Shown here: positions 1 to 64,000 of the stretch, piece after piece
How the letters are laid out: each line of letters begins with the position of its first letter
How positions within the stretch are numbered: position 1 is the stretch's first letter
Position numbers and translations under genes: made by a program
NCBI RefSeq assembly: GCF_023913775.1
Contig: NZ_JAMXAX010000017.1
Coordinates: 1 to 64,000 of the forward strand
Length of the DNA stretch: 64,000 nucleotides
Source of the DNA: Acidovorax facilis
GTDB taxonomy: Bacteria; Pseudomonadota; Gammaproteobacteria; Burkholderiales; Burkholderiaceae_C
Reading direction: 5' to 3'
The notes under the pieces: generated by a model
Told to the model about the DNA's origin: nothing
Database searches by the model: none
What the model saw: only the letters and a program-made list of their open reading frames with translations

Positions 1-89
1 CTGCCCAGCGCCCTGCGCCTGCGCCCGTGGCACAGCCACCCCGCGCAGCCTCGGGGTTTGACGACATGGATGACGACATCCCGTTCTAA
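1..89 (+). CDS. ssb: Single-stranded DNA-binding protein, C-terminal tail (partial)
   Basis: Only the last 28 codons are inside the window (frame starting at base 3, stop TAA at 87-89). The visible part is a Pro/Ala-rich linker followed by an acidic tip with DDMDDDIPF at the very end. This is the hallmark C-terminal tip of bacterial SSB, which docks partner proteins such as replication and repair enzymes. The OB-fold lies upstream of the window. A strong terminator follows 28 bases after the stop, so the gene ends its transcription unit here. The identification rests only on the tail, but that tail is very specific. Confidence 0.9.
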   Translation, partial: AQRPAPAPVAQPPRAASGFDDMDDDIPF

Positions 90-117
90 AAGCCGCGCTT
101 TCCAGCTTTTGCAAAAA

Positions 118-150
118 GGCCCGCAGCACAGACGCTGCGGGCCTTTTTTT
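118..150 (+). terminator. Rho-independent terminator of ssb
   Basis: A perfect 10-bp stem GGCCCGCAGC / GCTGCGGGCC (118-127 and 134-143) with a 6-nt loop is followed by seven T. It lies directly downstream of the ssb stop codon. Confidence 0.95.
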
Positions 151-167
151 GCGCCCGCACGATGGTC

Positions 168-202
168 AAGAAGCGCTGAATCAACAGCACGCAGCGCTTC
201 TT
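168..202. repeat. Inverted repeat downstream of the ssb terminator
   Basis: AAGAAGCGCT (168-177) is repeated in perfect inversion as AGCGCTTCTT (193-202) around a 15-nt loop. There is no T-run, so it is not an obvious second terminator. The remaining bases up to the next gene at 396 hold nothing I can identify. Confidence 0.6.
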
Positions 203-395
203 CTACAACGGCCTGCGCCATTCCCACCCCCTCAGTTTGTCCAGTGCGGCACGGGGACAACGGCGCCAACACTTTCTTACACCGGTTGCGCCCAACTCGA
301 AGATCATCGGGCGCTTGTTGGCGGCTGGCCTGCGGTGCCGCCAGCAAATTCTGGTTAGTCACAACAACATTCAACAGCACAAGAGAGGGATAGCC

Positions 396-971
396 ATGCC
401 AGGCTTTGTTCGCAAGATTTTGATTTTCATCACCGGTTACGCGTGGCTGCTGCTACTGGCCGGGCCCGGCCTGATCGGCCTGTCGCTGTACAGCGGCTGG
501 AAGGCCGATGGCGACCATGCCTACGCAGCGCGGGAAAGCCTGCAGAGCGTGGCAGGCACGGTGACGCAGGCTTCGGAGGTCACCGTCAAGCGCAAGCGCC
601 GCGCTACCAAGCAGTTCTACGAAATCAGCGTCCAGCCCGATGGCGCAGGCGCCGAGGCCCGCAAGCTGCGCATCGACTACAGCACACCCCAGGAACTGGT
701 GGGCAACCTGATCGACGAAAAAATCACCGCTTTGGTGGACAAGAGCGACAACGACCTGGTGTACGAAGTGGCGGTCGATGGCAAGCCCGTGATCAGCTAT
801 GAGACCACCAGGCAGCGCCTGCAGGCCGAGGCAGCGTCCTCCGCCCGGTCCTTCAGCGGCGCTGGCACCTGGATCTTCGCGATCCTGCTGACGCTGATCG
901 GCGCCGCCGGTGTGTGGTCCAACCGCAGGCTGCGTGCAGCGGACTCCAGCCAGCAGCTCAGCGCGGCCTGA
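396..971 (+). CDS. Hypothetical two-helix membrane protein
   Basis: A 191-residue protein that I cannot assign to a named family. It begins MPGFVRKILIFITGYAW and has a hydrophobic segment at residues 6-32, a soluble domain of about 110 residues rich in charged residues, and a second membrane segment near residues 150-170 (WIFAILLTLIGAAGVW). The soluble domain should face one side of the membrane between the two helices. The open frame extends upstream to 237, but the ATG at 396 is preceded by a purine-rich AAGAGAGGGA and starts a membrane anchor, so it is preferred. The BI-1 family gene follows 86 bases downstream on the same strand. Confidence 0.7.
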   Translation: MPGFVRKILIFITGYAWLLLLAGPGLIGLSLYSGWKADGDHAYAARESLQSVAGTVTQASEVTVKRKRRATKQFYEISVQPDGAGAEARKLRIDYSTPQELVGNLIDEKITALVDKSDNDLVYEVAVDGKPVISYETTRQRLQAEAASSARSFSGAGTWIFAILLTLIGAAGVWSNRRLRAADSSQQLSAA

Positions 972-1057
972 GAAATTTTCACAGAGAGGGAGGGAGGAGG
1001 CGCCTGGTGCGCCCCTCCCGTGATTTCACAACCAACACACAGAGCGAGGAATACGCC

Positions 1058-1771
1058 ATGAATCCCAATGTCCTGACCCCTTCGACGCCGGAAGGCGCAC
1101 CGTTTGAACGGCGCGATTTCATCGTTGCTACCTACAAGCACCTCGGTGTGGCCATGCTGGCCTTCGTGGTGCTTTCCGCCGTCCTGATGGCGACCGGATT
1201 TTCCGGCACAGCGGCCAAGATGCTGCTGGCCAGCGGCAACAAGTTCCTGTGGCTGGGCGTCATGGGCGCGTTCATGCTGGTGGGCTGGCTGGCCTCGTAC
1301 ATGGCCGACAACGCAGAGAGCCCGCAAACACAGCTGATGGGCCTGGGCCTGTATGTGCTGGCCGAAGGCCTGATCTTCGCGCCGATGTTCGGCATCGCCC
1401 AGATCGTGGCCCCCGGTGCCATTGGCGCTGCGGCCTTCATCACGCTGCTGCTGGTGGGCGCGCTCACCTGGACGGCGTTCACCACCAAGACCAACTTCTC
1501 GTTCCTGGGGGGCATTCTGACGGTGGGCGGCCTGGTGGCCCTGGGCACCATCATTGCCGGCGCCATCTTTGGCTTCAAGCTGGGCATCTGGTTCTCGGGG
1601 ATCATGGTGCTGTTTGCCGGCGCCTGCGTGCTGTACGACACCTCGCGCATCATCCACGACTACCCCGCCGACCGCCCTGCGGGCGCTGCGCTGCACCTGT
1701 TTGCATCGATCGCGCTGATGCTCTGGTACGTGCTGCGCATCCTGATCAGCCTGGCGACCAACGACGACTGA
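1058..1771 (+). CDS. Bax inhibitor-1 / YccA family membrane protein
   Basis: This 237-residue protein is almost entirely hydrophobic, with about seven predicted membrane segments after a short N-terminal polar stretch (MNPNVLTPSTPEGAPFERRD). Length, topology and the C-terminal half with acidic residues in helices (LYDTSRIIHDY) fit the Bax inhibitor-1/YccA/YbhL family of the inner membrane. In bacteria these proteins are linked to modulation of FtsH or to ion leak, but the role here is not known. The ATG at 1058 follows GCGAGGAATACGCC, a good ribosome site; the frame stays open upstream without a better start. A terminator follows the stop. Confidence 0.9.
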   Translation: MNPNVLTPSTPEGAPFERRDFIVATYKHLGVAMLAFVVLSAVLMATGFSGTAAKMLLASGNKFLWLGVMGAFMLVGWLASYMADNAESPQTQLMGLGLYVLAEGLIFAPMFGIAQIVAPGAIGAAAFITLLLVGALTWTAFTTKTNFSFLGGILTVGGLVALGTIIAGAIFGFKLGIWFSGIMVLFAGACVLYDTSRIIHDYPADRPAGAALHLFASIALMLWYVLRILISLATNDD

Positions 1772-1803
1772 GCCGCCATTCTCGAAGCCCCGCGCGGTGG
1801 CAA

Positions 1804-1840
1804 GGGCCGGCTCCTGCAAAGGGGTCGGCCCTTTTCTTTG
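1804..1840 (+). terminator. Terminator after the BI-1 family gene
   Basis: GGGCCG (1804-1809) pairs with CGGCCC (1826-1831) across a 16-nt loop, followed by TTTTCTTT. The stem is short but correctly placed 33 bases after the stop codon. Confidence 0.65.
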
Positions 1841-1860
1841 CAGCAGGCTGAAATCCAAGA

Positions 1861-1919
1861 AAAAACAGGCTCTAGCGCTTGATGAACAAGCGGGAATAGC
1901 TATATTATTGATAGCAAAT
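1861..1919 (+). repeat. Family A dispersed repeat, copy 1
   Basis: It contains CTAGCGCTTG, a short loop, AAGCG, then ATAGCTAT and TTGATAGCAAA. This is the standard order of the family seen in nine places in the window. It lies between the BI-1 terminator and the next gene. The stretch 1920-2193 after it shows no gene or clear promoter. Confidence 0.8.
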
Positions 1920-2193
1920 GATCGTAGATGCATTCAGGTGCACCTGACAGGCGTGGCCCAGCCGACATCCGAGCTCGCATTCCCCGTGGGCGCACCGCAG
2001 CCCCACAGCCTGCCGCCCAACTCTGGCATGCCATTTTCCTGTCGTCCCTTGCGCCCGCTGCTGGCACAATTAGAAACAGCAAGACAGCCAGCATGCACCA
2101 GTGCGCGCTCGCTGGCCCGTCGATAACGCCTCGCGCGCCACGGCGGCATCTCGACGACTCCCCAATTACCTACTGATCCTCTTTCTGTCCATC

Positions 2194-3834
2194 ATGCGCA
2201 AATACCTCTGGCTATCTTTGACCTGTGCGGCCCTGCTCGCCAGTTGCGGCGGCGGCTCGTCCGACGGCGAAGACGTGGGCCCCGCCCCTGGCGTACAGCA
2301 ATACCCCGGCGGCATATGGGAGGGCACGGTGGGCACCGGCGCTGCGCAGCGGCAGGTGGTGGGCTACATCGATCCCGGCCCGCTGGGCACCGGGGGCGAG
2401 TTCTACATGGCACGCGAGGCCCCGGGCGCAGCGGGCTTTGATGCGATTTACGGGCGTTTGAATGTCAACGTCACGGCAGTGCTGGCCACTGGCGTCACGT
2501 ACTACTCGGTCCAGGACGGCAAATTTGCCACGGGCCTGACGCTGCGTGGCACGGCATCGAACAGCGGCAAGATCGGCCGCACCGACGGCATCAGCGGCAA
2601 TTATTCCGACCCGGTGCAGACGGCGGCTGCGTCTGGCGCGGTGGTGCCGATCAAGCTCTCGTACAGCAGCCTGAACTTCCACCCCGCACGCGCGAGCCTG
2701 GTCGAGGGCACCTACCGGGGTACCGGCCTGTTTGGCGGTGGATGGGTGCTCACCGTCACCCCACAGGGCCAGCTCTCGGGCCGTATCGGCGGCTGCCTGG
2801 TCACGGGCACAGCCACGCCACGCGCCGCAGACTCTCCGCTGTATTCGATGACGCTCAATCTGTCGGGCGACACCACCTCCTGCGAGGCCAGCGGCACGCA
2901 GCAATCCGGCATCGCCGTGCTGCGGTTTGATGCGGCAGGGGTGCCCAACGGCATCTGGGTGTTCACGCGCAATGCAACGGGTCCGAACAACACCTTCACC
3001 CTCAACGGCATTGCCGACCCCCGCACCACCGTGCCGCCTTCCACGACGCCGTTGTCGGTGGCAGGCAACTGGCAGGGCTCCTTCACGCTGCCTGCAGGCG
3101 TGATTGGCGATACGACCGTCTGGGGCAGCGTGCTGCCGGACGGCGGCCTGTTCTTCTACACCAACAGCAGCCTGGACCACAACGCGCTGTATGGCCGCCT
3201 TATCCGCTACGAGAACAACGTCACGAACAACCGTTTTGTGACGGCCAACGACGGCGTGTTCTTCAACCGCCTGCTGGCCAACACGGGCGCCTACAACGAG
3301 TCCGTGCTGATCGACGGCACGCTCCAAAGTGGCGATGGCACCAGCACCGCCGGCCTGTTCAGCGGCAGCTTCAGCTACCCAACGCAGCCAGGCGGTTTCC
3401 CCACCCGCTTCAGCGTCACACCCGACCCGCTGTACGCCCTGCCCTCCGGCAAGGTGCCCAACGCGGCCTTGATCATCGGCACCTACAAGATGGCAGGCAC
3501 GGGTTTTGGGGGCGACACCACAACGCTGACGGTGTTTGCCGATGGCGCGATCACCGGCCTGACCACCAGCGGCTGTGAAGTGGCGGGCAAGCTCCTGGGC
3601 GAACTGGGCAGTGGTCTGAACCTGTACCGCGTCGAGGCATTCGGCTACCTCAACAGCCCCAACGCACCCATCACCTGCGGCCTGTCCTCGGGCCCGCCGC
3701 AGTCCGGCTCGGCATCGGCACAGTTCGATGCGAATGGCAAGGTCATTGGCCTGCGCATTCTGACTGCCGGGTTGTCCGTGGCTGGCACACGTGCCCACAC
3801 CGTGTTTGTGGGCGCCAAGCAGACCACGCCGTAA
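2194..3834 (+). CDS. Lipoprotein with duplicated A-B-A-B domain layout
   Basis: A 546-residue putative lipoprotein. The N-terminus MRKYLWLSLTCAALLASC has a lipobox (LASC) with Cys18 as the lipidation site, followed by a Gly/Ser linker, which chose ATG 2194 over the longer open frame. Behind it I see two module types that alternate. Module A starts at GGIWEGTV (about residue 39) and again at GNWQGSF (about 291). Module B starts at GTYRGTG (about 172) and again at GTYKMAGTG (about 429). The modules share YGRL..., LT-V...G-ITG/LSG and SGC/GGC patterns and look like beta-rich repeats. No enzymatic motif is visible, and I know no name for the family. It is convergent with bcsC. Confidence 0.75.
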   Translation: MRKYLWLSLTCAALLASCGGGSSDGEDVGPAPGVQQYPGGIWEGTVGTGAAQRQVVGYIDPGPLGTGGEFYMAREAPGAAGFDAIYGRLNVNVTAVLATGVTYYSVQDGKFATGLTLRGTASNSGKIGRTDGISGNYSDPVQTAAASGAVVPIKLSYSSLNFHPARASLVEGTYRGTGLFGGGWVLTVTPQGQLSGRIGGCLVTGTATPRAADSPLYSMTLNLSGDTTSCEASGTQQSGIAVLRFDAAGVPNGIWVFTRNATGPNNTFTLNGIADPRTTVPPSTTPLSVAGNWQGSFTLPAGVIGDTTVWGSVLPDGGLFFYTNSSLDHNALYGRLIRYENNVTNNRFVTANDGVFFNRLLANTGAYNESVLIDGTLQSGDGTSTAGLFSGSFSYPTQPGGFPTRFSVTPDPLYALPSGKVPNAALIIGTYKMAGTGFGGDTTTLTVFADGAITGLTTSGCEVAGKLLGELGSGLNLYRVEAFGYLNSPNAPITCGLSSGPPQSGSASAQFDANGKVIGLRILTAGLSVAGTRAHTVFVGAKQTTP

Positions 3835-3994
3835 CGGCAGGGAGCACCCCTCGCGCTAGGCGGGGGGTGCTGCAACCGGGCAATCACTGCGGTGCCCCTG
3901 TGATCGGCCCATGGGCCTTGGCTTACAGCGCCTTTACCCCGCGCAAGCGCCATGTGGCACGCAGACAGTGCTCCCGCAACAAGCGGGTTGCCCA

Positions 3995-4036
3995 TAAAAA
4001 AGGCCCGTCGCACGTGAAGTGCGACGGGCCTTTTTT
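3995..4036. terminator. Bidirectional terminator between the lipoprotein gene and bcsC
   Basis: A 12-bp perfect stem GGCCCGTCGCAC / GTGCGACGGGCC (4002-4013 and 4019-4030) with loop GTGAA is flanked by seven A on the left and six T on the right. It can therefore stop transcription from both converging genes. Confidence 0.95.
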
Positions 4037-4073
4037 GTGGCTTGCAGAGAGCGGGTGAGCGCCCTGGGAAAGT

Positions 4074-7000
4074 TCAGTAGCTATACGGTGACCGCAGCGG
4101 GTTGACAGGGAACGCCTGCAGGCCGTTGTAGGGCTGGAAGGCATAGCGCACATACAGGCCGCCCGCAAATTCGCGGTAGTTGCGTGCGTTGTTGAGCGAC
4201 AGGTGTCCACCCACGAACACCTGCGGATGCATCTGGTATTCCATGGCTGCACCCAGGTTGTATCCCAGGCCCGTGCGGGACTGGCCGGGGTAGATGGCCG
4301 TGGCGCCCGTTTCGCCAAAGGCCAGCGCGTCGGCCGCTGCCTGGACGGCAGACACCTGCCGCGATGGGCTGTTGGGGAAGTACGGCGCCGCATCTTCCTT
4401 GAAATACTGCACGCCCACCGAGCCCTTGAGCTGGTAGGACAGGCGGCCATTGCGCTGCGCCCATTCGACGGGAATGCCAAAGGACACGAACTGCTGGGGA
4501 CTGAAATAGCCACCGTGGCCCACCGTGAAGTAGCGCAGGTTGCGCTGGTACGACAGCCCCGTAAAGCTCAGGCCCGCCGTCAGGTCGGCGTTCGATGTGC
4601 GGTGCACATGCCAGTACATCCCGCCACCCAGCTCGGCCCGCGCATTGCTGCGCACGCGGGTACCGGTCAGGCCATGCAGCGAACCGTACCCATAGATCCC
4701 CAGTTCACCATCGTCCCAGGTCAGATCAACGCGGCCCCCCGAAGCGGACACGCCGCCCCAGCGGTCGCCGGTCCGGGCATCACGGACACCGGCAAACGAC
4801 AGCAGGCTGTCGGTCACCGGGCGGCGCGAGAGGTCCACGGCCACGGTCAGGTCGTCGGTGAGGGCGGTGCGGTATCTCGCGCCTGCCGTCACATCGGACT
4901 GGCCGAAGCCCAGCGGCGTGCTGCCGATGTCTGCCCGGAAGCCTCCGCTTTCATAGCCTACGCTCAGGCCGACACCGCTGTCGCTTTGCGAGCCCGCACC
5001 GCGTTCGGGCATGGCCAGGGCCGTGACCGGACCACCACCAAAGCGGCTGATGGTGCCGTAGGGCGAGCCGGGCGAACCTGCGCTGGCGCCCGTGGGCGTT
5101 ACGCCCAGCAGCAGGTGACCGTCACCCACGCTCATCTTGAGCTGCACGGGCGCTTCGATCTCGGATAGCTGGCTCATGCCCGCCTCGCCCTGCCGTGCGC
5201 GCGCAACTGCGCCCACGGAGAACGAAGAAATCTGGCTTTGCTGCACTTCGCGCAGCTCGTCGCGGGCCGTGCGGGGCCGCGTGGGGTCGGGCACGTTGCC
5301 CAGCCCCGCCGTGGACCAGGCAGAAGGTGCTGCAGGAGCAGGCATTGCGCGTTGCGCAGGCAAGGACTGGGCGCCGCCCGCATACCCACCACCATAGGCC
5401 TGTGCAGGCGTGTAGTAGCCCGCCGCAGCCGGGGCCGGAGCGCCCATCGGCTGCATGGGTTGTGCAGGCGGCACGTACACAGGTGCCATGGCCGGCGCCG
5501 CCGCAGTGGCACCCACCGACCGTGGGGTCGAAGAAGGCAGTGCCGCCGCGTTGCGCCGCGCAGCGCTGGTCGAAGCCGCCGTGTCAGCCGCCGCCACCGG
5601 GCTGGACGCTTCGGGGTAGTAACTGGCGGGCGTCATGGGAGCGGCCTGCGCATAGGCCTGCGGCGCCGTGCCAAAGCGGCTTGCACCGGCCGGGTCGGGA
5701 ATGTAGAGGCCTGCAGGTGCGTTGTTGCTGCGCGCTACTGGCTGGGGCGCGTACTGCTGGGGGGTGTAGCCCACCGGCGACCGTGCGACGGCTGCGGCAC
5801 CAGGCACTGACAGGCCGCCCCCGGCACGCTGCTGCAACGCCGCGCGCTGGGCAAATGGATTGCCCGAACGTGCAGGCCCCGCCGCCACGCCACTGGCCGC
5901 CAGCACGGCATCGCGCTGCGCGTTTTCGGCAGCAACGGCAGCCGTGAAGAACTCGGTGGCCTTGGAATTCTTGCCCTGCGCCCGGTACAACCGACCAGCG
6001 GCCGTCAGCACTTCGGGATCACGCGGCGCGCGCGCCAGCGCCACGGACAGCAGCGACTCCGCATAGCCATAGTCCTTGGCGCCCGTGGCCATGGCTGCGG
6101 TCTGCAGGATGAGGGGCACGTCATTGGGAGACTTTTCCAGCAGCCGCGCATACAGCGCCTGCGCCTGGGCATAGTCGTTGTTGGCCGCGTACATGCGGGC
6201 CAGTGCCGCCATGGCCAGGGGCTCGTCGGGCTGCTCGGCCAGCAAGGGAACGAGCGTGTCATAGGCCGCGACCAGGTCGCCCGCCTCGCGCAGGCCATCG
6301 GCCTGGCGCACGATGTAGGCGCGGCGGATGTCGCTGAAACTCTTGCGCTCGCGGTCATTCATCGGGGCCGTCTGCAGCTGCCGCAGGATGCCCGCCAGTT
6401 CCACATCCTGCTGGGTCTTGAGCAAGGTGGCTGCGTACTGCAGGCGCAGGCCGACATCGGGCCGGGGGGTGCGCGCCAGCACCTGGCGCACCATGCCGAG
6501 TGCGCGCTGCGGATCGCCAGCGTCCGCGTAGGCCAAGGCCATGGCGCCCAGCAATTCGGGGTCTTGGGTGGCAAAGGACTCGGCCTGGGCCAGGGTGGCC
6601 AGGGCTTCCGTCTGGCGACCTTCGGCCGCCAACGCCGACGCAGCCGATGCCTGCACATGCACCCACACCCGCTTTTGCAGCGCGGCGATGTCACGGGTGC
6701 GGTGCTTTTCTGGAACGCGGTCCAGCAGCGCCAAGGCGCTGGGCCAGTCACCAGCCTCCGAGGCCAGCAGGGCGCTGGCATACAGGGCCTCGGGCATGTT
6801 GGGGTTGGACAGCAACAACCCGTCCATCACGCCCCGCGCCTCGGCCACCGCGCCCATGCGCAGGTACAGGCGGGCAAGGTCCAGCCGCACCCAGGGGCTG
6901 GCCGGATCGTTCAGCAGGGCATCTTCCAGCGCTGCGCGGGCAGCGGCGGTATCGCCACGCTCCGTCGCTGCGCGGGCCTGGCCCAATGCCTGCGCAGCAC

Positions 7001-8393
7001 GCAGGCGCCCCAGGGCTCCCACCTTTTCTTGCTGCGAGGGTGACAGCTTTTCCACCAGCGCCAGGGCTTCGGCCGCCTTGTTGTTCTGCGCCAGCACGCC
7101 CACGAGTCCCCGCACCGCGTCAGGGTTGTCGGCCTGGCGCGCGAGCACACGGCGGTAGGCCGCCTCGGCGGCGTCGTACTGGCCATCTTCGACCAACAGG
7201 TCTGCCAGGTCGGTTTCGGCCGTGACTTCGGCCGGATTCAGCCGCACAGCCTGCTCCAGCGAACGCCGCGCTGCCGCTGTCTCACCGCGTTCGCGTTCGG
7301 AGGTGGCCTGCTCGACCAGGCTCCAGTAGGTGGCACTGTCGAGCGCCTGTTTCCACCGGCTGGCCGAGCCCGCACGCGAGGCCCGCTCCAGCAGCCCGCG
7401 CGCGTCGGCAAACCGTTCCTGGCGCAAACGCAGAATGCCCAGGCCACCCAGCGCATCGCCGTCGGTGGGACGGGATTCGAGCACGTTCAGAAATGCGGCC
7501 TCTGCAGCATCCAGCTCGCCATCGTCCAGGGCCTGGAACCCTGCTGTCGTCCGCTGGCGCAGCGGGTCGGCCGTCCGGACGGAAGCTGCCTGGGACTGTT
7601 TTTGCAGGTTCTGGGCCTGCACCAGGCGCGTCTGCACGGCCGTGTCTCCAGGATTGGCGCGCAGGAATTCCTGGTACAGCGGGATGTCGGCCGAACGATT
7701 GCCCGTCCAGGCCAGCGCCTTGCGCCAGCTTTCCGTCGCCGCCTTGCCCACATCGGGGCGCCCGGCCAGCCGCGCCAGCTGGGCGATGCCTTCGCGGCGT
7801 GTGGATTCGCGGTAGGTCAGGTGTTGCGCCAGGGCCAGCGCAATCTGCGGGTCTTCGGGCGATTCCTGCGCCAGGCGGTTCAGACCCCGGCGGGCCTCGT
7901 CCCAGCCGCCTGCTGTGGCGCCCAGCGTCTGGTAGTACTCCAGCGCCAGGGGGCCGGTGGGAGCGCGGTCTCCCAGTGCCGCCTGGTAGGTGCTCAAGGC
8001 CTGGCTGGCCTGCCCGCTGCGGGCCTGCTGGCGCGCAGTTTCGATCTGGGGTGCGCTGCGGCCCGTGCGGATGGATTCCTGCAACCGGCTGACCAGCGGG
8101 CTGCGCGGATGGGCTGCCTGCAACTGGTTCAGGTAGCGCTGGGCGCCCTCGGGGCGGCGGGCGTTGAGCTCCACCAACGCCATCCCATAGAGGGCCTGGG
8201 CGTTCTGGGGGTTGATGCGCAGCAGCTTCTGCCATGCCTCACCCGCGCGCTCCGTGTCGCCGCGCTCCTGCCAGTACTGCCCCTGGTCCAGCAGGGTCTG
8301 CTCGGCCCCAGTCTGCGCCCAGGCAACGGGGGCCATCAGCGAGGCCAGCAGCCCCATGGCAAGTGTTTGATGACGACGACGTTTGGAGGACAT
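4074..8393 (-). CDS. bcsC: Cellulose synthase outer-membrane subunit BcsC (TPR and beta-barrel)
   Basis: A 1439-residue protein that exports the glucan chain across the periplasm and outer membrane. A signal peptide (residues 1-26, ending VAWAQ) leads into about 800 residues of tetratricopeptide repeats, visible as repeated A-ALYG-AL / G--A-A---L patterns. A Pro/Ala/Tyr-rich linker lies at about 850-1060, and the BCSC C-terminal porin domain covers the last 330 residues, starting around PVQLKMSVGDG. It ends in an aromatic-rich barrel strand (SPYSY). Unusually for the family, it follows bcsB directly with no bcsZ endoglucanase gene between. The frame is intact, unlike its two upstream neighbours. 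It is the last gene of the operon and is closed by the bidirectional terminator. Confidence 0.95.
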   Translation of the reverse strand: MSSKRRRHQTLAMGLLASLMAPVAWAQTGAEQTLLDQGQYWQERGDTERAGEAWQKLLRINPQNAQALYGMALVELNARRPEGAQRYLNQLQAAHPRSPLVSRLQESIRTGRSAPQIETARQQARSGQASQALSTYQAALGDRAPTGPLALEYYQTLGATAGGWDEARRGLNRLAQESPEDPQIALALAQHLTYRESTRREGIAQLARLAGRPDVGKAATESWRKALAWTGNRSADIPLYQEFLRANPGDTAVQTRLVQAQNLQKQSQAASVRTADPLRQRTTAGFQALDDGELDAAEAAFLNVLESRPTDGDALGGLGILRLRQERFADARGLLERASRAGSASRWKQALDSATYWSLVEQATSERERGETAAARRSLEQAVRLNPAEVTAETDLADLLVEDGQYDAAEAAYRRVLARQADNPDAVRGLVGVLAQNNKAAEALALVEKLSPSQQEKVGALGRLRAAQALGQARAATERGDTAAARAALEDALLNDPASPWVRLDLARLYLRMGAVAEARGVMDGLLLSNPNMPEALYASALLASEAGDWPSALALLDRVPEKHRTRDIAALQKRVWVHVQASAASALAAEGRQTEALATLAQAESFATQDPELLGAMALAYADAGDPQRALGMVRQVLARTPRPDVGLRLQYAATLLKTQQDVELAGILRQLQTAPMNDRERKSFSDIRRAYIVRQADGLREAGDLVAAYDTLVPLLAEQPDEPLAMAALARMYAANNDYAQAQALYARLLEKSPNDVPLILQTAAMATGAKDYGYAESLLSVALARAPRDPEVLTAAGRLYRAQGKNSKATEFFTAAVAAENAQRDAVLAASGVAAGPARSGNPFAQRAALQQRAGGGLSVPGAAAVARSPVGYTPQQYAPQPVARSNNAPAGLYIPDPAGASRFGTAPQAYAQAAPMTPASYYPEASSPVAAADTAASTSAARRNAAALPSSTPRSVGATAAAPAMAPVYVPPAQPMQPMGAPAPAAAGYYTPAQAYGGGYAGGAQSLPAQRAMPAPAAPSAWSTAGLGNVPDPTRPRTARDELREVQQSQISSFSVGAVARARQGEAGMSQLSEIEAPVQLKMSVGDGHLLLGVTPTGASAGSPGSPYGTISRFGGGPVTALAMPERGAGSQSDSGVGLSVGYESGGFRADIGSTPLGFGQSDVTAGARYRTALTDDLTVAVDLSRRPVTDSLLSFAGVRDARTGDRWGGVSASGGRVDLTWDDGELGIYGYGSLHGLTGTRVRSNARAELGGGMYWHVHRTSNADLTAGLSFTGLSYQRNLRYFTVGHGGYFSPQQFVSFGIPVEWAQRNGRLSYQLKGSVGVQYFKEDAAPYFPNSPSRQVSAVQAAADALAFGETGATAIYPGQSRTGLGYNLGAAMEYQMHPQVFVGGHLSLNNARNYREFAGGLYVRYAFQPYNGLQAFPVNPLRSPYSY

Positions 8394-8483
8394 GCCTTCC
8401 TTCTCCCTGCGAGGCTCCCGGCCACCGAGGTGCCGGGAATGTGTTGCGTGATTCAGAAACAGCCGGGCGTGCTTTGCACCGCC

Positions 8484-10807
8484 TCAGCCTTTTTGCTTCA
8501 GCCGGGCCCGTGCGCGCGCTCTCAGCGACAGGTACATGATGATCGCTATCAGCACCGCCGCCGACACGCCCAGGACAATCAGCAACAGCGGATTGCGCGA
8601 AAGAAACCACTGGGTATACAGCAAGGGGCCCAACTGACCCACATGGTAGTTTTTCTCGGCCACCAGGCTGTCCACCTGCTTGCCCCGGATGACCGTGGTG
8701 CTGCCCTGCACGTGTTTGAGCATTTCGGCATCCAGCAGTGCATCCATCACTTGCGACAGACCTGCAGGCTGGTTGCTGGCAACGAGCACCACACTGCGGC
8801 CACCGCGCAAAGGCGATTCAAAACCTGCCACCAGAGCATCGGTGCTGTCGCTGGAAAACGCAACCTGGCTGCGCCGTGCGTGCACGCTGGAGTCCTCGCC
8901 AAAGCCCCACCAGCGCAGCAGGCGGTTGGCGAAATCCGACATCTGGAAACTCTTGGTTTCGCCCTGCAGGAGGGCCGGAATGGAACTGGCCCATTGCTTG
9001 AGCAGGGGCTGGTTGCCGCCGGAGGCAATGACCAGCAGGTCCTTGTCGGCAAGCCGCTCCACCTGCTGGGCCTGCGCCACGGTCACGCCCAGGGCAGGGT
9101 ATCCCGTGACGCGCCCCATGACACCCATCAGGCCCAGATAGGCCGCGTACTCCTGCGCACCCGGCTTGTCCGGCATCACCACCGCAGATTCAGAAAGGTC
9201 TGCCATGCGTGTGAACGGGAACCCTGCATTGCCAAAGGCCGCCAGATCCGGCATGGCGATGAAATGCGGAAAACCGGAGATGTCGATGGTCGAATCGGCC
9301 TCGACAGAACCCCGGACGTTGTCGAGTGGCACGTCCTTGCAGGCGCCCTGCTTGACCACGTCGTAGTAGTAATGCATCTGCAGCTGCGACTGGGCCGGCA
9401 GCTTGAACAGCGGGATGTGGAACGTCTCGCGCTCCGGCGCCATCTCGCCCTTGGGGACCACCTTGGTCAGCAGGCGGTCCAGAGCGCCGGGTTCTTCATG
9501 GTTCACTGCGTGCAGGGGCAACGAACGCAGGAACTGCTGGTTCACATTGATGTTGAGGGTGGACTTGTCCGGGTTCGGGCGCGGGGTATAGCGATACCGC
9601 AGGTCCACCGGGATGCCCTTCTGGCGCCATGCGAACAGGTCGGGCGGCAGGAAGAAGTTCAGGCGGATCAGGTCTGGCGAGTAACCGGACACGTTGAGTG
9701 AATCGGCCTCGACCAGTTCACCAAATTTCACGGGCCGGTCATTGGACAGCCAGTTGGGCGCGTCGTACGGCTTGCGGGGCTTGAGTTCCGTGACCTCGGT
9801 GATCCGTGCCAGCGGGCCGGACAGGGCCGAGGAACCGATGGCCAGTGCCTTGGCGGCAACGCCAAGCTCGGCCTCGTCCCGCCCCATGACCAGCAGCAGC
9901 TTGCCATGGCGGTCTGCCGGGTGGCTCACCACGGCCACGGTGGGGCCCTGGATGTCTGGCAGGTCAGCCCGGCGGGCGCTTGCGCCTTGCCAGCGACCAT
10001 CACCACCGCGTTGCCGCGCGCGGGGAGTTCGCCCACCAGTGACGGGAACCTCGCTCCCCGGAAACCCGCCAGCGCGCCAAACCAGGACGACATCGTGCCT
10101 GCGGCCTGCAAGGTGCCCGTGTTGGGCACTGCGCCGAACACCATCGGCAGCTCCAGCGGGCGCACATCGCGGCGATCAAAGAAAGGCTGCGGCAGCAGCG
10201 CCAGATCGTTTGTCTGGGCCACGGGCGCCACCGTCAGTTCCAGCACGCTGTCGTTGCCGACGTTGGCCCACAGGCTGGAGTGCAGCGGGTCTTCGCACTC
10301 CATCGTGTAGTGGCCGATCAGCTGCAGGTTGAGCCGGTTGAACTCGGTGATGAGGCGCGGCGGGATGACGATCTCGCGCTGCAGGTTTTCGCCCGCCTGC
10401 TGCGTGGTCACCGGAATGGTGGCGGCCACCTGCTCGTTCACCAGCACCTTGATATGGGACAGGTTGGGGAGCAGGGCGGGCGAGTAGGAGTAGTTCAGCT
10501 TCAGTCGCGCGCCTGTGACCACTTCGTCGTTGCGCACGCTGAACGCCACACCGCTCGTGCCGTCCACACCCCGCAATTGCAGCGGAAACAGGGCCCCCAG
10601 GTCCTTGAAACTGGTGCGGTGTACACGCACTCCACTCTCGGTCGGTTGCGCCGCAGCCAGCATTTCCGCCCCAGCCAAGCCCGCTGGTGCAGGGGCCGCA
10701 GCAAGTTGGGATACGGGCACGGCCGTCCCTGTCAGTACCAAGGCCAGCATGGCAGGCAGCATGCGCTTGCGCGGCAGCCGCGCTGTCGGATGTCTTTTGG
10801 GAATCAT
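8484..10807 (-). pseudogene. bcsB: Cellulose synthase regulatory subunit BcsB, interrupted by one frameshift
   Basis: BcsB is the periplasmic, C-terminally anchored partner of BcsA. The first part (from 10807) starts with a signal peptide and runs in frame to about base 9966 (…VAGKAQAPAGL). There the frame breaks and stops 39 bases later. The rest reads on in the next frame to 8484. Restoring one base after CTG at 9965/9966 gives AGL-DLPDIQGPTVAVVSHP, which continues smoothly into the second part (GKLLLVMGRDEAEL…). The joined product would be about 774 residues, the normal length, ending in a membrane helix (LLLIVLGVSAAVLIAIIMYL). The lesion is not in a homopolymer. It is either a real inactivating mutation or a sequence error. 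Confidence 0.9.
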
Positions 10808-10837
10808 GGTGTCGAGTCTTTGGAAACAGGGAAAGGC

Positions 10838-13025
10838 TTAGCGGGGCTTGAGGGACTTGACGGCGGAGACGGTCAGTTGTCCCATGCCGCGCACTCCAAT
10901 CGCAATCACGCTCCAGAGCGAGCGCAGCGGCTTGTCGCGCTGGCCCGTGCCCCAAGTGGCAATCCAGGCATCCGCCCGTGCAAAGGTCAGCGATGCCAGT
11001 TCGGCCTGCTGGCGCAGACTGAGGTTGTCGAACTTCACGCCCAGACGCCCCTTGCCACTGAACGTGACAACGGCCGGAAAAACACCTTCTTCGTCGGACC
11101 GGAACAGCGACACGGAAAGGCGGCTGCCCATGGGAATGTCGCTGTCCGCCGGAACGGACAGGCCCAGCCCGTGCTGCGAAAAATCTTCGGTCTTGCAAAC
11201 CAGCGTGCGGCCGTTATCAAAGCGGATGACAGCGGGCAGGGCAGCCGCCACGCGCGGTGTGCCACGGATCTGGCGCGTCTCGCTGGCCACCGCCACACTG
11301 GCGCCCAGCAGGATGACGTTGTAGGTGGTCCAGACCATGTTGATGACCAGCGTGGTGGTTTCGTCGCCTGCGGAGGAGAACAGCTTCCAGATCCCCACCG
11401 CAAAACCCACCAGATTGATCACCAACAGCACCACATAAGGCCGTGCAATGGTCCAGTCGAAATAGGCTTTCTCGATCACGCCCCCCCTTGGCCGTCACGT
11501 TGAACTTGCCCAGCTTGGGGTTGATGAAGGCAACGATCACCGGGCGCATGATGTACCAGGCCAGCACTGACTCGTACACCTCATTCCAGAACGAGTGGCG
11601 AAAGCGCCCCTGGATGCGGGAGTTGGTCACGCTGGCGTGGGCCAGGTGGGGCAGCGCATAGGCGGTGATCATCAGCGCCGTGGCCTGGAACACGTGGGCC
11701 CCGAAGAACAGGTAGGCCAGCGGTGCAGTCAGAAACACCAGGCGCGGCAGTCCGTAGAAGAAATGCAGCATTGCGTTCAGGTAGCACAGCCGCTGGCCGA
11801 ACTTGAGACCCTTGCCAAAGAGCGGGTTGTCGGTACGCGCGATCTGCGCCATGCCCCGCGCCCAGCGAATGCGCTGGCCTACGTGGCCGGAAAGGCTCTC
11901 GGTGGCCAGGCCCGCAGCCTGAGGCACTTCGAGGTAAGCCGTGTTGTAGCCCAGGCGGCTGAGCTTGAGCGCCGTGTGGGCGTCCTCGGTCACGGTTTCT
12001 ACCGCAATGCCACCCACTTCCAGCAATTCCTTGCGGCGGATGATGGCGCAAGAACCGCAGAAGAACGACGCGTTCCAGAGGTCGTTGCCGTCCTGGACGA
12101 TGCCGTAGAACAACTCGCCCTCGTTGGGCATCCGGTGGAACGTGTCCAGGTTGCGCTCAAACGGATCCGGTGAGAAGAACACGTGCGGCGTCTGCAGCAT
12201 GACCAGGTTGGTGTCCTTGAAGAACCAGCCCATGCAGACCTGCAGGAAGGAACGCGTGGGGATGTGGTCGCAGTCAAAGATGGCGATGTATTCGGAACTC
12301 GTGACTTTGAGCGCCGCGTTGATGTTGCCCGCCTTGGCGTGGTGGTTGTTGTCTCGGATCAGGTAGCCGACGCCCAGCTCTTCGCAGAACTCACGGAACT
12401 CGGGACGGCGGCCGTCGTCGAGCACATACACGTGCAGGCGATCGGCGGGCCAGTCCAGGCTCATGGCCGAGAACACCGTCTGGCGCACCACTTCAAGCGG
12501 CTCGTTGTAGGTCGGAATGAACACATCCACGCTGGGCCAAGTGCTGATGTCCTGGGGCATGGGAACCGGGCGGCGTTGCAGGGGCCACGCCGTCTGGAAG
12601 TAGCCAATGAGCAGCACCGCAAAGGCATACAGCTCTGCCAGCACCAGGCCATAGCCGAATGCCGCATCCAGCCAGTTGGTAAAGCCGATGGTGTCGGTAA
12701 AACGCCAGTAGATGTAACGCGACGAGGCCGAGATCGACAGCACGATCATCGCCAGCGTGGACAGGCGGCCGGGGGTCCTGCTCAGCAGCAAGGCCGCACC
12801 AAAAGAACCCACCGAAAAGAGAATCTGCCCCTGGAGATCCAGCGGTACGCTGATGACCAACCCCATCAGCAAGGCACTGAACACCACAGCCGCTACACGC
12901 GCTACGGGGTGCTGCCACAGATCCCACCCGGTGATGGCATGCACCACGGTGCGCCAGTGTGCCTGGGGACTGTGCGAATCGGCGTCAGCTACCTCGTCGG
13001 CCTGCGGGCGTTGGTCGATACTCAT
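10838..13025 (-). pseudogene. bcsA: Cellulose synthase catalytic subunit BcsA, frameshifted before the PilZ domain
   Basis: BcsA polymerises UDP-glucose into beta-1,4-glucan at the inner membrane under cyclic di-GMP control. The first frame, from ATG 13025 (ATGA overlap with bcsQ), holds the membrane helices and the GT2 core: IPTYNEP, DDGRRPEF, the DCD metal site, TED and QRIRW. It ends at KFNVTAKGG, where a run of seven G (plus strand C 11481-11487) puts the frame off by one. With six G it would read KGGVIEKAYFDW and continue to 10838 through the last helices and the PilZ domain, whose RGTPR (RxxxR) and DFSQHG (DxSxxG) cyclic di-GMP motifs are intact. Joined length is about 728 residues. A homopolymer error is a realistic alternative to true decay. 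Confidence 0.92.
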
Positions 13026-13804
13026 TGCGCGGCTCCAGCCAGTGGCAGTCGCAGGCGCTGCGCAAGGACGCGCGCGCACTTGCGCAGATCATCGGCCGCC
13101 TGGCCTTGGGGGTCATACTCCAGCACGCTCTGGTCGTAGGCGAGCGCCTCGCGCACCGCCTGGTCTTCGTGGACCACGCCCACCAGGCGCTCACCCAGGT
13201 TGTCCTGCATCACACGCGTGATGTCTTTGGACAACTGGCGCGCGCCGTCCACCTGATTGAGCACGTACAGCGTTTCGGAAAAATCAGGGCGCGGTGTGCA
13301 GTAGGTGTGCACCAGCCGCTGCATCAGGGCCAGCGCCGCATAAGACGCCGCATCCGGCAGGCTGACCACCACCACCACCTGGGCCGCCGACAGCGCCTGC
13401 TGCATATAAACAGAAGGACCGGGCGGCGTGTCGATCAGCACCACGGCATCCTCCGGCAGTTCCAGGCCCTGCAATTGCTGCTCCAGCCAGTTCGGGTGTG
13501 CGTCCAGGTGCCGCTCGAAAGCGACGCGGTCAGACTCGTTCACCACGCCATAGGGCAGCACATGCACACCCGATGGGCTTTGCACGCAGACCGAGCCCCA
13601 GTCTTCGCCTGCCAGGCTGGCACGGGATACACCGGCCAGAGAACGGGGATCGGCGCCGAAATGCAAGCCCAGCGCATTCTGGGGATCCATGTCCACCACC
13701 AGCAACGTCGCAACACCTTCGCGCTGCAGGGCGGTGGCCAGGTTGGCCGTCAGGGTCGTCTTGCCCACGCCACCTTTGGCAGAAACGATGGCAATCACTT
13801 TCAT
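13022..13804 (-). CDS. bcsQ: Cellulose biosynthesis protein BcsQ (ParA/MinD-type ATPase)
   Basis: A 260-residue P-loop ATPase of the SIMIBI class with a deviant Walker A motif KGGVGKTT (residues 10-17), VVDMDPQN for the A-prime motif and VLIDTPPGPS for Walker B. In enterobacteria BcsQ is needed for cellulose secretion and for polar placement of the synthase complex. It overlaps the upstream bcsP/R-like gene and the downstream bcsA by ATGA on both sides, so translation of the three is probably coupled. The position between a BcsR-like protein and BcsA is typical of proteobacterial bcs operons. Confidence 0.92.
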   Translation of the reverse strand: MKVIAIVSAKGGVGKTTLTANLATALQREGVATLLVVDMDPQNALGLHFGADPRSLAGVSRASLAGEDWGSVCVQSPSGVHVLPYGVVNESDRVAFERHLDAHPNWLEQQLQGLELPEDAVVLIDTPPGPSVYMQQALSAAQVVVVVSLPDAASYAALALMQRLVHTYCTPRPDFSETLYVLNQVDGARQLSKDITRVMQDNLGERLVGVVHEDQAVREALAYDQSVLEYDPQGQAADDLRKCARVLAQRLRLPLAGAAQ

Positions 13805-14337
13805 AGGTGGCCCTTGCGAGGCTGCCAGGCGGGTGCTGGCGCTGCGCCGCCGGCCACAGGGGCACCTGCCAGACGCGCAAAAACCGATGGGAGGTCCACC
13901 GGCAAGGACTCCTGGTGCACGGCCTGCTCTTCAGCAACAGTCGGCGCAGCCTGTCCACGCAGACCCGCAAGGCCCGCCAGGGGGGAGCGCGAGGCCAGCG
14001 CAGCCGCTGGCGGCAGACGGTCTGCCGATACTGCTGCGGGCGCGGCCACCGGGCGGGGCAACTCGGCGGCGACGGGTGCAGTACGCTGCACTGCCACAAC
14101 GTGCTCTGGTCGCGCCGAAGCGGAGGCCTGAGCCTGCTGGGGAAGCGGCGCCGCAGCGGTACCGGCGCTTCGGTCTACCGAGGGCACGTCATCGGCCACG
14201 GCATTGCGCACGGCGGAAACAAGGGGCCAGCGCTCGTTGGAGAGTTGGTGCTCCTGCTTGCGGGCCAGCTCATGGTAGGGGTCTGCCTTGGCCCCAAACT
14301 GCTGAAAGAGGTTCACGATGTCGTCTGAGTGTTTCAT
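13801..14337 (-). CDS. Cellulose operon accessory protein, BcsR/BcsP-like with Ala/Pro-rich tail
   Basis: A 178-residue protein whose first 45 residues resemble the small BcsR/YhjR family: DDIVNLFQQFG, then YHELARKQ and the RWPL motif near residue 37. The remaining 130 residues are Ala/Pro/Val-rich low-complexity sequence, like BcsO or BcsP proteins described from betaproteobacterial cellulose operons. No catalytic motif is present. BcsR-type proteins bind BcsQ in enterobacteria, and the four-base overlap with bcsQ here agrees with such a partnership. The exact family name is uncertain because the low-complexity tail gives no family signal. Confidence 0.7.
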   Translation of the reverse strand: MKHSDDIVNLFQQFGAKADPYHELARKQEHQLSNERWPLVSAVRNAVADDVPSVDRSAGTAAAPLPQQAQASASARPEHVVAVQRTAPVAAELPRPVAAPAAVSADRLPPAAALASRSPLAGLAGLRGQAAPTVAEEQAVHQESLPVDLPSVFARLAGAPVAGGAAPAPAWQPRKGHL

Positions 14338-14381
14338 GGGTCACCGCCAATGCCGCAACATATAGATCCGAAACCCGGTGC

Positions 14382-14858
14382 TCAGCGCGACAGCTGAAGG
14401 TGTACACACCCCCAGGCATCTGCAGGTGCGCACTGCACCACCTTGAGTTGCCCGGCACCCGCTTGGTCGAACCAGCTTTGGTAGACCCCTTCGAGGAAAC
14501 CACCCGACCACTGCACGTGGTCCGGCCCGAATGCAGCAGATACGGGCGAGAGGCTGTGGTGGATGTTCAACTGTGCAACTTCCTGCGTCAAATCGACCCA
14601 GCCCCAGTCGATGCTCGTCCAGACCGCCGTCATGCTGCGCTGCAGGTCTTCCACAGTGACACACGCTGGCAAAGGATGGTCTGCCGCAAACCGCGCGCCC
14701 ACCCGGAACATCAGCGCGCGAAGGTCTTCCGGTGGCAGCGCAGCGACAAACTCCGCTGCAAGAGCCTGGAAAAACCCTCGCCATTGCACCGAACACTGCT
14801 GCCGGGCCAGGTGCGCGGCGATGTCGGGGCTCGAAGGCATGGAAACAATTTGAGACAT
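14382..14858 (-). CDS. bcsD: Cellulose synthase subunit BcsD
   Basis: A 158-residue protein matching the periplasmic BcsD family of type I cellulose operons, which forms an octameric ring that helps align glucan chains into ordered fibrils. Recognisable features are the LPPEDLRALMFRVGARFAAD segment, DLQRSM-AVW, DWGWVDL at about residues 84-90, LNIHHSLSP and the C-terminal GFLEGVY--W. It is the first gene of the operon, with 44 bases to the next gene. No strong Shine-Dalgarno precedes the chosen ATG; a second ATG six codons later is possible. Presence of bcsD predicts crystalline rather than amorphous cellulose if the operon works. Confidence 0.88.
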   Translation of the reverse strand: MSQIVSMPSSPDIAAHLARQQCSVQWRGFFQALAAEFVAALPPEDLRALMFRVGARFAADHPLPACVTVEDLQRSMTAVWTSIDWGWVDLTQEVAQLNIHHSLSPVSAAFGPDHVQWSGGFLEGVYQSWFDQAGAGQLKVVQCAPADAWGCVHLQLSR

Positions 14859-15190
14859 GGTGCAAGCACGAGCAAGCTTCGGGCCCGTTTTTGACGGCCG
14901 TCAGCAAGATGAACTAAGGGTTTACCACGTGCATTTTTTGATACATGTGGTTTCAAACAGCGTTTTCGGGAATTCTAGAAGCCACGCCGTGACAAATGAC
15001 GCTTGTGGCGACGAACCAAAGGTCAACTTAGTTCAACTGGCGGTAACTACGTAGAAGTTTGTGGGTGTCACGCCACAAGAACTAATTATTTACTATTTGG
15101 ATTAGCCAATCCATAGTCTTAATTAATTAGAAAACCCCATTTGTGGGGGCGCACCACAATCGGCTAGAGGGCTAATGTGCCCCAGATGTT
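14859..15190 (-). promoter_or_regulatory. AT-rich regulatory region upstream of the bcs operon, with several dyads
   Basis: This 332-bp gap separates bcsD from the end of mnmA and is clearly richer in A and T than its surroundings. It holds an imperfect palindrome CCACGTGCAT / ATACATGTGG (14925-14934 and 14941-14950), a distant inverted pair CTTGTGGCG / CGCCACAAG (15002-15010 and 15071-15079), and TGAACTAA / TTAGTTCA (about 14910 and 15028). No convincing sigma-70 promoter stands out on the minus strand; TAGAAT near 14975 could be a -10 with a poor -35. The dyads are the best candidates for operators of cellulose control. Confidence 0.55.
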
Positions 15191-16321
15191 TCAGTCTGTC
15201 GCACCAAAAATGACCCCGCCCCCGAGGCAGACCTCCCCGTCGTACAAGACCGCACTCTGTCCCGGCGTCACCGCCCACTGCGCCTGTGGGAAACGCAGCT
15301 GAAAACCCGCGCCGTCCGCGCTGACGACGGTGCACGCGGCGTCCTGCTGCCGGTAGCGGGTCTTGGCGGCATAGTTCCCCGGCACAGGGGGGTGGCCGGA
15401 CGTCCAGCTGGCATCTTGCGCCTCCAGGGCGGAGGACAGCAGCCAGGGGTGGTCGTGCCCCTGCACCACGCGCAGCGTGTTCCTGGCCAGGTCCTTGCGG
15501 GCCACAAACCAGGGCGCATGCTCGCCGCCGCCACGTTGTGCGCCCTTCTCCTTGATTCCGCCGATGCCCAGGCCCTGGCGCTGGCCCAAGGTGTAGAACG
15601 ACAAGCCCACATGCTGGCCCAGCTTGCGGCCCCGGTCGTCCAGGATGGGGCCGGGCTCATGGCTGATGTAACGGTTCAGGAACTCGCGGAACGGCCGCTC
15701 GCCAATGAAGCAGATGCCCGTGGAATCCTTCTTCTTGGCATTGGGCAGGCCAATCTCCTCGGCGATCCGGCGCACCTCGGTCTTGTGCAACTCGCCCACC
15801 GGGAACAGCGTCTTGGACAGCTGCGCCTGGTTCAGGCGGTGCAGAAAGTAGCTCTGGTCCTTGGAGGGATCCAGCCCCTTGAGCAGCTCGAACAGGCCGG
15901 AGGATGGGTTCTGACGCACGCGGGCGTAGTGCCCCGTGGCGATCTTCTCCGCGCCCAGGCGCATGGCATGGTCCAGAAAAGCCTTGAACTTGATCTCGGC
16001 GTTGCACAACACGTCTGGGTTGGGCGTGCGGCCCGCTTGGTACTCACGCAAGAACTCGGCAAAGACGCGGTCCTTGTAGTCGGCTGCGAAGTTGACGTGT
16101 TCGATCTCGATGCCGATCACATCGGCCACGGCGGCGGCGTCCACGAAGTCGATGTTGGACGAGCAGTATTCGCTGTCGTCGTCATCTTCCCAGTTCTTCA
16201 TGAAGATGCCGACGACTTCGTGGCCCTGTTGCTTGAGCAGGTGGGCGGTCACGGCAGAGTCCACTCCGCCCGAAAGGCCCACGACAACACGTTGTTTGGG
16301 CGGTTTGGTATTGGCAGTCAT
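15191..16321 (-). CDS. mnmA: tRNA-specific 2-thiouridylase MnmA
   Basis: A 376-residue cytoplasmic enzyme that puts sulfur on U34 of tRNAs for Lys, Glu and Gln. The N-terminal PP-loop SGGVDS (residues 17-22) adenylates the uridine. The two catalytic cysteines are seen in [11 protein letters not shown] (about residue 106) and [10 protein letters not shown] (about residue 203), as in the bacterial family. Length is normal. The start codon overlaps the stop of the upstream LysR gene by ATGA, so the housekeeping enzyme is translated behind a transcription regulator, an unusual pairing. Confidence 0.96.
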
Positions 16322-17265
16322 TGCCCCGATTGTATTTTTTGCGCCGTGGCAGCACTGCGTGGACGCACAGAACGCGTAGCCACCAGCAGGTCATAGAGCT
16401 GCTGCGCAGCGGGCGACAGCGATTTGCCCCTGCGTTTGATCAGCCCCATCTGGCGCGTCACCACGGGCTCGATCAGCGGAATGCTCACCAGCGTGGGATG
16501 GTCCTTGCCCGGCATGGCCAGGCTGGGCACGGCAGCCACGCCCAGGCCCGCCTCCACCAGGCCGAGCAGCGTGGTCACGTGCTTGGCCTCGTACAGGCAC
16601 TGGGGGCGGTCGGGCACGTTGGCCAGCGCCAGGTCCATCAACAGACGGTTTCCCGAGGTCTTGCCCACCGACATGAAGTCGTGCTGGCCCAGCTCTGCCC
16701 AGGTGACCTTCTTGCGCCGCGCCAGCACATGGTCGCGCCGGCAGGCGGCTACGAAGCGCTCGGCCAGCACGGGCTTGAACTCGATCTCGGCCTCCTGGCT
16801 GCCGATGAAATTGAGGCCAAAGTCGGCATCGCCCTGCGCCACGGCCACCAGCACCTCGTTGGCGCTGGCGTCGTGCACCTTGACGCGGATTTTCGGAAAC
16901 CGCTCGTGGTAGCGCTTGACCACCTGCGGCAAGAAGTAATACACGGCCGACGGCACGCAGGCAATCGTCACCTCGCCCATGCGGCGCGCGGCCACGTCGC
17001 CCAGGCCCATCAGCATGCCGTCCAGGTCATCCAGCCACACGCGGGTCTTGCGCGCAAAGTCACGGCCCACGGCCGTGAGCGTGACACGGCGCGTGGTGCG
17101 GTCAAGCAGGCGCACGCCCAGCGCTTCTTCGAGCTTGTCGATGCGACGGCTGAAGGCAGGCTGCGACAAGTGGATCGCCTCGGCCGCAGCACGAAAGCTC
17201 TGCAGCTCAGCCACCGCGGCAAAGGCCTGGATGTCAGCAAGATCGAATTTGTTGTTCATGGGCAT
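16318..17265 (-). CDS. LysR-family transcriptional regulator
   Basis: 315 residues with a winged helix-turn-helix at residues 8-67 ([31 protein letters not shown]) and a substrate-binding co-inducer domain behind it. It is divergent from the GalD/PrpF-like isomerase gene, with a 173-bp intergenic region carrying a 41-bp direct repeat that is the likely binding site. It probably controls the isomerase - TctC - porin genes to its right, in the usual LysR manner. The stop codon overlaps the mnmA start. The inducer is unknown; a tricarboxylate-type acid is an inference from the target genes. Confidence 0.9.
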
Positions 17266-17287
17266 GGGCTTTCAAGACGTTTCGCTG

Positions 17288-17406
17288 TTGCGCAGCACGC
17301 ATCAAACGATCAGAACATTGCAATTCACGAACGTGATTTCACCATGTACAAGGGCTCATAGCCTATTGCGCTGCATGCATCAATCATTGTCAACAATGCA
17401 ATTCAC
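17288..17406. promoter_or_regulatory. Direct-repeat operator between the LysR and isomerase genes
   Basis: Two 41-bp copies (17288-17328 and 17366-17406), 78 bp apart, agree at 32 of 41 positions. The best conserved parts are TTGCGC at the left, GCATCAA, and AACA-TGCAATTCAC at the right end. A 78-bp pitch and position between two divergent starts fit a LysR-type binding region with two sites. Confidence 0.7.
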
Positions 17407-17438
17407 AGAACAGATGAAGCGTCGCACCATGCCGACCC

Positions 17439-18530
17439 ATGAGCTACAACCTTCCTTGCGTTCTGATGCGTGGCGGCACTTCCCGGGGGCCGTTCTTCCT
17501 GGCCGACTGGCTGCCGCAAGACCCTGCGGCGCGCGACCGCACCCTGATCGCCGCGCTGGGCTCGCCGCATGAATTGCAGATTGACGGCCTGGGCGGAGGA
17601 AACTCGCTGACCAGCAAGGTGGCGATCGTTTCCAGGTCGGCACATGCCGACTGCGATGTGGACTACCTCTTCGCCCAAGTCAGTGTGGAAGAGGCCCGCG
17701 TGGACACGCGGCCCAACTGCGGCAACATGCTGGCGGGCGTGGGGCCTTTTGCCATCGAGCAGGGGCTGGTGCCCGCTTCCGGCCATGGAAACACCACCAC
17801 AGTACGGGTCTACAACGTCAACACCCGTTCACGCATTGATGTGCAGGTGTGTACCGCTGGCGGACGGGTGCACTACGACGGCGATGTGCATATTGACGGC
17901 GTGCAGGGCACTGCGGCACCGGTGCTGATGAACTTCCTGGACGCCTGGGGCGCCGTCACGGGCCAGATTTTCCCGACCGGCCAGCGCATCGACACCATCC
18001 ACGGCCTGCAGGTCACCTGTATCGATGCCGCCCAGGTGATGGTGCTCGTGCGGGCAGCGGACCTCGGCCTGTGCGGCAACGAGAGCCCTGCGGAGCTGGA
18101 TGCCAATGCCGAGCTGCTGTCCAGGCTGGAAGCATTGCGGTGCGAAGCCGGTCTGCGCATGGGCATGGGCGACGTATCGAACAGCGTGCTGCCCAAGCCC
18201 GTGATCGTGTCTGCGGGCGATCAACCGGGCAGCGTCGTCTCGCGCTATTTCACACCCCACCGCTGCCACCGCTCACACGCCGTGACCGGTGCGATTGGCG
18301 TGGCTGCTGCCCACGTGCTGCCAGGCACGGTGATCACCGACTCCCTGCAGCACGCCATTGCAGGCACACGCCGTGTGGAAGTGCTGCACCCCGCCGGCCG
18401 CATTCATGTGGACGTGGAACTCACCGAAGTGGACGGCCAATTCAAGCTGGTGCAGGCCGCGCTGGTCCGCACCGCGCGAAAGATTCTGGAGGGCACGCTG
18501 TTCGTTTCAGAAAACGCATTCACCCACTGA
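17439..18530 (+). CDS. PrpF-superfamily isomerase, GalD-like (4-oxalomesaconate tautomerase type)
   Basis: A 363-residue diaminopimelate-epimerase-fold isomerase of the PrpF/GalD family. The conserved stretches are MRGGTSRGPFF at residues 10-20, GLGGGNSLTSKVAIV, and NCGNMLAGVGPFAIE. Known members shift double bonds in unsaturated tricarboxylic acids, either 2-methylaconitate (PrpF) or 4-oxalomesaconate (GalD, gallate route). No prpC/prpD or gal genes lie nearby. The neighbours are instead a TctC binding protein, a porin and, further on, the tricarballylate genes, so an aconitate-like substrate is likely. It starts divergently from a LysR gene. Substrate assignment is open. Confidence 0.85.
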   Translation: MSYNLPCVLMRGGTSRGPFFLADWLPQDPAARDRTLIAALGSPHELQIDGLGGGNSLTSKVAIVSRSAHADCDVDYLFAQVSVEEARVDTRPNCGNMLAGVGPFAIEQGLVPASGHGNTTTVRVYNVNTRSRIDVQVCTAGGRVHYDGDVHIDGVQGTAAPVLMNFLDAWGAVTGQIFPTGQRIDTIHGLQVTCIDAAQVMVLVRAADLGLCGNESPAELDANAELLSRLEALRCEAGLRMGMGDVSNSVLPKPVIVSAGDQPGSVVSRYFTPHRCHRSHAVTGAIGVAAAHVLPGTVITDSLQHAIAGTRRVEVLHPAGRIHVDVELTEVDGQFKLVQAALVRTARKILEGTLFVSENAFTH

Positions 18531-18569
18531 TTTCACACCCCAACCCTTTGGATGACAGGAGACAAAAAA

Positions 18570-19568
18570 ATGATTCGCCAACACTTTGCGCCATCGCGCG
18601 CACGCCGCACCCTGATCACCGTGGCGGCCCTCGCTGCCGCTGTGCAAATGATCCCCTCCCTGGCACATGCGGCCTATCCCGACAAGCCCATCACGCTCGT
18701 GGTGCCGACCGCCGCTGGCGGTGGCAACGACGGCATGGCGCGCGTGGTGGCGCTCAAGCTGTCCACCCTGCTGGGGCAACAGGTCATTGTGGAGAACAAG
18801 GCGGGCGCCAACGGTGCCATTGCGGCGGAGTTTGTGGCCCGCGCGGCGCCCGATGGTCACACGATTCTTTTTGGCTACATCGGCACCCACGGCATGAGCC
18901 CTGCGCTGCAAAAGCTGCGCTACGACCCCATCACGCAGTTCGAGCCCATTGGCATGGTGAGCTACTCGCCCACGCTCATGGTGGTTCACCCCAAGGTGCC
19001 AGCCAAGTCGGTGGGCGAGCTGGTGGCGTTGACCAAAGCCAAGCCCCAGGACTTCAACTACGCCTCGGCCGGCAACGGCACAGCCCCGCACTTCTCCGCC
19101 GAAATTTTCAAGCTGGAAAGCGGTGCGCAAATGGCCCACGTGCCCTACCGGGGTGCCGCGCCCGCGATGAATGACACCATGGCCGGGCAGACCCAGGTCA
19201 TGTTCCCCAGCCTGTTCTCAGCCTACCCCCACGTCAAGAACGGCAAGCTGCGCGCCCTGGCGCTGGCAGGCCCCAAGCGTTCATCGCTGTTGCCCGATGT
19301 GCCCACGCTGGAAGAGGCGGGCGTGAAAGGCGTCGAGATCACGCAGTGGTACGCCCTGTTTGCGCCCGGCAAAACGCCCAAGCCCGTCGTCGATCAGCTC
19401 AACAAAGCTCTCAACATCGCCCTGGCGGACAAGGACGTGGTACGGCGCATTGAAGAACAAGGCGCCGTGGTGGACCCCAGCACGCCCGAGCAATTGGCCC
19501 TGACCGTACGCCAGGAGATCGCCAAGTGGAAGGGCGTCGTGCACAAAGCCCAGCTCACCCCCGATTGA
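18570..19568 (+). CDS. Bug/TctC-type periplasmic tricarboxylate-binding protein
   Basis: A 332-residue member of the Bug family (tripartite tricarboxylate transporter receptor, TctC). A signal peptide ends at SLAHA near residue 34, followed by [17 protein letters not shown] and [15 protein letters not shown], the usual ligand-binding loops, and the late motif [15 protein letters not shown]. The ATG at 18570 has AGGAG nine bases before it; an in-frame ATG at 18552 lacks such a site. It follows the GalD-like gene after 39 bases and precedes a porin, so the three probably form one unit for uptake and isomerisation of an organic acid. No TctA/TctB subunits are present in the window. Confidence 0.92.
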
Positions 19569-19623
19569 GCCCCCAGAAATACCCTCGCACCCCTTTCAGA
19601 TTTCAATCAGGCAGGAGACATCT

Positions 19624-20697
19624 ATGAGAAAAAGAATAGGCAACATCGGTGCGCTTTGTGCCGCACTGGCCAGCAGCTGCATCGCGGCACAAACCAGCGG
19701 CGTCACGCTGTATGGAACCGTGGACCTGGGGCTGCGCCACGGCAGCGGCCTCACGGCGGCCAATGCGGCAGCCCCAGGTTCGTCGCACAGCCTGGGCAGC
19801 GGCATACACACCACCAGCCGCTGGGGGCTTCGCGGCAGCGAAGACCTGGGGGGCGGTGCCAAGGCGCTGTTCCAGTTCGAGAGCGGACTGAACGCCGACA
19901 CCGGCGCTTCTGCCAATGCCAGCAAGACCTTTGATCGCGCATCCTGGGTCGGTCTGGAGGGCGGATGGGGCACGCTGGCCCTGGGCCGCCAGACCACCAC
20001 ACTGGCGGATGCCATCTCGCCCGTGGACCCGCTGGGCATGCGCTTTGCCAGCTTCAACCCCAGCATCGGCGTGGCCGCGCTCAGCCAGCATGGCCTGGGC
20101 ATCGAGTTCGGCAGTGCGGGGTCCACGTCAGGCTCTTACCGGCTGGACAACGCGATCAAGTACACAGCGCGATTTGGCGGCCTCACCGCACGGGCGATGT
20201 TGGGCACGGGTGAAGTGGCTGGAAAGACATCGGCCCTGTCGTCGCGCGGGGTCGGCATGGCCTATGCGGCCAGCGGCGTCACACTGTCGGGCGCATTCCA
20301 GACCTTCAAGGACACGAATCAGCGCACCCTGGACGGAGCCACCCTGGGCGCGGCCTACCAATGGAACACCGTGCGCCTGGCGGCCAACGCGGCACGCAGC
20401 GAGGCCGAGACAGCGGTCGGCAAACACACGGTGCAGCGCGTGTTCTCGGCAGGCGCGACCTGGTCCGTCACGCCCCTGTTCGATCTGACGGCTGCCTACT
20501 ACAAGGTGGACCGCACCCGCACGGGCGCCGCCGACGACGGCTACGGCCGCCTGGTGGCGTTTGCCGAGTACAAGCTCTCGCGCCGCACCAAGGTGTATGC
20601 CGAGCTGGACAACACCCGCTGGCGCAACGGCTTCCAGGGCGCGGCGAACAAGGCCACGGCCACCGGCATCTCCGCCGGTGTGGTGCATACGTTCTGA
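19624..20697 (+). CDS. General porin of the betaproteobacterial OmpC/OmpP family
   Basis: A 357-residue outer-membrane protein with a signal peptide (to about residue 22), then VTLYGTVDLGL, the classical first beta strand of Gram-negative porins. RWGLRGSEDLGGG, FERASWVGL-like FDRASWVGLEGGWGTLALGRQ and a C-terminal terminal Phe (VVHTF) for BAM recognition complete the pattern. Expected to form a trimeric 16-strand barrel. AGGAG precedes the start. It lies 55 bases after the TctC gene and is probably the outer-membrane entry route for the same substrate. Confidence 0.93.
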   Translation: MRKRIGNIGALCAALASSCIAAQTSGVTLYGTVDLGLRHGSGLTAANAAAPGSSHSLGSGIHTTSRWGLRGSEDLGGGAKALFQFESGLNADTGASANASKTFDRASWVGLEGGWGTLALGRQTTTLADAISPVDPLGMRFASFNPSIGVAALSQHGLGIEFGSAGSTSGSYRLDNAIKYTARFGGLTARAMLGTGEVAGKTSALSSRGVGMAYAASGVTLSGAFQTFKDTNQRTLDGATLGAAYQWNTVRLAANAARSEAETAVGKHTVQRVFSAGATWSVTPLFDLTAAYYKVDRTRTGAADDGYGRLVAFAEYKLSRRTKVYAELDNTRWRNGFQGAANKATATGISAGVVHTF

Positions 20698-20704
20698 ACC
20701 TGCC

Positions 20705-21538
20705 TTACACGAACTTGCCGGTGATGCCCCCGTCCACCACCAGCTCGGTGCCGGTCACGTAGGCGGCGGCATCGCTGGCAAGGAAGGCGCAGGCATGCGC
20801 CACATCCCACGCCGTGCCCATGCGGCCCATGGGCACCTGCCGGGCGCGCGCGGCGCGGGCCTCGTCGAGGCTGGTGTCCGAGAACATCTTCGCCACCGTG
20901 GTGGCAATGCGCGGCGTGTCGATGAGCCCGGGCACCACCGTGTTGGCGCGCACGCCCTGGCCCGCGTACTGCTGCGCCACCATGCGTGTGAAGTGGGTGA
21001 CGGCCGCCTTGGTCACGCCATAGGCCAGGTGCGGGTAGCCGAGGTAGCGCATGCCCGCGATGGACGAGATCGCAATGATGGAACCCCGCCCGCGCTCCAC
21101 CATGGCGGGCAGCACCTGCTGGCAGGCCAGCAACAGGCTGTTCACGTTGACCGAATGGATGCGGTCGAAGTCTTCGGTGCTGGTTTCCAGCGGGCCGCCG
21201 GTCTTGCCGATGCCCACGTTGTGGTGCAGCACGTCGATGGCGCCGCCAAAGCGCTCGCGCGCCTCGGCAAACAGGCGCTGCACATCGGCCGCGTCCGCCA
21301 CGTCACCCACCAGCGTGGCGGCCGTTCCGCCCTCGGCGTGGATGAGCGCCGTGGTTTCTTCGGCCGAGGCTGCGTCGCGATCCGCCACACACACGCTGGC
21401 ACCCAGGCGCGCGTAGGTCACGCAGGCGGCGCGGCCAATGCTCCAGCCCGGGCCGGCAGAACCGCCCCCGGCCACAAACACCACGCGGCCCGACAGGTCC
21501 AGCGGCAGGGCGGGTGGATGGTCTGGCGGTGCGCTCAT
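20705..21538 (-). CDS. Short-chain dehydrogenase/reductase
   Basis: A 277-residue NAD(P)-dependent SDR. The cofactor loop is VAGGGSAGPGWSIGRA near residues 22-37 (a variant of TGxxxGxG), with HHNVG (NNAG position), the catalytic Ser in ISSIAG and the YGVTK motif (Tyr and Lys of the active site). The C-terminus reads YVTGTELVVDGGI. An Asp in CVADRD after the second strand favours NAD. It is the last gene of an operon (TctC, CoA ligase, citryl-CoA lyase, SDR) and overlaps the lyase stop by ATGA, which suggests it oxidises or reduces a hydroxy acid of the same pathway. Confidence 0.92.
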   Translation of the reverse strand: MSAPPDHPPALPLDLSGRVVFVAGGGSAGPGWSIGRAACVTYARLGASVCVADRDAASAEETTALIHAEGGTAATLVGDVADAADVQRLFAEARERFGGAIDVLHHNVGIGKTGGPLETSTEDFDRIHSVNVNSLLLACQQVLPAMVERGRGSIIAISSIAGMRYLGYPHLAYGVTKAAVTHFTRMVAQQYAGQGVRANTVVPGLIDTPRIATTVAKMFSDTSLDEARAARARQVPMGRMGTAWDVAHACAFLASDAAAYVTGTELVVDGGITGKFV

Positions 21539-22329
21539 GCGTCCGCGCCCTGGCCAGCACTGCCGCCGACGAACGGAATCGCATGCTCCACCGTATCCCA
21601 GATGAAGCGGCCCGAGGGGCTTTGCTGCTCTTCCACGATGTGCGCCACCAGCCCGGCCGCACGCGAGATCACGGCAAAGCCGCGCATCACAGCTGTGGGC
21701 ACGCCGATCTCGCCCAGCAGCGCGGCCACCGCGCCGGTGGCGTTGATGGTGATGGGGCGGCCAGCCACCTCATCCACGGCCTTGGACAGCGTCTCCAGCG
21801 CACGGATCTTGTCGCCCTGCAGCTCGGGCTCGGCGCGGCCCATTTCGAGCAGCTTGTAGGCCCGCGGGTCCACGGGCTTGTGCAGGTGGTGGCCAAAGCC
21901 GGGCACGGGGGATTTGAGGCCCTTGTAGTGGCGCGCAATGGTGAGCGCTTCCGCCTCAGGGTCCTGCGCCGCTGCAATGCGGTCGAGCAGGCCCGAGCAG
22001 TTCTCCATGGTGCCCACAAAGGAGCTGCCCACGGCCAGCAGGCCCGCGCTCACGGCGCCCTGCAGGTTCTCGGGCGCGCTCATGTAGATGAGCCGCGTGG
22101 CAATGGCGCTGGGCGTGAGGCCATGCTCCATGAGCACGATGAGCACCACGTCGGTGATGCGCAGGTCCACGCCGCGCGGGGTGCGGCCCAGGATCTGCAT
22201 CAGCATCACCTCAGTGAAGGTCTTCTTCCCCATCAGGTCCTCGACCAGGTCCGCATCGCGGTAATGCAGGCTGGTGAGGGTGTGGGTGCACAGGCGGGTG
22301 ACGGGGTTCTTGGAAGCAGGGTGGGTCAT
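21535..22329 (-). CDS. Citryl-CoA lyase / citrate synthase-like protein
   Basis: 264 residues, corresponding to the catalytic large domain of the citrate synthase superfamily without the extra N-terminal part. The active-site signature PVPGFGHHLHKPVDPRA (about residues 143-159) matches the GFGH/DPRA pattern of citrate synthases and citryl-CoA lyases. The open frame continues far upstream over the CoA ligase gene, but the ATG at 22329 with GAAGGAA before it is the sensible start. The neighbouring CoA ligase suggests that a citrate-like hydroxy acid is first activated and then cleaved to acetyl-CoA (or a homologue) and a 2-oxo acid. The actual substrate is not shown by the sequence. Confidence 0.87.
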   Translation of the reverse strand: MTHPASKNPVTRLCTHTLTSLHYRDADLVEDLMGKKTFTEVMLMQILGRTPRGVDLRITDVVLIVLMEHGLTPSAIATRLIYMSAPENLQGAVSAGLLAVGSSFVGTMENCSGLLDRIAAAQDPEAEALTIARHYKGLKSPVPGFGHHLHKPVDPRAYKLLEMGRAEPELQGDKIRALETLSKAVDEVAGRPITINATGAVAALLGEIGVPTAVMRGFAVISRAAGLVAHIVEEQQSPSGRFIWDTVEHAIPFVGGSAGQGADA

Positions 22330-22346
22330 GAAATGGGTTCCTTCGT

Positions 22347-23873
22347 TCAGACAGTGGCCGTACCGGCCAGCTTGTCCAGTGCCGCATCGCGCACGGCAGA
22401 CTTGAGCACCTTGCCCACGGGCGAGCGCGGCAGGCTCTCGTGAAAGTGGATGCGCTTGGGGGTCTGCACCGGGCCCAGGCGTTCGCGCACAAAGGCGATC
22501 AGCTCGGCCTCGCTCGCCGCTTCGCCTGCACGCAACTGCACGGCGGCCTGCACGGTCTCGCCCCATTTGTCGTCGGGCAGTCCGAACACGGTGCATTCGT
22601 GCACCGCAGGATGCTGGCCCAGCGCGTTCTCCACGTCCACGGGGTAGACGTTGAAGCCGCCGGTGATCACCATGTCCTTGAGCCGGTCCTTGAGGTAGAG
22701 AAACCCCCGCTCGTCGATCAGGCCCCGGTCGCCGGTGTGCAGCCAGCCGTTCACCAGGGTCTCGGCCGTCTTCTCGGGCAGGCGCCAGTAGCCGGTCATC
22801 AGCAGGTCGCCGCGCGCCACCACCTCGCCCACTTCGCCCGGAGGCAGCGGGCGGCCATCGGGCGCCATGATGGCCACGTCGCTGAACCAGGTGGTGCGGC
22901 CCACCGAGGCCAGATTGCGCTCGTCCTCGAAATCCTCGGGGCACAGCACGGTGAGGATCTGCGGCGCCTCGGTCTGGCCGTAGGTGGTGCCCAGCACCGG
23001 GCCGAAGAACTCGCGCACCTGGCGGATCTTGTCGGGCGGCATAGGGGCACCGCCGTAGATGAGCCGGCGCAGGCGCGGAAAGTCCGCGCGGGAGGCGCCA
23101 GGCAGCGCCATCAGCATGTAGACCAGCGTGGGCGGCATGAAGCACACGGTGCCGCCGCGCTCGCGGAAGGCCGTGCGCACCGCCTCGGCGCCCGCGCCGG
23201 CCAGCACCACGTGGCAGCCACCCTGCGCCAGGATAGGCAGGATGTACGTGGAGGTGCCGTGTGTGATGGGTGCGGCCACGATGTAGCGCTCGTGCTCGTC
23301 AAAGCCCCAGGCGTGGATCTGGTTGGTGATGTTGGCCATCCACGCGCGGTAGGGCTGCATCACGCCCTTGGGTGCGCCCGTGGTGCCGCCAGTGAACTTG
23401 ATGGCCTGGGTGGCGTCGTCCGGCAGGTCCAGCTGCGGGCGGGGTGCGCCAGCGTGCGCAGCGGCCAGGCTGGCCAGCGTGGTGGCGTCCTCGGTGGCCG
23501 GCGCCCCAGTCAGCACGCGGGCGCCGGGCGCGCCTTCGAGCAGGTCGGCGCACGCGGCGTCCAGCACCAGCAGGGTGAGCTCGGTGGCGTCGATGATGCG
23601 GCGGATCTCGGGCCGGGTGCTCTTGGGGTTGAGCGGCACCCACACCTTGCCGCAGGCCAGCACGGCCAGCAGCGCGGCGATGTGGTCGGCGCTGTTGCCC
23701 GCGCAGATGCCCACGCGGCTTTGGGGGGTGGGGTCGATGGTGATGAAGCCCGCCGCGAGCGCGGCCACGCGGGCGGCCAGCGCGTCGTAGCGGATGGCGC
23801 CCTCGGGCGCGTCGATGGCGATGCGGTCGGGCCAGCGCTGGGCGGCCCGCCAGAAGAAGTCGATGGGGAACAT
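22347..23873 (-). CDS. AMP-dependent acyl-CoA synthetase
   Basis: 508 residues of the ANL adenylating superfamily. The motifs in order are FTGGTTGAPKGV (phosphate loop), YGQTEAP (adenylate binding), HTGDRG and KDRLKDMVITGGFNVYP (hinge), and PRSPVGKVLK with the catalytic Lys near the C-terminus. It activates a carboxylic acid to its CoA thioester through an acyl-adenylate. The start ATG 23873 (MFPIDFFWRAAQRWPDR) was chosen by homology of the N-terminus; the frame stays open further upstream. It lies 17 bases before the citryl-CoA lyase gene and 29 bases after the TctC gene, so the four form one operon. Confidence 0.92.
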   Translation of the reverse strand: MFPIDFFWRAAQRWPDRIAIDAPEGAIRYDALAARVAALAAGFITIDPTPQSRVGICAGNSADHIAALLAVLACGKVWVPLNPKSTRPEIRRIIDATELTLLVLDAACADLLEGAPGARVLTGAPATEDATTLASLAAAHAGAPRPQLDLPDDATQAIKFTGGTTGAPKGVMQPYRAWMANITNQIHAWGFDEHERYIVAAPITHGTSTYILPILAQGGCHVVLAGAGAEAVRTAFRERGGTVCFMPPTLVYMLMALPGASRADFPRLRRLIYGGAPMPPDKIRQVREFFGPVLGTTYGQTEAPQILTVLCPEDFEDERNLASVGRTTWFSDVAIMAPDGRPLPPGEVGEVVARGDLLMTGYWRLPEKTAETLVNGWLHTGDRGLIDERGFLYLKDRLKDMVITGGFNVYPVDVENALGQHPAVHECTVFGLPDDKWGETVQAAVQLRAGEAASEAELIAFVRERLGPVQTPKRIHFHESLPRSPVGKVLKSAVRDAALDKLAGTATV

Positions 23874-23902
23874 GAAAGAGGTGAGGTTGTGTGGGTGATC
23901 TG

Positions 23903-24934
23903 TCACTCTGCGGATGCGCCCGACTCTTTCACCACTTCGCGCCAGCGCTTGATCTCGGCGGCGGCAAACTGGCGCATCTTGTCGGGGGTGCCACCATCGG
24001 GCGTGGCGGCCAGCTCCTGCAGGCGCGTGCGCACCTCGGGCTGGGCCAGCACCTTGTTCAGGGCCGCGTTGACCTGCTCGATCACGGCGCGCGGCGTGCT
24101 CGCCGGTGCGGCCAGGCCGAACCACGACTGCACATCAAAGCCCGTGTAGCCCGACTCGGCCAGCGTGGGCACGTCCGGCAGCAGGGACGAGCGCTGGGCG
24201 CTGGTGATGGCAATGGCGCGCAGCTTGCCCGCCTGCACATGCGGCAGGGCCGACGGCGTGTTGTCGAACATCGAATCCACCTGGCCGCCCAGCAGGTCGG
24301 TGACGGCGGGTGCGCTGCCCCGGTAGGGCACGTGCAGCATCTTGAGCTTGGACTGCATCTTGAACATCTCGCCCGAGAGGTGGATGGACGAGCCGCTGCC
24401 CGACGACGCAAACGTGATGCCGTCCTTGGAATCCTTGGCGTAGCGCACGTAGTCGGCCAGGTTCTTGATGGGCAGCTTGGGGTTGACCACCAGGATGTTC
24501 GGAATCTTGGCGATCATGCCGATGGGCTCGAAGTCCTTGACCGGGTCGTAGCCCAGCTTGGGGTACAGCGTGGCGTTGATGGTGTTGGCGATGGTGTAGA
24601 CGTACAGCGTGTAGCCATCGGCCGGCGCGCGCGCCACGGCCTCGGCGCCCACGTTGCTGTTGGCCCCGGCGCGGTTGTCCACCACCACCGGCTGGCCCAG
24701 CTGGTCGCCGAGCTTGACGGCCACCAGGCGCGCAATCACGTCCGTGGCGCCGCCCGCTGCATAGCCCACCACCAGCTTGACCGGCTTGGCGGGCCAGCCC
24801 GAGGCATTGGGCTGGGCCTGCAATGGCATGGCGGCGCCGCAGGCCAGGGTGGCGACCAGCGCCAGCAGGGCACGGCGTGGCAGGGATGGCGAAGCTTTGC
24901 GCTGACCCAGCGCGGCGGGGGTGTGTGGGCTCAT
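23903..24934 (-). CDS. Bug/TctC-type periplasmic binding protein
   Basis: A 343-residue TctC-family protein, first gene of the CoA ligase/lyase operon. The signal peptide runs from a twin-Arg-like PRRALLALVATLACG to PLQAQ (about residue 41). Then follow PVKLVVGYAAGGATD, NRAGANSNVGAEAVA and [15 protein letters not shown]. The start at 24934 has GGAGA seven bases upstream, while the longer open frame has no such site. It faces a divergent IclR gene 103 bases away, which should be its regulator. It delivers the substrate to a membrane transporter encoded elsewhere. Confidence 0.92.
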   Translation of the reverse strand: MSPHTPAALGQRKASPSLPRRALLALVATLACGAAMPLQAQPNASGWPAKPVKLVVGYAAGGATDVIARLVAVKLGDQLGQPVVVDNRAGANSNVGAEAVARAPADGYTLYVYTIANTINATLYPKLGYDPVKDFEPIGMIAKIPNILVVNPKLPIKNLADYVRYAKDSKDGITFASSGSGSSIHLSGEMFKMQSKLKMLHVPYRGSAPAVTDLLGGQVDSMFDNTPSALPHVQAGKLRAIAITSAQRSSLLPDVPTLAESGYTGFDVQSWFGLAAPASTPRAVIEQVNAALNKVLAQPEVRTRLQELAATPDGGTPDKMRQFAAAEIKRWREVVKESGASAE

Positions 24935-25037
24935 GGTGTCTGTCTCCGTTGGTTCTTGGAAAAATGCCGTCTTGACGTCTGCTGGGTGCCCTGCGGCACA
25001 CTGCGCACTGGTGGCGTTGACGAACAAATTCTTTCCC

Positions 25038-25865
25038 ATGCCCTCCCGACCTGCGAATTCAAACGTCCGGCTGCCGGACGAACGTGTGAGTGCGCACACG
25101 GCAGACGAACCGGCCGACGACCACGGCAGCCGCACGCTGCGGCGCGGCCTGCAGGTGCTGGACGCCGTTCTGGCCCATGGCCGCGAAGGCGCGCGCGTGG
25201 TGGACCTGTGCCGCGCCGCCGCGCTGGAGCGGGCCCCCGTGTACCGGCTGCTCGCCACGCTGATGGAGAGCGGCTATGTGGCGCAGCGTGGGCGCTTTCG
25301 CTATGTGGCGGGCCCGCGCCTGGCCGCCCTTGCCGAGCCCCCGGGCCAGCCCAATCTGGCCGTGCGCCTGGCCCCCGTGCTGGAACGCGTGAGCCGCGCC
25401 TGTGGCGACGCCGCCTTTGCCATCGTGCGCGAAGGCCCCACCTCGCACTGCATTGCACGCCATGTGGGAACGCACCCGGTGCAGATTCTGGTGATCCAGG
25501 TGGGCACGCGCCAGCCGCTGGGCGTGGGCGCTGCGGGCCTGGCGCTGCTGGCCGCGCTGCCCGATGCCGAAATGCAGGCCTGCATCGCCGCCAACGCGCA
25601 GGAGCTGCCGCGCTACGGCGGCATGACGCCCGAGCGCCTGCAGATCCTCGTGCGCGCCACACGCGAGCGCGGCTGGTCAGTGGTGGGCAACCATGCCACG
25701 CAGGGCGTGCTGGCGGCTGGCATGGCCGTGCGCAACGCGGCGGGCGACCCCATGGCAGCGATCAGCGTGGCATCGACCGTGGACCGCATGCCCCGCGAAC
25801 GCCAGCAGCTCATCGCACGCTGGATGCGCGAGGCGCTGGCGGCGCACCTGCCCAATGGCATCTGA
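25038..25865 (+). CDS. IclR-family transcriptional regulator
   Basis: 275 residues with an N-terminal winged helix (LRRGLQVLDAVLAHG, VVDLCRAAALERAPVYRLLATLMESGYV at about 35-85) and a C-terminal IclR effector domain of the GAF-like fold (GVGAAGLALLAALPD, ERGWSVVGNHATQGVLAAGMAV). It is divergent from the TctC - CoA ligase - lyase - SDR operon and very likely controls it in response to a pathway acid. No Shine-Dalgarno is visible at ATG 25038; the reading frame is open further upstream to 24921 but would then overlap the neighbour's start. Confidence 0.88.
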   Translation: MPSRPANSNVRLPDERVSAHTADEPADDHGSRTLRRGLQVLDAVLAHGREGARVVDLCRAAALERAPVYRLLATLMESGYVAQRGRFRYVAGPRLAALAEPPGQPNLAVRLAPVLERVSRACGDAAFAIVREGPTSHCIARHVGTHPVQILVIQVGTRQPLGVGAAGLALLAALPDAEMQACIAANAQELPRYGGMTPERLQILVRATRERGWSVVGNHATQGVLAAGMAVRNAAGDPMAAISVASTVDRMPRERQQLIARWMREALAAHLPNGI

Positions 25866-25940
25866 GCGGGTCTGCGGCACACTCTGGCAAGCCGCAGACG
25901 GACGATGCCAGCCAGCCCACGCCGCGAACGCCACCGAAGC

Positions 25941-26008
25941 AATTACTATAAAAATGATAGCCCTCAGCGATGCATGGACCAGTGCCAGATGGCAATTTGG
26001 CTTCAAAC
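25941..26008 (-). repeat. Family A dispersed repeat, degenerate copy
   Basis: Read on the minus strand it begins AGCCAAATTG and ends GGCTATCATTTTTATAGTAA, the two ends of the family, but the central GCGCTTAT hairpin is worn down. It occupies the gap between the IclR and LysR genes. Confidence 0.6.
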
Positions 26009-26085
26009 CAATGCTTCCCCTGCAATTCCACCACCCTGTTGACCGCCCTGCATCCGAGTCACGCCATGCACCCTGAGGCCCGCCC

Positions 26086-27069
26086 ATGGAACTGAGACAA
26101 CTGCGCTATTTCGTGCGTGTGGTGGAGCAAGGCTCCATGAGCCGCGCCGCGCTGGACCTGGACGTGGTGCAGTCCGCGCTGAGCCAGCAAATCACCCGGC
26201 TGGAGAGCGAGCTGGCCACGCGCCTGCTGCAGCGCACACCGCGCGGCGTGACCCCCACCGAGGCGGGGCTGGCGTTCTTTCGCGAGGCGCAGCTCACCCT
26301 GCGCCATGCCGACCAGGCCGTGCGCGCGGCGCAGCAGGCGCGGCTATCGGGCACCGTCACCGTGGGGCTGGCGCCCACCACCTCGGGCGTGCTGGGCCTG
26401 CCGCTGATGCAGGCCATGCGCACACGCTACCCCGACGTGCGGCTGCACATGGTGGAGAGCATGTCGGGCCACCTCACGGCCATGCTGCATGCGCGCGAGC
26501 TGGACCTGGCCGTGCTGTTCGACACACGCCTGCACCAGGCACAACAGGCCACGGGCGCGCGCCGCTGGGACATGGCGCCGCTGCTGGAGGAAGACCTGTT
26601 CCTCATCTGCGCCCGTGACCGAGGGGAGGGCCCCGGCAACTCCCGCGGCCGGCAGCTGCCGGAAACCATCACCGTCGCCGAGCTGGTGCAAGAACCGCTG
26701 ATCCTGCCCACCGGCCCACACGGCCTGCGCAGCACCCTGGACACGGCCTTTGCCCGCGACCGCGTGGCGCCACACGTGGTGCTGGAGGTGGACTCGCTCG
26801 CCATGGTGATGGCCGCCGTGGACGCGGGCCTGGGCTCCACCGTGCAGCCCTGGGCCGCCATGGGCCGCTACCCCGATGCGGCCGAGCGCTTTCAGTGCGC
26901 ACGCCTCACCGATGCGCCCGCGCGCCGCGTCAACCTGCTGTGTAGCCTGCCCGACGAAGAGCTCTCGCCCGCCGCCCTGGCCGCGCGGGTGGTGCTGACG
27001 GATTGCGTGCGCGAACTGGTCACTACCGGTCAGTGGTTTGGCACGACATGGATAGGCACATCCCCCTGA
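26086..27069 (+). CDS. LysR-family regulator upstream of tcuAB (TcuR-like by position)
   Basis: 327 residues with a LysR winged helix (MELRQLRYFVRVVEQGSM, VQSALSQQITRLES, TPRGVTPTEAG) and a NAC/CbbR-type effector domain. In Salmonella the tricarballylate genes are controlled by a LysR protein, TcuR, encoded next to tcuABC. The same placement here, 285 bp upstream and in the same direction, suggests that role, but position alone supports it. The last codons (…TSP and the stop) lie in a family B repeat at 27061, so the C-terminus may have been altered by that element. Confidence 0.85.
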   Translation: MELRQLRYFVRVVEQGSMSRAALDLDVVQSALSQQITRLESELATRLLQRTPRGVTPTEAGLAFFREAQLTLRHADQAVRAAQQARLSGTVTVGLAPTTSGVLGLPLMQAMRTRYPDVRLHMVESMSGHLTAMLHARELDLAVLFDTRLHQAQQATGARRWDMAPLLEEDLFLICARDRGEGPGNSRGRQLPETITVAELVQEPLILPTGPHGLRSTLDTAFARDRVAPHVVLEVDSLAMVMAAVDAGLGSTVQPWAAMGRYPDAAERFQCARLTDAPARRVNLLCSLPDEELSPAALAARVVLTDCVRELVTTGQWFGTTWIGTSP

Positions 27070-27150
27070 GCTGCTGCGCCGCTTCCCCCTTCTCTCATCG
27101 CTGCGCGATGGGAAGGGGGACACCGCCTTCGGTGCGGTGGAAGAGCCAGG
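27061..27150. repeat. Family B GC-rich repeat overlapping the LysR stop codon
   Basis: It starts TCCCCCTGAGCTGCTGCGCC, then CTTCCCCCTTCTCTC, with an internal hairpin ATCGCTGCGCGAT and CACCGCC--CGGTGCGGTGG. The TGA of the upstream LysR gene is the TGA inside TCCCCCTGAG. It fills most of the 285-bp gap before tcuA; the rest (27151-27354) shows no gene. Confidence 0.75.
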
Positions 27151-27354
27151 CGTAACACCCGCCGGGCCTCATCGCAGCCATCACGATCCGTGATACCCCC
27201 ATGACCTGAACCCGCTGCACGGCGGGCCCGTGTCTCCCTACAGTCGCCATCACCCCGATGAACGACACGGCGACCGCGCCAGGAGACACCCCATGGGCCC
27301 CACACCCCCTTCTTCATTCCCCCGCGCACCGCGCATGACCGGGAGCCACCAGCC

Positions 27355-28830
27355 ATGAGCAGCGATGCTGTGGTCGATGTGCTGGTCATCGGCGGCGGCA
27401 ACGCCGCCCTGTGCGCCGCCCTGATGGCACGCGAGGCCGGTGCCAGCGTGCTGCTGCTCGAATCGGCCCCGCGCGCCTGGCGCGGCGGCAATTCCGCCCA
27501 CACGCGCAACCTGCGCTGCATGCACGACACGCCGCAGGACGTGCTGGTCGATGCCTACCCCGAGGAAGAATTCTGGCAGGACCTGCTCAAGGTGACGGGC
27601 GGGCTGACCAACGAACACCTGGCGCGCCTGGTGATCCGCGAGTCGAGCACCTGCCGGCCCTGGATGCGCCGCCACGGTGTGCACTTCCAGCCCGCGCTGG
27701 CGGGCACGCTCCATGTGGCGCGCACCAACGCGTTCTTCATGGGTGGCGGCAAGGCGCTGGTCAATGCGTACTACCGCAGCGCGGAGCAGCTGGGCGTGCA
27801 GATCCGCTACGAAGCGCCCGTGGAGCGCATCGAGATGGACGGCCGCCGCTTCATCGCCGCAAACCTGGTGAACGGCGAGCGCATCACCGCCAAAAGCTGC
27901 GTGCTGGCGGCAGGCGGCTTTGAGTCGAACCGCGAGTGGCTGCGCGAGGCCTGGGGCCAGAACGAGCGCGGCGAGTGGCCGGCCGACAACTTCCTGATCC
28001 GCGGCACGGCCTACAACAAGGGCGTGTTGCTCCGGCACCTGCTCGACGACCACGGCGCCGAGCGCATCGGCGACCCCACGCAGGCGCACATGGTGGCCAT
28101 CGACGCGCGCGCGCCTCTGTACGACGGCGGCATCTGCACGCGCATCGACTGCGTGTCGCTGGGCGTGGTGGTCAACCGCAACGGCGAGCGTTTCTACGAC
28201 GAGGGCGAGGACTTCTGGCCCAAGCGCTATGCCATCTGGGGCCGCCTGGTGGCGCAGCAGCCGGGGCAGATCGGCTATTCCATCATCGACAGCAAGGCCA
28301 TCGGCCGCTTCATGCCGCCCGTGTTCCCGGGCGTGAAGGCCGACACCCTGGTCGAGCTGGCGCAAAAGCTCGGCCTGCCCGTAGACACCTTCATGCGCAC
28401 GCTTAACGCCTACAACGCCGCCTGCCGCGTGGGCACGTTCGACCACACCACGCTGGACGACTGCCACACCGAAGGCATGGCACCCGCCAAGACGCACTGG
28501 GCGCGGCCCATCGACACCGGCCCTTTCTACGGATACGCGCTCAAGCCCGGCGTCACCTTCACGTACCTCGGCCTGCACACCGACGACACCGCCGCCGTGC
28601 GCTTTGGCAACGTGCCCAGCCCCAACCTGTTTGTGGCGGGCGAAATGATGGCGGGCAACGTGTTGGGCAAGGGCTACACGGCCGGTGTGGGCATGAGCAT
28701 TGGCACCGCGTTCGGTCGCATCGCGGGCACACAAGCGGCGCGCGCCTCTTTGGCATCAAAACAGGCCTTACCGCCTGATGGCATTGCCACAATAGCTATC
28801 AATTCAGGAGCAAATCATGCAAACGCTTGA
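27355..28830 (+). CDS. tcuA: FAD-dependent tricarballylate dehydrogenase TcuA
   Basis: 491 residues of the fumarate-reductase/succinate-dehydrogenase flavoprotein type. The dinucleotide fold is [17 protein letters not shown] at residues 9-25, followed by [11 protein letters not shown], and the active-site/FAD part [22 protein letters not shown]. In the family TcuA oxidises tricarballylate to cis-aconitate and passes electrons to TcuB. It overlaps tcuB by 14 bases. The last 25 or so residues (after [10 protein letters not shown]) are encoded by a family A repeat and look like an extension of the normal C-terminus. Confidence 0.92.
28754..28815 (+). repeat. Family A repeat inside the 3' end of tcuA
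   Basis: The sequence runs AAAACAGGCCTTACCGCCTGATGG, then CACAATAGCTATCAATTCAGGAGC. The right half keeps the family motif ATAGCTATCA, while the left hairpin differs. Its AGGAG, at about 28807, is the ribosome binding site for tcuB at 28817. Confidence 0.6.
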
Positions 28831-29998
28831 GGCCCTGGCACGCGACGCCTGCGCGCTGGCGAACGGCGACGTCGTGCTGTCAGCCCCCGAAACCGAGGTT
28901 GCCCGCCAGCTGCAGATCTGCAACGCCTGCCGCTACTGCGAAGGCTTTTGCGCCGTGTTCCCGGCCATGACACGGCGGCTGGAATTTGGCAAGGCCGATA
29001 TCCATTTCATTGCCAACCTGTGCCACAACTGCGGCGCCTGCTTGCACGCCTGCCAGTACGCACCGCCGCACGAATTTGCGGTGAACATTCCGCAGGCCAT
29101 GGCCCAGGTGCGTGGCCAGACCTACGCCGACTACGCCTGGCCACCCGCTCTGGGCCAGCTCTACCAGCGCAACGGCCTCACGTTGGCGCTGGCGCTGGTG
29201 GCCGGGCTCACGCTGTTCCTGCTGCTGGCCGTGGCGCTGCACGGGCAAGGGCTGGCGGCGCTGTGGCACGCGCCCGTGGGCGGCTTCTACGGCATCTTCC
29301 CGCACAACCTGCTGGTGGGCCTGTTCGCGCCGGTGTTCCTGTTCACCGTGCTGGCGCTGGGCCTGGGCGTGCGCCGCTTCTGGCGCGATATCACACCTGC
29401 CACCAGCGGCGCGCCGCTGAGCGCGCCCGCCACGGCCGAGGCCACCGATGCCGTGCTGCGCCTCAAGTACCTGGACGGCGGCCATGGCGACGGTTGCCAC
29501 AACGAGGACGACGCCTACACCTTGTCGCGCAGGCGCATGCACCACCTCACGTTCTACGGATTCATGCTGTGTTTTGCGGCCACCAGCGTGGCCACGCTGT
29601 ACCACTACCTGCCGGCCTTGCCTGCACCGTACGACCTGCCCAGTTTGCCGAAGCTGCTGGGCGGCGTGGGCGGCATCAGCCTGGCGATTGGCACGGCCGG
29701 CCTGTGGCGGCTGAACCTGCGCCGCCACCCACAACACGGCGACGCCGCGCAAAAGCCCATGGACCGCGCCTTCATCGCCCTGCTGTTCCTCACCGCCACC
29801 AGCGGCCTGGCGCTGTGGGGGGCACGCGGAAGCGCTGCCCTGCCGCTGCTGCTGTGCCTGCACTTGGGCGCGGTGATGGCGCTGTTCGCCACCATGCCCT
29901 ACGGCAAGTTTGCGCACGGCATTTTCCGAACCGCTTCGCTGCTGCGCCACGCGGTGGAAAAGCGCCAGCCCCACCCCATCGGTTTGAGCGCCGACTGA
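28817..29998 (+). CDS. tcuB: Tricarballylate utilisation membrane iron-sulfur protein TcuB
   Basis: 393 residues. The N-terminal domain has two 4Fe-4S clusters, with Cys35, 38, 41, 45 ([11 protein letters not shown]) and Cys69, 72, 75, 79 ([11 protein letters not shown]). Five or six membrane helices follow from about residue 118 on, with His residues ([14 protein letters not shown]) that could hold haem. TcuB reoxidises the FADH2 of TcuA and sends electrons to the quinone pool in the inner membrane. It overlaps tcuA, and a TctC gene follows 40 bases after the stop in place of the TcuC symporter of Salmonella. Confidence 0.94.
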
Positions 29999-30038
29999 GC
30001 CAACGATCCATACACCACCCACGATGAAGGAGACACCC

Positions 30039-31013
30039 ATGAAAAAACGCACCCTGCTGCACTGCGCCCTGGCGCTGGCGACCGCCCCCCTGGCGTTCGG
30101 CGCTGCTGCGCAAGACTTTCCGCCCAAGAAGCCCGTCACGCTCGTCGTGGGCTTTGCCGCAGGCGGTGCAGCCGACGCGGCGGCGCGACTGATTGCCAAG
30201 AAGCTGGGTGAGAACATCGGCCAGTCGGTGGTGGTGGACAACAAGGGCGGCGCAGGCGGCAATATCGCCCACCAGTTCGTGGCCAATGCGGCACCCGACG
30301 GCACGGTGCTGCTGTTCGGCTCGGTGGGCCCGCTCACCATTGCGCCGCACTTGATGAAACTCACCTATGACCCGTTCAAGGACCTGGCGGCGATCTCAGG
30401 CGGCGTGAACTTCCCCAACGTGCTGGTCGTGCACAAGGCTGCAGGCGCAAAGACGCTGGCAGAGTTTGTGCAGCTGTCCAAGAAGAAGCCTGGCAGCGTT
30501 GACTTTGCCTCCACGGGCGCGGGCTCGGCATCGCACCTGGCAGGCGAGCTGTTCAACCAGCGGGCGGCCATCGACATGACCCACGTGCCCTACAAAGGTG
30601 GGGCACCCGCCTTGCAGGATTTGCTGGGCGAGCGCATCACCTCCTACTTTGCAGCCCCACCCACGGCCCTGCCGCACATCGAAACGGGCAGGCTGATCCC
30701 GCTGGCCACCACGGGTCTCACGCGGCCAGCCTATCTGCCCAATATCCCCACCGTGGCGGAATCGGGCTTTCCGGGCTTTGAGGCGCTCAACTGGTATGCG
30801 TTTGTGGCGCCGGGCAAAACGCCGGTGCCGCTGCTGGAGCGCTGGAACCAGGAGATCGTCAAGGTGCTCAACGACCCGGCCGTGAAGGACGCACTGAACA
30901 AGCACGGCCTGACGCCCCAGCCCACCTCACGCGCGGAACTCTCCACCTTCATGAAGAAGGAGTCGACCCAGTGGGCTGCCATCATCAAGGAGCGCAAGCT
31001 CACGGCGGACTGA
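30039..31013 (+). CDS. Bug/TctC-type binding protein of the tcu operon
   Basis: A 324-residue TctC-family periplasmic receptor with a signal peptide (MKKRTLLHCALALATA to GAAAQ). PVTLVVGFAAGGAAD and NKGGAGGNIAHQFVA form the ligand loops and PAYLPNIPTVAESGF the late motif. ATG 30039 has AAGGAGA six bases before it; the in-frame ATG 30024 does not. It is the third gene behind tcuA and tcuB, so tricarballylate or aconitate is the likely ligand. The matching TctA/TctB permease is not encoded in the window. Confidence 0.92.
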   Translation: MKKRTLLHCALALATAPLAFGAAAQDFPPKKPVTLVVGFAAGGAADAAARLIAKKLGENIGQSVVVDNKGGAGGNIAHQFVANAAPDGTVLLFGSVGPLTIAPHLMKLTYDPFKDLAAISGGVNFPNVLVVHKAAGAKTLAEFVQLSKKKPGSVDFASTGAGSASHLAGELFNQRAAIDMTHVPYKGGAPALQDLLGERITSYFAAPPTALPHIETGRLIPLATTGLTRPAYLPNIPTVAESGFPGFEALNWYAFVAPGKTPVPLLERWNQEIVKVLNDPAVKDALNKHGLTPQPTSRAELSTFMKKESTQWAAIIKERKLTAD

Positions 31014-31057
31014 GCTGGCCTCTGCGGCAAAGCGGTGCCCCCGCTGCCCCATGCAGG

Positions 31058-32002
31058 TCAGGCCATCTCCTTGCGCGCCGCGCTGCCGCGTGCTGAAAAG
31101 CCGGCCCGTCCGCCGCTGGCCTGGGCCTCACCCAGCAGCCAGCGTGTGAACTGCGCGACCGCTTCGTTCTCGGCCAGTGCTGCACGGCTGCACAGGTAAT
31201 AGCCCCGGTCCGTGTTCACGGCCGGGCTGAAGGGCAACACCAGCTGGCCCGACGCCAGTTCGGCTTCGATCAGCATGGGCTGGATCACCGTGACCCCCAT
31301 GCCCGCACAGGCTGCAACGATCAGGTTGTTGCCCAGATCAAACCCCGGGCCCAGTACGGGGGCTACGTCTATCCCTGCGGCCTTTTGCAGCCACAGCGCC
31401 CAATTGCCGGGAAAGTTGATGTGCTGCAGCAGCGTTGCCTTGAGCAGATCACGCGGTTGGCGCAGCTTGGCCGCCAGCGCCGGGGTGCAAGCGGGCACGA
31501 TCTCCCGCCCCGCCAAGTAGCGTGCACGGATGCCGCGCGGCCAAGTGCGCCCGGGGCGCTTCACATTGACCCACAGGTCCACGTCGTCGCGCGTGAAGCT
31601 CTCATCGTGGTGGAACGGCCGCAGCTCGATCTCGATGTCCGGGTGCAGCGTGTGGAACTGGCCCAGCCGTGGGACCAGCCAGCGGGTGGCCAGGGTGGGT
31701 ACTACGCTGACCCGCAGCCGACGCTTTGAAGCGCGCACCCCGAACCGGCTCACGGCGGTCTCCAGGCCTGCCACATGGGCCTCCACCAATTGCTGGAACT
31801 CGCGGCCCCGTGCGGTGGGTAGCACCCGGGGGCCGGAGCGGTCCAGCAGCGTGCATTCCAGCCGCTGCTCCAGCCGCTGCACTGCCCGGCTGACAGCCGC
31901 CTGGGTCACGAACAGCACACCCGCCGCCTGTCGAAAACTGCCCAGCTGGCAGACCGCAAGAAAGGCGTGCAACTCGGGCAGTGAGGGGGACTTGAACTGC
32001 AT
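31058..32002 (-). CDS. LysR-family regulator, GcvA-like
   Basis: 314 residues. The DNA-binding part (LPELHAFLAVCQLGSFRQAA, VTQAAVSRAVQRLEQRL, LPTARGREF) and the effector domain (VSVVPTLATRWLVPRLGQFHTLHPDIEIEL) are typical of the GcvA/AmpR branch. It is divergent, 106 bases from the N-formylglutamate amidohydrolase gene, and probably regulates that gene and the TctC gene behind it. The C-terminal 25 residues are Ala/Gly/Arg-rich and look disordered. Confidence 0.9.
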   Translation of the reverse strand: MQFKSPSLPELHAFLAVCQLGSFRQAAGVLFVTQAAVSRAVQRLEQRLECTLLDRSGPRVLPTARGREFQQLVEAHVAGLETAVSRFGVRASKRRLRVSVVPTLATRWLVPRLGQFHTLHPDIEIELRPFHHDESFTRDDVDLWVNVKRPGRTWPRGIRARYLAGREIVPACTPALAAKLRQPRDLLKATLLQHINFPGNWALWLQKAAGIDVAPVLGPGFDLGNNLIVAACAGMGVTVIQPMLIEAELASGQLVLPFSPAVNTDRGYYLCSRAALAENEAVAQFTRWLLGEAQASGGRAGFSARGSAARKEMA

Positions 32003-32108
32003 GGTGGTGATTACATCCGGTTATCAGCGCAGATCAAATTGTCGTTTGCCCGCAGGCACCTGGCTCCCTACGCTTCGCCCATCTGTCCCACCTTGATCCC
32101 CGAGAACC

Positions 32109-32993
32109 ATGCAGCTACCCGAAGCCCTTCTTCCCGCCACGCCCGTCCAGGTGCTCCGGCCCGCCACCGATGCCCCCATCCCTTTGGTCTGCGACTCTCC
32201 GCACAGCGGCACCGACTATCCGCCCGACTTTGGCTATGCCGTCTCCACCGCCGATCTGCGCAAGTGCGAAGACACCCATGTGCACTGGCTGTGGGACGCC
32301 GTGCCGCGTGTGGGCGGCACGCTGGTGCACGCCACCTTTGCGCGCAGCTACATCGACCCGAACCGCCATGAGTACGACATCGACCCCATCATGCTGGCCG
32401 ATGCCTGGCCCGGCAATACCGCCCCTACCGCCCGCACCCTGGAGCTGGGCATGGGGCTGGTTCCCAGCCACACCCCCACGCACCAGCCCATCTACGCGCG
32501 CCGCCTGTCGGCCCAGGAGGTTGCGCACCGCATCACCCACTACTGGCGCCCATACCAACATGCGCTGGCGCAGGCACTGGAGGCCGCCGCCCAGCGTGGC
32601 CCGCGTTGGCACCTGAACTTGCATTCCATGCCCAGCAACGCCTACGAGCGGCTGGGCCGCGTGGCGCCCGGCCCGCTGGCCGACGTGGTGCTGGGCGACC
32701 TGAACGGTCGCAGCTGCAGCAGCGCATTCACCCAGCGCGTGGCCGAAGCTTTCCGCCGCCGCGGCTACTGCGTGGCCATCAACGACCCCTACGCAGGCCA
32801 GGAGCTGCTGCGCCGGTTCGGGGCGCCTTCGCGGGGTCATGAAAGCCTGCAGATCGAGATCAACCGGGCCATCTACCTGAACGAGCAGACGCGGGAGCCG
32901 CTGCCACACGCTAACCGCGTGCGCGCGGACATCACCGACCTGCTGCACGAGATGGCCGCCCATATCCGCAGCGCTTGCCTGGACAACGCCTGA
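32109..32993 (+). CDS. N-formylglutamate amidohydrolase family protein
   Basis: 294 residues of the FGase (HutG-type) family, zinc amidohydrolases that free glutamate from N-formylglutamate in histidine breakdown. Conserved stretches are PLVCDSPHSGTDYP (metal ligand His), YIDPNRHEYDID, WHLNLHSMPS and LQIEINRAIYLNE. No other hut gene lies in the window, so the true substrate may be a different N-acyl amino acid. It is followed after 21 bases by a TctC gene and lies divergent to a LysR regulator, so uptake and hydrolysis of one compound are probably controlled together. Confidence 0.88.
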   Translation: MQLPEALLPATPVQVLRPATDAPIPLVCDSPHSGTDYPPDFGYAVSTADLRKCEDTHVHWLWDAVPRVGGTLVHATFARSYIDPNRHEYDIDPIMLADAWPGNTAPTARTLELGMGLVPSHTPTHQPIYARRLSAQEVAHRITHYWRPYQHALAQALEAAAQRGPRWHLNLHSMPSNAYERLGRVAPGPLADVVLGDLNGRSCSSAFTQRVAEAFRRRGYCVAINDPYAGQELLRRFGAPSRGHESLQIEINRAIYLNEQTREPLPHANRVRADITDLLHEMAAHIRSACLDNA

Positions 32994-33014
32994 TTTCAAC
33001 CAAGAGGACCCACC

Positions 33015-34013
33015 ATGCCCACCCCCATGAACCGCCGCCGCTTTATCGCATCGACCAGCGCCGTGACGGGCGCCATTGCCCTGCCGGCACTGGCCCAGGC
33101 GCCCGACCGCTATCCCACACGTCCGATCACACTGGTGGTGCCGTTTCCGCCCGGAGGCGCCGTAGACAACTCCGGCCGGGCGATAGCCGACAGGCTGGGC
33201 CGAGTGCTGGGGCAGCCCGTGATTGTGGAAAACAAAGGGGGCGCTGGCGGCACCATCGGCACCACGCAGGTGGCCAAGGCCCAGCCCGATGGCTACACGC
33301 TGATCGTCACCTCGCAGACCACGCATGTGATCAACCCCGCCCTGTCGGCCAGTCTGCCCTACGACGCGGTCAATGACTTCGCCCCCATCACGCTGATTGA
33401 TCGCCTGGCCAATGTGCTCTTGATCACCCCCGGCCTGCCCGTGAAGAACTTCGCCGAGTTCGTGAAATACGTGAAGGAGAACCCGGGCAAGCTGAACTAC
33501 GCCTCCTCGGGCAATGGCTCGCTGGCGTACCTGAGCATGGAGCTGCTCAAGGCCAAGCTGGGGCTGTCCATCACCCACATCCCATACAGGGGCGCTGGCC
33601 CGGCGCTGACAGACCTGCAGGCGGGCCAGGTGCACATGACCTGGAACAACCTGTCCTCCAACCTCAGCATGGCTCGGAACGGTCGCCTGCGCGCTCTGGC
33701 GGTGGCATCGCCAATCCGCGCTCCCCAACTGCCGGATGTCCCGACCTTCGACGAGCTGAAGTTGCCGGAGCTGAACCTGACTTCCTGGACAGGTCTTGCC
33801 GCACCTGCAAAAACGCCGGAATCCATCGTTGCGCAGCTCTACGAAGCGATGCGTACCGTGTTGCGTGATCCGCAAACACAAAGGGCATGGAATGACCGCG
33901 GCGCTATGGTCCCCGATACCGTGAAGCCCGCAGAGTTTCGCAAGGAGATTCAGCAGCGCATCGGTTTTTACAAGAACATCGTGAAGACCCACAAGATCTC
34001 CGTGGATCAATAG
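33015..34013 (+). CDS. Bug/TctC-type binding protein with twin-arginine-like signal
   Basis: A 332-residue TctC-family receptor. The leader (MNRRRFIASTSAVTGAIALPALAQ) carries RRRF, like a Tat signal. PITLVVPFPPGGAVD, NKGGAGGTIGTTQVA and APQLPDVPTFDEL are the family landmarks. It starts 21 bases after the amidohydrolase gene with AGAGGA as ribosome site. The last 100 residues carry noticeably more A/T-ending codons than the neighbouring genes. It likely binds the substrate of the amidohydrolase or a related acid. Confidence 0.9.
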   Translation: MPTPMNRRRFIASTSAVTGAIALPALAQAPDRYPTRPITLVVPFPPGGAVDNSGRAIADRLGRVLGQPVIVENKGGAGGTIGTTQVAKAQPDGYTLIVTSQTTHVINPALSASLPYDAVNDFAPITLIDRLANVLLITPGLPVKNFAEFVKYVKENPGKLNYASSGNGSLAYLSMELLKAKLGLSITHIPYRGAGPALTDLQAGQVHMTWNNLSSNLSMARNGRLRALAVASPIRAPQLPDVPTFDELKLPELNLTSWTGLAAPAKTPESIVAQLYEAMRTVLRDPQTQRAWNDRGAMVPDTVKPAEFRKEIQQRIGFYKNIVKTHKISVDQ

Positions 34014-34089
34014 TGCCCACTCCCCATCCGTGCGGAATGGGCGAAACATATCCCCGACCTCGTGCGCATGTGCGCATGTGGGCAAGCCA

Positions 34090-35763
34090 TCAGTACGTTG
34101 GAACATAGCCTTCAACAGGCCCATCCGCTCGCACCAGCCCATCATCCAGCAACTGCGCAAGCCAGCCGCCGAGCACGGTGGGGTCGCCTTGCCACAGGCC
34201 GCTGCCCAGCAGCGCCGCGCACGCGTCGTGCACCGAGGCACCGGCGTGCAGCGCTTGCACCCAGGCGGCCTCGGCCGCGTCGAGCGTGCGAAAGTGCGGC
34301 TGGTGGCCTTTGCGCCAGACCAGCAGCGTGGCCGGTGCAGGCAGGGCCACGGCCTCGGGCACGTCGTCGTCGGTATGGATGGCGTTCCACACCCCCACAA
34401 CGTTCGTCGTGATCGCGCGCAGCAAGGCGCTGGGGTGCAGTACACGAGGGCGGGTAGTCCAGGTGTCCGACGCCTGGGCTGCTGCGGGCGCCAAGGCCGC
34501 CACATCGTCGCTGTCAAAGCGGGTGCGCAGGTCCCAGTCGAGCTGGGCCAGTTCGTGCAACTCGGGGTTGTCGGGGTACGCCGCGCGCAGCGTGCCCACC
34601 AGGCCTTCGCCATAGCGGTTCAGGCTGCGCGTGCGCGGCGGATGGGCCACGGCGTAGTCGCGCGCATGGGCCTCGAAGGTGTCTGACCCCATGTAGAGGC
34701 AGGTCTTGGCATAGGTGTCGGCCAGCACATCGGCCAGCCGGGCGCGGTAGGCATGGTGGTAGATGGGCAGGCGACCTGTGACGAGGTCGTCGGGCATTTC
34801 GGGCGGCAGCGCATTCGCCAGCACGCGGTCGGCAAAGTGGCGCTGCACCACAGCCAACCCAGCCGGTCCCACTATGGGGTCCAGGGTGATGGCGGGGATG
34901 GCGACGGGCACAAAAGAGGGGACAGGCGAGGCCACATGCTCAGCGGCAATGCGGCGGGCAATGGCCATTTCATCCAGCAGTTCAGCCAGCGGCGGGATAT
35001 GGTCGTCGCGCTCGATCATCGCGGCCACAGCGCCAAAACGCTGGCAGGCCTGTGCATACAGGTCCCACACCGGCTGCGCCACAGGGTGGTCGTGCGTGTC
35101 GATGATGTGGTCGCCGTTGTCGCTGTGCCCAGCCAGGTGAATCTGCTGCACCCGCTGCGCGGGCAGGGCATGCAGATAGGTCAGTGGGTCAAAGCCATGG
35201 TTCACGCTGCTCACGTAGATGTTGTTCACATCCACCAGCAGCAGGCAGTCGGCCTCTTGCGCAATGTGGGCCAGAAACTGCCATTCACTCGCGCTGTCTT
35301 GCCGATAGCGGACGTAGCTCGACACGTTCTCCAGCACCAGCCTGCGGTCCAGCACATCCTGCGCACGGCGGATTTGCGCGATGACATGCCGTGCGGATTC
35401 GTCGGTGTAGGGCAGGGGATACAGGTCGTGCAATTGCTCGGGGCCAGGGCCCGTCCAGCACAAGTGGTCGGACACCCACAGCGGCTCGATGCGATCAGCC
35501 AGCGCCTTCACGCGCTGCAGATACGGCACATCCACGCCCTGCGAAGCACCGATGGACATGGCCACGCCATGCATGGCCACGGGGTAGTCGCGCCGGATGG
35601 CATCGAGCACCGCCAGAGGTTTTCCACCGTCGATGAGGTAGTTGTCGGTGATGATTTCCAGCCAGTCCAGTGGCTGCTTACGCGCCAGGAAATCGGCGTA
35701 GTGCTGCGTGCGCAGCCCCAGGCCAAAGCCTGTGCCGCGCGTGGCGATGGAGGTGGGCGACAT
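34090..35763 (-). CDS. Fused bufferin maturation protein: DUF692 (MNIO, BufB) plus DUF2063 (BufC)
   Basis: 557 residues. Residues 12-285 form a DUF692 domain, a TIM-barrel oxidase with two or three iron ions that modifies cysteines in peptides such as methanobactin and bufferins. Likely metal ligands are visible: His65 in MHGVAMS, Glu in LVLENVSS, Asp in LVDVNNI, His in QIHLAGH, Asp/His in IDTHDHPV, and Glu in MIERDDHIP. Residues from about 300 to 557 are a DUF2063 domain (RLPIYHHAYRARLADVLADTY, YGEGLVGTLRAAYPD), the partner that in known systems is a separate protein recognising the precursor. Here both are in one frame. The precursor gene lies upstream on the same strand with a family B repeat between. 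No DoxX gene follows. Confidence 0.9.
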   Translation of the reverse strand: MSPTSIATRGTGFGLGLRTQHYADFLARKQPLDWLEIITDNYLIDGGKPLAVLDAIRRDYPVAMHGVAMSIGASQGVDVPYLQRVKALADRIEPLWVSDHLCWTGPGPEQLHDLYPLPYTDESARHVIAQIRRAQDVLDRRLVLENVSSYVRYRQDSASEWQFLAHIAQEADCLLLVDVNNIYVSSVNHGFDPLTYLHALPAQRVQQIHLAGHSDNGDHIIDTHDHPVAQPVWDLYAQACQRFGAVAAMIERDDHIPPLAELLDEMAIARRIAAEHVASPVPSFVPVAIPAITLDPIVGPAGLAVVQRHFADRVLANALPPEMPDDLVTGRLPIYHHAYRARLADVLADTYAKTCLYMGSDTFEAHARDYAVAHPPRTRSLNRYGEGLVGTLRAAYPDNPELHELAQLDWDLRTRFDSDDVAALAPAAAQASDTWTTRPRVLHPSALLRAITTNVVGVWNAIHTDDDVPEAVALPAPATLLVWRKGHQPHFRTLDAAEAAWVQALHAGASVHDACAALLGSGLWQGDPTVLGGWLAQLLDDGLVRADGPVEGYVPTY

Positions 35764-35800
35764 GTCGAAGTCAAAGTGTCAACGTGCGGGCAGTGGGCGT

Positions 35801-35955
35801 GGGCCGCCCCGCCGCGCGGGCGGTGTCCCCCTCCCACGCAGCGAGAGAGGGGCTGAGAGGCGCGGCTCCGAGCCTGCCTGCGCAGGCTTGGACTTCCTCG
35901 AAGGGCTGCCCGCTCTGGGGGCCGCACGGAGCGGCAAAGCCGCTCAGGGGGAGCT
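35801..35955. repeat. Family B GC-rich repeat between bufA2 and the DUF692-DUF2063 gene
   Basis: It contains GGGCCGCCCCGCCGCGCGGG, GTGTCCCCCTCCCACGCAGC, the palindrome GCCTGCCTGCGCAGGC and, at its right end, GCGGCAAAGCCGCTCAGGGGGA. It fills nearly the whole 192-bp space between the two genes of the bufferin locus and could attenuate or stabilise the transcript. Confidence 0.75.
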
Positions 35956-36246
35956 TCACTGGATATCGCCGATGGTGCCCTTCTCCATCAGGCACTGAGC
36001 GGCTGTCTTGGCCTTGAAGCCGTGGCCCTTGCAAGCGTTCTGGCCCTTGCAGCTGTGCTCGGCCGTGGAGCAGTCGCTATTGCCCTTGCAGTCGTGCACG
36101 TTGTAGCAGTGCACCTTGTCGTTGGCGCCGATGGCGGCGCCTTTGGAGCCCTTGGGCGCGTCGGCTGCAAAGCTGGTGGATGCCAGTGCCAGCAGCGCGG
36201 CAGACAGGGCGAAAGATGCAGTGGTCTTGGTGTTCGTGGACAGCAT
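35956..36246 (-). CDS. Bufferin precursor, BufA2-like six-cysteine secreted peptide
   Basis: 96 residues. Residues 1-27 form a Sec signal peptide ending TSFA-AD, unusual for RiPPs but known for bufferins. After a short Lys/Gly linker comes a core with six cysteines at 47, 53, 59, 66, 72 and 85. Their repeated CKG context (HDCKG, HSCKG, NACKG-G) matches the BufA2 family. In studied bufferins the oxidase BufB converts some of these cysteines to thiooxazoles, and the exported product binds copper. The gene lies upstream of the BufB-BufC fusion gene, and an ECF-type promoter lies 84 bases before its start. It carries AACTCCG/GGAGTTA as ribosome site. Confidence 0.88.
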   Translation of the reverse strand: MLSTNTKTTASFALSAALLALASTSFAADAPKGSKGAAIGANDKVHCYNVHDCKGNSDCSTAEHSCKGQNACKGHGFKAKTAAQCLMEKGTIGDIQ

Positions 36247-36329
36247 GGCGGGTAACTCCGTAGGCGTTAAGGGATGAGTAATCAGGTGGTTAGATCGCGC
36301 TGCACCGTGCCGCGCTCTCTGCCTGGTAA

Positions 36330-36355
36330 TTCGTCCCCCGCACGCTGCGGGTTAC
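36330..36355 (-). promoter_or_regulatory. ECF-sigma-like promoter of bufA2
   Basis: On the minus strand GTAACC (36355-36350) is followed, after exactly 16 bases, by CGAA (36333-36330). This is the layout of ECF sigma promoters. From memory it equals the motif reported for sigma-F of Caulobacter, which controls a bufferin operon. The predicted start of transcription near 36323 leaves a leader of roughly 77 bases. Confidence 0.65.
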
Positions 36356-36393
36356 ATGCAGTCCAAAAAACTTTTTTGCGTGGTGCCTCGGCG

Positions 36394-36891
36394 CTATTGC
36401 GCAGAGGGTTCGGTCACCGAAATGTCGGTGTGCACCAGCGTCAGCGGAAACCGCTGGCCCGCCAGGTAGTCCTCCAGGCAGCGCAGCAGCAGGGGGCTGC
36501 GATGGCGCTCGGGGCAGGCGCGGATCTCATCGACCGTGAGCCACAGCGTGCGCACGATGCCGGTGTCGAGCGTGCGCCAGTCGTGGTGCGTGCCCAGCGA
36601 GCCCGCAAACGCAAAGCGCATGTAGGTGATGTCGTCGCCCGTGCGCGTCTTGGTGAAGCGGTTGAGGTACACGCCGATCAGCGCCGTGGGCTCGAAGTCG
36701 TGCGCGGTTTCTTCCAGCACCTCGCGGGCGCAGGCCTGGATGGGCGATTCGCCCGGGTCCAGGTGGCCGGCAGGGTTGTTGAGCTTGAGGCCGTCGGTGG
36801 TTTCTTCCTCGACCAGCAGAAAGCGGCCATCGCGCTCGATGAGGGCGGCCACGGTGACGTTGGGTTTCCAGCGGTGGGGCATGGCGCGCAT
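36394..36891 (-). CDS. Nudix hydrolase, NudJ-like
   Basis: 165 residues with a clear Nudix box GHLDPGESPIQACAREVLEET at about residues 38-58 (Gly, Glu and REVLEE metal-binding pattern). The surrounding LLVEEETTDGLKLNNPAGHL resembles NudJ, a phosphatase of thiamine pyrophosphate and nucleotide diphosphates. ATG 36891 overlaps the stop of the GNAT gene by one base (TAATG) and is preferred; MPHRW three codons later is an alternative. The open frame extends further upstream only as a shadow of the GNAT gene. Confidence 0.9.
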   Translation of the reverse strand: MRAMPHRWKPNVTVAALIERDGRFLLVEEETTDGLKLNNPAGHLDPGESPIQACAREVLEETAHDFEPTALIGVYLNRFTKTRTGDDITYMRFAFAGSLGTHHDWRTLDTGIVRTLWLTVDEIRACPERHRSPLLLRCLEDYLAGQRFPLTLVHTDISVTEPSAQ

Positions 36892-37418
36892 TATGACGAG
36901 GGGCGGTGACGCCAAGCCCACAGCGTGCGCGCCATGTACACAGCGCCTTCGCCATAGCTGGCCAGGCGTGCCTGCTGGGTGGCGTCCTGCAGGGGGTGCA
37001 ACACATACCCCTGCCGCTGCCAGTACGCCTGCGATCCCTGCACCGACACCAGCGCGCTGTGCCGCAGCCCTTCTGCGCGGGCCTGCGCCCACAGGGGCTG
37101 CAGCAACGCGTGGGCCAGACCTTGCCCCGCATGGGCAGGCAGCACGGCCATGTCGTGTAGGTACAGCGTGTCGGGCTGGGCGGCGGCTTCAAAGTCGCCA
37201 TGCAGCGGAGTGACCTTGCCGCGCACGCTGCGGTAGGCCGCCAGGTAGGCACACACCGTGCCGCCCTGCTCCAGCACCAGCGAGCAATTGGCGGGGCTGG
37301 CGAGGCGGCGGGCAAACACCTCGCCACTTTCCACAAACCCCTCGCCATAGCAGGCCAGCTGCACGGCCAGCAGGTCGGCCAGATCGCTCAGCGCCAGCGG
37401 GCGCACCACCACGGACAT
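36891..37418 (-). CDS. GNAT-family N-acetyltransferase
   Basis: 175 residues of the acetyl-CoA dependent GNAT fold. Motif A is LYLHDMAVLPAHAGQGLAHALLQPLWAQA (the Q-x-x-G-x-A acetyl-CoA loop as HAGQGLA) and motif B QAYWQRQGYVLHP. The substrate cannot be read from the sequence. It is translationally coupled to the Nudix gene through TAATG and follows the riboflavin synthase gene by 17 bases, so ribE, GNAT and Nudix may share a transcript. Confidence 0.9.
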   Translation of the reverse strand: MSVVVRPLALSDLADLLAVQLACYGEGFVESGEVFARRLASPANCSLVLEQGGTVCAYLAAYRSVRGKVTPLHGDFEAAAQPDTLYLHDMAVLPAHAGQGLAHALLQPLWAQARAEGLRHSALVSVQGSQAYWQRQGYVLHPLQDATQQARLASYGEGAVYMARTLWAWRHRPSS

Positions 37419-37435
37419 GAGTGAGCTTGGTTCAA

Positions 37436-38140
37436 TCAGTGCGGCAGCACGGGCGCCTGCACGAAGTCGTCGAGCGACAGGCCCTTTTCTTTCAGCAGCG
37501 CCTCCAGCACTGGTTGCAGACGGCCCAGGCTTTCCTGCACCGCCTCGCGCACGGTGTCCACCACGACCTGGGTGCTGCGCTCGATCTCGATGTTCAGGCG
37601 GTCACCCACCTGCTTGGCTTCAAACACCGTGGCGCGGCGTGTTTCAGGAATCATCCAGATCTCGAACCAGCCCTCTTGCCGGTTCACCTCGGCCACCGTC
37701 AGGCTGGCGCCATGGATGGCGATGTAGCCCTTGGCAAAGATGTAGCGGCGAAACGCCTCGGGCACGGCCACGCGCCACACCAGGTTGTTGTCGAACTCGC
37801 GGCGCTCGATGAGCGTGCCGGTGAAATCCACATGGCCCGACAACGGGTGGCCGCCGATCTCGGCGCCATCCTTGGCCGCGCGCTCCACGTTCACGCGGTC
37901 GCCCTGCGCGTAACTGCCCAGCGTGGTGATGTTCAGGCTCTGTTGCATCACATCAAAGTTGGCCTGCGTGGGCGAAAGGATTTCGGTGACCGTCAGGCAC
38001 ACGCCGTCCGTCGATACGCTGGCGCCAATGGCCAGGTCCTGGCAAAAGCCTTGGGGGAAGTCGAGCGTAAAGGTGCGCAGGCCTGCGCGGTCGTGGATGG
38101 CGGCAATGCCTGCCGTGGCTTGGACGATGCCTGTGAACAT
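37436..38140 (-). CDS. ribE: Riboflavin synthase, alpha subunit
   Basis: 234 residues, made of two lumazine-binding repeats. The first starts MFTGIVQATAGI and has DGVCLTVTEI; the second has GTLIERREFDNNLVWRV and IHGASLTVAEV. The enzyme converts two 6,7-dimethyl-8-ribityllumazine molecules into riboflavin. The C-terminus is about 25 residues longer than usual (SLGRLQPVLEALLKEKG…). No other rib gene and no FMN riboswitch is visible nearby. Confidence 0.95.
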   Translation of the reverse strand: MFTGIVQATAGIAAIHDRAGLRTFTLDFPQGFCQDLAIGASVSTDGVCLTVTEILSPTQANFDVMQQSLNITTLGSYAQGDRVNVERAAKDGAEIGGHPLSGHVDFTGTLIERREFDNNLVWRVAVPEAFRRYIFAKGYIAIHGASLTVAEVNRQEGWFEIWMIPETRRATVFEAKQVGDRLNIEIERSTQVVVDTVREAVQESLGRLQPVLEALLKEKGLSLDDFVQAPVLPH

Positions 38141-38218
38141 GGTGGCGCGGCTTCCGGGTGCGTTGGAATGGGAACCGGGAATTTTGCCACCCGGCCCCCA
38201 CCGCGCGTTGACGCCGGG

Positions 38219-39580
38219 TTACTTGGCCCGCAGAAGTTCGCCCACTTCCAGCAACACCAGCTCGTTGTCATCCGCCTTGTTCGGGTCGCGGCTGCTGCTG
38301 AAGGGCAGGTTGTTGTCGTTGCCCACGACGATGTGGGTGCCATCGACCACGTCCACGTTCTCGATGGTGAAGAACGGGAAGGTCAGCACGCCGTTGTTCA
38401 ATGGTTTCTTGGCCAGGCGCTTCGGATCCTGGATGTTCATGAGGTCGATGTAGCCGACCTTGCGGATCTCGCCGCCCACGTTGGCGTCGCTCATTTCGAC
38501 CTTGTAGACGCGCTTGAACTTGGCAAGGTCGTGGAAGCAGTCCGTGCGTTTTTGGTCTGCGGGGCAGGCCTTGTCGGCGGTGCCTTCACCGTTATCGCGC
38601 TCGATGATCAATCCAGTCGTGCCATCGATCATGTTGAAGTCGCCAATCGCGTGGTGGTTGGCTTCCATCACGTACTTCCAGTGGCGGCCGGTCCATTGCT
38701 CGCTCTTCACATCGAACTCCAGCACGCGCAGGTACTGCTTGCCGCCCACGTTTTCATACGCTTTGGCGTCGTCGTTCCACAGCGCGCCTTCCAGCAGCGC
38801 GTAGAGCTTGCTGCCATCCTTGCTGGCAGCCATGCCTTCGTAGCCCTTGGAGCGCTTGACCACAAACGCAGTGGGCTTGGCGTCGGGCGCGCCGGGCATG
38901 AGCACGCCGGGCGCGTCGGGCGAGCGCACGGTCTTGCCGTCCACCTGCGTCTCGAACACGGCCAGCACTTTGCCGTTCAGGTCGGCCTTGATGAGGAAGG
39001 GGCCGAACTCTTCGCCGATCCACAGTGCGCCACCGGCGAACTGGAAGCTCTCGGGGTCGAAGTCGGCGCCCGTCAGGTAGCGCTTGTCGGTGCCTTCATG
39101 GGTGATGCGAAACGGCACCTTCTTGTCGGGGTCGTGCAGGAAGATGGTCTTGAGGCGATTGAACTGGCCGCTTTTGAAGTCCACGGTGTAGTGGCTCAGG
39201 TGAAGCATGAAGTCCGGCGAGTTGGCCTTGGAACCGGCGCCGTTGTCGGTCAGCAGCCAGAACGATCCGTCAGCCATCCGCTTGATGCCCGAGTGGCCCT
39301 GAATGGGCTGGCCCTGGAACGGCAGCGACACGCCGGTGTCGCGGCCTCCGGACTGGCCCATCACGCTGCCCACGGCGTCCACCCGGCGGGGTGTTGTGAA
39401 CTTGCCCGCCAACTGCAGGTCGTGTGGCGCGTCCTTGGGGGCGGCAATCATCGTCAGGGCGGGCAGCACCGCGTGGCCGGCCAGCGTGGCGGGGTAGGCC
39501 TGCTGGGCCAGGGCTGCAGAAGAGGCGGCGCACAGCAGGGCTGCACTGGCGGCGATGAAGGAGAGTCGGGACATGTTCAT
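38219..39580 (-). CDS. Secreted phytase-like esterase (PF13449 type)
   Basis: 453 residues with a signal peptide (residues 1-25, ending ALAQQ). The body matches the esterase-like phytase family, a beta-propeller with calcium: GHSGIKRMADGSFWLLTDNGAGSKANS, GADFDPESFQF, LWIGEEFGPFLIKAD, YEGMAASKDGSKLYALLEGAL and ENVDVVDGTHIVVGNDNN. Many members sit beside phosphate genes or are named glycerophosphodiesterase-like. The substrate here is unknown. A run upstream to 39631 is open, but the ATG at 39580 starts the signal peptide. Confidence 0.87.
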   Translation of the reverse strand: MNMSRLSFIAASAALLCAASSAALAQQAYPATLAGHAVLPALTMIAAPKDAPHDLQLAGKFTTPRRVDAVGSVMGQSGGRDTGVSLPFQGQPIQGHSGIKRMADGSFWLLTDNGAGSKANSPDFMLHLSHYTVDFKSGQFNRLKTIFLHDPDKKVPFRITHEGTDKRYLTGADFDPESFQFAGGALWIGEEFGPFLIKADLNGKVLAVFETQVDGKTVRSPDAPGVLMPGAPDAKPTAFVVKRSKGYEGMAASKDGSKLYALLEGALWNDDAKAYENVGGKQYLRVLEFDVKSEQWTGRHWKYVMEANHHAIGDFNMIDGTTGLIIERDNGEGTADKACPADQKRTDCFHDLAKFKRVYKVEMSDANVGGEIRKVGYIDLMNIQDPKRLAKKPLNNGVLTFPFFTIENVDVVDGTHIVVGNDNNLPFSSSRDPNKADDNELVLLEVGELLRAK

Positions 39581-39763
39581 GGGGAATAAAGCCAAAACCC
39601 GCACGATGCCGCGCCCTTGTGACGCCACCATGAAAGGCAGGCACCAAGATATGTCCTGGCATGCAGCCGATGGACACGGACCTTTTGCCAGGTTCGGGAG
39701 TCACACCCGCCTTGCGCTCCCCCAACATTCCCCACCCACAACGCTGGACAGCCCCTATTCCCT

Positions 39764-40015
39764 ATGGACACCCTTTCTGCATTGCAATCCCTCGGACTGG
39801 AACTGCCCAGCCCCGCCTACATCGCGGGCGCCATCGTGTTTGGCCTGGTCGGCATGGCGGCTTACTGGCACGGCAAAAGAGCGCAGCAGCCACGCACCCG
39901 CTGGTGGGGCGTGGCGCTCATGTTCTACCCCTACGCGGTTTCGCGGACCTGGATGCTGTTTGCGGTGGGCGTGGCGCTGTGTGCGGGTCTGTGGCTGGAC
40001 ATGCGGCGCGGCTGA
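39764..40015 (+). CDS. Small conserved membrane protein
   Basis: 83 residues with a hydrophobic segment at about 17-38 (AYIAGAIVFGLVGMAAYWHG) and a second hydrophobic stretch at 46-78, which has charged ends (WMLFAVGVALCAGLWLDMRRG). It has no recognisable family motif that I can name, though GxxAYWHGKR and ALMFYPYAVSRTWML look like a conserved pattern. No ribosome site is obvious at ATG 39764. It stands alone on the plus strand, followed by a family A repeat that could end its transcript. Confidence 0.65.
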   Translation: MDTLSALQSLGLELPSPAYIAGAIVFGLVGMAAYWHGKRAQQPRTRWWGVALMFYPYAVSRTWMLFAVGVALCAGLWLDMRRG

Positions 40016-40039
40016 AACGCAGGCGAGGGCAGCGCGCAA

Positions 40040-40104
40040 AATGCTACTATTTTCATAGCGTTTTGCGCTTAATGGATAAGCGCTAGGGCCATTTTTAGTG
40101 CAAA
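40040..40104 (-). repeat. Family A dispersed repeat between convergent genes
   Basis: On the minus strand it reads ACTAAAAATGGCCCTAGCGCTTATCC, ATTAAGCGC, then ACGCTATGAAAATAGTAGCA. It is nearly a complete copy, lying between the small membrane protein and the MATE gene stop, where its hairpin may act as a terminator for both. Confidence 0.8.
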
Positions 40105-40115
40105 TTGCTGGCGTA

Positions 40116-41492
40116 TCAGACCAGCCGCTGCAACGCCCGGCGTCGCCATACCCCGTGGAAGTACAGGGCCTGCAGCGCCAGGGCGCACAGGTACGTGGCG
40201 GGGTAGGCCACCCAGGTGGCCACCAGGCCAAACTGGCGCCCCAGCAGCCAGCCCAGCGGCACGATGAGGCAGGCCAGGCACCCCAGTGAAATGAGCGTGG
40301 GTGCCAGCACCGTGCCGCTGGCACGCATCACGCCGGAATACACGCTGGCCCATCCAAAAAACACCGCGCCCCACACCGTGATGGGCAGCACGCGTGCGGC
40401 GATGTCGATCACGCGGGCATCGGCCACAAACAGGCCCACCACCCAGGGCGCGACGCCGAACATCAGCAGGGCCAGGCCGCCGGTGAGGAGCAGGTTCATG
40501 CGCATGCCGGTGCGCGTGACGGCCGCCAACTGCTGGCCCTGGCCCGCGCCAATGGCCTGCGCCGCAAACACCGATGAAGCAATGGCCACCGCCATCGCCG
40601 GGAACAGCACATACGACATCACCTGGCTGGCTGCCCCCCACGCCGCCGTGGCTGCCGAGCCATGCGCGTTGACCAGGCTGAGCAGGCCCAGGTCGGCCAG
40701 CGAGCCGGTGATGAAGAACAGGCCCGTGGGCACGCCCAGCCGCACCAGGGTGCGCAGCAAGGCAGCGTCCAGCCGCAGATGCGCGGCCAGCGCCCGCGTG
40801 GGGGCCAGCACATGCGCGCGGCGCCGCAGGTGCCAGGCCGTGTAGCACAGCGAGCACAGCGTGGCCAGCAACAGCGCGGCCACGCCACCCAGGATGCCCA
40901 GCGCAGGCAGCCCGAGGGCAGGCACGCCCCGGATGAATAGCGGCGCGCACACCAGCGTGACCGACAGCGACACCACCAGCGCGCGCAGCGGCGTGACGGT
41001 GTCGCCCGTGCCACGCAGCAGCGCCGCCGTGAGCATGGAGGTGAACAGCACGGGGAACAGCACCATCATCCCCCGCGCATAGGCCACCGCCTGGGGCAGC
41101 ACGTCGGCCGGCGTGCCCAGCAGCAGCATCAGAGGCCGCACGGCCAACAGCCCCAGGGCGGCCAGCACCAGGCCCAGCAGCACCCCGGCGCACAGCGTGG
41201 TGCCCGCCACGGCATGCAGCCGCGCGTGGTTGCGCGCGCCAAAGGCCTGGCCCACCAGGATGGACGACCCATTGCCCAGCCCAAAGATGAAGGCACTGAG
41301 CAGCAGGAACAGCGGCATGAACGAGGCCACCGCCGCCAGCGAGCCCGCACCCAGCAGCCGCCCCACGTAGATGTGGTTCACCGTGCCGGTGAGCGCCTGC
41401 AGGATGTTGGTGAGCACCAAGGGGCCCAGGAACACGAGAAAGCGCCGGTCGAGCGAAGGCGGCGGGCTGCCGGGGTGGGCCTTGTCCGTCAT
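40116..41492 (-). CDS. MATE-family multidrug/metabolite efflux transporter
   Basis: 458 residues with twelve hydrophobic segments in two six-helix halves, as in the MATE family: LGPLVLTNILQALTGTVNHIYVGRLLG at the N-terminal side and GVPTGLFFITGSLADLGLLS at the start of the second half. It exports cationic or other small compounds in exchange for Na+ or H+. The ATG at 41492 overlaps the stop of the L,D-transpeptidase gene by ATGA. The longer open frame to 41540 reads over that gene and is rejected. Confidence 0.92.
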   Translation of the reverse strand: MTDKAHPGSPPPSLDRRFLVFLGPLVLTNILQALTGTVNHIYVGRLLGAGSLAAVASFMPLFLLLSAFIFGLGNGSSILVGQAFGARNHARLHAVAGTTLCAGVLLGLVLAALGLLAVRPLMLLLGTPADVLPQAVAYARGMMVLFPVLFTSMLTAALLRGTGDTVTPLRALVVSLSVTLVCAPLFIRGVPALGLPALGILGGVAALLLATLCSLCYTAWHLRRRAHVLAPTRALAAHLRLDAALLRTLVRLGVPTGLFFITGSLADLGLLSLVNAHGSAATAAWGAASQVMSYVLFPAMAVAIASSVFAAQAIGAGQGQQLAAVTRTGMRMNLLLTGGLALLMFGVAPWVVGLFVADARVIDIAARVLPITVWGAVFFGWASVYSGVMRASGTVLAPTLISLGCLACLIVPLGWLLGRQFGLVATWVAYPATYLCALALQALYFHGVWRRRALQRLV

Positions 41493-42016
41493 GGTGCTGC
41501 GCCCTCCATGAGCCCGGGGGTCTGGATGCTGTGGATGCACACCCGCGTGCCCACGGCCACCCGGTCAAACAGGTCGATCACATCGGCGTTGGTCATGCGC
41601 ACGCAGCCGTGCGACCGCGGCACGCCCATGGGGCAGTCGTCCGGGCAGCCGTGGATGTAGATGTAGCGGCGCAGCGTGTCCACCGCGCCGCCCCGGTTCA
41701 CGCCAGGCTCACAGCCGGTGAGCCAGAGGATACGGCTCAGGATCCAGTCGCGGCCAGGGTGTGCTGCAGCCAGCTCGGGGGCATACAACTCGCCCGTGGT
41801 GCGCCGCCCCACAAACACCGTGCCCGGCGCACAGCCCGCGCCCACCTTGGCGCGCACGCGGTGCAGACCGCGGGGAGTGCAGCCGCTGCCGTTGTGTTCG
41901 CCCACGCCATTCAGGGCGGTGGATACCGGGTAGGTGCGCAGAGTGGCCCCGTCCAGCATCAGGTGGAGCTGCTGCAGCGCCACGTCGATGTGCACTTCGG
42001 GGCCCGCCATCGGCAT
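41489..42016 (-). CDS. L,D-transpeptidase (YkuD domain)
   Basis: 175 residues. The YkuD catalytic signature IHGCPDDCPMGVPRSHGCVRM (about residues 125-145) has the reactive Cys in SHGCVRM. Enzymes of this family form 3-3 crosslinks in peptidoglycan or attach proteins to it. A signal peptide is absent (start MPMAGPEVHIDVALQQ), odd for a periplasmic enzyme; cytosolic-looking YkuD proteins are known, but the real leader could be missing. Its ATG directly follows the stop of the flavin oxidoreductase gene (TGAATG), and its stop overlaps the MATE start. Confidence 0.9.
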   Translation of the reverse strand: MPMAGPEVHIDVALQQLHLMLDGATLRTYPVSTALNGVGEHNGSGCTPRGLHRVRAKVGAGCAPGTVFVGRRTTGELYAPELAAAHPGRDWILSRILWLTGCEPGVNRGGAVDTLRRYIYIHGCPDDCPMGVPRSHGCVRMTNADVIDLFDRVAVGTRVCIHSIQTPGLMEGAAP

Positions 42017-43723
42017 TCAGCCCGCCGCCACCAGCCCGGCACCGTGCCCGCGCGTGAAGGCCTCTTCAAACACCGAATAGCCCGACCAGTCGCTGTGCGC
42101 AAACGCGAGCCGTGCCGTGGTGGGGGTGGGAATCCAGGGCGATTGCTCACCATTTGATAGCTTTTTGCGCTTACCTGATAAGCGCTGGAGGCCAATTTGG
42201 CTTAAAAAGCCCTGCATGCCAGGTACCGGGATGGCCATGGCGTGGCCGTAGCGGGTGATGTCCACGCGTGTGGCGCGCTGGCGCAGGTCGGGGTGGGGCA
42301 CGGTCAGGGTGGCCAGCGCGGCCTCGGCCCATGGTTGCCAGGGCTGGGTGGCCAGCTGCTGGCGGCCGCCCTGCACATCGCCCAGCGCCTGGTAGTAGGT
42401 GAGCACGGTGGGCCCGGCCAGCGCGGCGCCCGTGTCCAGCCGCTGGTGCCCGGCGTTCACGTACCCCAGGCCACCGGCGGTGGGGTCGGCGTAGAGCACG
42501 TTGTCCCACGCGGGGGCAGCGCCGGGGCGGTCGGTGAGCGGGCTGTCGATGTGGATGTTGGCCACCAGCCAGGGGGCCGCCTGCAGGCGCTGCGCTGCGC
42601 CGGTCAAAAAAGCGGGCGGGTTGTGCACCACCCGCGCCGCCACGAACACGGGCAGCGCCACGACGCAGCGCGGCGCCTGCCACCGCTCCACGCTGTCGGT
42701 GGCATGGTTGAAGGCGTCCACCTCCACGCCGTGGCGGGTTTCGGTGATGCGCAGCACACTGGTGGCGGTGCGCAGCTGGCCGCCCCCATTCACAGTGTTG
42801 GCAAGCGGCTCGGCCAGGCGCTGGGTGATCCAGCCGTTGCCTTCGGGCCAGGTGAGCACGCTTTCGCGCGCCTCATCCACCGCCTCGCCCGGCGCGTGAA
42901 AACCGTGGCGGCTGGCAAAGTAGTGGATGCCCGCCCAGGCCGACACGCGCGCGACGCCCGCGCCGTAGTCGTCGCGGCAGCAGTAGTTCAGGTACCAGAG
43001 CAGGTGCTCGTCATCCAGGCCCTCTTGCGCCAGCCAAACACTGAAAGTCATGGCATCCAGCGCTTGATGGGCGGGCGCTAGCGGCTTTTTTGGCCCCAAC
43101 AGCTTGAGCGCAGGCATGGCAAACCGCGCGGCCTTCGCCTCTCGCTCCACCGCCTGTGCAAAGCGGCGGTATTGGGCCAGCGTGGCTTCGCCCACACCGT
43201 GCACGGGCAGCAGGCCTTCTTGCCACTCGCCGTCAAAAAACAGGCGCTCCTGCGGGCTGTGGCACAGGTGGCGTTCGTCGTACTGCCAGCGGCCAGCCAC
43301 GCGGCGGCGCAGGCCCAGCTCTTCCAGCAGATCCTGCACCTCGCGCGCATCGTCGCCGGGCACCGGCAGGTAGTGCGCGCCCAGCGGGCAGGCAATGCCG
43401 CTCACGGCCCCGCCCCGGCTGTTGCCGCCTGCACCGTCTTCCAGCTCCAGCATCGCAAAGTCCTCCACCCCCGCCAGCCGCAGCGACCGCGCCGCAGCGA
43501 GCCCCGCCACGCCACCGCCCGCGATGATGACCTGGGCACGGCGGACTACGCTGGGGGCGGGCAAGGTGCCGGTCTTGAGCAGGTCGCGCAGCTGGTGGCC
43601 CCGCGCCATGTCGATGCCGGTGAAGCCGCCTTCCAGCGCGCGTGGTGCACGGTCGCAACCCGGCAGCAGCACCGCGGCGGCAGTCGAGGCGGCGGCGGTG
43701 GCTAGGAAATGGCGGCGTTGCAT
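42017..43723 (-). CDS. Tat-exported lipoprotein FAD-dependent amine oxidoreductase
   Basis: 568 residues. The N-terminus QRRHFLATAAASTAAAVLLPGC joins a twin-arginine leader with a lipobox (LLPGC), so a folded flavoprotein is probably exported and lipid-anchored. The Rossmann motif VIIAGGGVAGLAAARSLRLAG (about 65-85) and the GxGGNSRGG loop are typical of flavin amine oxidases and protoporphyrinogen oxidase relatives. It lies after the aminopropyltransferase gene in the same direction, which suggests an oxidised amine as substrate. Residues encoded by 42152-42207 (near the C-terminus) come from a family A repeat that keeps the frame open. Confidence 0.82.
   Translation of the reverse strand: MQRRHFLATAAASTAAAVLLPGCDRAPRALEGGFTGIDMARGHQLRDLLKTGTLPAPSVVRRAQVIIAGGGVAGLAAARSLRLAGVEDFAMLELEDGAGGNSRGGAVSGIACPLGAHYLPVPGDDAREVQDLLEELGLRRRVAGRWQYDERHLCHSPQERLFFDGEWQEGLLPVHGVGEATLAQYRRFAQAVEREAKAARFAMPALKLLGPKKPLAPAHQALDAMTFSVWLAQEGLDDEHLLWYLNYCCRDDYGAGVARVSAWAGIHYFASRHGFHAPGEAVDEARESVLTWPEGNGWITQRLAEPLANTVNGGGQLRTATSVLRITETRHGVEVDAFNHATDSVERWQAPRCVVALPVFVAARVVHNPPAFLTGAAQRLQAAPWLVANIHIDSPLTDRPGAAPAWDNVLYADPTAGGLGYVNAGHQRLDTGAALAGPTVLTYYQALGDVQGGRQQLATQPWQPWAEAALATLTVPHPDLRQRATRVDITRYGHAMAIPVPGMQGFLSQIGLQRLSGKRKKLSNGEQSPWIPTPTTARLAFAHSDWSGYSVFEEAFTRGHGAGLVAAG
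42152..42207 (-). repeat. Family A repeat captured inside the oxidoreductase coding sequence
   Basis: On the minus strand it reads AGCCAAATTGGCCTCCAGCG, CTTATCAGGTAAGCGC, AAAAAGCTATCAAAT, a complete family A copy without stop codons in the gene's frame. It adds about 18 residues (…LSQIGLQRLSGKRKKLSN) between two conserved segments of the enzyme. Confidence 0.85.
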
Positions 43724-43800
43724 GGCGTCAGTGTCTCCGGCCGTACGCAACGCCTGCGCCGCTTGCGACCGGAGCGGCCCAGACCAGCGGCCGCCGCGCA

Positions 43801-43893
43801 AGGGCCGCCCCGCCGCGCTGGGGGCGTCCCCCTGCCCGCTGCGCGCAGCGCTGCGAGAGCGGGGGGATGGCGCGAAGCGGCTCAGGGGGGCTT
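43801..43893. repeat. Family B GC-rich repeat between the aminopropyltransferase and oxidoreductase genes
   Basis: It contains AGGGCCGCCCCGCCGCGCTG, CGTCCCCCTGCCCGCTGCGC and ends GCGAAGCGGCTCAGGGGGG. Layout and ends equal the copy at 35801. It occupies about half of the 171-bp gap. Confidence 0.75.
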
Positions 43894-43894
43894 C

Positions 43895-45457
43895 TCAATG
43901 TTTTCCCCATTCGCGTTCGTACGTGTGCACCAGCGCCTGGTTCGACAGCCGGTTCACCTCGGCCGGCACGCGCGCCATGTCGAGCGGAAAGTCGAACAAC
44001 AGCGGCAGCGTGTCGGCACCCAAGAACCGCAAATCGGCTGGCAGTGCCTCGGGCAGGCGCCAGGGCCTGCGGCTGGCGATGATGAAACCCCATTCGCCAA
44101 AGCTGGGCACATGCGCGTGGTAGGGCGCCGTCTGCAGGCCGATGGATTCGATGGTCTGCGCCACCGTCCAGTAGCTTTTGCGGGCCACCAGCGGGGAGGT
44201 GGTCTGCACCACCGCGTAGCCGCTGGCGGCCAGGCGCTTGTCCAGCAGCGCGTAAAAGCTGTTGGTGTAGAGCTTGCCGATGGAGAAATTGGTGGGATCG
44301 GGAAAGTCCACCACGATGACATCAAACGTGTCCGATCCTTCCTGCAGCCAGCCAAATGCATCGGTGTTGACGATCTTCACCTTGGGGTTCTGCAGCGCGT
44401 GGCCGTTGAGCTGCGCAAGGCGCGGGTTCTCGCTGAAGATCTTCGTCATGGCCGGGTCCAGCTCCACCAGGGTCACGGATTCGACCGAGGGGTACTTGAG
44501 GATCTCGCGCACGGCCATGCCGTCGCCGCCGCCCAGCACCGCCACCTTCTTGGGCGCGCCGTGGGCGGCCATGGCGGGGTGCACCAGGGCCTCGTGGTAG
44601 CGGTACTCGTCGGCCTGCGCAAACTGCAGGTTGCCATTGAGGTACAGCCGGTGGCCCGCGCGCCCCTGCGTGACCACGATGCGCTGGTAGGGCGACGCAG
44701 TGCTGAAGACGATGCGGTCCTGGTAGAACTTGTCTTCGGCCACGCTGGTGATCTGCTCGGCCCCCGCCAGCGCGGCCAGCAAGATGCCCAGCACCATCAC
44801 GCAGGCCGCCAGGTGCGCCTTCAGGCGCCGCAATTCGTGCCGGAACAGCCACACCGCCCACAGCGCCACGGCCGCATTCATCACCCCAAACAGCAGCCCC
44901 GTGCGGATGAGCCCCAGGTGCGGCACCAGGAGCAGCGGAAACGCCATCGACACCGCCAGCGCGCCCAGGTAGTCAAACGTGAGCACCTGCGAGACCAGGT
45001 CCTTGAGCGCCACGTTGCGCTTCAAGATGCGCATCACCAGGGGGATCTCCAGCCCCACCAGCGTGCCCACCATCAACACCATGCCGTACAGCAGAAATCG
45101 GAACGCCCCGGGCGTGTACGCGTTGGCCAGAAACAGCGTGGCGGGCAACAAGCCGCCAATCAGCGCCACCAGCAGCTCGATGCGCAAAAAGTGTGCGGGC
45201 AGCTGCCGCTCAAAGTACCGCGACAGCCACGAGCCCACGCCCATGGCAAACAGGTAGGTGCCGATGATGGTGGAAAACCGCAGCACCGAATCGCCCAGCA
45301 CATACGACGCCAGCGCGCCCGCAGCCAGCTCGTACAGCAGGCCGCAGGCGGCCACCACGAACACGCTGATGAGCAGGGCGATTTCGATGGGGCGGGGGCC
45401 GGCGGTGGCGCCCGGGGCCTCGGACGGCGAGGCAGGAGAAGTCAGGTCGGATTGCAA
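43895..45457 (-). CDS. speE: Membrane-fused polyamine aminopropyltransferase (spermidine synthase family)
   Basis: 520 residues. The first 225 hold about seven membrane segments (IALLISVFVVAACGLLYELAAG, LLVALIGGLLPATLFLANAY). The rest is a spermidine-synthase domain with the AdoMet-type loop VAVLGGGDGMAVREILKYP, VELDP, NTDAFGWL and the acidic active-site stretch IVVDFPDP. Soluble SpeE lacks the membrane half; this long form is known from clusters with DUF350 and DUF4178 proteins, as here. It would move an aminopropyl group from decarboxylated AdoMet to putrescine or another amine near the membrane. No speD is present in the window. Confidence 0.9.
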   Translation of the reverse strand: MQSDLTSPASPSEAPGATAGPRPIEIALLISVFVVAACGLLYELAAGALASYVLGDSVLRFSTIIGTYLFAMGVGSWLSRYFERQLPAHFLRIELLVALIGGLLPATLFLANAYTPGAFRFLLYGMVLMVGTLVGLEIPLVMRILKRNVALKDLVSQVLTFDYLGALAVSMAFPLLLVPHLGLIRTGLLFGVMNAAVALWAVWLFRHELRRLKAHLAACVMVLGILLAALAGAEQITSVAEDKFYQDRIVFSTASPYQRIVVTQGRAGHRLYLNGNLQFAQADEYRYHEALVHPAMAAHGAPKKVAVLGGGDGMAVREILKYPSVESVTLVELDPAMTKIFSENPRLAQLNGHALQNPKVKIVNTDAFGWLQEGSDTFDVIVVDFPDPTNFSIGKLYTNSFYALLDKRLAASGYAVVQTTSPLVARKSYWTVAQTIESIGLQTAPYHAHVPSFGEWGFIIASRRPWRLPEALPADLRFLGADTLPLLFDFPLDMARVPAEVNRLSNQALVHTYEREWGKH

Positions 45458-45507
45458 GGCAGGTACCGGCGCGCCGCAGGGGCGCGCGCCGTTTCAGGCA
45501 AGGTGCG

Positions 45508-45729
45508 TCAGTGAATGGCCGCCGCCACGATGATGCTGATCCCCAGGCACATCGCCGCCACCACCATGGCCAGGGCCTTGTTTTGTTTCTCGACGATCTC
45601 GCGCCACAGGTCGTAGGGCGTGATCTTGTCCACGATGACAAAACACAGCCAGAAAATGACCACGCCAATCAGCGCGTACAGCATGGACCCGAGGAAGGCT
45701 GCGGGCCGGAGCCATTCGATTCCCATCAT
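45508..45729 (-). CDS. DUF350 family small membrane protein
   Basis: 73 residues, with two membrane helices (LGSMLYALIGVVIFWLCFVIVDKITPYDLW and ALAMVVAAMCLGISIIVAAAI). The PYDLWREIVEKQNKALA stretch between them matches DUF350, the YjfL family. ATG 45729 is followed by a second ATG; GGAGTTCACACC precedes it. The gene lies between DUF4178 and the aminopropyltransferase, an arrangement conserved in many bacteria. The molecular role is unknown. Confidence 0.88.
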   Translation of the reverse strand: MMGIEWLRPAAFLGSMLYALIGVVIFWLCFVIVDKITPYDLWREIVEKQNKALAMVVAAMCLGISIIVAAAIH

Positions 45730-45824
45730 GGTGTGAACTCCTTGAAACGGTGGTGTGTAGGTGGTGGGGTGGTGAAGACGGGGCTCATGGATCTGTCTGC
45801 AGGCAGGCGCCTTGGAGCGCCCGC

Positions 45825-47315
45825 CTACTTGTGGCTTCCGCCGGACGAGTATCCGCCGAACGAGCCGCCCGAGCTGCGGTAGCCGCTGCCCGACGACCCC
45901 GAACAATTGCTCAGGATGATCAGCAGGATGATGATGATGATCGCAATCAGGATGATGGTGCCGCAGCCCAGGCCCGACTTGGCGGTGAAGGGGCCCGGGT
46001 CGTCGCGCTGCAGTACATCGGCCTTGTCTTCGAGCTTGAAGGCCTTGGCCACGGTGTCGCTGGCCAGCTTGTCACCGGCGGACCAGGTGACTTCGTTCGG
46101 CGTCTGCTCCAGCGACAGCAGGCCCTTGGCGCTCGCAAAGTCGCGGTTGCTGGTTTTCTGGCCCCGAGTGACCTGCCAGTAGAACTCGCCCAGCACGTAG
46201 GTCGTTTCGGCCTCGTAGGTGTACTTGAGCTCGTACTTGGTGCCCATGTAGGTGGCGGTGCGACCGTTGGAGGAGAGCTGCGGCGCGCCGGTGGTGGGGC
46301 GCACCATGCTCCAGCCTTCTTCGGAATCGACCAGGAAGGCAAACCCGCGCTTTTGGTTGTAGAGCAGGTATTCGCTCCAGCCAAAGTGCTCGTCGTCGCC
46401 CGGCTCCACGCCCATGCGGTGCTGAAAACCCACCACCTGCCAGTGCACACCCTGCAGCTGGCCCTTGCTGCCCAGCGGAATGAGGGGCTGCACGGGCTCG
46501 TCCTGCTCGGCCGAGCGCAGTTCGCCGCCCACGCCGCTATCGAGGCTGATGATGCTGGCGCAGGAACCGCAGGTGATGCTTTTGGTGCCCGCCAGCTTCA
46601 CCTGCACGGGCGCGCCGCAGTGCGGGCAGTTGAACTGGCGGCCTTTTTCGTCCTTGGCGGATTCGTCTTTCAGGCCCTGGAGCTGCAGGTCTTCCAGCAG
46701 TACCGACTTGCCGCGCTCCACGTTGGGCGGGGTGTGGCCGTAGTCGATGCTGACCACTTCACCGTCGGCGCTGCGCAGCTCGACCATGCCGAAGGGCTGG
46801 CCCAGCGGGGGCAGCTTGGGCAGTTCGCCCTGGGCAGAGATCAGCGATGCCTGGCCGGTGTAGGCCACGCTGTAGGGCTTGCCGTTGATGGCGGTGGTGG
46901 TGCCGATGCGAAAGCGCTCGGGCGCAGGCATTTCGCGGCCTGGGTCGATGGGGCGCGTGAAGACGTAGGCACCGTTGTCCTCGCCCAGCGTCGCCAACGT
47001 GCCATCGTTCAGGAAGGCGGCCCATTCGGTCCACACCCCTGCATCGCCTTTGTATTGCAGGCGGCCCACCAGAGTGAAGGGCACATCCTTGCCGTCGAGC
47101 TGGATGCGCCCGCTGGCCATGAGCTGCAGGGGGCTGTGGTCGTCGAACAGCTCGGCCATCTTGCCCAGGCGCGTGAGCACGTCGCCGCTGCGCACGACGG
47201 TGCTCTGGCAGTAGCCGCAGACGGCGTGCGTGGACTGCGCGCTGCGGAATTCAACCGGCGCGCCGCAGCCCGGGCAGGGCGCGCGGTAGTAACGCTGTGT
47301 GGGGTCGGTGGCCAT
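45825..47315 (-). CDS. DUF4178 protein with two zinc ribbons and a C-terminal membrane anchor
   Basis: 496 residues. A first zinc ribbon uses Cys14, 17, 33 and 36 (CPGC, CGYC). A DUF4178 domain follows (about 55-200), then a second ribbon (FNCPHCGAPV … ITCGSC, about 228-256) and a second DUF4178 domain (about 280-430, VHWQVVGFQHRMG, FGWSEYLLYNQKRGFAFLVD). Near the end come a membrane helix (GTIILIAIIIIILLIILSNC) and a Ser/Gly-rich tail. The protein is probably anchored at the inner membrane. DUF4178 proteins keep company with PspA-like, SPFH and spermidine-synthase genes, but the biochemical activity is not known. Confidence 0.9.
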   Translation of the reverse strand: MATDPTQRYYRAPCPGCGAPVEFRSAQSTHAVCGYCQSTVVRSGDVLTRLGKMAELFDDHSPLQLMASGRIQLDGKDVPFTLVGRLQYKGDAGVWTEWAAFLNDGTLATLGEDNGAYVFTRPIDPGREMPAPERFRIGTTTAINGKPYSVAYTGQASLISAQGELPKLPPLGQPFGMVELRSADGEVVSIDYGHTPPNVERGKSVLLEDLQLQGLKDESAKDEKGRQFNCPHCGAPVQVKLAGTKSITCGSCASIISLDSGVGGELRSAEQDEPVQPLIPLGSKGQLQGVHWQVVGFQHRMGVEPGDDEHFGWSEYLLYNQKRGFAFLVDSEEGWSMVRPTTGAPQLSSNGRTATYMGTKYELKYTYEAETTYVLGEFYWQVTRGQKTSNRDFASAKGLLSLEQTPNEVTWSAGDKLASDTVAKAFKLEDKADVLQRDDPGPFTAKSGLGCGTIILIAIIIIILLIILSNCSGSSGSGYRSSGGSFGGYSSGGSHK

Positions 47316-47357
47316 CGTGGGGCTGCTGCCTGCGCCGCGCTACACGGCTTTGAGGCC

Positions 47358-47413
47358 TTTTTGGCCTCTAGCGCTTATCCCTCCAGCGCAAACAGCTATA
47401 TTTATGATAGCAA
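47358..47413 (+). repeat. Family A dispersed repeat between the SPFH and DUF4178 genes
   Basis: Complete copy: TTTTGGCCTCTAGCGCTTAT, CCCTCCAGCGCAAACAGCTA, TATTTATGATAGCAA. It is located in the 104-bp gap of what otherwise looks like one operon. Confidence 0.85.
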
Positions 47414-47419
47414 CCGGGT

Positions 47420-48472
47420 TCAGACCAGCTTCTTGAGCAGCTCAGCCTTCTTGGCGTCGAACTCTTCCTGCGTGAGGATGCCCTTGGACTTGAGTTCGCC
47501 CAGCTTCTCCAGCGTTGCCATGACCTCTTCGGGCTTGACACCCACCGGGGTCGCAGCGGCCTGCGCTGCCGCAGCAGCAGCGGGAGCCACCGGGGTCTGC
47601 AGGCCCTGCTGCAGGTTCTGCGCCAGCACCTGGCCCAGCGCCACGCCCGCGCCGAGGCCCATCGCATCGCCCGCAATGCCGCCACCACCGCCACTGGCTT
47701 CGGCGAACTTGGGAATGGCCTGCGCCGTCTGGTACTGCATGAATTTGGCCATGTCGTTGCCAACCATGCCCATGCCGATCTTCTGGTCGAGGATCTTTTG
47801 CAGCTCTTCGGGCAGCGAGACGTTCTGCACCGTGAGAGATTCGATCAAGATGCCCAGCTTGGCAAAGATGGGCGCCAGTTCCTTGACCATCGCCTCCGCA
47901 AACATCACCTGGTTGGCCGCCAGGTCCAGAAACGGCAGGCCGCTGCCCGCAATGGCGTTGCTGATGTTCTGCAGCACCAGGCCGCGCAGCTGGCCTTCCA
48001 GGTCGGCCACGGGATACGACTCGCGCGTGCCCGAGATTTCGGTGTGGAAAGCCTTGGGGTCGGCAATGCGGAAGGCGTAGTTGCCGAACGCGCGCAGGCG
48101 CACGGCGCCGAAGTCCTTGTCGCGGATCGTGATGGGCTGGGGGGTGCCCCACTTCTGGTCGATCTGCTGGCGTGTGCTGAAGAAGTACACATCGCTCTTG
48201 AAGGGGGACTCAAAGAGCTTGTCCCAGTTCTTCAGGTAGGTCAGCACCGGCAACGTCTGCGTGGTGAGCTTGTAGGTGCCGGGACCAAACACGTCGGCCA
48301 CCTGGCCTTCGTTGACGAAGATGGCCATCTGCGACTCGCGCACCACCAGCGTGCCGCCGTTCTGGATTTCCATGCCCGCCATGGGGAAGCGCCAGGCCAG
48401 CGTGCCGTCCCCCTCTTCGGTCCATTGAATGATGTCAATGAACTGTTTCTTGATGAAGTCCATGAGGGCCAT
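47420..48472 (-). CDS. SPFH-domain (virion-core-like, YdjI type) protein with SHOCT tail
   Basis: 350 residues. An SPFH/band-7 type domain spans about 25-250 (GGTLVVRESQMAIFVNEGQVADVFGPGTYKL, IPVADLEG-like YPVADLEGQLRGLVLQNISNAI, ESLTVQNVSLPEELQKILDQKIGMGMVGN). An Ala/Gly-rich linker follows, then a C-terminal SHOCT motif (ATLEKLGELKSKGILTQEEFDAKKAELL). Such proteins build oligomeric scaffolds at the membrane. The ATG at 48472 has GGGAG nine bases before it. It is the first gene of the SPFH - DUF4178 - DUF350 - aminopropyltransferase row. Confidence 0.92.
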   Translation of the reverse strand: MALMDFIKKQFIDIIQWTEEGDGTLAWRFPMAGMEIQNGGTLVVRESQMAIFVNEGQVADVFGPGTYKLTTQTLPVLTYLKNWDKLFESPFKSDVYFFSTRQQIDQKWGTPQPITIRDKDFGAVRLRAFGNYAFRIADPKAFHTEISGTRESYPVADLEGQLRGLVLQNISNAIAGSGLPFLDLAANQVMFAEAMVKELAPIFAKLGILIESLTVQNVSLPEELQKILDQKIGMGMVGNDMAKFMQYQTAQAIPKFAEASGGGGGIAGDAMGLGAGVALGQVLAQNLQQGLQTPVAPAAAAAAQAAATPVGVKPEEVMATLEKLGELKSKGILTQEEFDAKKAELLKKLV

Positions 48473-48566
48473 GTGTGCTCCCAAAGCAAAAGAGGGGGTT
48501 GAAAAGAGCGGCCATCATAGCAACGGGGGCATGGCGCGGAGCGGCTTTTTTTGAGCCCCATCGGTG

Positions 48567-48591
48567 AACTGGTTCACGCGCTGAACCAGTT
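48567..48591. promoter_or_regulatory. Perfect palindrome between the divergent SPFH and DUF2061 genes
   Basis: AACTGGTTCA (48567-48576) and TGAACCAGTT (48582-48591) are perfect inverted arms around CGCGC. It lies 95 bases upstream of the SPFH start and about 160 bases upstream of DUF2061. Without a T-run, an operator is more likely than a terminator. Confidence 0.65.
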
Positions 48592-48677
48592 TGGTTGACA
48601 TGGCGCCGCCCGACCGGGATGGATGGCCGCTTGATAGTGGCTATCTCCGGCTTAGTGATGATCAATTAGCCAACGCT

Positions 48678-48697
48678 ATTGAGAATTACTACCATTT
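48678..48697. promoter_or_regulatory. Fur-box-like site upstream of DUF2061
   Basis: ATTGAGAATTACTACCATTT agrees at 17 of 20 positions with the common form ATTGAGAATGATTATCATTT of proteobacterial Fur boxes. It is centred about 65 bases before the DUF2061 start. No other iron gene is adjacent, so the role is unproven. Confidence 0.45.
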
Positions 48698-48752
48698 CAA
48701 CATCCCTGCTCACCACGGCAGGCCCTGATGAAGAAGTGAAAAGGAGTCCGCC

Positions 48753-49019
48753 ATGTCCCACATCCGCCGCGCTGCCCGCCAGAACAAAACCATGCTGATG
48801 AAAACTGGCAGCTACTACGTGATCCACATCTGCGTGGCCGCCCTGGTGGCCTATGCCGTCACGGGCAACCTGTGGGCCTCGCTCACGCTGAGCCTGCTGG
48901 AGCCCACGGTGCAGGCGGTCGCGTTCTTCTTCCATGAAAAGGCCTGGGACCGGGCTGCCCGGCGCGGCGCTGACGACGCCACACAGGCACCCAGCCCAGC
49001 CGCCTTGCAGGCCGTTTGA
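48753..49019 (+). CDS. DUF2061 family small membrane protein
   Basis: 88 residues with two membrane segments (YYVIHICVAALVAYAVTGNLWASLTLSLLEPTVQAVAFFFHEKAWD), which match the DUF2061 family including the conserved EP-x5-FFFHEKAWDR part. The function is unknown. AAAAGGAG lies nine bases before the ATG. It is divergent to the SPFH gene; the 280-bp space between carries a palindrome and a Fur-box-like site. The C-terminal 20 residues are Ala-rich and probably disordered. Confidence 0.87.
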   Translation: MSHIRRAARQNKTMLMKTGSYYVIHICVAALVAYAVTGNLWASLTLSLLEPTVQAVAFFFHEKAWDRAARRGADDATQAPSPAALQAV

Positions 49020-49054
49020 ACCAACGTCTGAACCACCCGTACGAAGGAGCCCCC

Positions 49055-49150
49055 ATGTACAGCATTCCCTTGCGCAGCCGCACCGCTACCGGCTTGGCCT
49101 TTCAACGCTGGCTCGTTCACCGGCTGGCCGGGCTGGTTGTAGCCAGCTGA
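49055..49150 (+). CDS. Possible 31-residue peptide downstream of DUF2061
   Basis: A short frame, MYSIPLRSRTATG… ending AGLVVAS, begins 35 bases after the DUF2061 stop and has a strong ribosome site (GAAGGAG seven bases before the ATG). It is basic in the first half and moderately hydrophobic in the second, so a small membrane-active or leader peptide is possible. The clear Shine-Dalgarno is the main support. I know no homologue. Confidence 0.45.
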   Translation: MYSIPLRSRTATGLAFQRWLVHRLAGLVVAS

Positions 49151-49188
49151 GGTCGCCCGAGGCCACTCCAGCGCTGGCGCTGAAAACA

Positions 49189-49215
49189 ACAATGCCCCGG
49201 CTGGCGGGGCATTGT
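49189..49215 (-). terminator. Terminator of the flagellar rod-like gene
   Basis: An 11-bp perfect stem ACAATGCCCCG / CGGGGCATTGT with loop GCTGG. On the minus strand it is followed by TGTTTTCA, so it serves the leftward gene ending at 49237. On the plus strand there is no T-run. Confidence 0.7.
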
Positions 49216-49236
49216 CGGGAGCGCGGGAGAAACGAC

Positions 49237-49542
49237 TCAGGCCTTCACGTCGAGCAGCGAACCCATCATTTCGTCTTGTGCCTTGATGGTCTGCAGATTG
49301 GCCTTGAAGGCGTAGGTGGCCGACATCTGCTCGACCGCCTCCTTCTCCAGCGCCACGCCCTCGGCCTCTTGCTGGCGCTGCACGGTGGCGCGCACGCCAG
49401 CGCTGTCGGCGGCCTCTTCCTGCGCCACCACCTGGCGGCGGTAGTTGGGGGTGTTCATGTTGGCCACGTTGTTGGCCGAGGCATCCAGCCGCAACTGCGC
49501 GGCCTGCAGGCCGGAACTGCCAATCGAAGAAATGGTTGCCAT
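49237..49542 (-). CDS. Orphan miniature flagellar rod/hook-like protein
   Basis: 101 residues. The N-terminus (SSGLQAAQLRLDASANNVANMNTPNYRRQ) has the classic flagellar basal-body rod signature with ANNVAN. The C-terminus (AVEQMSATYAFKANLQTIKAQDEMMGSLLDV) equals the coiled-coil tail of FlgC/FlgF/FlgG-type proteins. Only about 40 residues lie between them, far shorter than FlgC (about 135) or FlgG (260). The gene stands alone, away from any flagellar operon in the window, with its own terminator. It could be a small rod or export-related subunit, or an internally deleted relic. Confidence 0.8.
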   Translation of the reverse strand: MATISSIGSSGLQAAQLRLDASANNVANMNTPNYRRQVVAQEEAADSAGVRATVQRQQEAEGVALEKEAVEQMSATYAFKANLQTIKAQDEMMGSLLDVKA

Positions 49543-49609
49543 GGTGTGCCCCGCTCAAAAGCGCCAAAGAGTTGGCATTGTGTGCCTGCGCCGCGCTGCG
49601 GGCAAGCCA

Positions 49610-50560
49610 TCAACCATGGGCCTCCAGTAGGCATTGCGCAAACGCCTGCGCCGCCCTCGGCGGTTGCGGCGACTTGCGCAGCACGCTCACAAACTGGCAG
49701 CGGTAGTGGAACTGTGCGGGCAGAACGGCCTGCATGAGCCCCTGGCGCTCGAAGCCTTCGGCGTAGTGGTCGGGCAGAAAACCCAGGTAGCGGCCTGAGA
49801 GGATCAGCGTGGCAATCGACTCCTGGTCGAACCCGGTGGCCTTGCGCGGCAGGCGGGTGCTGTGGCTCAGCTCCATGTTGGGCGAGTGGTAGCCCAGGCC
49901 CGCAAACTGGTAGGCGCGCAGGGATTCCCAGGTGAGCGCAGCATGGTCGGTGCCATACAGCGGGTGGCGCGCACCGCAGTACAGCAACATCGTTTCGGCA
50001 AACAGGTCGGCATAGACCAAGCTTTGCGACGTGCGGTGCGCCGGGATGATGCCCACGTGGAAGCTGCCGTCGATCAGCCCGCGCTCGATGGCCGGGATGG
50101 ACGCCACGTGCATCTGCAGGCTGACTTCCGGCGCTTGGCTGGCAAAGAGCGCAATCGCATCGCCGATGTGCGCGGCCGGGTTGCTGGCGGTCTTGTCGAA
50201 CACCGCCACCTCCAGCCGCCCGCCCATGCGGCGGTGGATGTCATCGATGCTGCTGCGAAAGGCGTCCACGGCCGACAGCAGGCGCAGGGTCTCGTCGTAC
50301 ACGCGCTGCCCCTCGGCCGTGAGGGCAAAACCGGCCCGGCCCCGGCGGCACAAGGTGAGGCCCAGGCGGGTTTCCAGGTCTTTCATGTGGCGGCTGACGG
50401 TGCTGGTGCCGATGTTCAGCTCCAGTTCGGCGGCCGACATGCCGCCGCACTCGACCACGCTCTTGAAGACCTGCAAGAGGCGCAGGTCCATGTCGCTGAG
50501 CTGGCCCAGTACGGCGCGGTGTTTGGGGGAAGGGTGGGGTGGAGGTGTTTTTACTTGCAT
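49610..50560 (-). CDS. LysR-family regulator divergent to the transaminase gene
   Basis: 316 residues with the LysR winged helix after a 22-residue extension (LSDMDLRLLQVFKSVVECGGM, GTSTVSRHMKDLETRLG, FALTAEGQRVYDE) and an effector domain (LEVAVFDKTASNPAAHIGDAIALFA). It lies 129 bp from the omega-amino-acid transaminase gene on the opposite strand and is the likely regulator of the transaminase and mmsA. The 129-bp gap is AT-rich, with TTGATATTGGAGTATTGG as possible binding sequence. Confidence 0.9.
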   Translation of the reverse strand: MQVKTPPPHPSPKHRAVLGQLSDMDLRLLQVFKSVVECGGMSAAELELNIGTSTVSRHMKDLETRLGLTLCRRGRAGFALTAEGQRVYDETLRLLSAVDAFRSSIDDIHRRMGGRLEVAVFDKTASNPAAHIGDAIALFASQAPEVSLQMHVASIPAIERGLIDGSFHVGIIPAHRTSQSLVYADLFAETMLLYCGARHPLYGTDHAALTWESLRAYQFAGLGYHSPNMELSHSTRLPRKATGFDQESIATLILSGRYLGFLPDHYAEGFERQGLMQAVLPAQFHYRCQFVSVLRKSPQPPRAAQAFAQCLLEAHG

Positions 50561-50689
50561 AAACCGTCAAGTAAACATTGATATTGGAGTATTGGAGAGA
50601 TTAACAGGCAGCGCAACAATGCCCTACGTCAAGCCCCAGACCGCTGGGGTTGCCCGCCTTTTGTCGCCGCCTTTGCACTGGAGAACCCC

Positions 50690-52051
50690 ATGAGCTTCGT
50701 CAACATCGAAAAACCCGCCGCTGGTGCCGAAGGCCCCCGCATGGACGCCGAATGGCTGGACGCGCACTGGATGCCCTACACGGCCAACCGTCAGTTCAAG
50801 GCCAACCCGCGCATGATCGTGGAGGGCAGCGGCGCCTACTACACCGACGCGGACGGTCGCAAGATTTTTGATGGCCTCTCGGGCCTGTGGTGTGCGGGCC
50901 TGGGCCATGGCCGCCGCGAGATCGCCGAGGCCATTGGCAAGCAGGCGATGAAGCTGGACTACGCGCCCGCCTTCCAGTTCGGCCACCCGCTGTCGTTCGA
51001 GTTGGCCAACCGGGTCAAGGAACTGACGCCTGCGGGCCTGGACTATGTGTTCTTCACCGGCTCGGGCTCCGAGTCGGCCGACACCTCGCTGAAGATGGCA
51101 CGCGCTTACTGGCGCAACAAGGGCCAGGCGAGCAAAACCCGCCTGATCGGCCGCGAAAAGGGCTACCACGGCGTGAACTTCGGCGGCATCTCGGTGGGCG
51201 GCATTGTTGCCAACCGCAAGATGTTCGGCCAGGGCATTGAAGCCGACCACCTGCCCCACACCCAGCCACCCGCTGGCTCGTTCCACAAAGGCATGCCGCC
51301 CACGGGCAAAGAGCTGGCCGACCGCCTGCTGGACGTGATTGCGCTGCACGACGCATCGAACATTGCCGCCGTGATCGTGGAACCTTTCTCGGGCTCGGCC
51401 GGCGTGGTGATCCCGCCCGTGGGCTACCTACAGCGCCTGCGCGAGATCTGCACGCAGAACAACATCCTGCTGATTTTTGACGAAGTGATCAGCGGCTTTG
51501 GCCGCAGCGGCGCCTGGACCGGGGCCGAAGCCTTCGGCGTGACGCCCGACATCCTGAACTTTGCCAAGCAGGTGACCAACGGCGCGCAACCGCTGGGCGG
51601 CGTGGTGGCCACCAAGGAGATCTACGACACCTTCATGGCGGCGGGCGGCCCGGAGTACATGCTGGAGTTTGCGCACGGCTACACGTACTCGGCCCACCCT
51701 GTGGCCTGCGCGGCGGGCATTGCGGCGCTCGACATCCTGCAGAAGGAAGACATGATCGGCCGCGTGAACGCGCTGGCGCCGTACTTCGAGCAAGCCGTGC
51801 ACAGCTTGAAGGGCGCCAAGCATGTGGCTGACATCCGCAACTTTGGGCTGGCTGCTGGCTTCACCATTGCCGCGCTGCCGGGCGAGCCGGCCCGCCGCCC
51901 CTATGAAATTGCGATGAACTGCTGGAAGAAGGGCTTTTACGTGCGCTACGGTGGCGACACCATCCAGCTGGCGCCGCCCTTCATCAGCGAGAAGGCCGAA
52001 ATCGACCGCCTGATCAACGCACTGGGCGATGCCCTGGCTGAAACGGCGTGA
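50690..52051 (+). CDS. Omega-amino acid:pyruvate aminotransferase (class III, BauA-like)
   Basis: 453 residues of class III PLP-dependent transaminases. The landmarks are DGLSGLWCAGLGHGRREIAEAIG, FFTGSGSESADTSLKMARAYW, REKGYHGVNFGGISVGG, LIFDEVISGFGRSG and the PLP lysine in NFAKQVTNGAQPLGG. It fits beta-alanine:pyruvate transaminases, producing malonate semialdehyde. The next gene, mmsA, oxidises exactly that kind of semialdehyde to acetyl- or propionyl-CoA, and the divergent LysR gene is the probable switch. Start ATG 50690 lies after CACTGGAGAACCCC. Confidence 0.92.
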   Translation: MSFVNIEKPAAGAEGPRMDAEWLDAHWMPYTANRQFKANPRMIVEGSGAYYTDADGRKIFDGLSGLWCAGLGHGRREIAEAIGKQAMKLDYAPAFQFGHPLSFELANRVKELTPAGLDYVFFTGSGSESADTSLKMARAYWRNKGQASKTRLIGREKGYHGVNFGGISVGGIVANRKMFGQGIEADHLPHTQPPAGSFHKGMPPTGKELADRLLDVIALHDASNIAAVIVEPFSGSAGVVIPPVGYLQRLREICTQNNILLIFDEVISGFGRSGAWTGAEAFGVTPDILNFAKQVTNGAQPLGGVVATKEIYDTFMAAGGPEYMLEFAHGYTYSAHPVACAAGIAALDILQKEDMIGRVNALAPYFEQAVHSLKGAKHVADIRNFGLAAGFTIAALPGEPARRPYEIAMNCWKKGFYVRYGGDTIQLAPPFISEKAEIDRLINALGDALAETA

Positions 52052-52126
52052 TGACACACCCCGGCCCGTGCACGGCGGCCGCTGGCTTGGCGCGCGCCGT
52101 TTCATCCGCCAGCGGGAATACTCCTG

Positions 52127-52174
52127 ATTCAATAGCTGCTAGCGCTTTCTAGATAAGCGCTAGCAGCACTTTTT
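52127..52174. repeat. Family A repeat forming a strong hairpin between transaminase and mmsA
   Basis: GCTGCTAGCGCTT (52135-52147) pairs perfectly over 13 bp with AAGCGCTAGCAGC (52155-52167), loop of 7, followed by ACTTTTT. It is the most symmetric copy of the family and looks like an intrinsic terminator or attenuator within the pair of genes. Confidence 0.85.
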
Positions 52175-52189
52175 ACCCATATTTTTGCC

Positions 52190-53707
52190 ATGAACCACGA
52201 CAAGAACGTCACCACCACCGTCGGCCACCTGATCGACGGCAAGATCGTTGCGGACACGGCGCGCACGCAGCCGGTGTTCAACCCCGCCACGGGCCAGTCG
52301 ACCACCAGCGTGGCGCTGGCCAGCAAGGCTACGGTGGAGGCCGCCATTGCTTCGGCCGAAGCCGCCTTCCCGGCCTGGCGCAACACGCCGCCCCTGAAAC
52401 GCGCCCGCGTGATGAGCAAGCTGAAAGTCCTGCTCGAAGAAAACGCCGACAAGATTGCCGCCCTGATCACCGCCGAACACGGCAAGGTGCTGGCCGATGC
52501 ACACGGTGAGCTGCAGCGTGGCATTGAAAACGTCGAATACGCGAGCTACGCGCCCGAGCTGCTCAAGGGCGAGCACAGCCGCAACGTGGGCCCCAGCATC
52601 GACTCGTGGAGTGAGTTCCAGGCGCTGGGCGTCACCGCAGGCATCACGCCCTTCAACTTCCCGGCCATGGTGCCGCTGTGGATGTGGCCCATGGCTGTGG
52701 CGTGTGGCAACACCTTTGTGCTCAAGCCTTCGGAGCGCGATCCCTCCTCCACGCTGTTCATCGCCCAGCTTGCGCTGGAAGCGGGCCTGCCGCCCGGCGT
52801 GCTGAACGTCGTCAACGGCGACAAGCTGGCCGTGGACACTCTGCTGCAAGACCCGCGCGTGAAGGCCGTGAGCTTTGTGGGCTCCACGCCGATTGCCGAA
52901 TACATCTACAGCGAAGGCTGCAAACACGGCAAGCGCGTGCAGGCCCTGGGCGGCGCCAAGAACCACGCCGTGCTGATGCCCGACGCGGACGTAGACAACG
53001 CCGTGAGCGCCCTGATGGGCGCGGCCTACGGATCGTGCGGCGAGCGCTGCATGGCCATCCCGCTGCTGGTGGCCGTGGGCGACGAAGTGGGCGACGCCGT
53101 GATCGCGGGCCTGAAGACCGAGATCGCCAAGATGAAGGTCGGCCCAGGCACCGACAACAGCAACGACATGGGCCCGCTGGTCACCAAGCCGCACTTCGAG
53201 AAGGTGAAGGGCTATGTCGACCAGGGCGTGGCAGAGGGTGCCACGCTGGTGGTGGATGGCCGGGGCGTTCAGGTGGCGGGCCATGAGGAAGGCTACTTTT
53301 TGGGCGCGTGCCTGTTCGACAACGTCAAGCCCGGCATGAAGATCTACCAGGAAGAGATCTTCGGCCCCGTGCTCGGCGTGGTGCGCGTGAAGACGCTGCA
53401 GGAAGCCATGCAGCTCATCAACGACCACGAATACGGCAACGGCACCTGCATCTTCACGCGCGACGGCGAGGCCGCCCGCTACTTCACCGACCACATCCAG
53501 GTGGGCATGGTGGGCGTGAACGTGCCCCTGCCCGTGCCGGTGGCTTACCACTCGTTCGGCGGCTGGAAGCGTTCGCTGTTCGGCGACCTGCACGCCTACG
53601 GCCCCGACGCCGTGCGCTTCTACACCAAGCGCAAGACCATCACGCAGCGCTGGCCCAGCGCCGGTGTGCGCGAGGGCGCGGTGTTCAGCTTTCCGAGCAG
53701 CCGATAG
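52190..53707 (+). CDS. mmsA: CoA-acylating methylmalonate-semialdehyde dehydrogenase
   Basis: 505 residues of the aldehyde dehydrogenase superfamily. GITPFNFPAMVPLWMWPMAVACGN, the KPSERDPS cofactor part, SFVGSTPIAEYIY and the catalytic Cys in CGERCMAI are typical for MmsA/IolA, which convert malonate or methylmalonate semialdehyde to acetyl- or propionyl-CoA with NAD and CoA. The C-terminus (GGWKRSLFGDLHAYG, FYTKRKTITQRWP) is complete. It stands 138 bp after the transaminase gene, with a family A hairpin between, so expression may be graded. Confidence 0.95.
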   Translation: MNHDKNVTTTVGHLIDGKIVADTARTQPVFNPATGQSTTSVALASKATVEAAIASAEAAFPAWRNTPPLKRARVMSKLKVLLEENADKIAALITAEHGKVLADAHGELQRGIENVEYASYAPELLKGEHSRNVGPSIDSWSEFQALGVTAGITPFNFPAMVPLWMWPMAVACGNTFVLKPSERDPSSTLFIAQLALEAGLPPGVLNVVNGDKLAVDTLLQDPRVKAVSFVGSTPIAEYIYSEGCKHGKRVQALGGAKNHAVLMPDADVDNAVSALMGAAYGSCGERCMAIPLLVAVGDEVGDAVIAGLKTEIAKMKVGPGTDNSNDMGPLVTKPHFEKVKGYVDQGVAEGATLVVDGRGVQVAGHEEGYFLGACLFDNVKPGMKIYQEEIFGPVLGVVRVKTLQEAMQLINDHEYGNGTCIFTRDGEAARYFTDHIQVGMVGVNVPLPVPVAYHSFGGWKRSLFGDLHAYGPDAVRFYTKRKTITQRWPSAGVREGAVFSFPSSR

Positions 53708-53810
53708 AGCGCAGCGCACGCCCAGGGCCCGTTCAAAGTCCCCCCGAGGGGGTGACAGACAGGCCGGGGAGTGCGTTCGCGTGTGTGAAATGCCTCTTGC
53801 AGCATATTCG

Positions 53811-53840
53811 TTGACCGCTCCCGTGTTGCCGTCATAGTAT
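53811..53840 (+). promoter_or_regulatory. Sigma-70-like promoter of the tail-collar gene
   Basis: TTGACC (53811-53816), an 18-bp spacer and TAGTAT (53835-53840) lie 36 bases before the ATG at 53876. GGAGGAG (53864-53870) is an ideal ribosome site. Confidence 0.6.
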
Positions 53841-53875
53841 TCCTGAGCCTATCACTCACTAATGGAGGAGAACTC

Positions 53876-54544
53876 ATGGAAGCATTTATGGGGATGATCA
53901 TGCCGGTCGGTTTCAACTACGCGCCGCGCGGCTGGGCGTTCTGCAACGGACAGACGGTTCCTATTCAGCAAAACTCAGCCATGTTCGCCTTGCTGGGAAC
54001 CACGTACGGGGGGGATGGCGTGAACACCTTCGGCCTGCCGGATTTGCGAGGCAGGGTCCCCGTCGGATCACAAGCCGCTGGACCAGGATTGACCCCCATT
54101 GCACAAGGCGAGAAGGCGGGTACCAACACCAACACTGTGATTGGCACAGGCTCGGCGACGGTGACACTCAATGCCTCGAATCTGCCACCGCACACGCACC
54201 CGGCCACCTTCGACCCCGCAGGGCTCACGGGCACAACGCATTTGCAGGCGTCCACGGGCACCACGGGCACCAGCACGACTCCCGCCAATGGCTCTTTCCT
54301 CAGCGCATCGCCGAGTGGCCCGAGCAGCGCGTCCATCTACTCACCGACCGCAACGGGTCCGGTCAACCTGGGTGGTGTCAGCACCACCATTGGTGGCACA
54401 GGCGCGGTGACGGTGGGCGCCAATACCGGCGGCCAGCCGTTGGCCGCCCCCGTGACGACCACAGCCATGGTGTCCAACATGCAGCCGTATCTGGGCCTCA
54501 ACTACATCATTTGCATGGAAGGCATCTTCCCGTCGCGCAACTGA
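53876..54544 (+). CDS. Phage tail collar-domain protein (MdpB/microcystin-dependent type)
   Basis: 222 residues. The N-terminal 60 residues (GMIMPVGFNYAPRGWAFCNGQTVPIQQNSAMFALLGTTYGGDG…FGLPDLRGRVPVG) are a tail-collar domain. A Thr/Ser/Gly-rich fibre-like part and a C-terminal AMVSNMQPYLGLNYIICMEG(IFPSRN) follow, the standard ending of the family. Such proteins come from phage tail fibres but are often chromosomal and unlinked to prophages, of unknown role. No other phage gene is nearby. Companions here are a GNAT and a DUF6916-like protein, a grouping seen with this family. Confidence 0.9.
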   Translation: MEAFMGMIMPVGFNYAPRGWAFCNGQTVPIQQNSAMFALLGTTYGGDGVNTFGLPDLRGRVPVGSQAAGPGLTPIAQGEKAGTNTNTVIGTGSATVTLNASNLPPHTHPATFDPAGLTGTTHLQASTGTTGTSTTPANGSFLSASPSGPSSASIYSPTATGPVNLGGVSTTIGGTGAVTVGANTGGQPLAAPVTTTAMVSNMQPYLGLNYIICMEGIFPSRN

Positions 54545-54860
54545 GATCGTTGGACGGTCTCGCGCAAGCAGCGCTGCGGTCGCTGCGTGCGGCGCGCGGC
54601 GTGCGGCGTAGACTGCTATGCGGCTGTCGCATAGCTGCACTGGGGCACCTGGTCTGGGGCATGGATTGTCTGCAGCCAGGTGGCCAGCAAGCGCCGCAGC
54701 TTGTTCTGCGGCCCCCGGCACCGTGATCTACTTGCCGTGTGTCCCCGTTGTCGATACAGAAGCCGCCCCACGGATGGCCTTGCCTGCAAGCGCTACGCGG
54801 TCAGGCACATTTCCCCCGTCGAAGATGGCTTCAACAACGGAGCGATTGTGCTGGCAGCTC
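54545..54860. other. 316-bp stretch without a convincing gene
   Basis: Short open frames exist on both strands, but none has a ribosome site or a recognisable protein. The only structure is an 8-bp hairpin GCTATGCG / CGCATAGC (54615-54622 and 54628-54635) with loop GCTGT, about 70 bases after the collar gene. Confidence 0.5.
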
Positions 54861-55349
54861 TCACAGCGAAGCGCTTCTCCAGATCATCTGCACGAAAAGA
54901 TCGTCTTCGGTCACGGAAGTGAATCCGCATTTTTGGTACAGGCACTGCGCTGGATCGTTGTATCGCCCTACCGCCAGACACAGTGGCAGGCCCTGCGCTG
55001 CTGCATGGCGCTGCAGCGCAGCCAACGCAGCCATTGCAGCGCCGCTGCGGCGAGCTGGCGGCGCAATGGCGATATCCACCAAGCGCAATTGTTCGGGTGA
55101 GGCGTCTACCACCATGCGCCCTATTGGGTGGCCGGAACGCAGCAGTACCAACTGGCGGGCCAAGGGGAACTGGTGGCGGTAGCCGGTCTCCTGTGCATTG
55201 AACTGCATGGCTATCAACTGCTGGAGCAGCGCGAGGTCGGGGATGGCCTGCTGGAGGTCATCGCGGGTAGACAGATAGAGTTCCAGCAGAAAAGGCTGAT
55301 CGTCGTCGGCCCTCTCACGCAGGGCAAATGGTTCAGATAGCAAATACAC
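54861..55349 (-). CDS. GNAT-family acetyltransferase next to the collar protein
   Basis: About 162 residues. The acetyl-CoA motif is RLVDIAIAPPARRSGAAMAALAALQRHA (R-x-x-G-x-A form), followed by LCLAVGRYNDPAQCLYQKCGFTSVTEDD, the usual GNAT beta-bulge and C-terminal strand. No ATG is found at a sensible place; the GTG at 55349 gives a protein starting VYLLSEPFALRERADD and avoids overlapping the divergent DUF6916-like gene. The open frame reaches 55586. The gene is convergent with the collar protein and divergent to the DUF6916-like gene. Confidence 0.78.
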   Translation of the reverse strand: MYLLSEPFALRERADDDQPFLLELYLSTRDDLQQAIPDLALLQQLIAMQFNAQETGYRHQFPLARQLVLLRSGHPIGRMVVDASPEQLRLVDIAIAPPARRSGAAMAALAALQRHAAAQGLPLCLAVGRYNDPAQCLYQKCGFTSVTEDDLFVQMIWRSASL

Positions 55350-55457
55350 AGTGGATTCTCGGCTGTAGGATGTTGAGTGGGTCGTGGATACCAGCCCATT
55401 CTGGCAACTCAATGGCCTGTATCCAACCCTTTTGTGATCCCTCAACACACGCCATCG

Positions 55458-55757
55458 ATGAGCACCACTTTTGAATCCGTCAACACCCTGGTGGGCAGTC
55501 CCTTCGTCGCACTGACAGAGCATGGCCCTGTAGAGCTGGTTTTGGTAGAAGCTACCGAACGGGCACGCGGCCATTTGCCAGAGCAATTTCGGACGCCGTT
55601 CACACTGCTATTTCATGGACCAGATGCCCCAAGGCTTTCTCAGGCCACGTACACGCTGAACCACCCGCAACTGGGAAGCGTGCAGTGGATGCTGGTGCCC
55701 AGCATGCCGGATACGCGCTCGCCGAACATCGCCCGCTATGAGGCGCTGTTTGGCTAA
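55458..55757 (+). CDS. DUF6916-like small protein of the collar module
   Basis: 99 residues beginning MSTTFESVNTLVGSPFVALT, with ELVLVEATERARG, RTPFTLLFHGPD and a C-terminal YTLNHPQLGSVQWMLVPSMPD. The pattern F-L---F-G- … Y-L-HP-LG-----LVP resembles DUF6916 proteins found next to tail-collar proteins in proteobacteria. It probably forms a small beta-rich fold. The function is unknown. The frame is open to 55377 upstream, but ATG 55458 starts the conserved part. Family name from memory. Confidence 0.72.
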   Translation: MSTTFESVNTLVGSPFVALTEHGPVELVLVEATERARGHLPEQFRTPFTLLFHGPDAPRLSQATYTLNHPQLGSVQWMLVPSMPDTRSPNIARYEALFG

Positions 55758-56218
55758 CAGCTTGCCCCATGAGAAGCACCGCTAACGATAGCGCCCGCTT
55801 CGATCTGTTGCCCGCAGGAACTGGAAACCGTCGATGACAGAAGGACCGCTGCAGTCCATTTCTACGGTCTTTTTTCCGCATCTCGGCCATGGACTGCGCT
55901 GACCGCAAAAACCGCCCTGGCAGGGAACGATTGTGGTGAAGCCAACGGTTTCGCAGCTCGAAGCTCCAGGCCGGACGGGCTCGAAGCGGAGCTCCAGGCC
56001 ACTTCGGCAGCGGTTGCGTAAAGGTTGCACCTCGCGCTGGAGCGATCCGCCGCATTCCAACCCAGACGGCAAAGCTGAATTTCCCATGTAAGCAGATTCG
56101 CTTACTAGGGTTTTTACCGAACGCGGCCTACAATCGCCCACCCTTACGAAAGCTGACAACCTGCGCCGGACCTGCTTGAACCGGCGTGGCATTGACACCC
56201 CAAGCTGGAGACAATTGA
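55758..56218. other. 461-bp gap before maeB: inverted arms, duplicated motif, possible promoter
   Basis: Two overlapping minus-strand frames (55600-56055 and 55782-56198) fill this gap but lack a ribosome site and a known family. GCAGTCCAT / ATGGACTGC (55851-55859 and 55889-55897) form perfect inverted arms. The motif AGCTCCAGGCC occurs twice around 55962-55999. This may be a decayed element. A TACAAT hexamer at 56129-56134, 85 bases before the maeB start, could be its -10, without a good -35. Confidence 0.4.
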
Positions 56219-58561
56219 ATGCCCGAAAACACCACGGCCCAGAACAACAACGATTCCGACAAGCGCGCCCAGTTGCGCCGTGCCGCTCTCGAGTACCACG
56301 AGTTTCCCAAGCCCGGCAAGATCGCCATTGCCGCCACCAAGCAGATGGTCAACCAGCATGACCTGGCGCTGGCCTACTCGCCCGGTGTGGCCGCACCTTG
56401 CGAAGAAATCGTCAAGGATCCGGCCAATGCCTTCCGCTACACCTCGCGCGGCAACCTGGTGGCCGTCATCACCAACGGCACCGCCGTGCTGGGCCTGGGC
56501 GACATCGGCGCGCTGGCCTCCAAGCCTGTGATGGAAGGCAAGGGCGTTCTGTTCAAGAAATTCGCCGGCGTGGATGTGTTCGACATCGAGATCGATGAAA
56601 AAGACCCCCAGAAGCTGGTGGAAGTGATCGCCGCGCTGGAGCCGACCTTCGGCGCCATCAACCTCGAAGACATCAAGGCCCCCGATTGCTTCTACGTGGA
56701 GCGCGAGCTGCGCAAGCGCATGAAGATCCCGGTCTTCCACGACGACCAGCACGGCACGGCCATCACGGTGGCGGCGGCCATCGTGAATGCGCTGAAGGTG
56801 GCGGGCAAGAAGATCGAGGAGGTGAAGCTGGTCACCAGCGGCGCGGGTGCAGCGGCGCTGGCCTGCCTGAACCTGCTGCTCAAGGTGGGTGTGCAGCGCA
56901 AGAATGTTTTTGTCACCGACCTGGCCGGCGTGGTCTACGAAGGCCGCGAAGAGCTGATGGACGACGACAAGCGCCAGTTCATGCAAAAGACCGACGCGCG
57001 CAAGCTGGCCGAGGTGATGGTGGGCGCGGACGTGTTCCTGGGCCTGTCGGCGGGCAATGTGCTCAAGCCCGAAATGGTGGCTACCATGGCCGAGCGCCCG
57101 GTGATCTTCGCCCTGGCCAACCCAAATCCCGAAATCACGCCCGAGCTGGCGCACAGCGTGCGCAGCGACATCATCATGGCCACGGGGCGCTCGGACTACC
57201 CGAACCAGGTCAACAACGTCCTGTGCTTCCCGTACATCTTCCGTGGCGCGCTGGACTGCGGCGCCACCACCATCACCGATGAGATGGAGATTGCCGCCGT
57301 CCACGCGATTGCCGAACTGGCCCAGGCCGAGCAGAGCGAAGTGGTGGCCGCAGCCTATGTGGGCGAGAAGCTGTCGTTCGGCCCCGAATACCTGATCCCC
57401 AAGCCGTTCGACCCGCGCCTGATGATGAAGATTGCGCCGGCCGTGGCGCAGGCCGCCATGGACAGTGGCGTGGCGCAGCGCCCCATTACCGACATGGACG
57501 CATACCGCGATCGGCTGCAGACCTTTGTCTACGCCTCCGGCACGACGATGAAGCCCATCTTCGACGCCGCACGCACCGCCGCCAAAAAGCGCGTGGCCTA
57601 CGCCGAGGGTGAGGAAGAACGCGTGCTGCGCGCCGCACAGATCGTGGTGGACGAGAAGGTGGCCCGCCCGACGCTGATCGGCCGACCCGCCATCATTGCC
57701 CAGCGCATCGAAAAGTTTGGCCTGCGCCTGAAGGAAGGCGTGGACTATGACGTGGTCAACACCGACTTCGACCACCGCTACCGCGACTTCTGGCAGACCT
57801 ACCACCGCATGACCGAGCGCAAGGGCATCACCCAGCAGGTCGCCAAGATCGAAATGCGTCGGCGCCTCACGCTCATCGGCGCCATGATGCTGCACAAGGG
57901 CGAGGTGGACGGCCTGATCTGCGGCACCTGGGGCACCACGGCCAACCACCTGCTCTACATCGACCAGGTGATCGGCAAACACGCGGGCGGCGCCGACAGC
58001 ACGGCGCAGGATGTGCCGGTATACGCCTGCATGAACGGCCTCATGCTGCCCGGCCGCCAGGTGTTCCTGGTGGACACCCACGTCAACTACGACCCGACCC
58101 CCCAGGAGCTGGCCGAGATCACCGCCCTGGCTGCCGAGGAAATGATGCGCTTTGGCGTCAAGCCCAAGGCCGCGCTGCTGTCTCACTCCAACTTCGGCAC
58201 CAGCAACCACCCCAGCGCCGTCAAAATGCGCCAGACGCTCGAACTGCTGCGCCAGCAAGCCCCCTGGCTGGAAGTGGACGGTGAAATGCATGGCGACGTG
58301 GCGCTGGACGGCAAGGCCCGTGCAGCCCTCATGCCCAGCAGCGAACTGACGGGTGACGCCAACCTGCTGGTGTTCCCCAACATCGACGCAGCCAACATCG
58401 CCTACAACCTGCTCAAGACCGCCGCAGGCGGCGGCATCGCCATCGGCCCCGTGCTGCTGGGCGCGGCCAAGCCGGTTCATATCCTGACGCCCAGCGCCAC
58501 CGTGCGCCGCATTGTGAACATGACAGCACTTACCGTGGCCGATGCCAACGTGTCAAGATAA
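56219..58561 (+). CDS. maeB: NADP-dependent malic enzyme with phosphotransacetylase-like domain
   Basis: 780 residues. The N-terminal 430 form the malic enzyme, which decarboxylates malate to pyruvate: [29 protein letters not shown] (Tyr), [35 protein letters not shown] and [13 protein letters not shown] for NADP. The remaining 330 form a phosphate acetyltransferase-like domain ([50 protein letters not shown]-like [18 protein letters not shown]) that in MaeB proteins is regulatory, sensing acetyl-CoA. Length and both domains are complete. GGAG precedes the ATG. Confidence 0.96.
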
Positions 58562-58604
58562 GCCAAAAATTGATAGCAAGCGCTAACTTAAAGAGCTTGT
58601 TTTT
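58561..58604 (-). repeat. Family A dispersed repeat, partial copy after maeB
   Basis: On the minus strand it shows ACAAGCTCTTTAAG, TTAGCGCTTG, CTATCAATTTTTGGCT. One arm of the hairpin and the CTATCAA end are kept, the other arm is lost. It overlaps the maeB stop codon region by one base. Confidence 0.55.
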
Positions 58605-58715
58605 CCCTTCAGCGTCTGCCCAATCTTTGTGCAGACGCTTGCTTTTTGGGGGCCGTTGAGCGACACTAGCGGCTCGAAATTTCGAGTTAACCCGTAGTTT
58701 CTGAAAGGTTCGTTG

Positions 58716-59123
58716 ATGCTGAAGGCTGTAGCCACCCGGGCGCGCAAAGCAGGGTTTTTGTGTGTTTTGGGTGTTGCGTTCGTGTTGTCCCCGGTAGCGG
58801 GGCATGCCCGGAACTCCCCGTCCACCGACGGCTCCATCCCCCCTATCGCATTGGCCGAGTTGCCGCCCCAAGGGCGGGCGACGTACGCGCTGATCCGTGA
58901 AGGAGGGCCCTTTCCGTATGACAAGGACGGAACAGTTTTTGGCAATCGCGAGCGGCTGTTGCCCGCCCACAAGCGGGGCTACTACCGTGAGTACACCGTC
59001 AGAACACCAGGATCGCGCAACCGGGGAGCCCGGCGCATTGTGTGTGGCGGCAAGCCCCGGGTTCCGGACGCCTGCTACTACACCAGCGATCACTACGCCA
59101 GTTTTCGCGAGATCGTCGAGTGA
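58716..59123 (+). CDS. Secreted barnase-type guanyl-specific ribonuclease
   Basis: 135 residues. The signal peptide is residues 1-31 (FLCVLGVAFVLSPVAGHA). The mature part is an N1/T1 microbial ribonuclease with catalytic residues at expected places: Glu92 in YYREYTV, Arg106/107 in GARRIVCGG and His126 in TSDHYASF. Cys110 and Cys120 could form a disulfide. The ATG at 58716 follows GAAAGG; a TTG at 58713 is less likely. The barstar-type inhibitor lies 140 bases downstream on the same strand, the usual producer protection. Confidence 0.92.
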   Translation: MLKAVATRARKAGFLCVLGVAFVLSPVAGHARNSPSTDGSIPPIALAELPPQGRATYALIREGGPFPYDKDGTVFGNRERLLPAHKRGYYREYTVRTPGSRNRGARRIVCGGKPRVPDACYYTSDHYASFREIVE

Positions 59124-59263
59124 CCCCCGTTGCGCTGCACGCAGGCCAGAGATACGCTGGCAGCGGTAAGCGCGCCCCCTTGAATCCCCCACCCGCAGGC
59201 TGCATCCCGCAGCCCTGCGAAATGCCAGAAGTTTGTGGACTTTAAAAAGAAAGAGTAGCGGAG

Positions 59264-59689
59264 ATGCAGACGCCACTTCGTAAAGACCTGGAAACGCCAC
59301 TGCGTGGCGTGCGCACCAACATCGTGCAGTCCATTCGCGCTTTCCGCGTGCAGGACCTGCAGGATGCGGCCACCTCCATGGGTCACCATTTCTTGTACGC
59401 CAACCTGGCCCACGCGCAGTCCAAGCAGGATGTGCTGGACCTGATTGCCGGGCAATTCACCTTCCCGTCGCACTTCGGCAAGAACTTTGATGCGTTGTAC
59501 GACTGCATGACGGATCCCTTGCATAAATCGGGCCCGCAGCCTGGTTTCATCGTGGTGCTGGAGCAGATCCCCGCCACGGGCAAGTTCGACAAGGAAGCGC
59601 GTGAACAACTGCTCGATATCTTCCGCGACGCCGCCGACTACTGGGGCGACCGCAAGATACCGTTCCGGTGTTTCTATTCTTTTCTGTAG
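59264..59689 (+). CDS. Barstar-family ribonuclease inhibitor
   Basis: 141 residues, cytoplasmic (no signal). After a 50-residue N-terminal extension come SKQDVLDLIAGQFTFPSHFGKNFDALYDCMTD and a late GFIVVLEQIP … REQLLDIFRDAADYWGD. This is the barstar fold, with the acidic helix that plugs the nuclease active site (KNFDALYDC with Asp). It protects the cell from the barnase-type enzyme upstream. AAAGAAAGAG lies before the ATG. Confidence 0.92.
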   Translation: MQTPLRKDLETPLRGVRTNIVQSIRAFRVQDLQDAATSMGHHFLYANLAHAQSKQDVLDLIAGQFTFPSHFGKNFDALYDCMTDPLHKSGPQPGFIVVLEQIPATGKFDKEAREQLLDIFRDAADYWGDRKIPFRCFYSFL

Positions 59690-59722
59690 CCCGTTCTGCA
59701 TCCACCAGCCAAGCAGAACGGG
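59690..59722 (+). terminator. Hairpin after barstar
   Basis: CCCGTTCTGC (59690-59699) pairs perfectly with GCAGAACGGG (59713-59722), loop of 13, starting just after the barstar stop codon. There is no T-run, so it may be a weak or Rho-aided end. The space from here to 59880 holds only an unsupported short frame. Confidence 0.5.
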
Positions 59723-59888
59723 CGAACGAGGCTACCGGCACCCAACAAGGTGTCGAGGGCATTGAAATCGGCACGGATTCCGCCGAAAAAATGCCGACCG
59801 ACAAGCTTGTCGATGTCTCCCCGATGGCGCTGCGCATGAGCAGCCCTTTCAACGCGGGTTACTGGCTGAGCGCGGCCTGAATTCGGTA

Positions 59889-59990
59889 CATCCCCCTGAG
59901 GCGCTGCGCGCCTTCCCCCTTCTCTCGAATGGCTGCGCCATTCGGGAAGGTGGACGATGCCCTCGCTGCGGGGCGGCCCTTGCTTGGCAT
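59889..59990. repeat. Family B GC-rich repeat after the barnase-barstar pair
   Basis: CATCCCCCTGAGGCGCTGCG, CGCCTTCCCCCTTCTCTC, a palindrome CGAATGGCTGCGCCATTCG and GCGGGGCGGCCCTTGC. It is very close to the copy at 27061 in order and spacing. Confidence 0.8.
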
Positions 59991-60025
59991 CCCAGGCCTG
60001 GGCCGCGCCAGTTGCTGAAAATTCT

Positions 60026-60080
60026 AGCCAAATCGGGCTCTAGCGCCCGTCCACAAAGAGTCGGCAGCTATTAATTTAAG
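60026..60080 (+). repeat. Family A dispersed repeat overlapping the rsmA stop codon
   Basis: It runs CTAGCCAAATCGGGCTCTAGCG, a changed middle, then GGCAGCTATTAATTTAAGAGC. The TTA that forms the rsmA stop (minus strand TAA, 60076-60078) lies in its right end. Confidence 0.65.
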
Positions 60081-60855
60081 AGCACGCCTGCGCGAGGGCC
60101 ACAAACTCAGCCACCGGCACTTCCTCGGCGCGGCGCTGGGTGTCGAAGGTGCCGGCGAACTGGCGCGCTTCGAGCCAGCGGCCCAGGGTGTGGCGCAGCA
60201 GCTTGCGGCGCTGGCTGAAGGCGACCTGCACCAGTTCTTCCAGCAGGGGCACCGACAAAGGCGCAGGCTCTGCGTGCGGCACCATGCGGACCACGGCGCT
60301 GTCCACGCGTGGGGGTGGGTCAAAGCTCTCAGGCGGCACGAACAGCACGTTTTCCATGGCGTAGCGCCACTGCAGCATGACTGACAGGCGCCCGTAGTCG
60401 CTGGTGGCGGGCTTGGCCACCATGCGGTCGATCACTTCCTTTTGCAGCATGAAGTGCTGGTCTTCGATGACCTGCACATGGTCCAGCAAGTGGAACAGGA
60501 TGGGCGTGGAGATGTTGTAGGGCAGGTTGCCCACCACGCGCAGCTTGAGGTCGGGCAACGCGGCTTTCTCGCGCATGGCCAGTGCCAGCGCGGTGAAGTC
60601 CACCTTGAGCACGTCGGACTCGATCACTTCCAGCTGGCCGTGCAGCCGCAGGCGCAAGGCCAGATCGCGGTCCAGCTCGATGACCGTGAGGCGCCCCAGG
60701 CGCTCGACCAGGGGCTGGGTCAGTGCCGCGAGGCCCGGCCCGATCTCAACCATGGGCTGGCCCGGCTGGGGTGCAATGGCCTGCACGATATCTTCGATGA
60801 TGCCCTTGTCGGACAGAAAATGCTGCCCGAAGCGCTTGCGGGGGATGTGTTTCAA
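60076..60855 (-). CDS. rsmA: 16S rRNA dimethyladenosine transferase RsmA (KsgA)
   Basis: 259 residues. The AdoMet site is [14 protein letters not shown] (residues 36-49) and [12 protein letters not shown]; the catalytic motif is NLPYNIS (about 110-116). The enzyme dimethylates A1518 and A1519 of 16S rRNA late in 30S assembly. The N-terminus ([14 protein letters not shown]) is the family standard. It follows surA in the conserved lptD-surA-rsmA order (pdxA, present between them in enterobacteria, is absent). The stop codon lies inside a family A repeat. Confidence 0.97.
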
Positions 60856-60885
60856 CGCGTGCTTACCTGTCTGATCATTGATCGG

Positions 60886-62301
60886 TCACTGCGGTGGGTC
60901 GCGGTATTCGACATACGCGCGTCCGCGCAGCTCCTGCGCCCAGGTGGCATAGGCCTCGTCCAGTTTCTTCTCGCGCACGGTGTCGCGCGCCATGTCGCGC
61001 TGCTCGCGCTGGGTGAGCTTGGCCTCGCGGCGCTCCAGCAGCTGGATCAGGTGCACGCCGAAACGCGAAACCACGGGTTCGCTGATGTCGCCGGGCTTGA
61101 GGGCGTTCAGGGCCTGCTCGAACTCAGGCACATAGCGGCCGGGGGTGGCCCAGCCCAAGTCGCCACCTTCCTTGGAGCTACCGTCCTGCGAGTGCTCGCG
61201 GGCCAGCGCTGCAAAATCGGCCTGCCCCATCTGCACACGGCGGCGGTAGTCGGCCAGGCGAGCGGCGGCGGCGCTTTCGGAAAGTTGCGGCCCCGTGCGC
61301 AGCAGGATGTGGCGGGCATGGTTTTGCACCACCGTGGTGGGCACGCCAGCCGTGACTCGCTCGATCACCTTGAGCACGTGGAAGCCCGCTGGCGAGCGCA
61401 CGGGCCCGACGATGCTGCCCACAGGCAGGCCCAGCGTGGAGTTCACAAACAGCTCAGGATACCGGTCGGCCGGGCGCATGCCCAGTTGGCCGCCCGCGCG
61501 CTGTCCCTCGGGCGCATCCGAAAACTCGCGGGCCACGGCCGCAAAGTCTTCCCCCGCGCGCACCTTGTCGGCCGCGCGCTGGGCGCGTGCCTGGCGCTCG
61601 GCCACCTGCACGGGGCTCGCGTTCTCGGGCACCAGCACCAGCACATGGCCCAGGTTGATCTCCATCGAAGCGACGTCGTTGCCCTTTTGCTGCTCGCGCA
61701 GGTACTGGTCGATGTCCAGGTCGGTGACTTTCACGCGCGCCTCCACCTCGCGCTCGCGCAGGCGCTGCAGCAGCAACTGGTTGCGCAATTCCTCGCGGAA
61801 GCGCTCCTTGCCCATGCCGTCCCGCGCCAGGCGGCGGTAGAGGTCATCGACCGACATGTTGTTCTGGCGGGCCACGCCCTGTTCGGCCTGCGACACGGCG
61901 TAGTCATCCACCTTGAGGCCCGATTCCTTGGCTTGCTGCAGCTGTGCGCGCTCCAGGATGATGCGCTCCAGCACCTCGCGCGCCAGCAGCTCCCGGGGCG
62001 GCATGGCACCCCCTTGCTGGGCCAGCTGGGCTTGGGCGCGGGCCAGGCGCGCGCGGACCTCGTTGTTGGTCACGGGCTCGGAATTGACCACGGCGACAAT
62101 GAAATCCGCCTGCCGGGGTGCCGAGCTGCTGCTACCACTTGCCGTTTCTGCAGGCAGCGTGATCGATGGTGCGGCCGCCGGGCGCGCCGTCAGCCCTTTG
62201 CCCGACGGTGCGCCGGAAGGGCGCAGCCCTTGGGCCAGGGCGCCCTGGGAGAGCAGGGAAGCCAGGGTGGCAATGGCCAGTGCAATGACACGGTGATTCA
62301 T
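60886..62301 (-). CDS. surA: Periplasmic chaperone and peptidyl-prolyl isomerase SurA
   Basis: 471 residues. The signal peptide ends at about residue 21 (SQGALAQ). A SurA N-terminal chaperone domain (about 60-200, DFIVAVVNSEPVTNNEVRAR) and two parvulin PPIase domains follow: MEINLGHVLVLVPENAS…GFHVLKVIE and VVQNHARHILLRTG…GDLGWATPGRYVPEFEQAL…FGVHLIQLLERRE. It escorts outer-membrane proteins such as LptD, encoded just upstream, to the BAM complex. The open frame continues upstream of ATG 62301 as a shadow of lptD. Confidence 0.96.
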   Translation of the reverse strand: MNHRVIALAIATLASLLSQGALAQGLRPSGAPSGKGLTARPAAAPSITLPAETASGSSSSAPRQADFIVAVVNSEPVTNNEVRARLARAQAQLAQQGGAMPPRELLAREVLERIILERAQLQQAKESGLKVDDYAVSQAEQGVARQNNMSVDDLYRRLARDGMGKERFREELRNQLLLQRLREREVEARVKVTDLDIDQYLREQQKGNDVASMEINLGHVLVLVPENASPVQVAERQARAQRAADKVRAGEDFAAVAREFSDAPEGQRAGGQLGMRPADRYPELFVNSTLGLPVGSIVGPVRSPAGFHVLKVIERVTAGVPTTVVQNHARHILLRTGPQLSESAAAARLADYRRRVQMGQADFAALAREHSQDGSSKEGGDLGWATPGRYVPEFEQALNALKPGDISEPVVSRFGVHLIQLLERREAKLTQREQRDMARDTVREKKLDEAYATWAQELRGRAYVEYRDPPQ

Positions 62302-62327
62302 GGCGTTAAGCGTAGGAGCGTTGGGCG

Positions 62328-64000
62328 TTAGTCGTAATTGCTGAAACGGCTGGGCGTTGTGACCTGCTCGCGCAGGTTCTGGTAACGCGGCACATTCTGC
62401 TTGAAGGTGTCCAGGGGGCTGGAGCCCAGGCTCAGGCGCGAGAAGCCGACGAACTCGATCTGGAACAGCAGGCGGGTGTTGGAGGTGGTCACGCTGCTTT
62501 GCAGGCGCTCCAGCACCACACGGCCAATCCAGCAGCAGCTGTCGTACTCCAGGCCCACCACGGTGTCCACCAGCTTGCGGTCCTGCAGGCTGTAGTTCAG
62601 ACGGCCTACGCTGTACCAGCGCCCGCCGCCCTGGCCACGGCCTGCGCCCAGGTCTTTGCCCTTGTCGCCCCACAGGTCGTTCAGCGGCCACTGCCAGCCG
62701 ATGTCGATCTGCTCGCTGGTGCCACGCTGCAGGCGGTAGGCCGCGCTCACGGTGCGGTAATTGCCGGGGCTGTAGCGCGCGCCGATGGTCGAGCGGATGG
62801 AGCGGCCCGTCTTGGGGTTGTACTGCACGGTGGAGTCAAAGCCCCACTGGGGCGTCCAGCTGATGCCCGCGCCCAGCAACAGGTCCGACAGGCGCTCGCT
62901 CACGGGGGTACCGCCGGGCAAGGTGACCTTCTGGTCCGAGAACCGCAGCCGCTGGGCAATGCCAAAGCGTGCAGCCTCGGCGCCCGTGTTCGGGTCCAGC
63001 AGCCGGGTGGTCACACCCAGTGTGAGCAGGTTGTTGTCGGCCAGCCGGTCGTTACCCCCGAAAGCGTTCTCGGTGTAGATGGTGGCAAAGTTGAAATCAT
63101 TGGCCGCCGTGTCGTACACGGGCAGCATGCTCTGGTCACGGTAAGGCGTGTAGGTGTAGAACGCGCGCGGCTCCAGCGTCTGCAAGAAGGCGCGGCCAAA
63201 GTAGGCGGCATCGCGTTCAAACACCAGCCCGCTGTCCAGGCTGAAGGTGGGCAAGGTGCGGTTGGCTGAACGCTGCCCGTTGGATAGCGCCGAGTCAAAC
63301 TGGTACTGCGTGGCATGCAATTGCAGGCGCGGGGTGACAAAGCCCCCAGGCGCCAAAAACGGCCTGCTGATCTGCGCCATCGCATAGCTGCGGTTGGCAT
63401 TGGGCTGGCCTGTCAGCTCGCGGGCGGCCTGGAAGCGGGTGGTGTCCAGCTCCACGCTGGCATCGAGCCCGCCACCCAGCTGCGACGGTGCATAGCGCCA
63501 CTGCAGCTGCGGCAGCCGGTCATACGGCGGCACGATGGGCGAGGTCACGTCCTGCAAGGTCTGCCACTTGAGGGTGCGCACGCTAGCGGACATGTCATTG
63601 CGCGCCCACGACAGCGTGGCGTCGCCCGGCAGCAGGCGCTGGCGCAGCAGGTCGGACGCCCGGCCAAAGTCGCGCCAGTAGTTGTCGTCGCTCACGCGGT
63701 TGACGTTCAGATTGAGCCCCAGCCCGCCGATGGCGGTGTCAAAGGCGCCCTGGTGCTGGCCCGAAAAACTCCAGCGCATGCGGTCGCGCAGGCGGTCGGT
63801 GGGCATCACATCGGCGCTGATCTGGCCGGTGTAGCTGGGCTCCAGGTAACGGAATTCGCCGCCCAGGTTGGCGCCGCGCTTGGTCATGAGGGCGGCGCGC
63901 AGCGTGGCGTCGCGGTTGGGTGCGATGTTCCAGTAGTAGGGCTGGATGTACGCCACCCCGTCGCGGCTGTCCAGCCCGATGGTGGGCGGCAGCAGGCCGG
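62328..64000 (-). CDS. lptD: LPS-assembly outer-membrane protein LptD (3' part, 5' end outside the window)
   Basis: At least 557 residues of the C-terminal beta-barrel of LptD, which inserts lipopolysaccharide into the outer leaflet together with LptE. The frame is open to the window edge (…LPPTIGLDSRDGVAYIQPYYWNIAPNRD). Landmarks are the PYYWNIAPNRDAT strand, RYLEPSYTGQ, the adjacent cysteines in EYDSCCWIG (used for the disulfides between barrel and jellyroll) and the C-terminal FVGFSRLSLGSSP. The N-terminal jellyroll and signal peptide lie beyond 64000. The gene ends 27 bases before surA. Confidence 0.95.
   Translation of the reverse strand, partial: GLLPPTIGLDSRDGVAYIQPYYWNIAPNRDATLRAALMTKRGANLGGEFRYLEPSYTGQISADVMPTDRLRDRMRWSFSGQHQGAFDTAIGGLGLNLNVNRVSDDNYWRDFGRASDLLRQRLLPGDATLSWARNDMSASVRTLKWQTLQDVTSPIVPPYDRLPQLQWRYAPSQLGGGLDASVELDTTRFQAARELTGQPNANRSYAMAQISRPFLAPGGFVTPRLQLHATQYQFDSALSNGQRSANRTLPTFSLDSGLVFERDAAYFGRAFLQTLEPRAFYTYTPYRDQSMLPVYDTAANDFNFATIYTENAFGGNDRLADNNLLTLGVTTRLLDPNTGAEAARFGIAQRLRFSDQKVTLPGGTPVSERLSDLLLGAGISWTPQWGFDSTVQYNPKTGRSIRSTIGARYSPGNYRTVSAAYRLQRGTSEQIDIGWQWPLNDLWGDKGKDLGAGRGQGGGRWYSVGRLNYSLQDRKLVDTVVGLEYDSCCWIGRVVLERLQSSVTTSNTRLLFQIEFVGFSRLSLGSSPLDTFKQNVPRYQNLREQVTTPSRFSNYD

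Follow-up and report, generated by a model that had tools for sequence, protein, structure and literature searches.

Two adjacent genes on the minus strand make up the locus under study, which lies in a window (the whole 64,000-nucleotide stretch of Acidovorax facilis DNA that was analysed). One encodes a bufferin-2 type precursor (bufA2) and the other, starting 192 bp downstream, encodes a single chain (bufBC) in which an MNIO oxidase is followed by its DUF2063 partner. The features are:

34090..35763, minus strand: bufBC fusion gene, a single open frame of 557 codons
35956..36246, minus strand: bufA2 precursor gene, with a 96-residue product containing six Cys (NCBIfam NF050166)
34945..35727, minus strand: MNIO (PF05114/DUF692, BufB) domain, residues 13-273, from Pfam, NCBIfam and fold
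34858..34944, minus strand: Ala/Pro-rich linker, residues ~274-302, from composition, variable length and low pLDDT
34597..34848, minus strand: DUF2063 (PF09836) domain, residues 306-389, from Pfam
34126..34464, minus strand: RRE-type region, residues ~434-546, from fold matches to the model of the C half
33015-34013, plus strand: TctC-like gene, the next gene downstream, labelled by reading its translation
ending beyond 36390, upstream of bufA2: NUDIX-like gene, labelled by reading its translation

The first-pass annotation had placed oxidase and partner in one intact 557-codon frame next to the precursor gene and had expected a domain search of the product to return PF05114 and then PF09836; it would have given up this reading on a stop or frameshift between the domains or on a C half lacking DUF2063. 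The frame is free of internal stops, the two Pfam domains follow each other in the expected order and above their cut-offs, the adjoining gene is a BufA2 precursor by its family model, and neither of the two contrary findings was made.

Since the genes that flank the pair are TctC-like, on the other strand, and NUDIX-like, the unit was taken to be bufA2-bufBC alone. Promoter and terminator scans of 33900-36500 detected nothing, and the folding of the RNA between bufA2 and bufBC is unremarkable (z -1.3). Downstream of bufBC the plus strand carries two TctC/Bug-like solute receptor genes (30024-31013 and 33015-34013, both labels read from translations). A dispersed repeat lies in the bufA2-bufBC gap (35775-35955); scoring 40 of 94 candidates gave at least 23 places in the genome that match it, this one among them. 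Across the loci of the genus (L001-L018) bufA2 and the start of the oxidase domain are between 80 and 231 nt apart, so the repeat may have been inserted after the fusion.

The bufA2 product scores 98.2 bits against the Cu_RiPP_BufA2 model (NF050166, cut-off 60), has an N-terminus that by eye is hydrophobic and Sec-like, and carries its six Cys at a spacing of 5-5-6-5-12. All 35 distinct precursors from fused loci share this spacing, and it is also the commonest one where the genes are split, found in 85 of 121 distinct precursors when every kind is counted, those with four Cys among them; the substrate family is unaltered by the fusion. At one fused locus (L037) tandem BufA2 genes (600-825 and 1099-1324) stand ahead of bufBC, and the fused enzyme there may serve two precursors.

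The same genome holds the fused Buf2 system side by side with a Buf1 system of separate genes. The Buf1 set (L197, G000:C188:10500-19500, at ~3270-5630) consists of a four-Cys precursor, an MNIO, a DUF2063 protein and DoxX, and upstream of it on the other strand lies a gene that reads in translation as sigma-factor-like. At none of 21 fused or 55 split Buf2 loci with at least 1 kb of downstream sequence was a same-strand DoxX found in the first 2.5 kb, although a DoxX-like match lies elsewhere in the stretch at eight of 80 named loci (the best 80 of 574). A loss of DoxX tied to the fusion was rejected, because the gene is absent downstream of the split Buf2 loci too.

Oxidase half, linker and partner half

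The N-terminal half of BufBC matches PF05114 over residues 13-273 (E 2.3e-106) and reaches 367.4 bits against the BufB model MNIO_BufB (NF050167, cut-off 310). Its scores against the HvfB model (NF003818; 255.4 bits, cut-off 360) and the MbnB equivalog (TIGR04159; 63.1 bits, cut-off 325) stay below the cut-offs, and those against the ApyH and ChrH NCBIfam models fall far short. Transfer of the ligand positions listed for VcMbnB (PMC8888699) through an alignment to 7dz9 gives predicted iron ligands at all eight positions (H65, H100, E145, D178, N181, H209, D222 and E251), while H224 is the counterpart of a further loop histidine of VcMbnB. These nine positions do not vary among the 12 fused proteins in alignment A1, drawn from 38 distinct ones, and the annotated role of His65 as a metal ligand agrees with its placement on a VcMbnB ligand. 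From family and ligand set we infer that the MNIO half would oxidise Cys of BufA. Installation of 5-thiooxazoles has been suggested broadly for PME1-dependent MNIOs (PMC12668002). That the fused enzyme might mature six-Cys BufA2 by a chemistry other than thiooxazole formation, or change only some of the Cys, would sit well with the description of other MNIO groups as not isofunctional with the bufferin ones (PMC12452194), and no structure of a Buf2 product was found in the literature examined; we nevertheless judge it unlikely, because the MNIO half exceeds the BufB cut-off and lies far below those for MbnB, ApyH and ChrH.

An AlphaFold2 model of the whole chain has a mean pLDDT of 92.9 and a pTM of 0.89. 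A structure search with this model listed 50 matches, which were MNIO chains or enzymes of other kinds such as sugar epimerases; among the matches listed the alignments fell on the N half, so the C half was modelled by itself. In the N half, the matches to TglHI chain B, 3BWW and MbnB chains have Z of 26-28. Between the halves, at residues 281-300, pLDDT falls to 67-70; over the fused loci the linker is rich in Ala (25.7%) and Pro (14.9%) and variable in length, and a conserved internal start with a Shine-Dalgarno-like stretch was not seen across them.

The C-terminal half matches PF09836 over residues 306-389 at 61.1 bits (cut-off 27.2), as do 46 of 46 partner halves in alignment A4. The NGO1945_C family (PF22106) gives 20 bits at residues 464-540, under the Pfam cut-off of 27; such weak matches are common, with 14 of the 46 partner halves in A4 matching at E<=0.01. 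The partner half scores 28.8 bits against the HvfC equivalog (NF050145), below its cut-off of 142. A search of the PDB with the single sequence of the partner half returned no match at E<=1, and a profile search returned 3DEE as its only match (E 0.009). The model of the C half finds the same entry, NGO1945, as its best structure match (Z 14.8, rmsd 3.2 over 194 residues at 12% identity), followed over most of its length by TglHI chain A, which we take to be TglI (Z 13.7 and 13.3), values to be read against the structure tool's warning that for helical folds Z up to ~13 is possible by chance. Residues 427-546 of the model resemble the RREs of TbiB1 and PqqD (Z 4-6), so that an RRE-type C-terminal domain is recognised by fold, without an over-cut-off Pfam match; MbnC chains show a weak likeness (Z about 5). 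These fold matches to 3DEE, to TglHI chain A and to the RREs indicate that the C half, as modelled, is a complete DUF2063-RRE partner, and the complete DUF2063 part of the first-pass annotation is upheld by the Pfam match together with the partner fold.

NGO1945 was first proposed to bind DNA (PMC2954202), and PF09836 is still described in Pfam as putatively DNA-binding, from which one might argue that DUF2063 is a regulator and that the fusion couples the oxidase to transcription control. We regard this as highly improbable, since later work treats such proteins as MNIO partners with RREs (PMC12452194, PMC13419390) and the C half also resembles the partner chain of TglHI.

Distribution, selection and origin of the fused gene

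Within the genus an MNIO match is present in 37 of 47 genomes and the full-length fusion in 15 of the 47, the genome studied here included; the 14 further fused matches are 61-89% identical to it. The remaining MNIO matches of the genus show 38-46% identity, and all 16 distinct loci inspected among them (17 rows; L002 = L003) have a four-Cys precursor. In a family sample of 399 genomes 75 match at E<=1e-70, and 15 of these are fused, from 13 genera including our own; this count comes from inspection of all listed matches whose open frames reach 500 aa, and it may miss genes cut at contig ends. Seven of the family matches with open frames of at least 500 were rejected as possible fusions, being split genes by their sequence. 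The order sample (399 genomes, 42 matching at E<=1e-100) holds four fused cases, namely the genome studied here and three from one genus of another family; the oxidase domain of one of these three is identical, and that of another nearly identical, to that of Chitinimonas viridis. In the phylum sample (398 genomes, 24 matching at E<=1e-90) the genome studied here is the sole fused case.

Among the best 80 of 574 named matches, 22 are fused (Parerythrobacter L084, discussed below, included), with carriers that include Acidovorax, Inhella, Chitinimonas, Ideonella and one Aquabacterium; the closest records in these 80 are mostly Acidovorax, with HMWF029 at 88%. HMWF029 and genus member G028 have identical oxidase domains. 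The fusion is not fixed within the groups that carry it: unfused matches occur under the same genus codes, for example on inspection G460 and G653 (g162), and by short open frames G194 and G277 (g22) and G303 (g77). One genome (G214) has a fused BufBC (L039) and, on another contig (C38:23477-24298), a second match of 58% identity whose 420-aa open frame is too short for a fusion. Of the 194 locus rows, duplicates included, 55 are fused and 131 split; in 7 more the split genes share a frame, and 1 has no partner. The rows contain 171 distinct oxidase sequences, of which 38 are fused.

Purifying selection acts on both halves. From 91 pairs among 14 genus sequences the median dN/dS is 0.12 in the oxidase and 0.28 in the partner, and it is 0.49 in the linker, where dS was saturated in 10 of the 91 pairs. 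Relaxed constraint on the partner after tethering was considered and rejected: it would raise the ratio of partner to oxidase divergence in fused loci, and the medians (2.9 over 18 disjoint fused pairs and 2.7 over 51 split ones, with L084 excluded) do not differ significantly (P 0.36). In the closest band (oxidase distance 0.02-0.1), taking all pairs, which share sequences, the medians are 3.6 for fused (47) and 2.17 for split loci (12). These values also bear on whether the partner half is a decaying passenger, with the MNIO half working alone or with another partner. The greater divergence of the partner half and its weak RRE match would be in keeping with decay, but its dN/dS, its confident fold in the model and a divergence ratio like that of split systems argue against it, and elsewhere in the genome DUF2063 is matched only inside the separate Buf1 set; we consider decay very improbable. 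The oxidase-partner fusion beside a bufferin-type precursor is, on this evidence, a conserved gene under selection.

The ancestry of the fusion was followed in trees of both halves. In an oxidase-domain tree of 161 rows, with Buf1-type rows thinned to five, the fused label requires 2 changes against ~34 with shuffled labels, and 36 fused rows form one clade (SH-aLRT 93). Beside this clade, in an open fork shared with three split loci, stands L079. The MAG that holds this fused BufBC bears the label Alphaproteobacteria, and the sequence adjoins an otherwise Burkholderiales-like fused clade, which points to either a transfer or a mislabelled bin. A careful oxidase tree of 73 of the 161 rows (24 of 38 fused and 49 of 123 split) unites the 23 fused rows other than L084 in one clade (98/82); its sister group (98/96) consists of the three split loci of that fork, which are of the Methyloversatilis kind. 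A quick tree built from the partner halves of these 73 rows places the identical 23 fused rows on one side of a branch (SH-aLRT 100). The agreement of the two trees shows that the halves travelled together, and a single origin fits every fused sequence but one (37 of 38 in the oxidase tree, 23 of 24 in the partner tree).

In split Buf2 loci, defined by an oxidase score of at least 385 bits, bufB and bufC share an ATGA overlap in 93 of 117 distinct cases. Of the 117, 103 have bufC at the ATGA-type offset, 7 have it in frame with bufB and 7 in the third frame. Because bufC of such overlapping pairs is out of frame with bufB, fusion from one of them required a change of frame. The inter-domain distance has a median of 91.5 nt in fused genes (n=38, L084 included) and 50 nt in split Buf2 genes (n=117). 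Seven loci classed as split (L048, L057, L085, L087, L146, L172 and L173) are one stop codon from fusion, bufC following directly behind the bufB stop in the same frame.

The exception to the single origin, L084 of Parerythrobacter lutipelagi, was rejected as a second, independent fusion in Alphaproteobacteria. Its bufB and bufC are joined at ~6780-6900, where the frame next to that of the linker still encodes what looks like an ordinary BufB tail with its stop codon. In the partner tree, as in the oxidase tree, it groups with split rows (L175, L193 and L194). It looks like an ordinary overlapping pair with a single frameshift, real or technical, and a sequencing error is possible.

This lookalike, and the fragmentation of our own assembly into 415 contigs, raise the question of whether an error removed a stop and a frame change between two ordinary genes here as well. 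Such an error is rejected as next to impossible, since independent genomes carry the fusion: the same frame is found in the 14 other genus genomes and in others outside the genus, the domains lie further apart than in split genes, and all fused sequences but L084 form one clade in both the careful oxidase tree and the partner tree.

Proposed working and comparison with known systems

The locus is very probably a bufferin-2 (BufA2) locus in which BufB and BufC are one protein that works as a tethered maturase. Its most likely working, by analogy, is that of BufBC or HvfBC with the partner tethered. Before export, the N-terminal (signal) part of BufA2 would be held in the cytoplasm by the RRE part of the C half, while the tethered DUF2063 part, docked on the MNIO half, would help the iron centre to reach its active mixed-valent state. 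The MNIO half would then oxidise Cys of the six-Cys core, probably to 5-thiooxazoles, and the modified BufA2 would be exported through Sec and bind copper in the periplasm.

The behaviour of the Haemophilus pair gives this scheme its background. No product is formed when HvfB or HvfC is omitted, and HvfC is required for the mixed-valent di-iron state in addition to its inferred role in substrate binding; the interaction of the two proteins is weak, and an artificial fusion was built to study the active enzyme (PMC13419390). This genetic HvfBC fusion, in the same order as here, is active and yields more product than the co-expressed pair (PMC13419390). In BufBC, fusion would make the oxidase-partner complex 1:1 and unimolecular. 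The first-pass claim that it fixes the stoichiometry and offers a model of how the halves meet is plausible, given that the artificial fusion out-yields the co-expressed pair. A further step would be to see the fusion as an adaptation and no neutral accident, in which the permanently docked partner keeps the iron mixed-valent and passes on the precursor, signal peptide still attached, quickly enough for oxidation to precede Sec export, and in which loss of the arrangement is selected against; this is possible, though we hold it to be rather doubtful. If true, the fused clade would have gained a self-sufficient, one-protein RiPP maturase.

The DUF692-DUF2063 architecture has been seen before: in a set of 216 proteins Das et al. 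(2009) counted a single one in which DUF692 precedes DUF2063 (PMC2954202). The main text of a 2025 survey of MNIO clusters, searched for fusions, names an MNIO-nitroreductase and several bufferin fusions and describes partner proteins at length, and names no MNIO-DUF2063 fusion (PMC12452194). On the range and origin of the fused clade and its link to BufA2, nothing was found in searches of open-access main text. The clade offers a natural, conserved counterpart of the laboratory-built HvfB-HvfC fusion, in 37 distinct one-chain sequences with many natural linkers next to a presumed six-Cys substrate, and some of the bacteria that carry it are named strains. BufBC could be taken directly as a construct for structural work, spectroscopy and peptide engineering. 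The split Buf1 set in the same genome makes a within-genome comparison possible.

Among the closest known systems is bufferin 2 with separate BufB and BufC, which shares the precursor family, the commonest Cys spacing, the MNIO and partner families, the gene order A-B-C and the lack of any DoxX found downstream, but uses two genes, mostly overlapping at ATGA, where BufBC is a single chain whose linker varies. The same order of oxidase then partner is seen in HvfB/HvfC of Haemophilus (oxazolin) and in the engineered HvfBC (PMC13419390); the engineered protein differs in being artificial, in lacking a linker and in a substrate with AEGKCGEGKCG motifs, and the C half of BufBC does not reach the HvfC cut-off. 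MbnB/MbnC of methanobactin shares the oxidase fold and iron ligand set, whereas the MbnB score of BufBC is 63.1 against a cut-off of 325 and MbnC only weakly resembles the partner half. MovX is said to be an MNIO with a fused C-terminal RRE, but by its description the RRE domain alone is fused, which sets it apart from the whole DUF2063-RRE partner of BufBC (PMC13419390). Finally, the DUF692-DUF2063 protein of the 2009 Pfam study has the same domain order as BufBC but was counted there as an architecture, unnamed and without function or precursor (PMC2954202).
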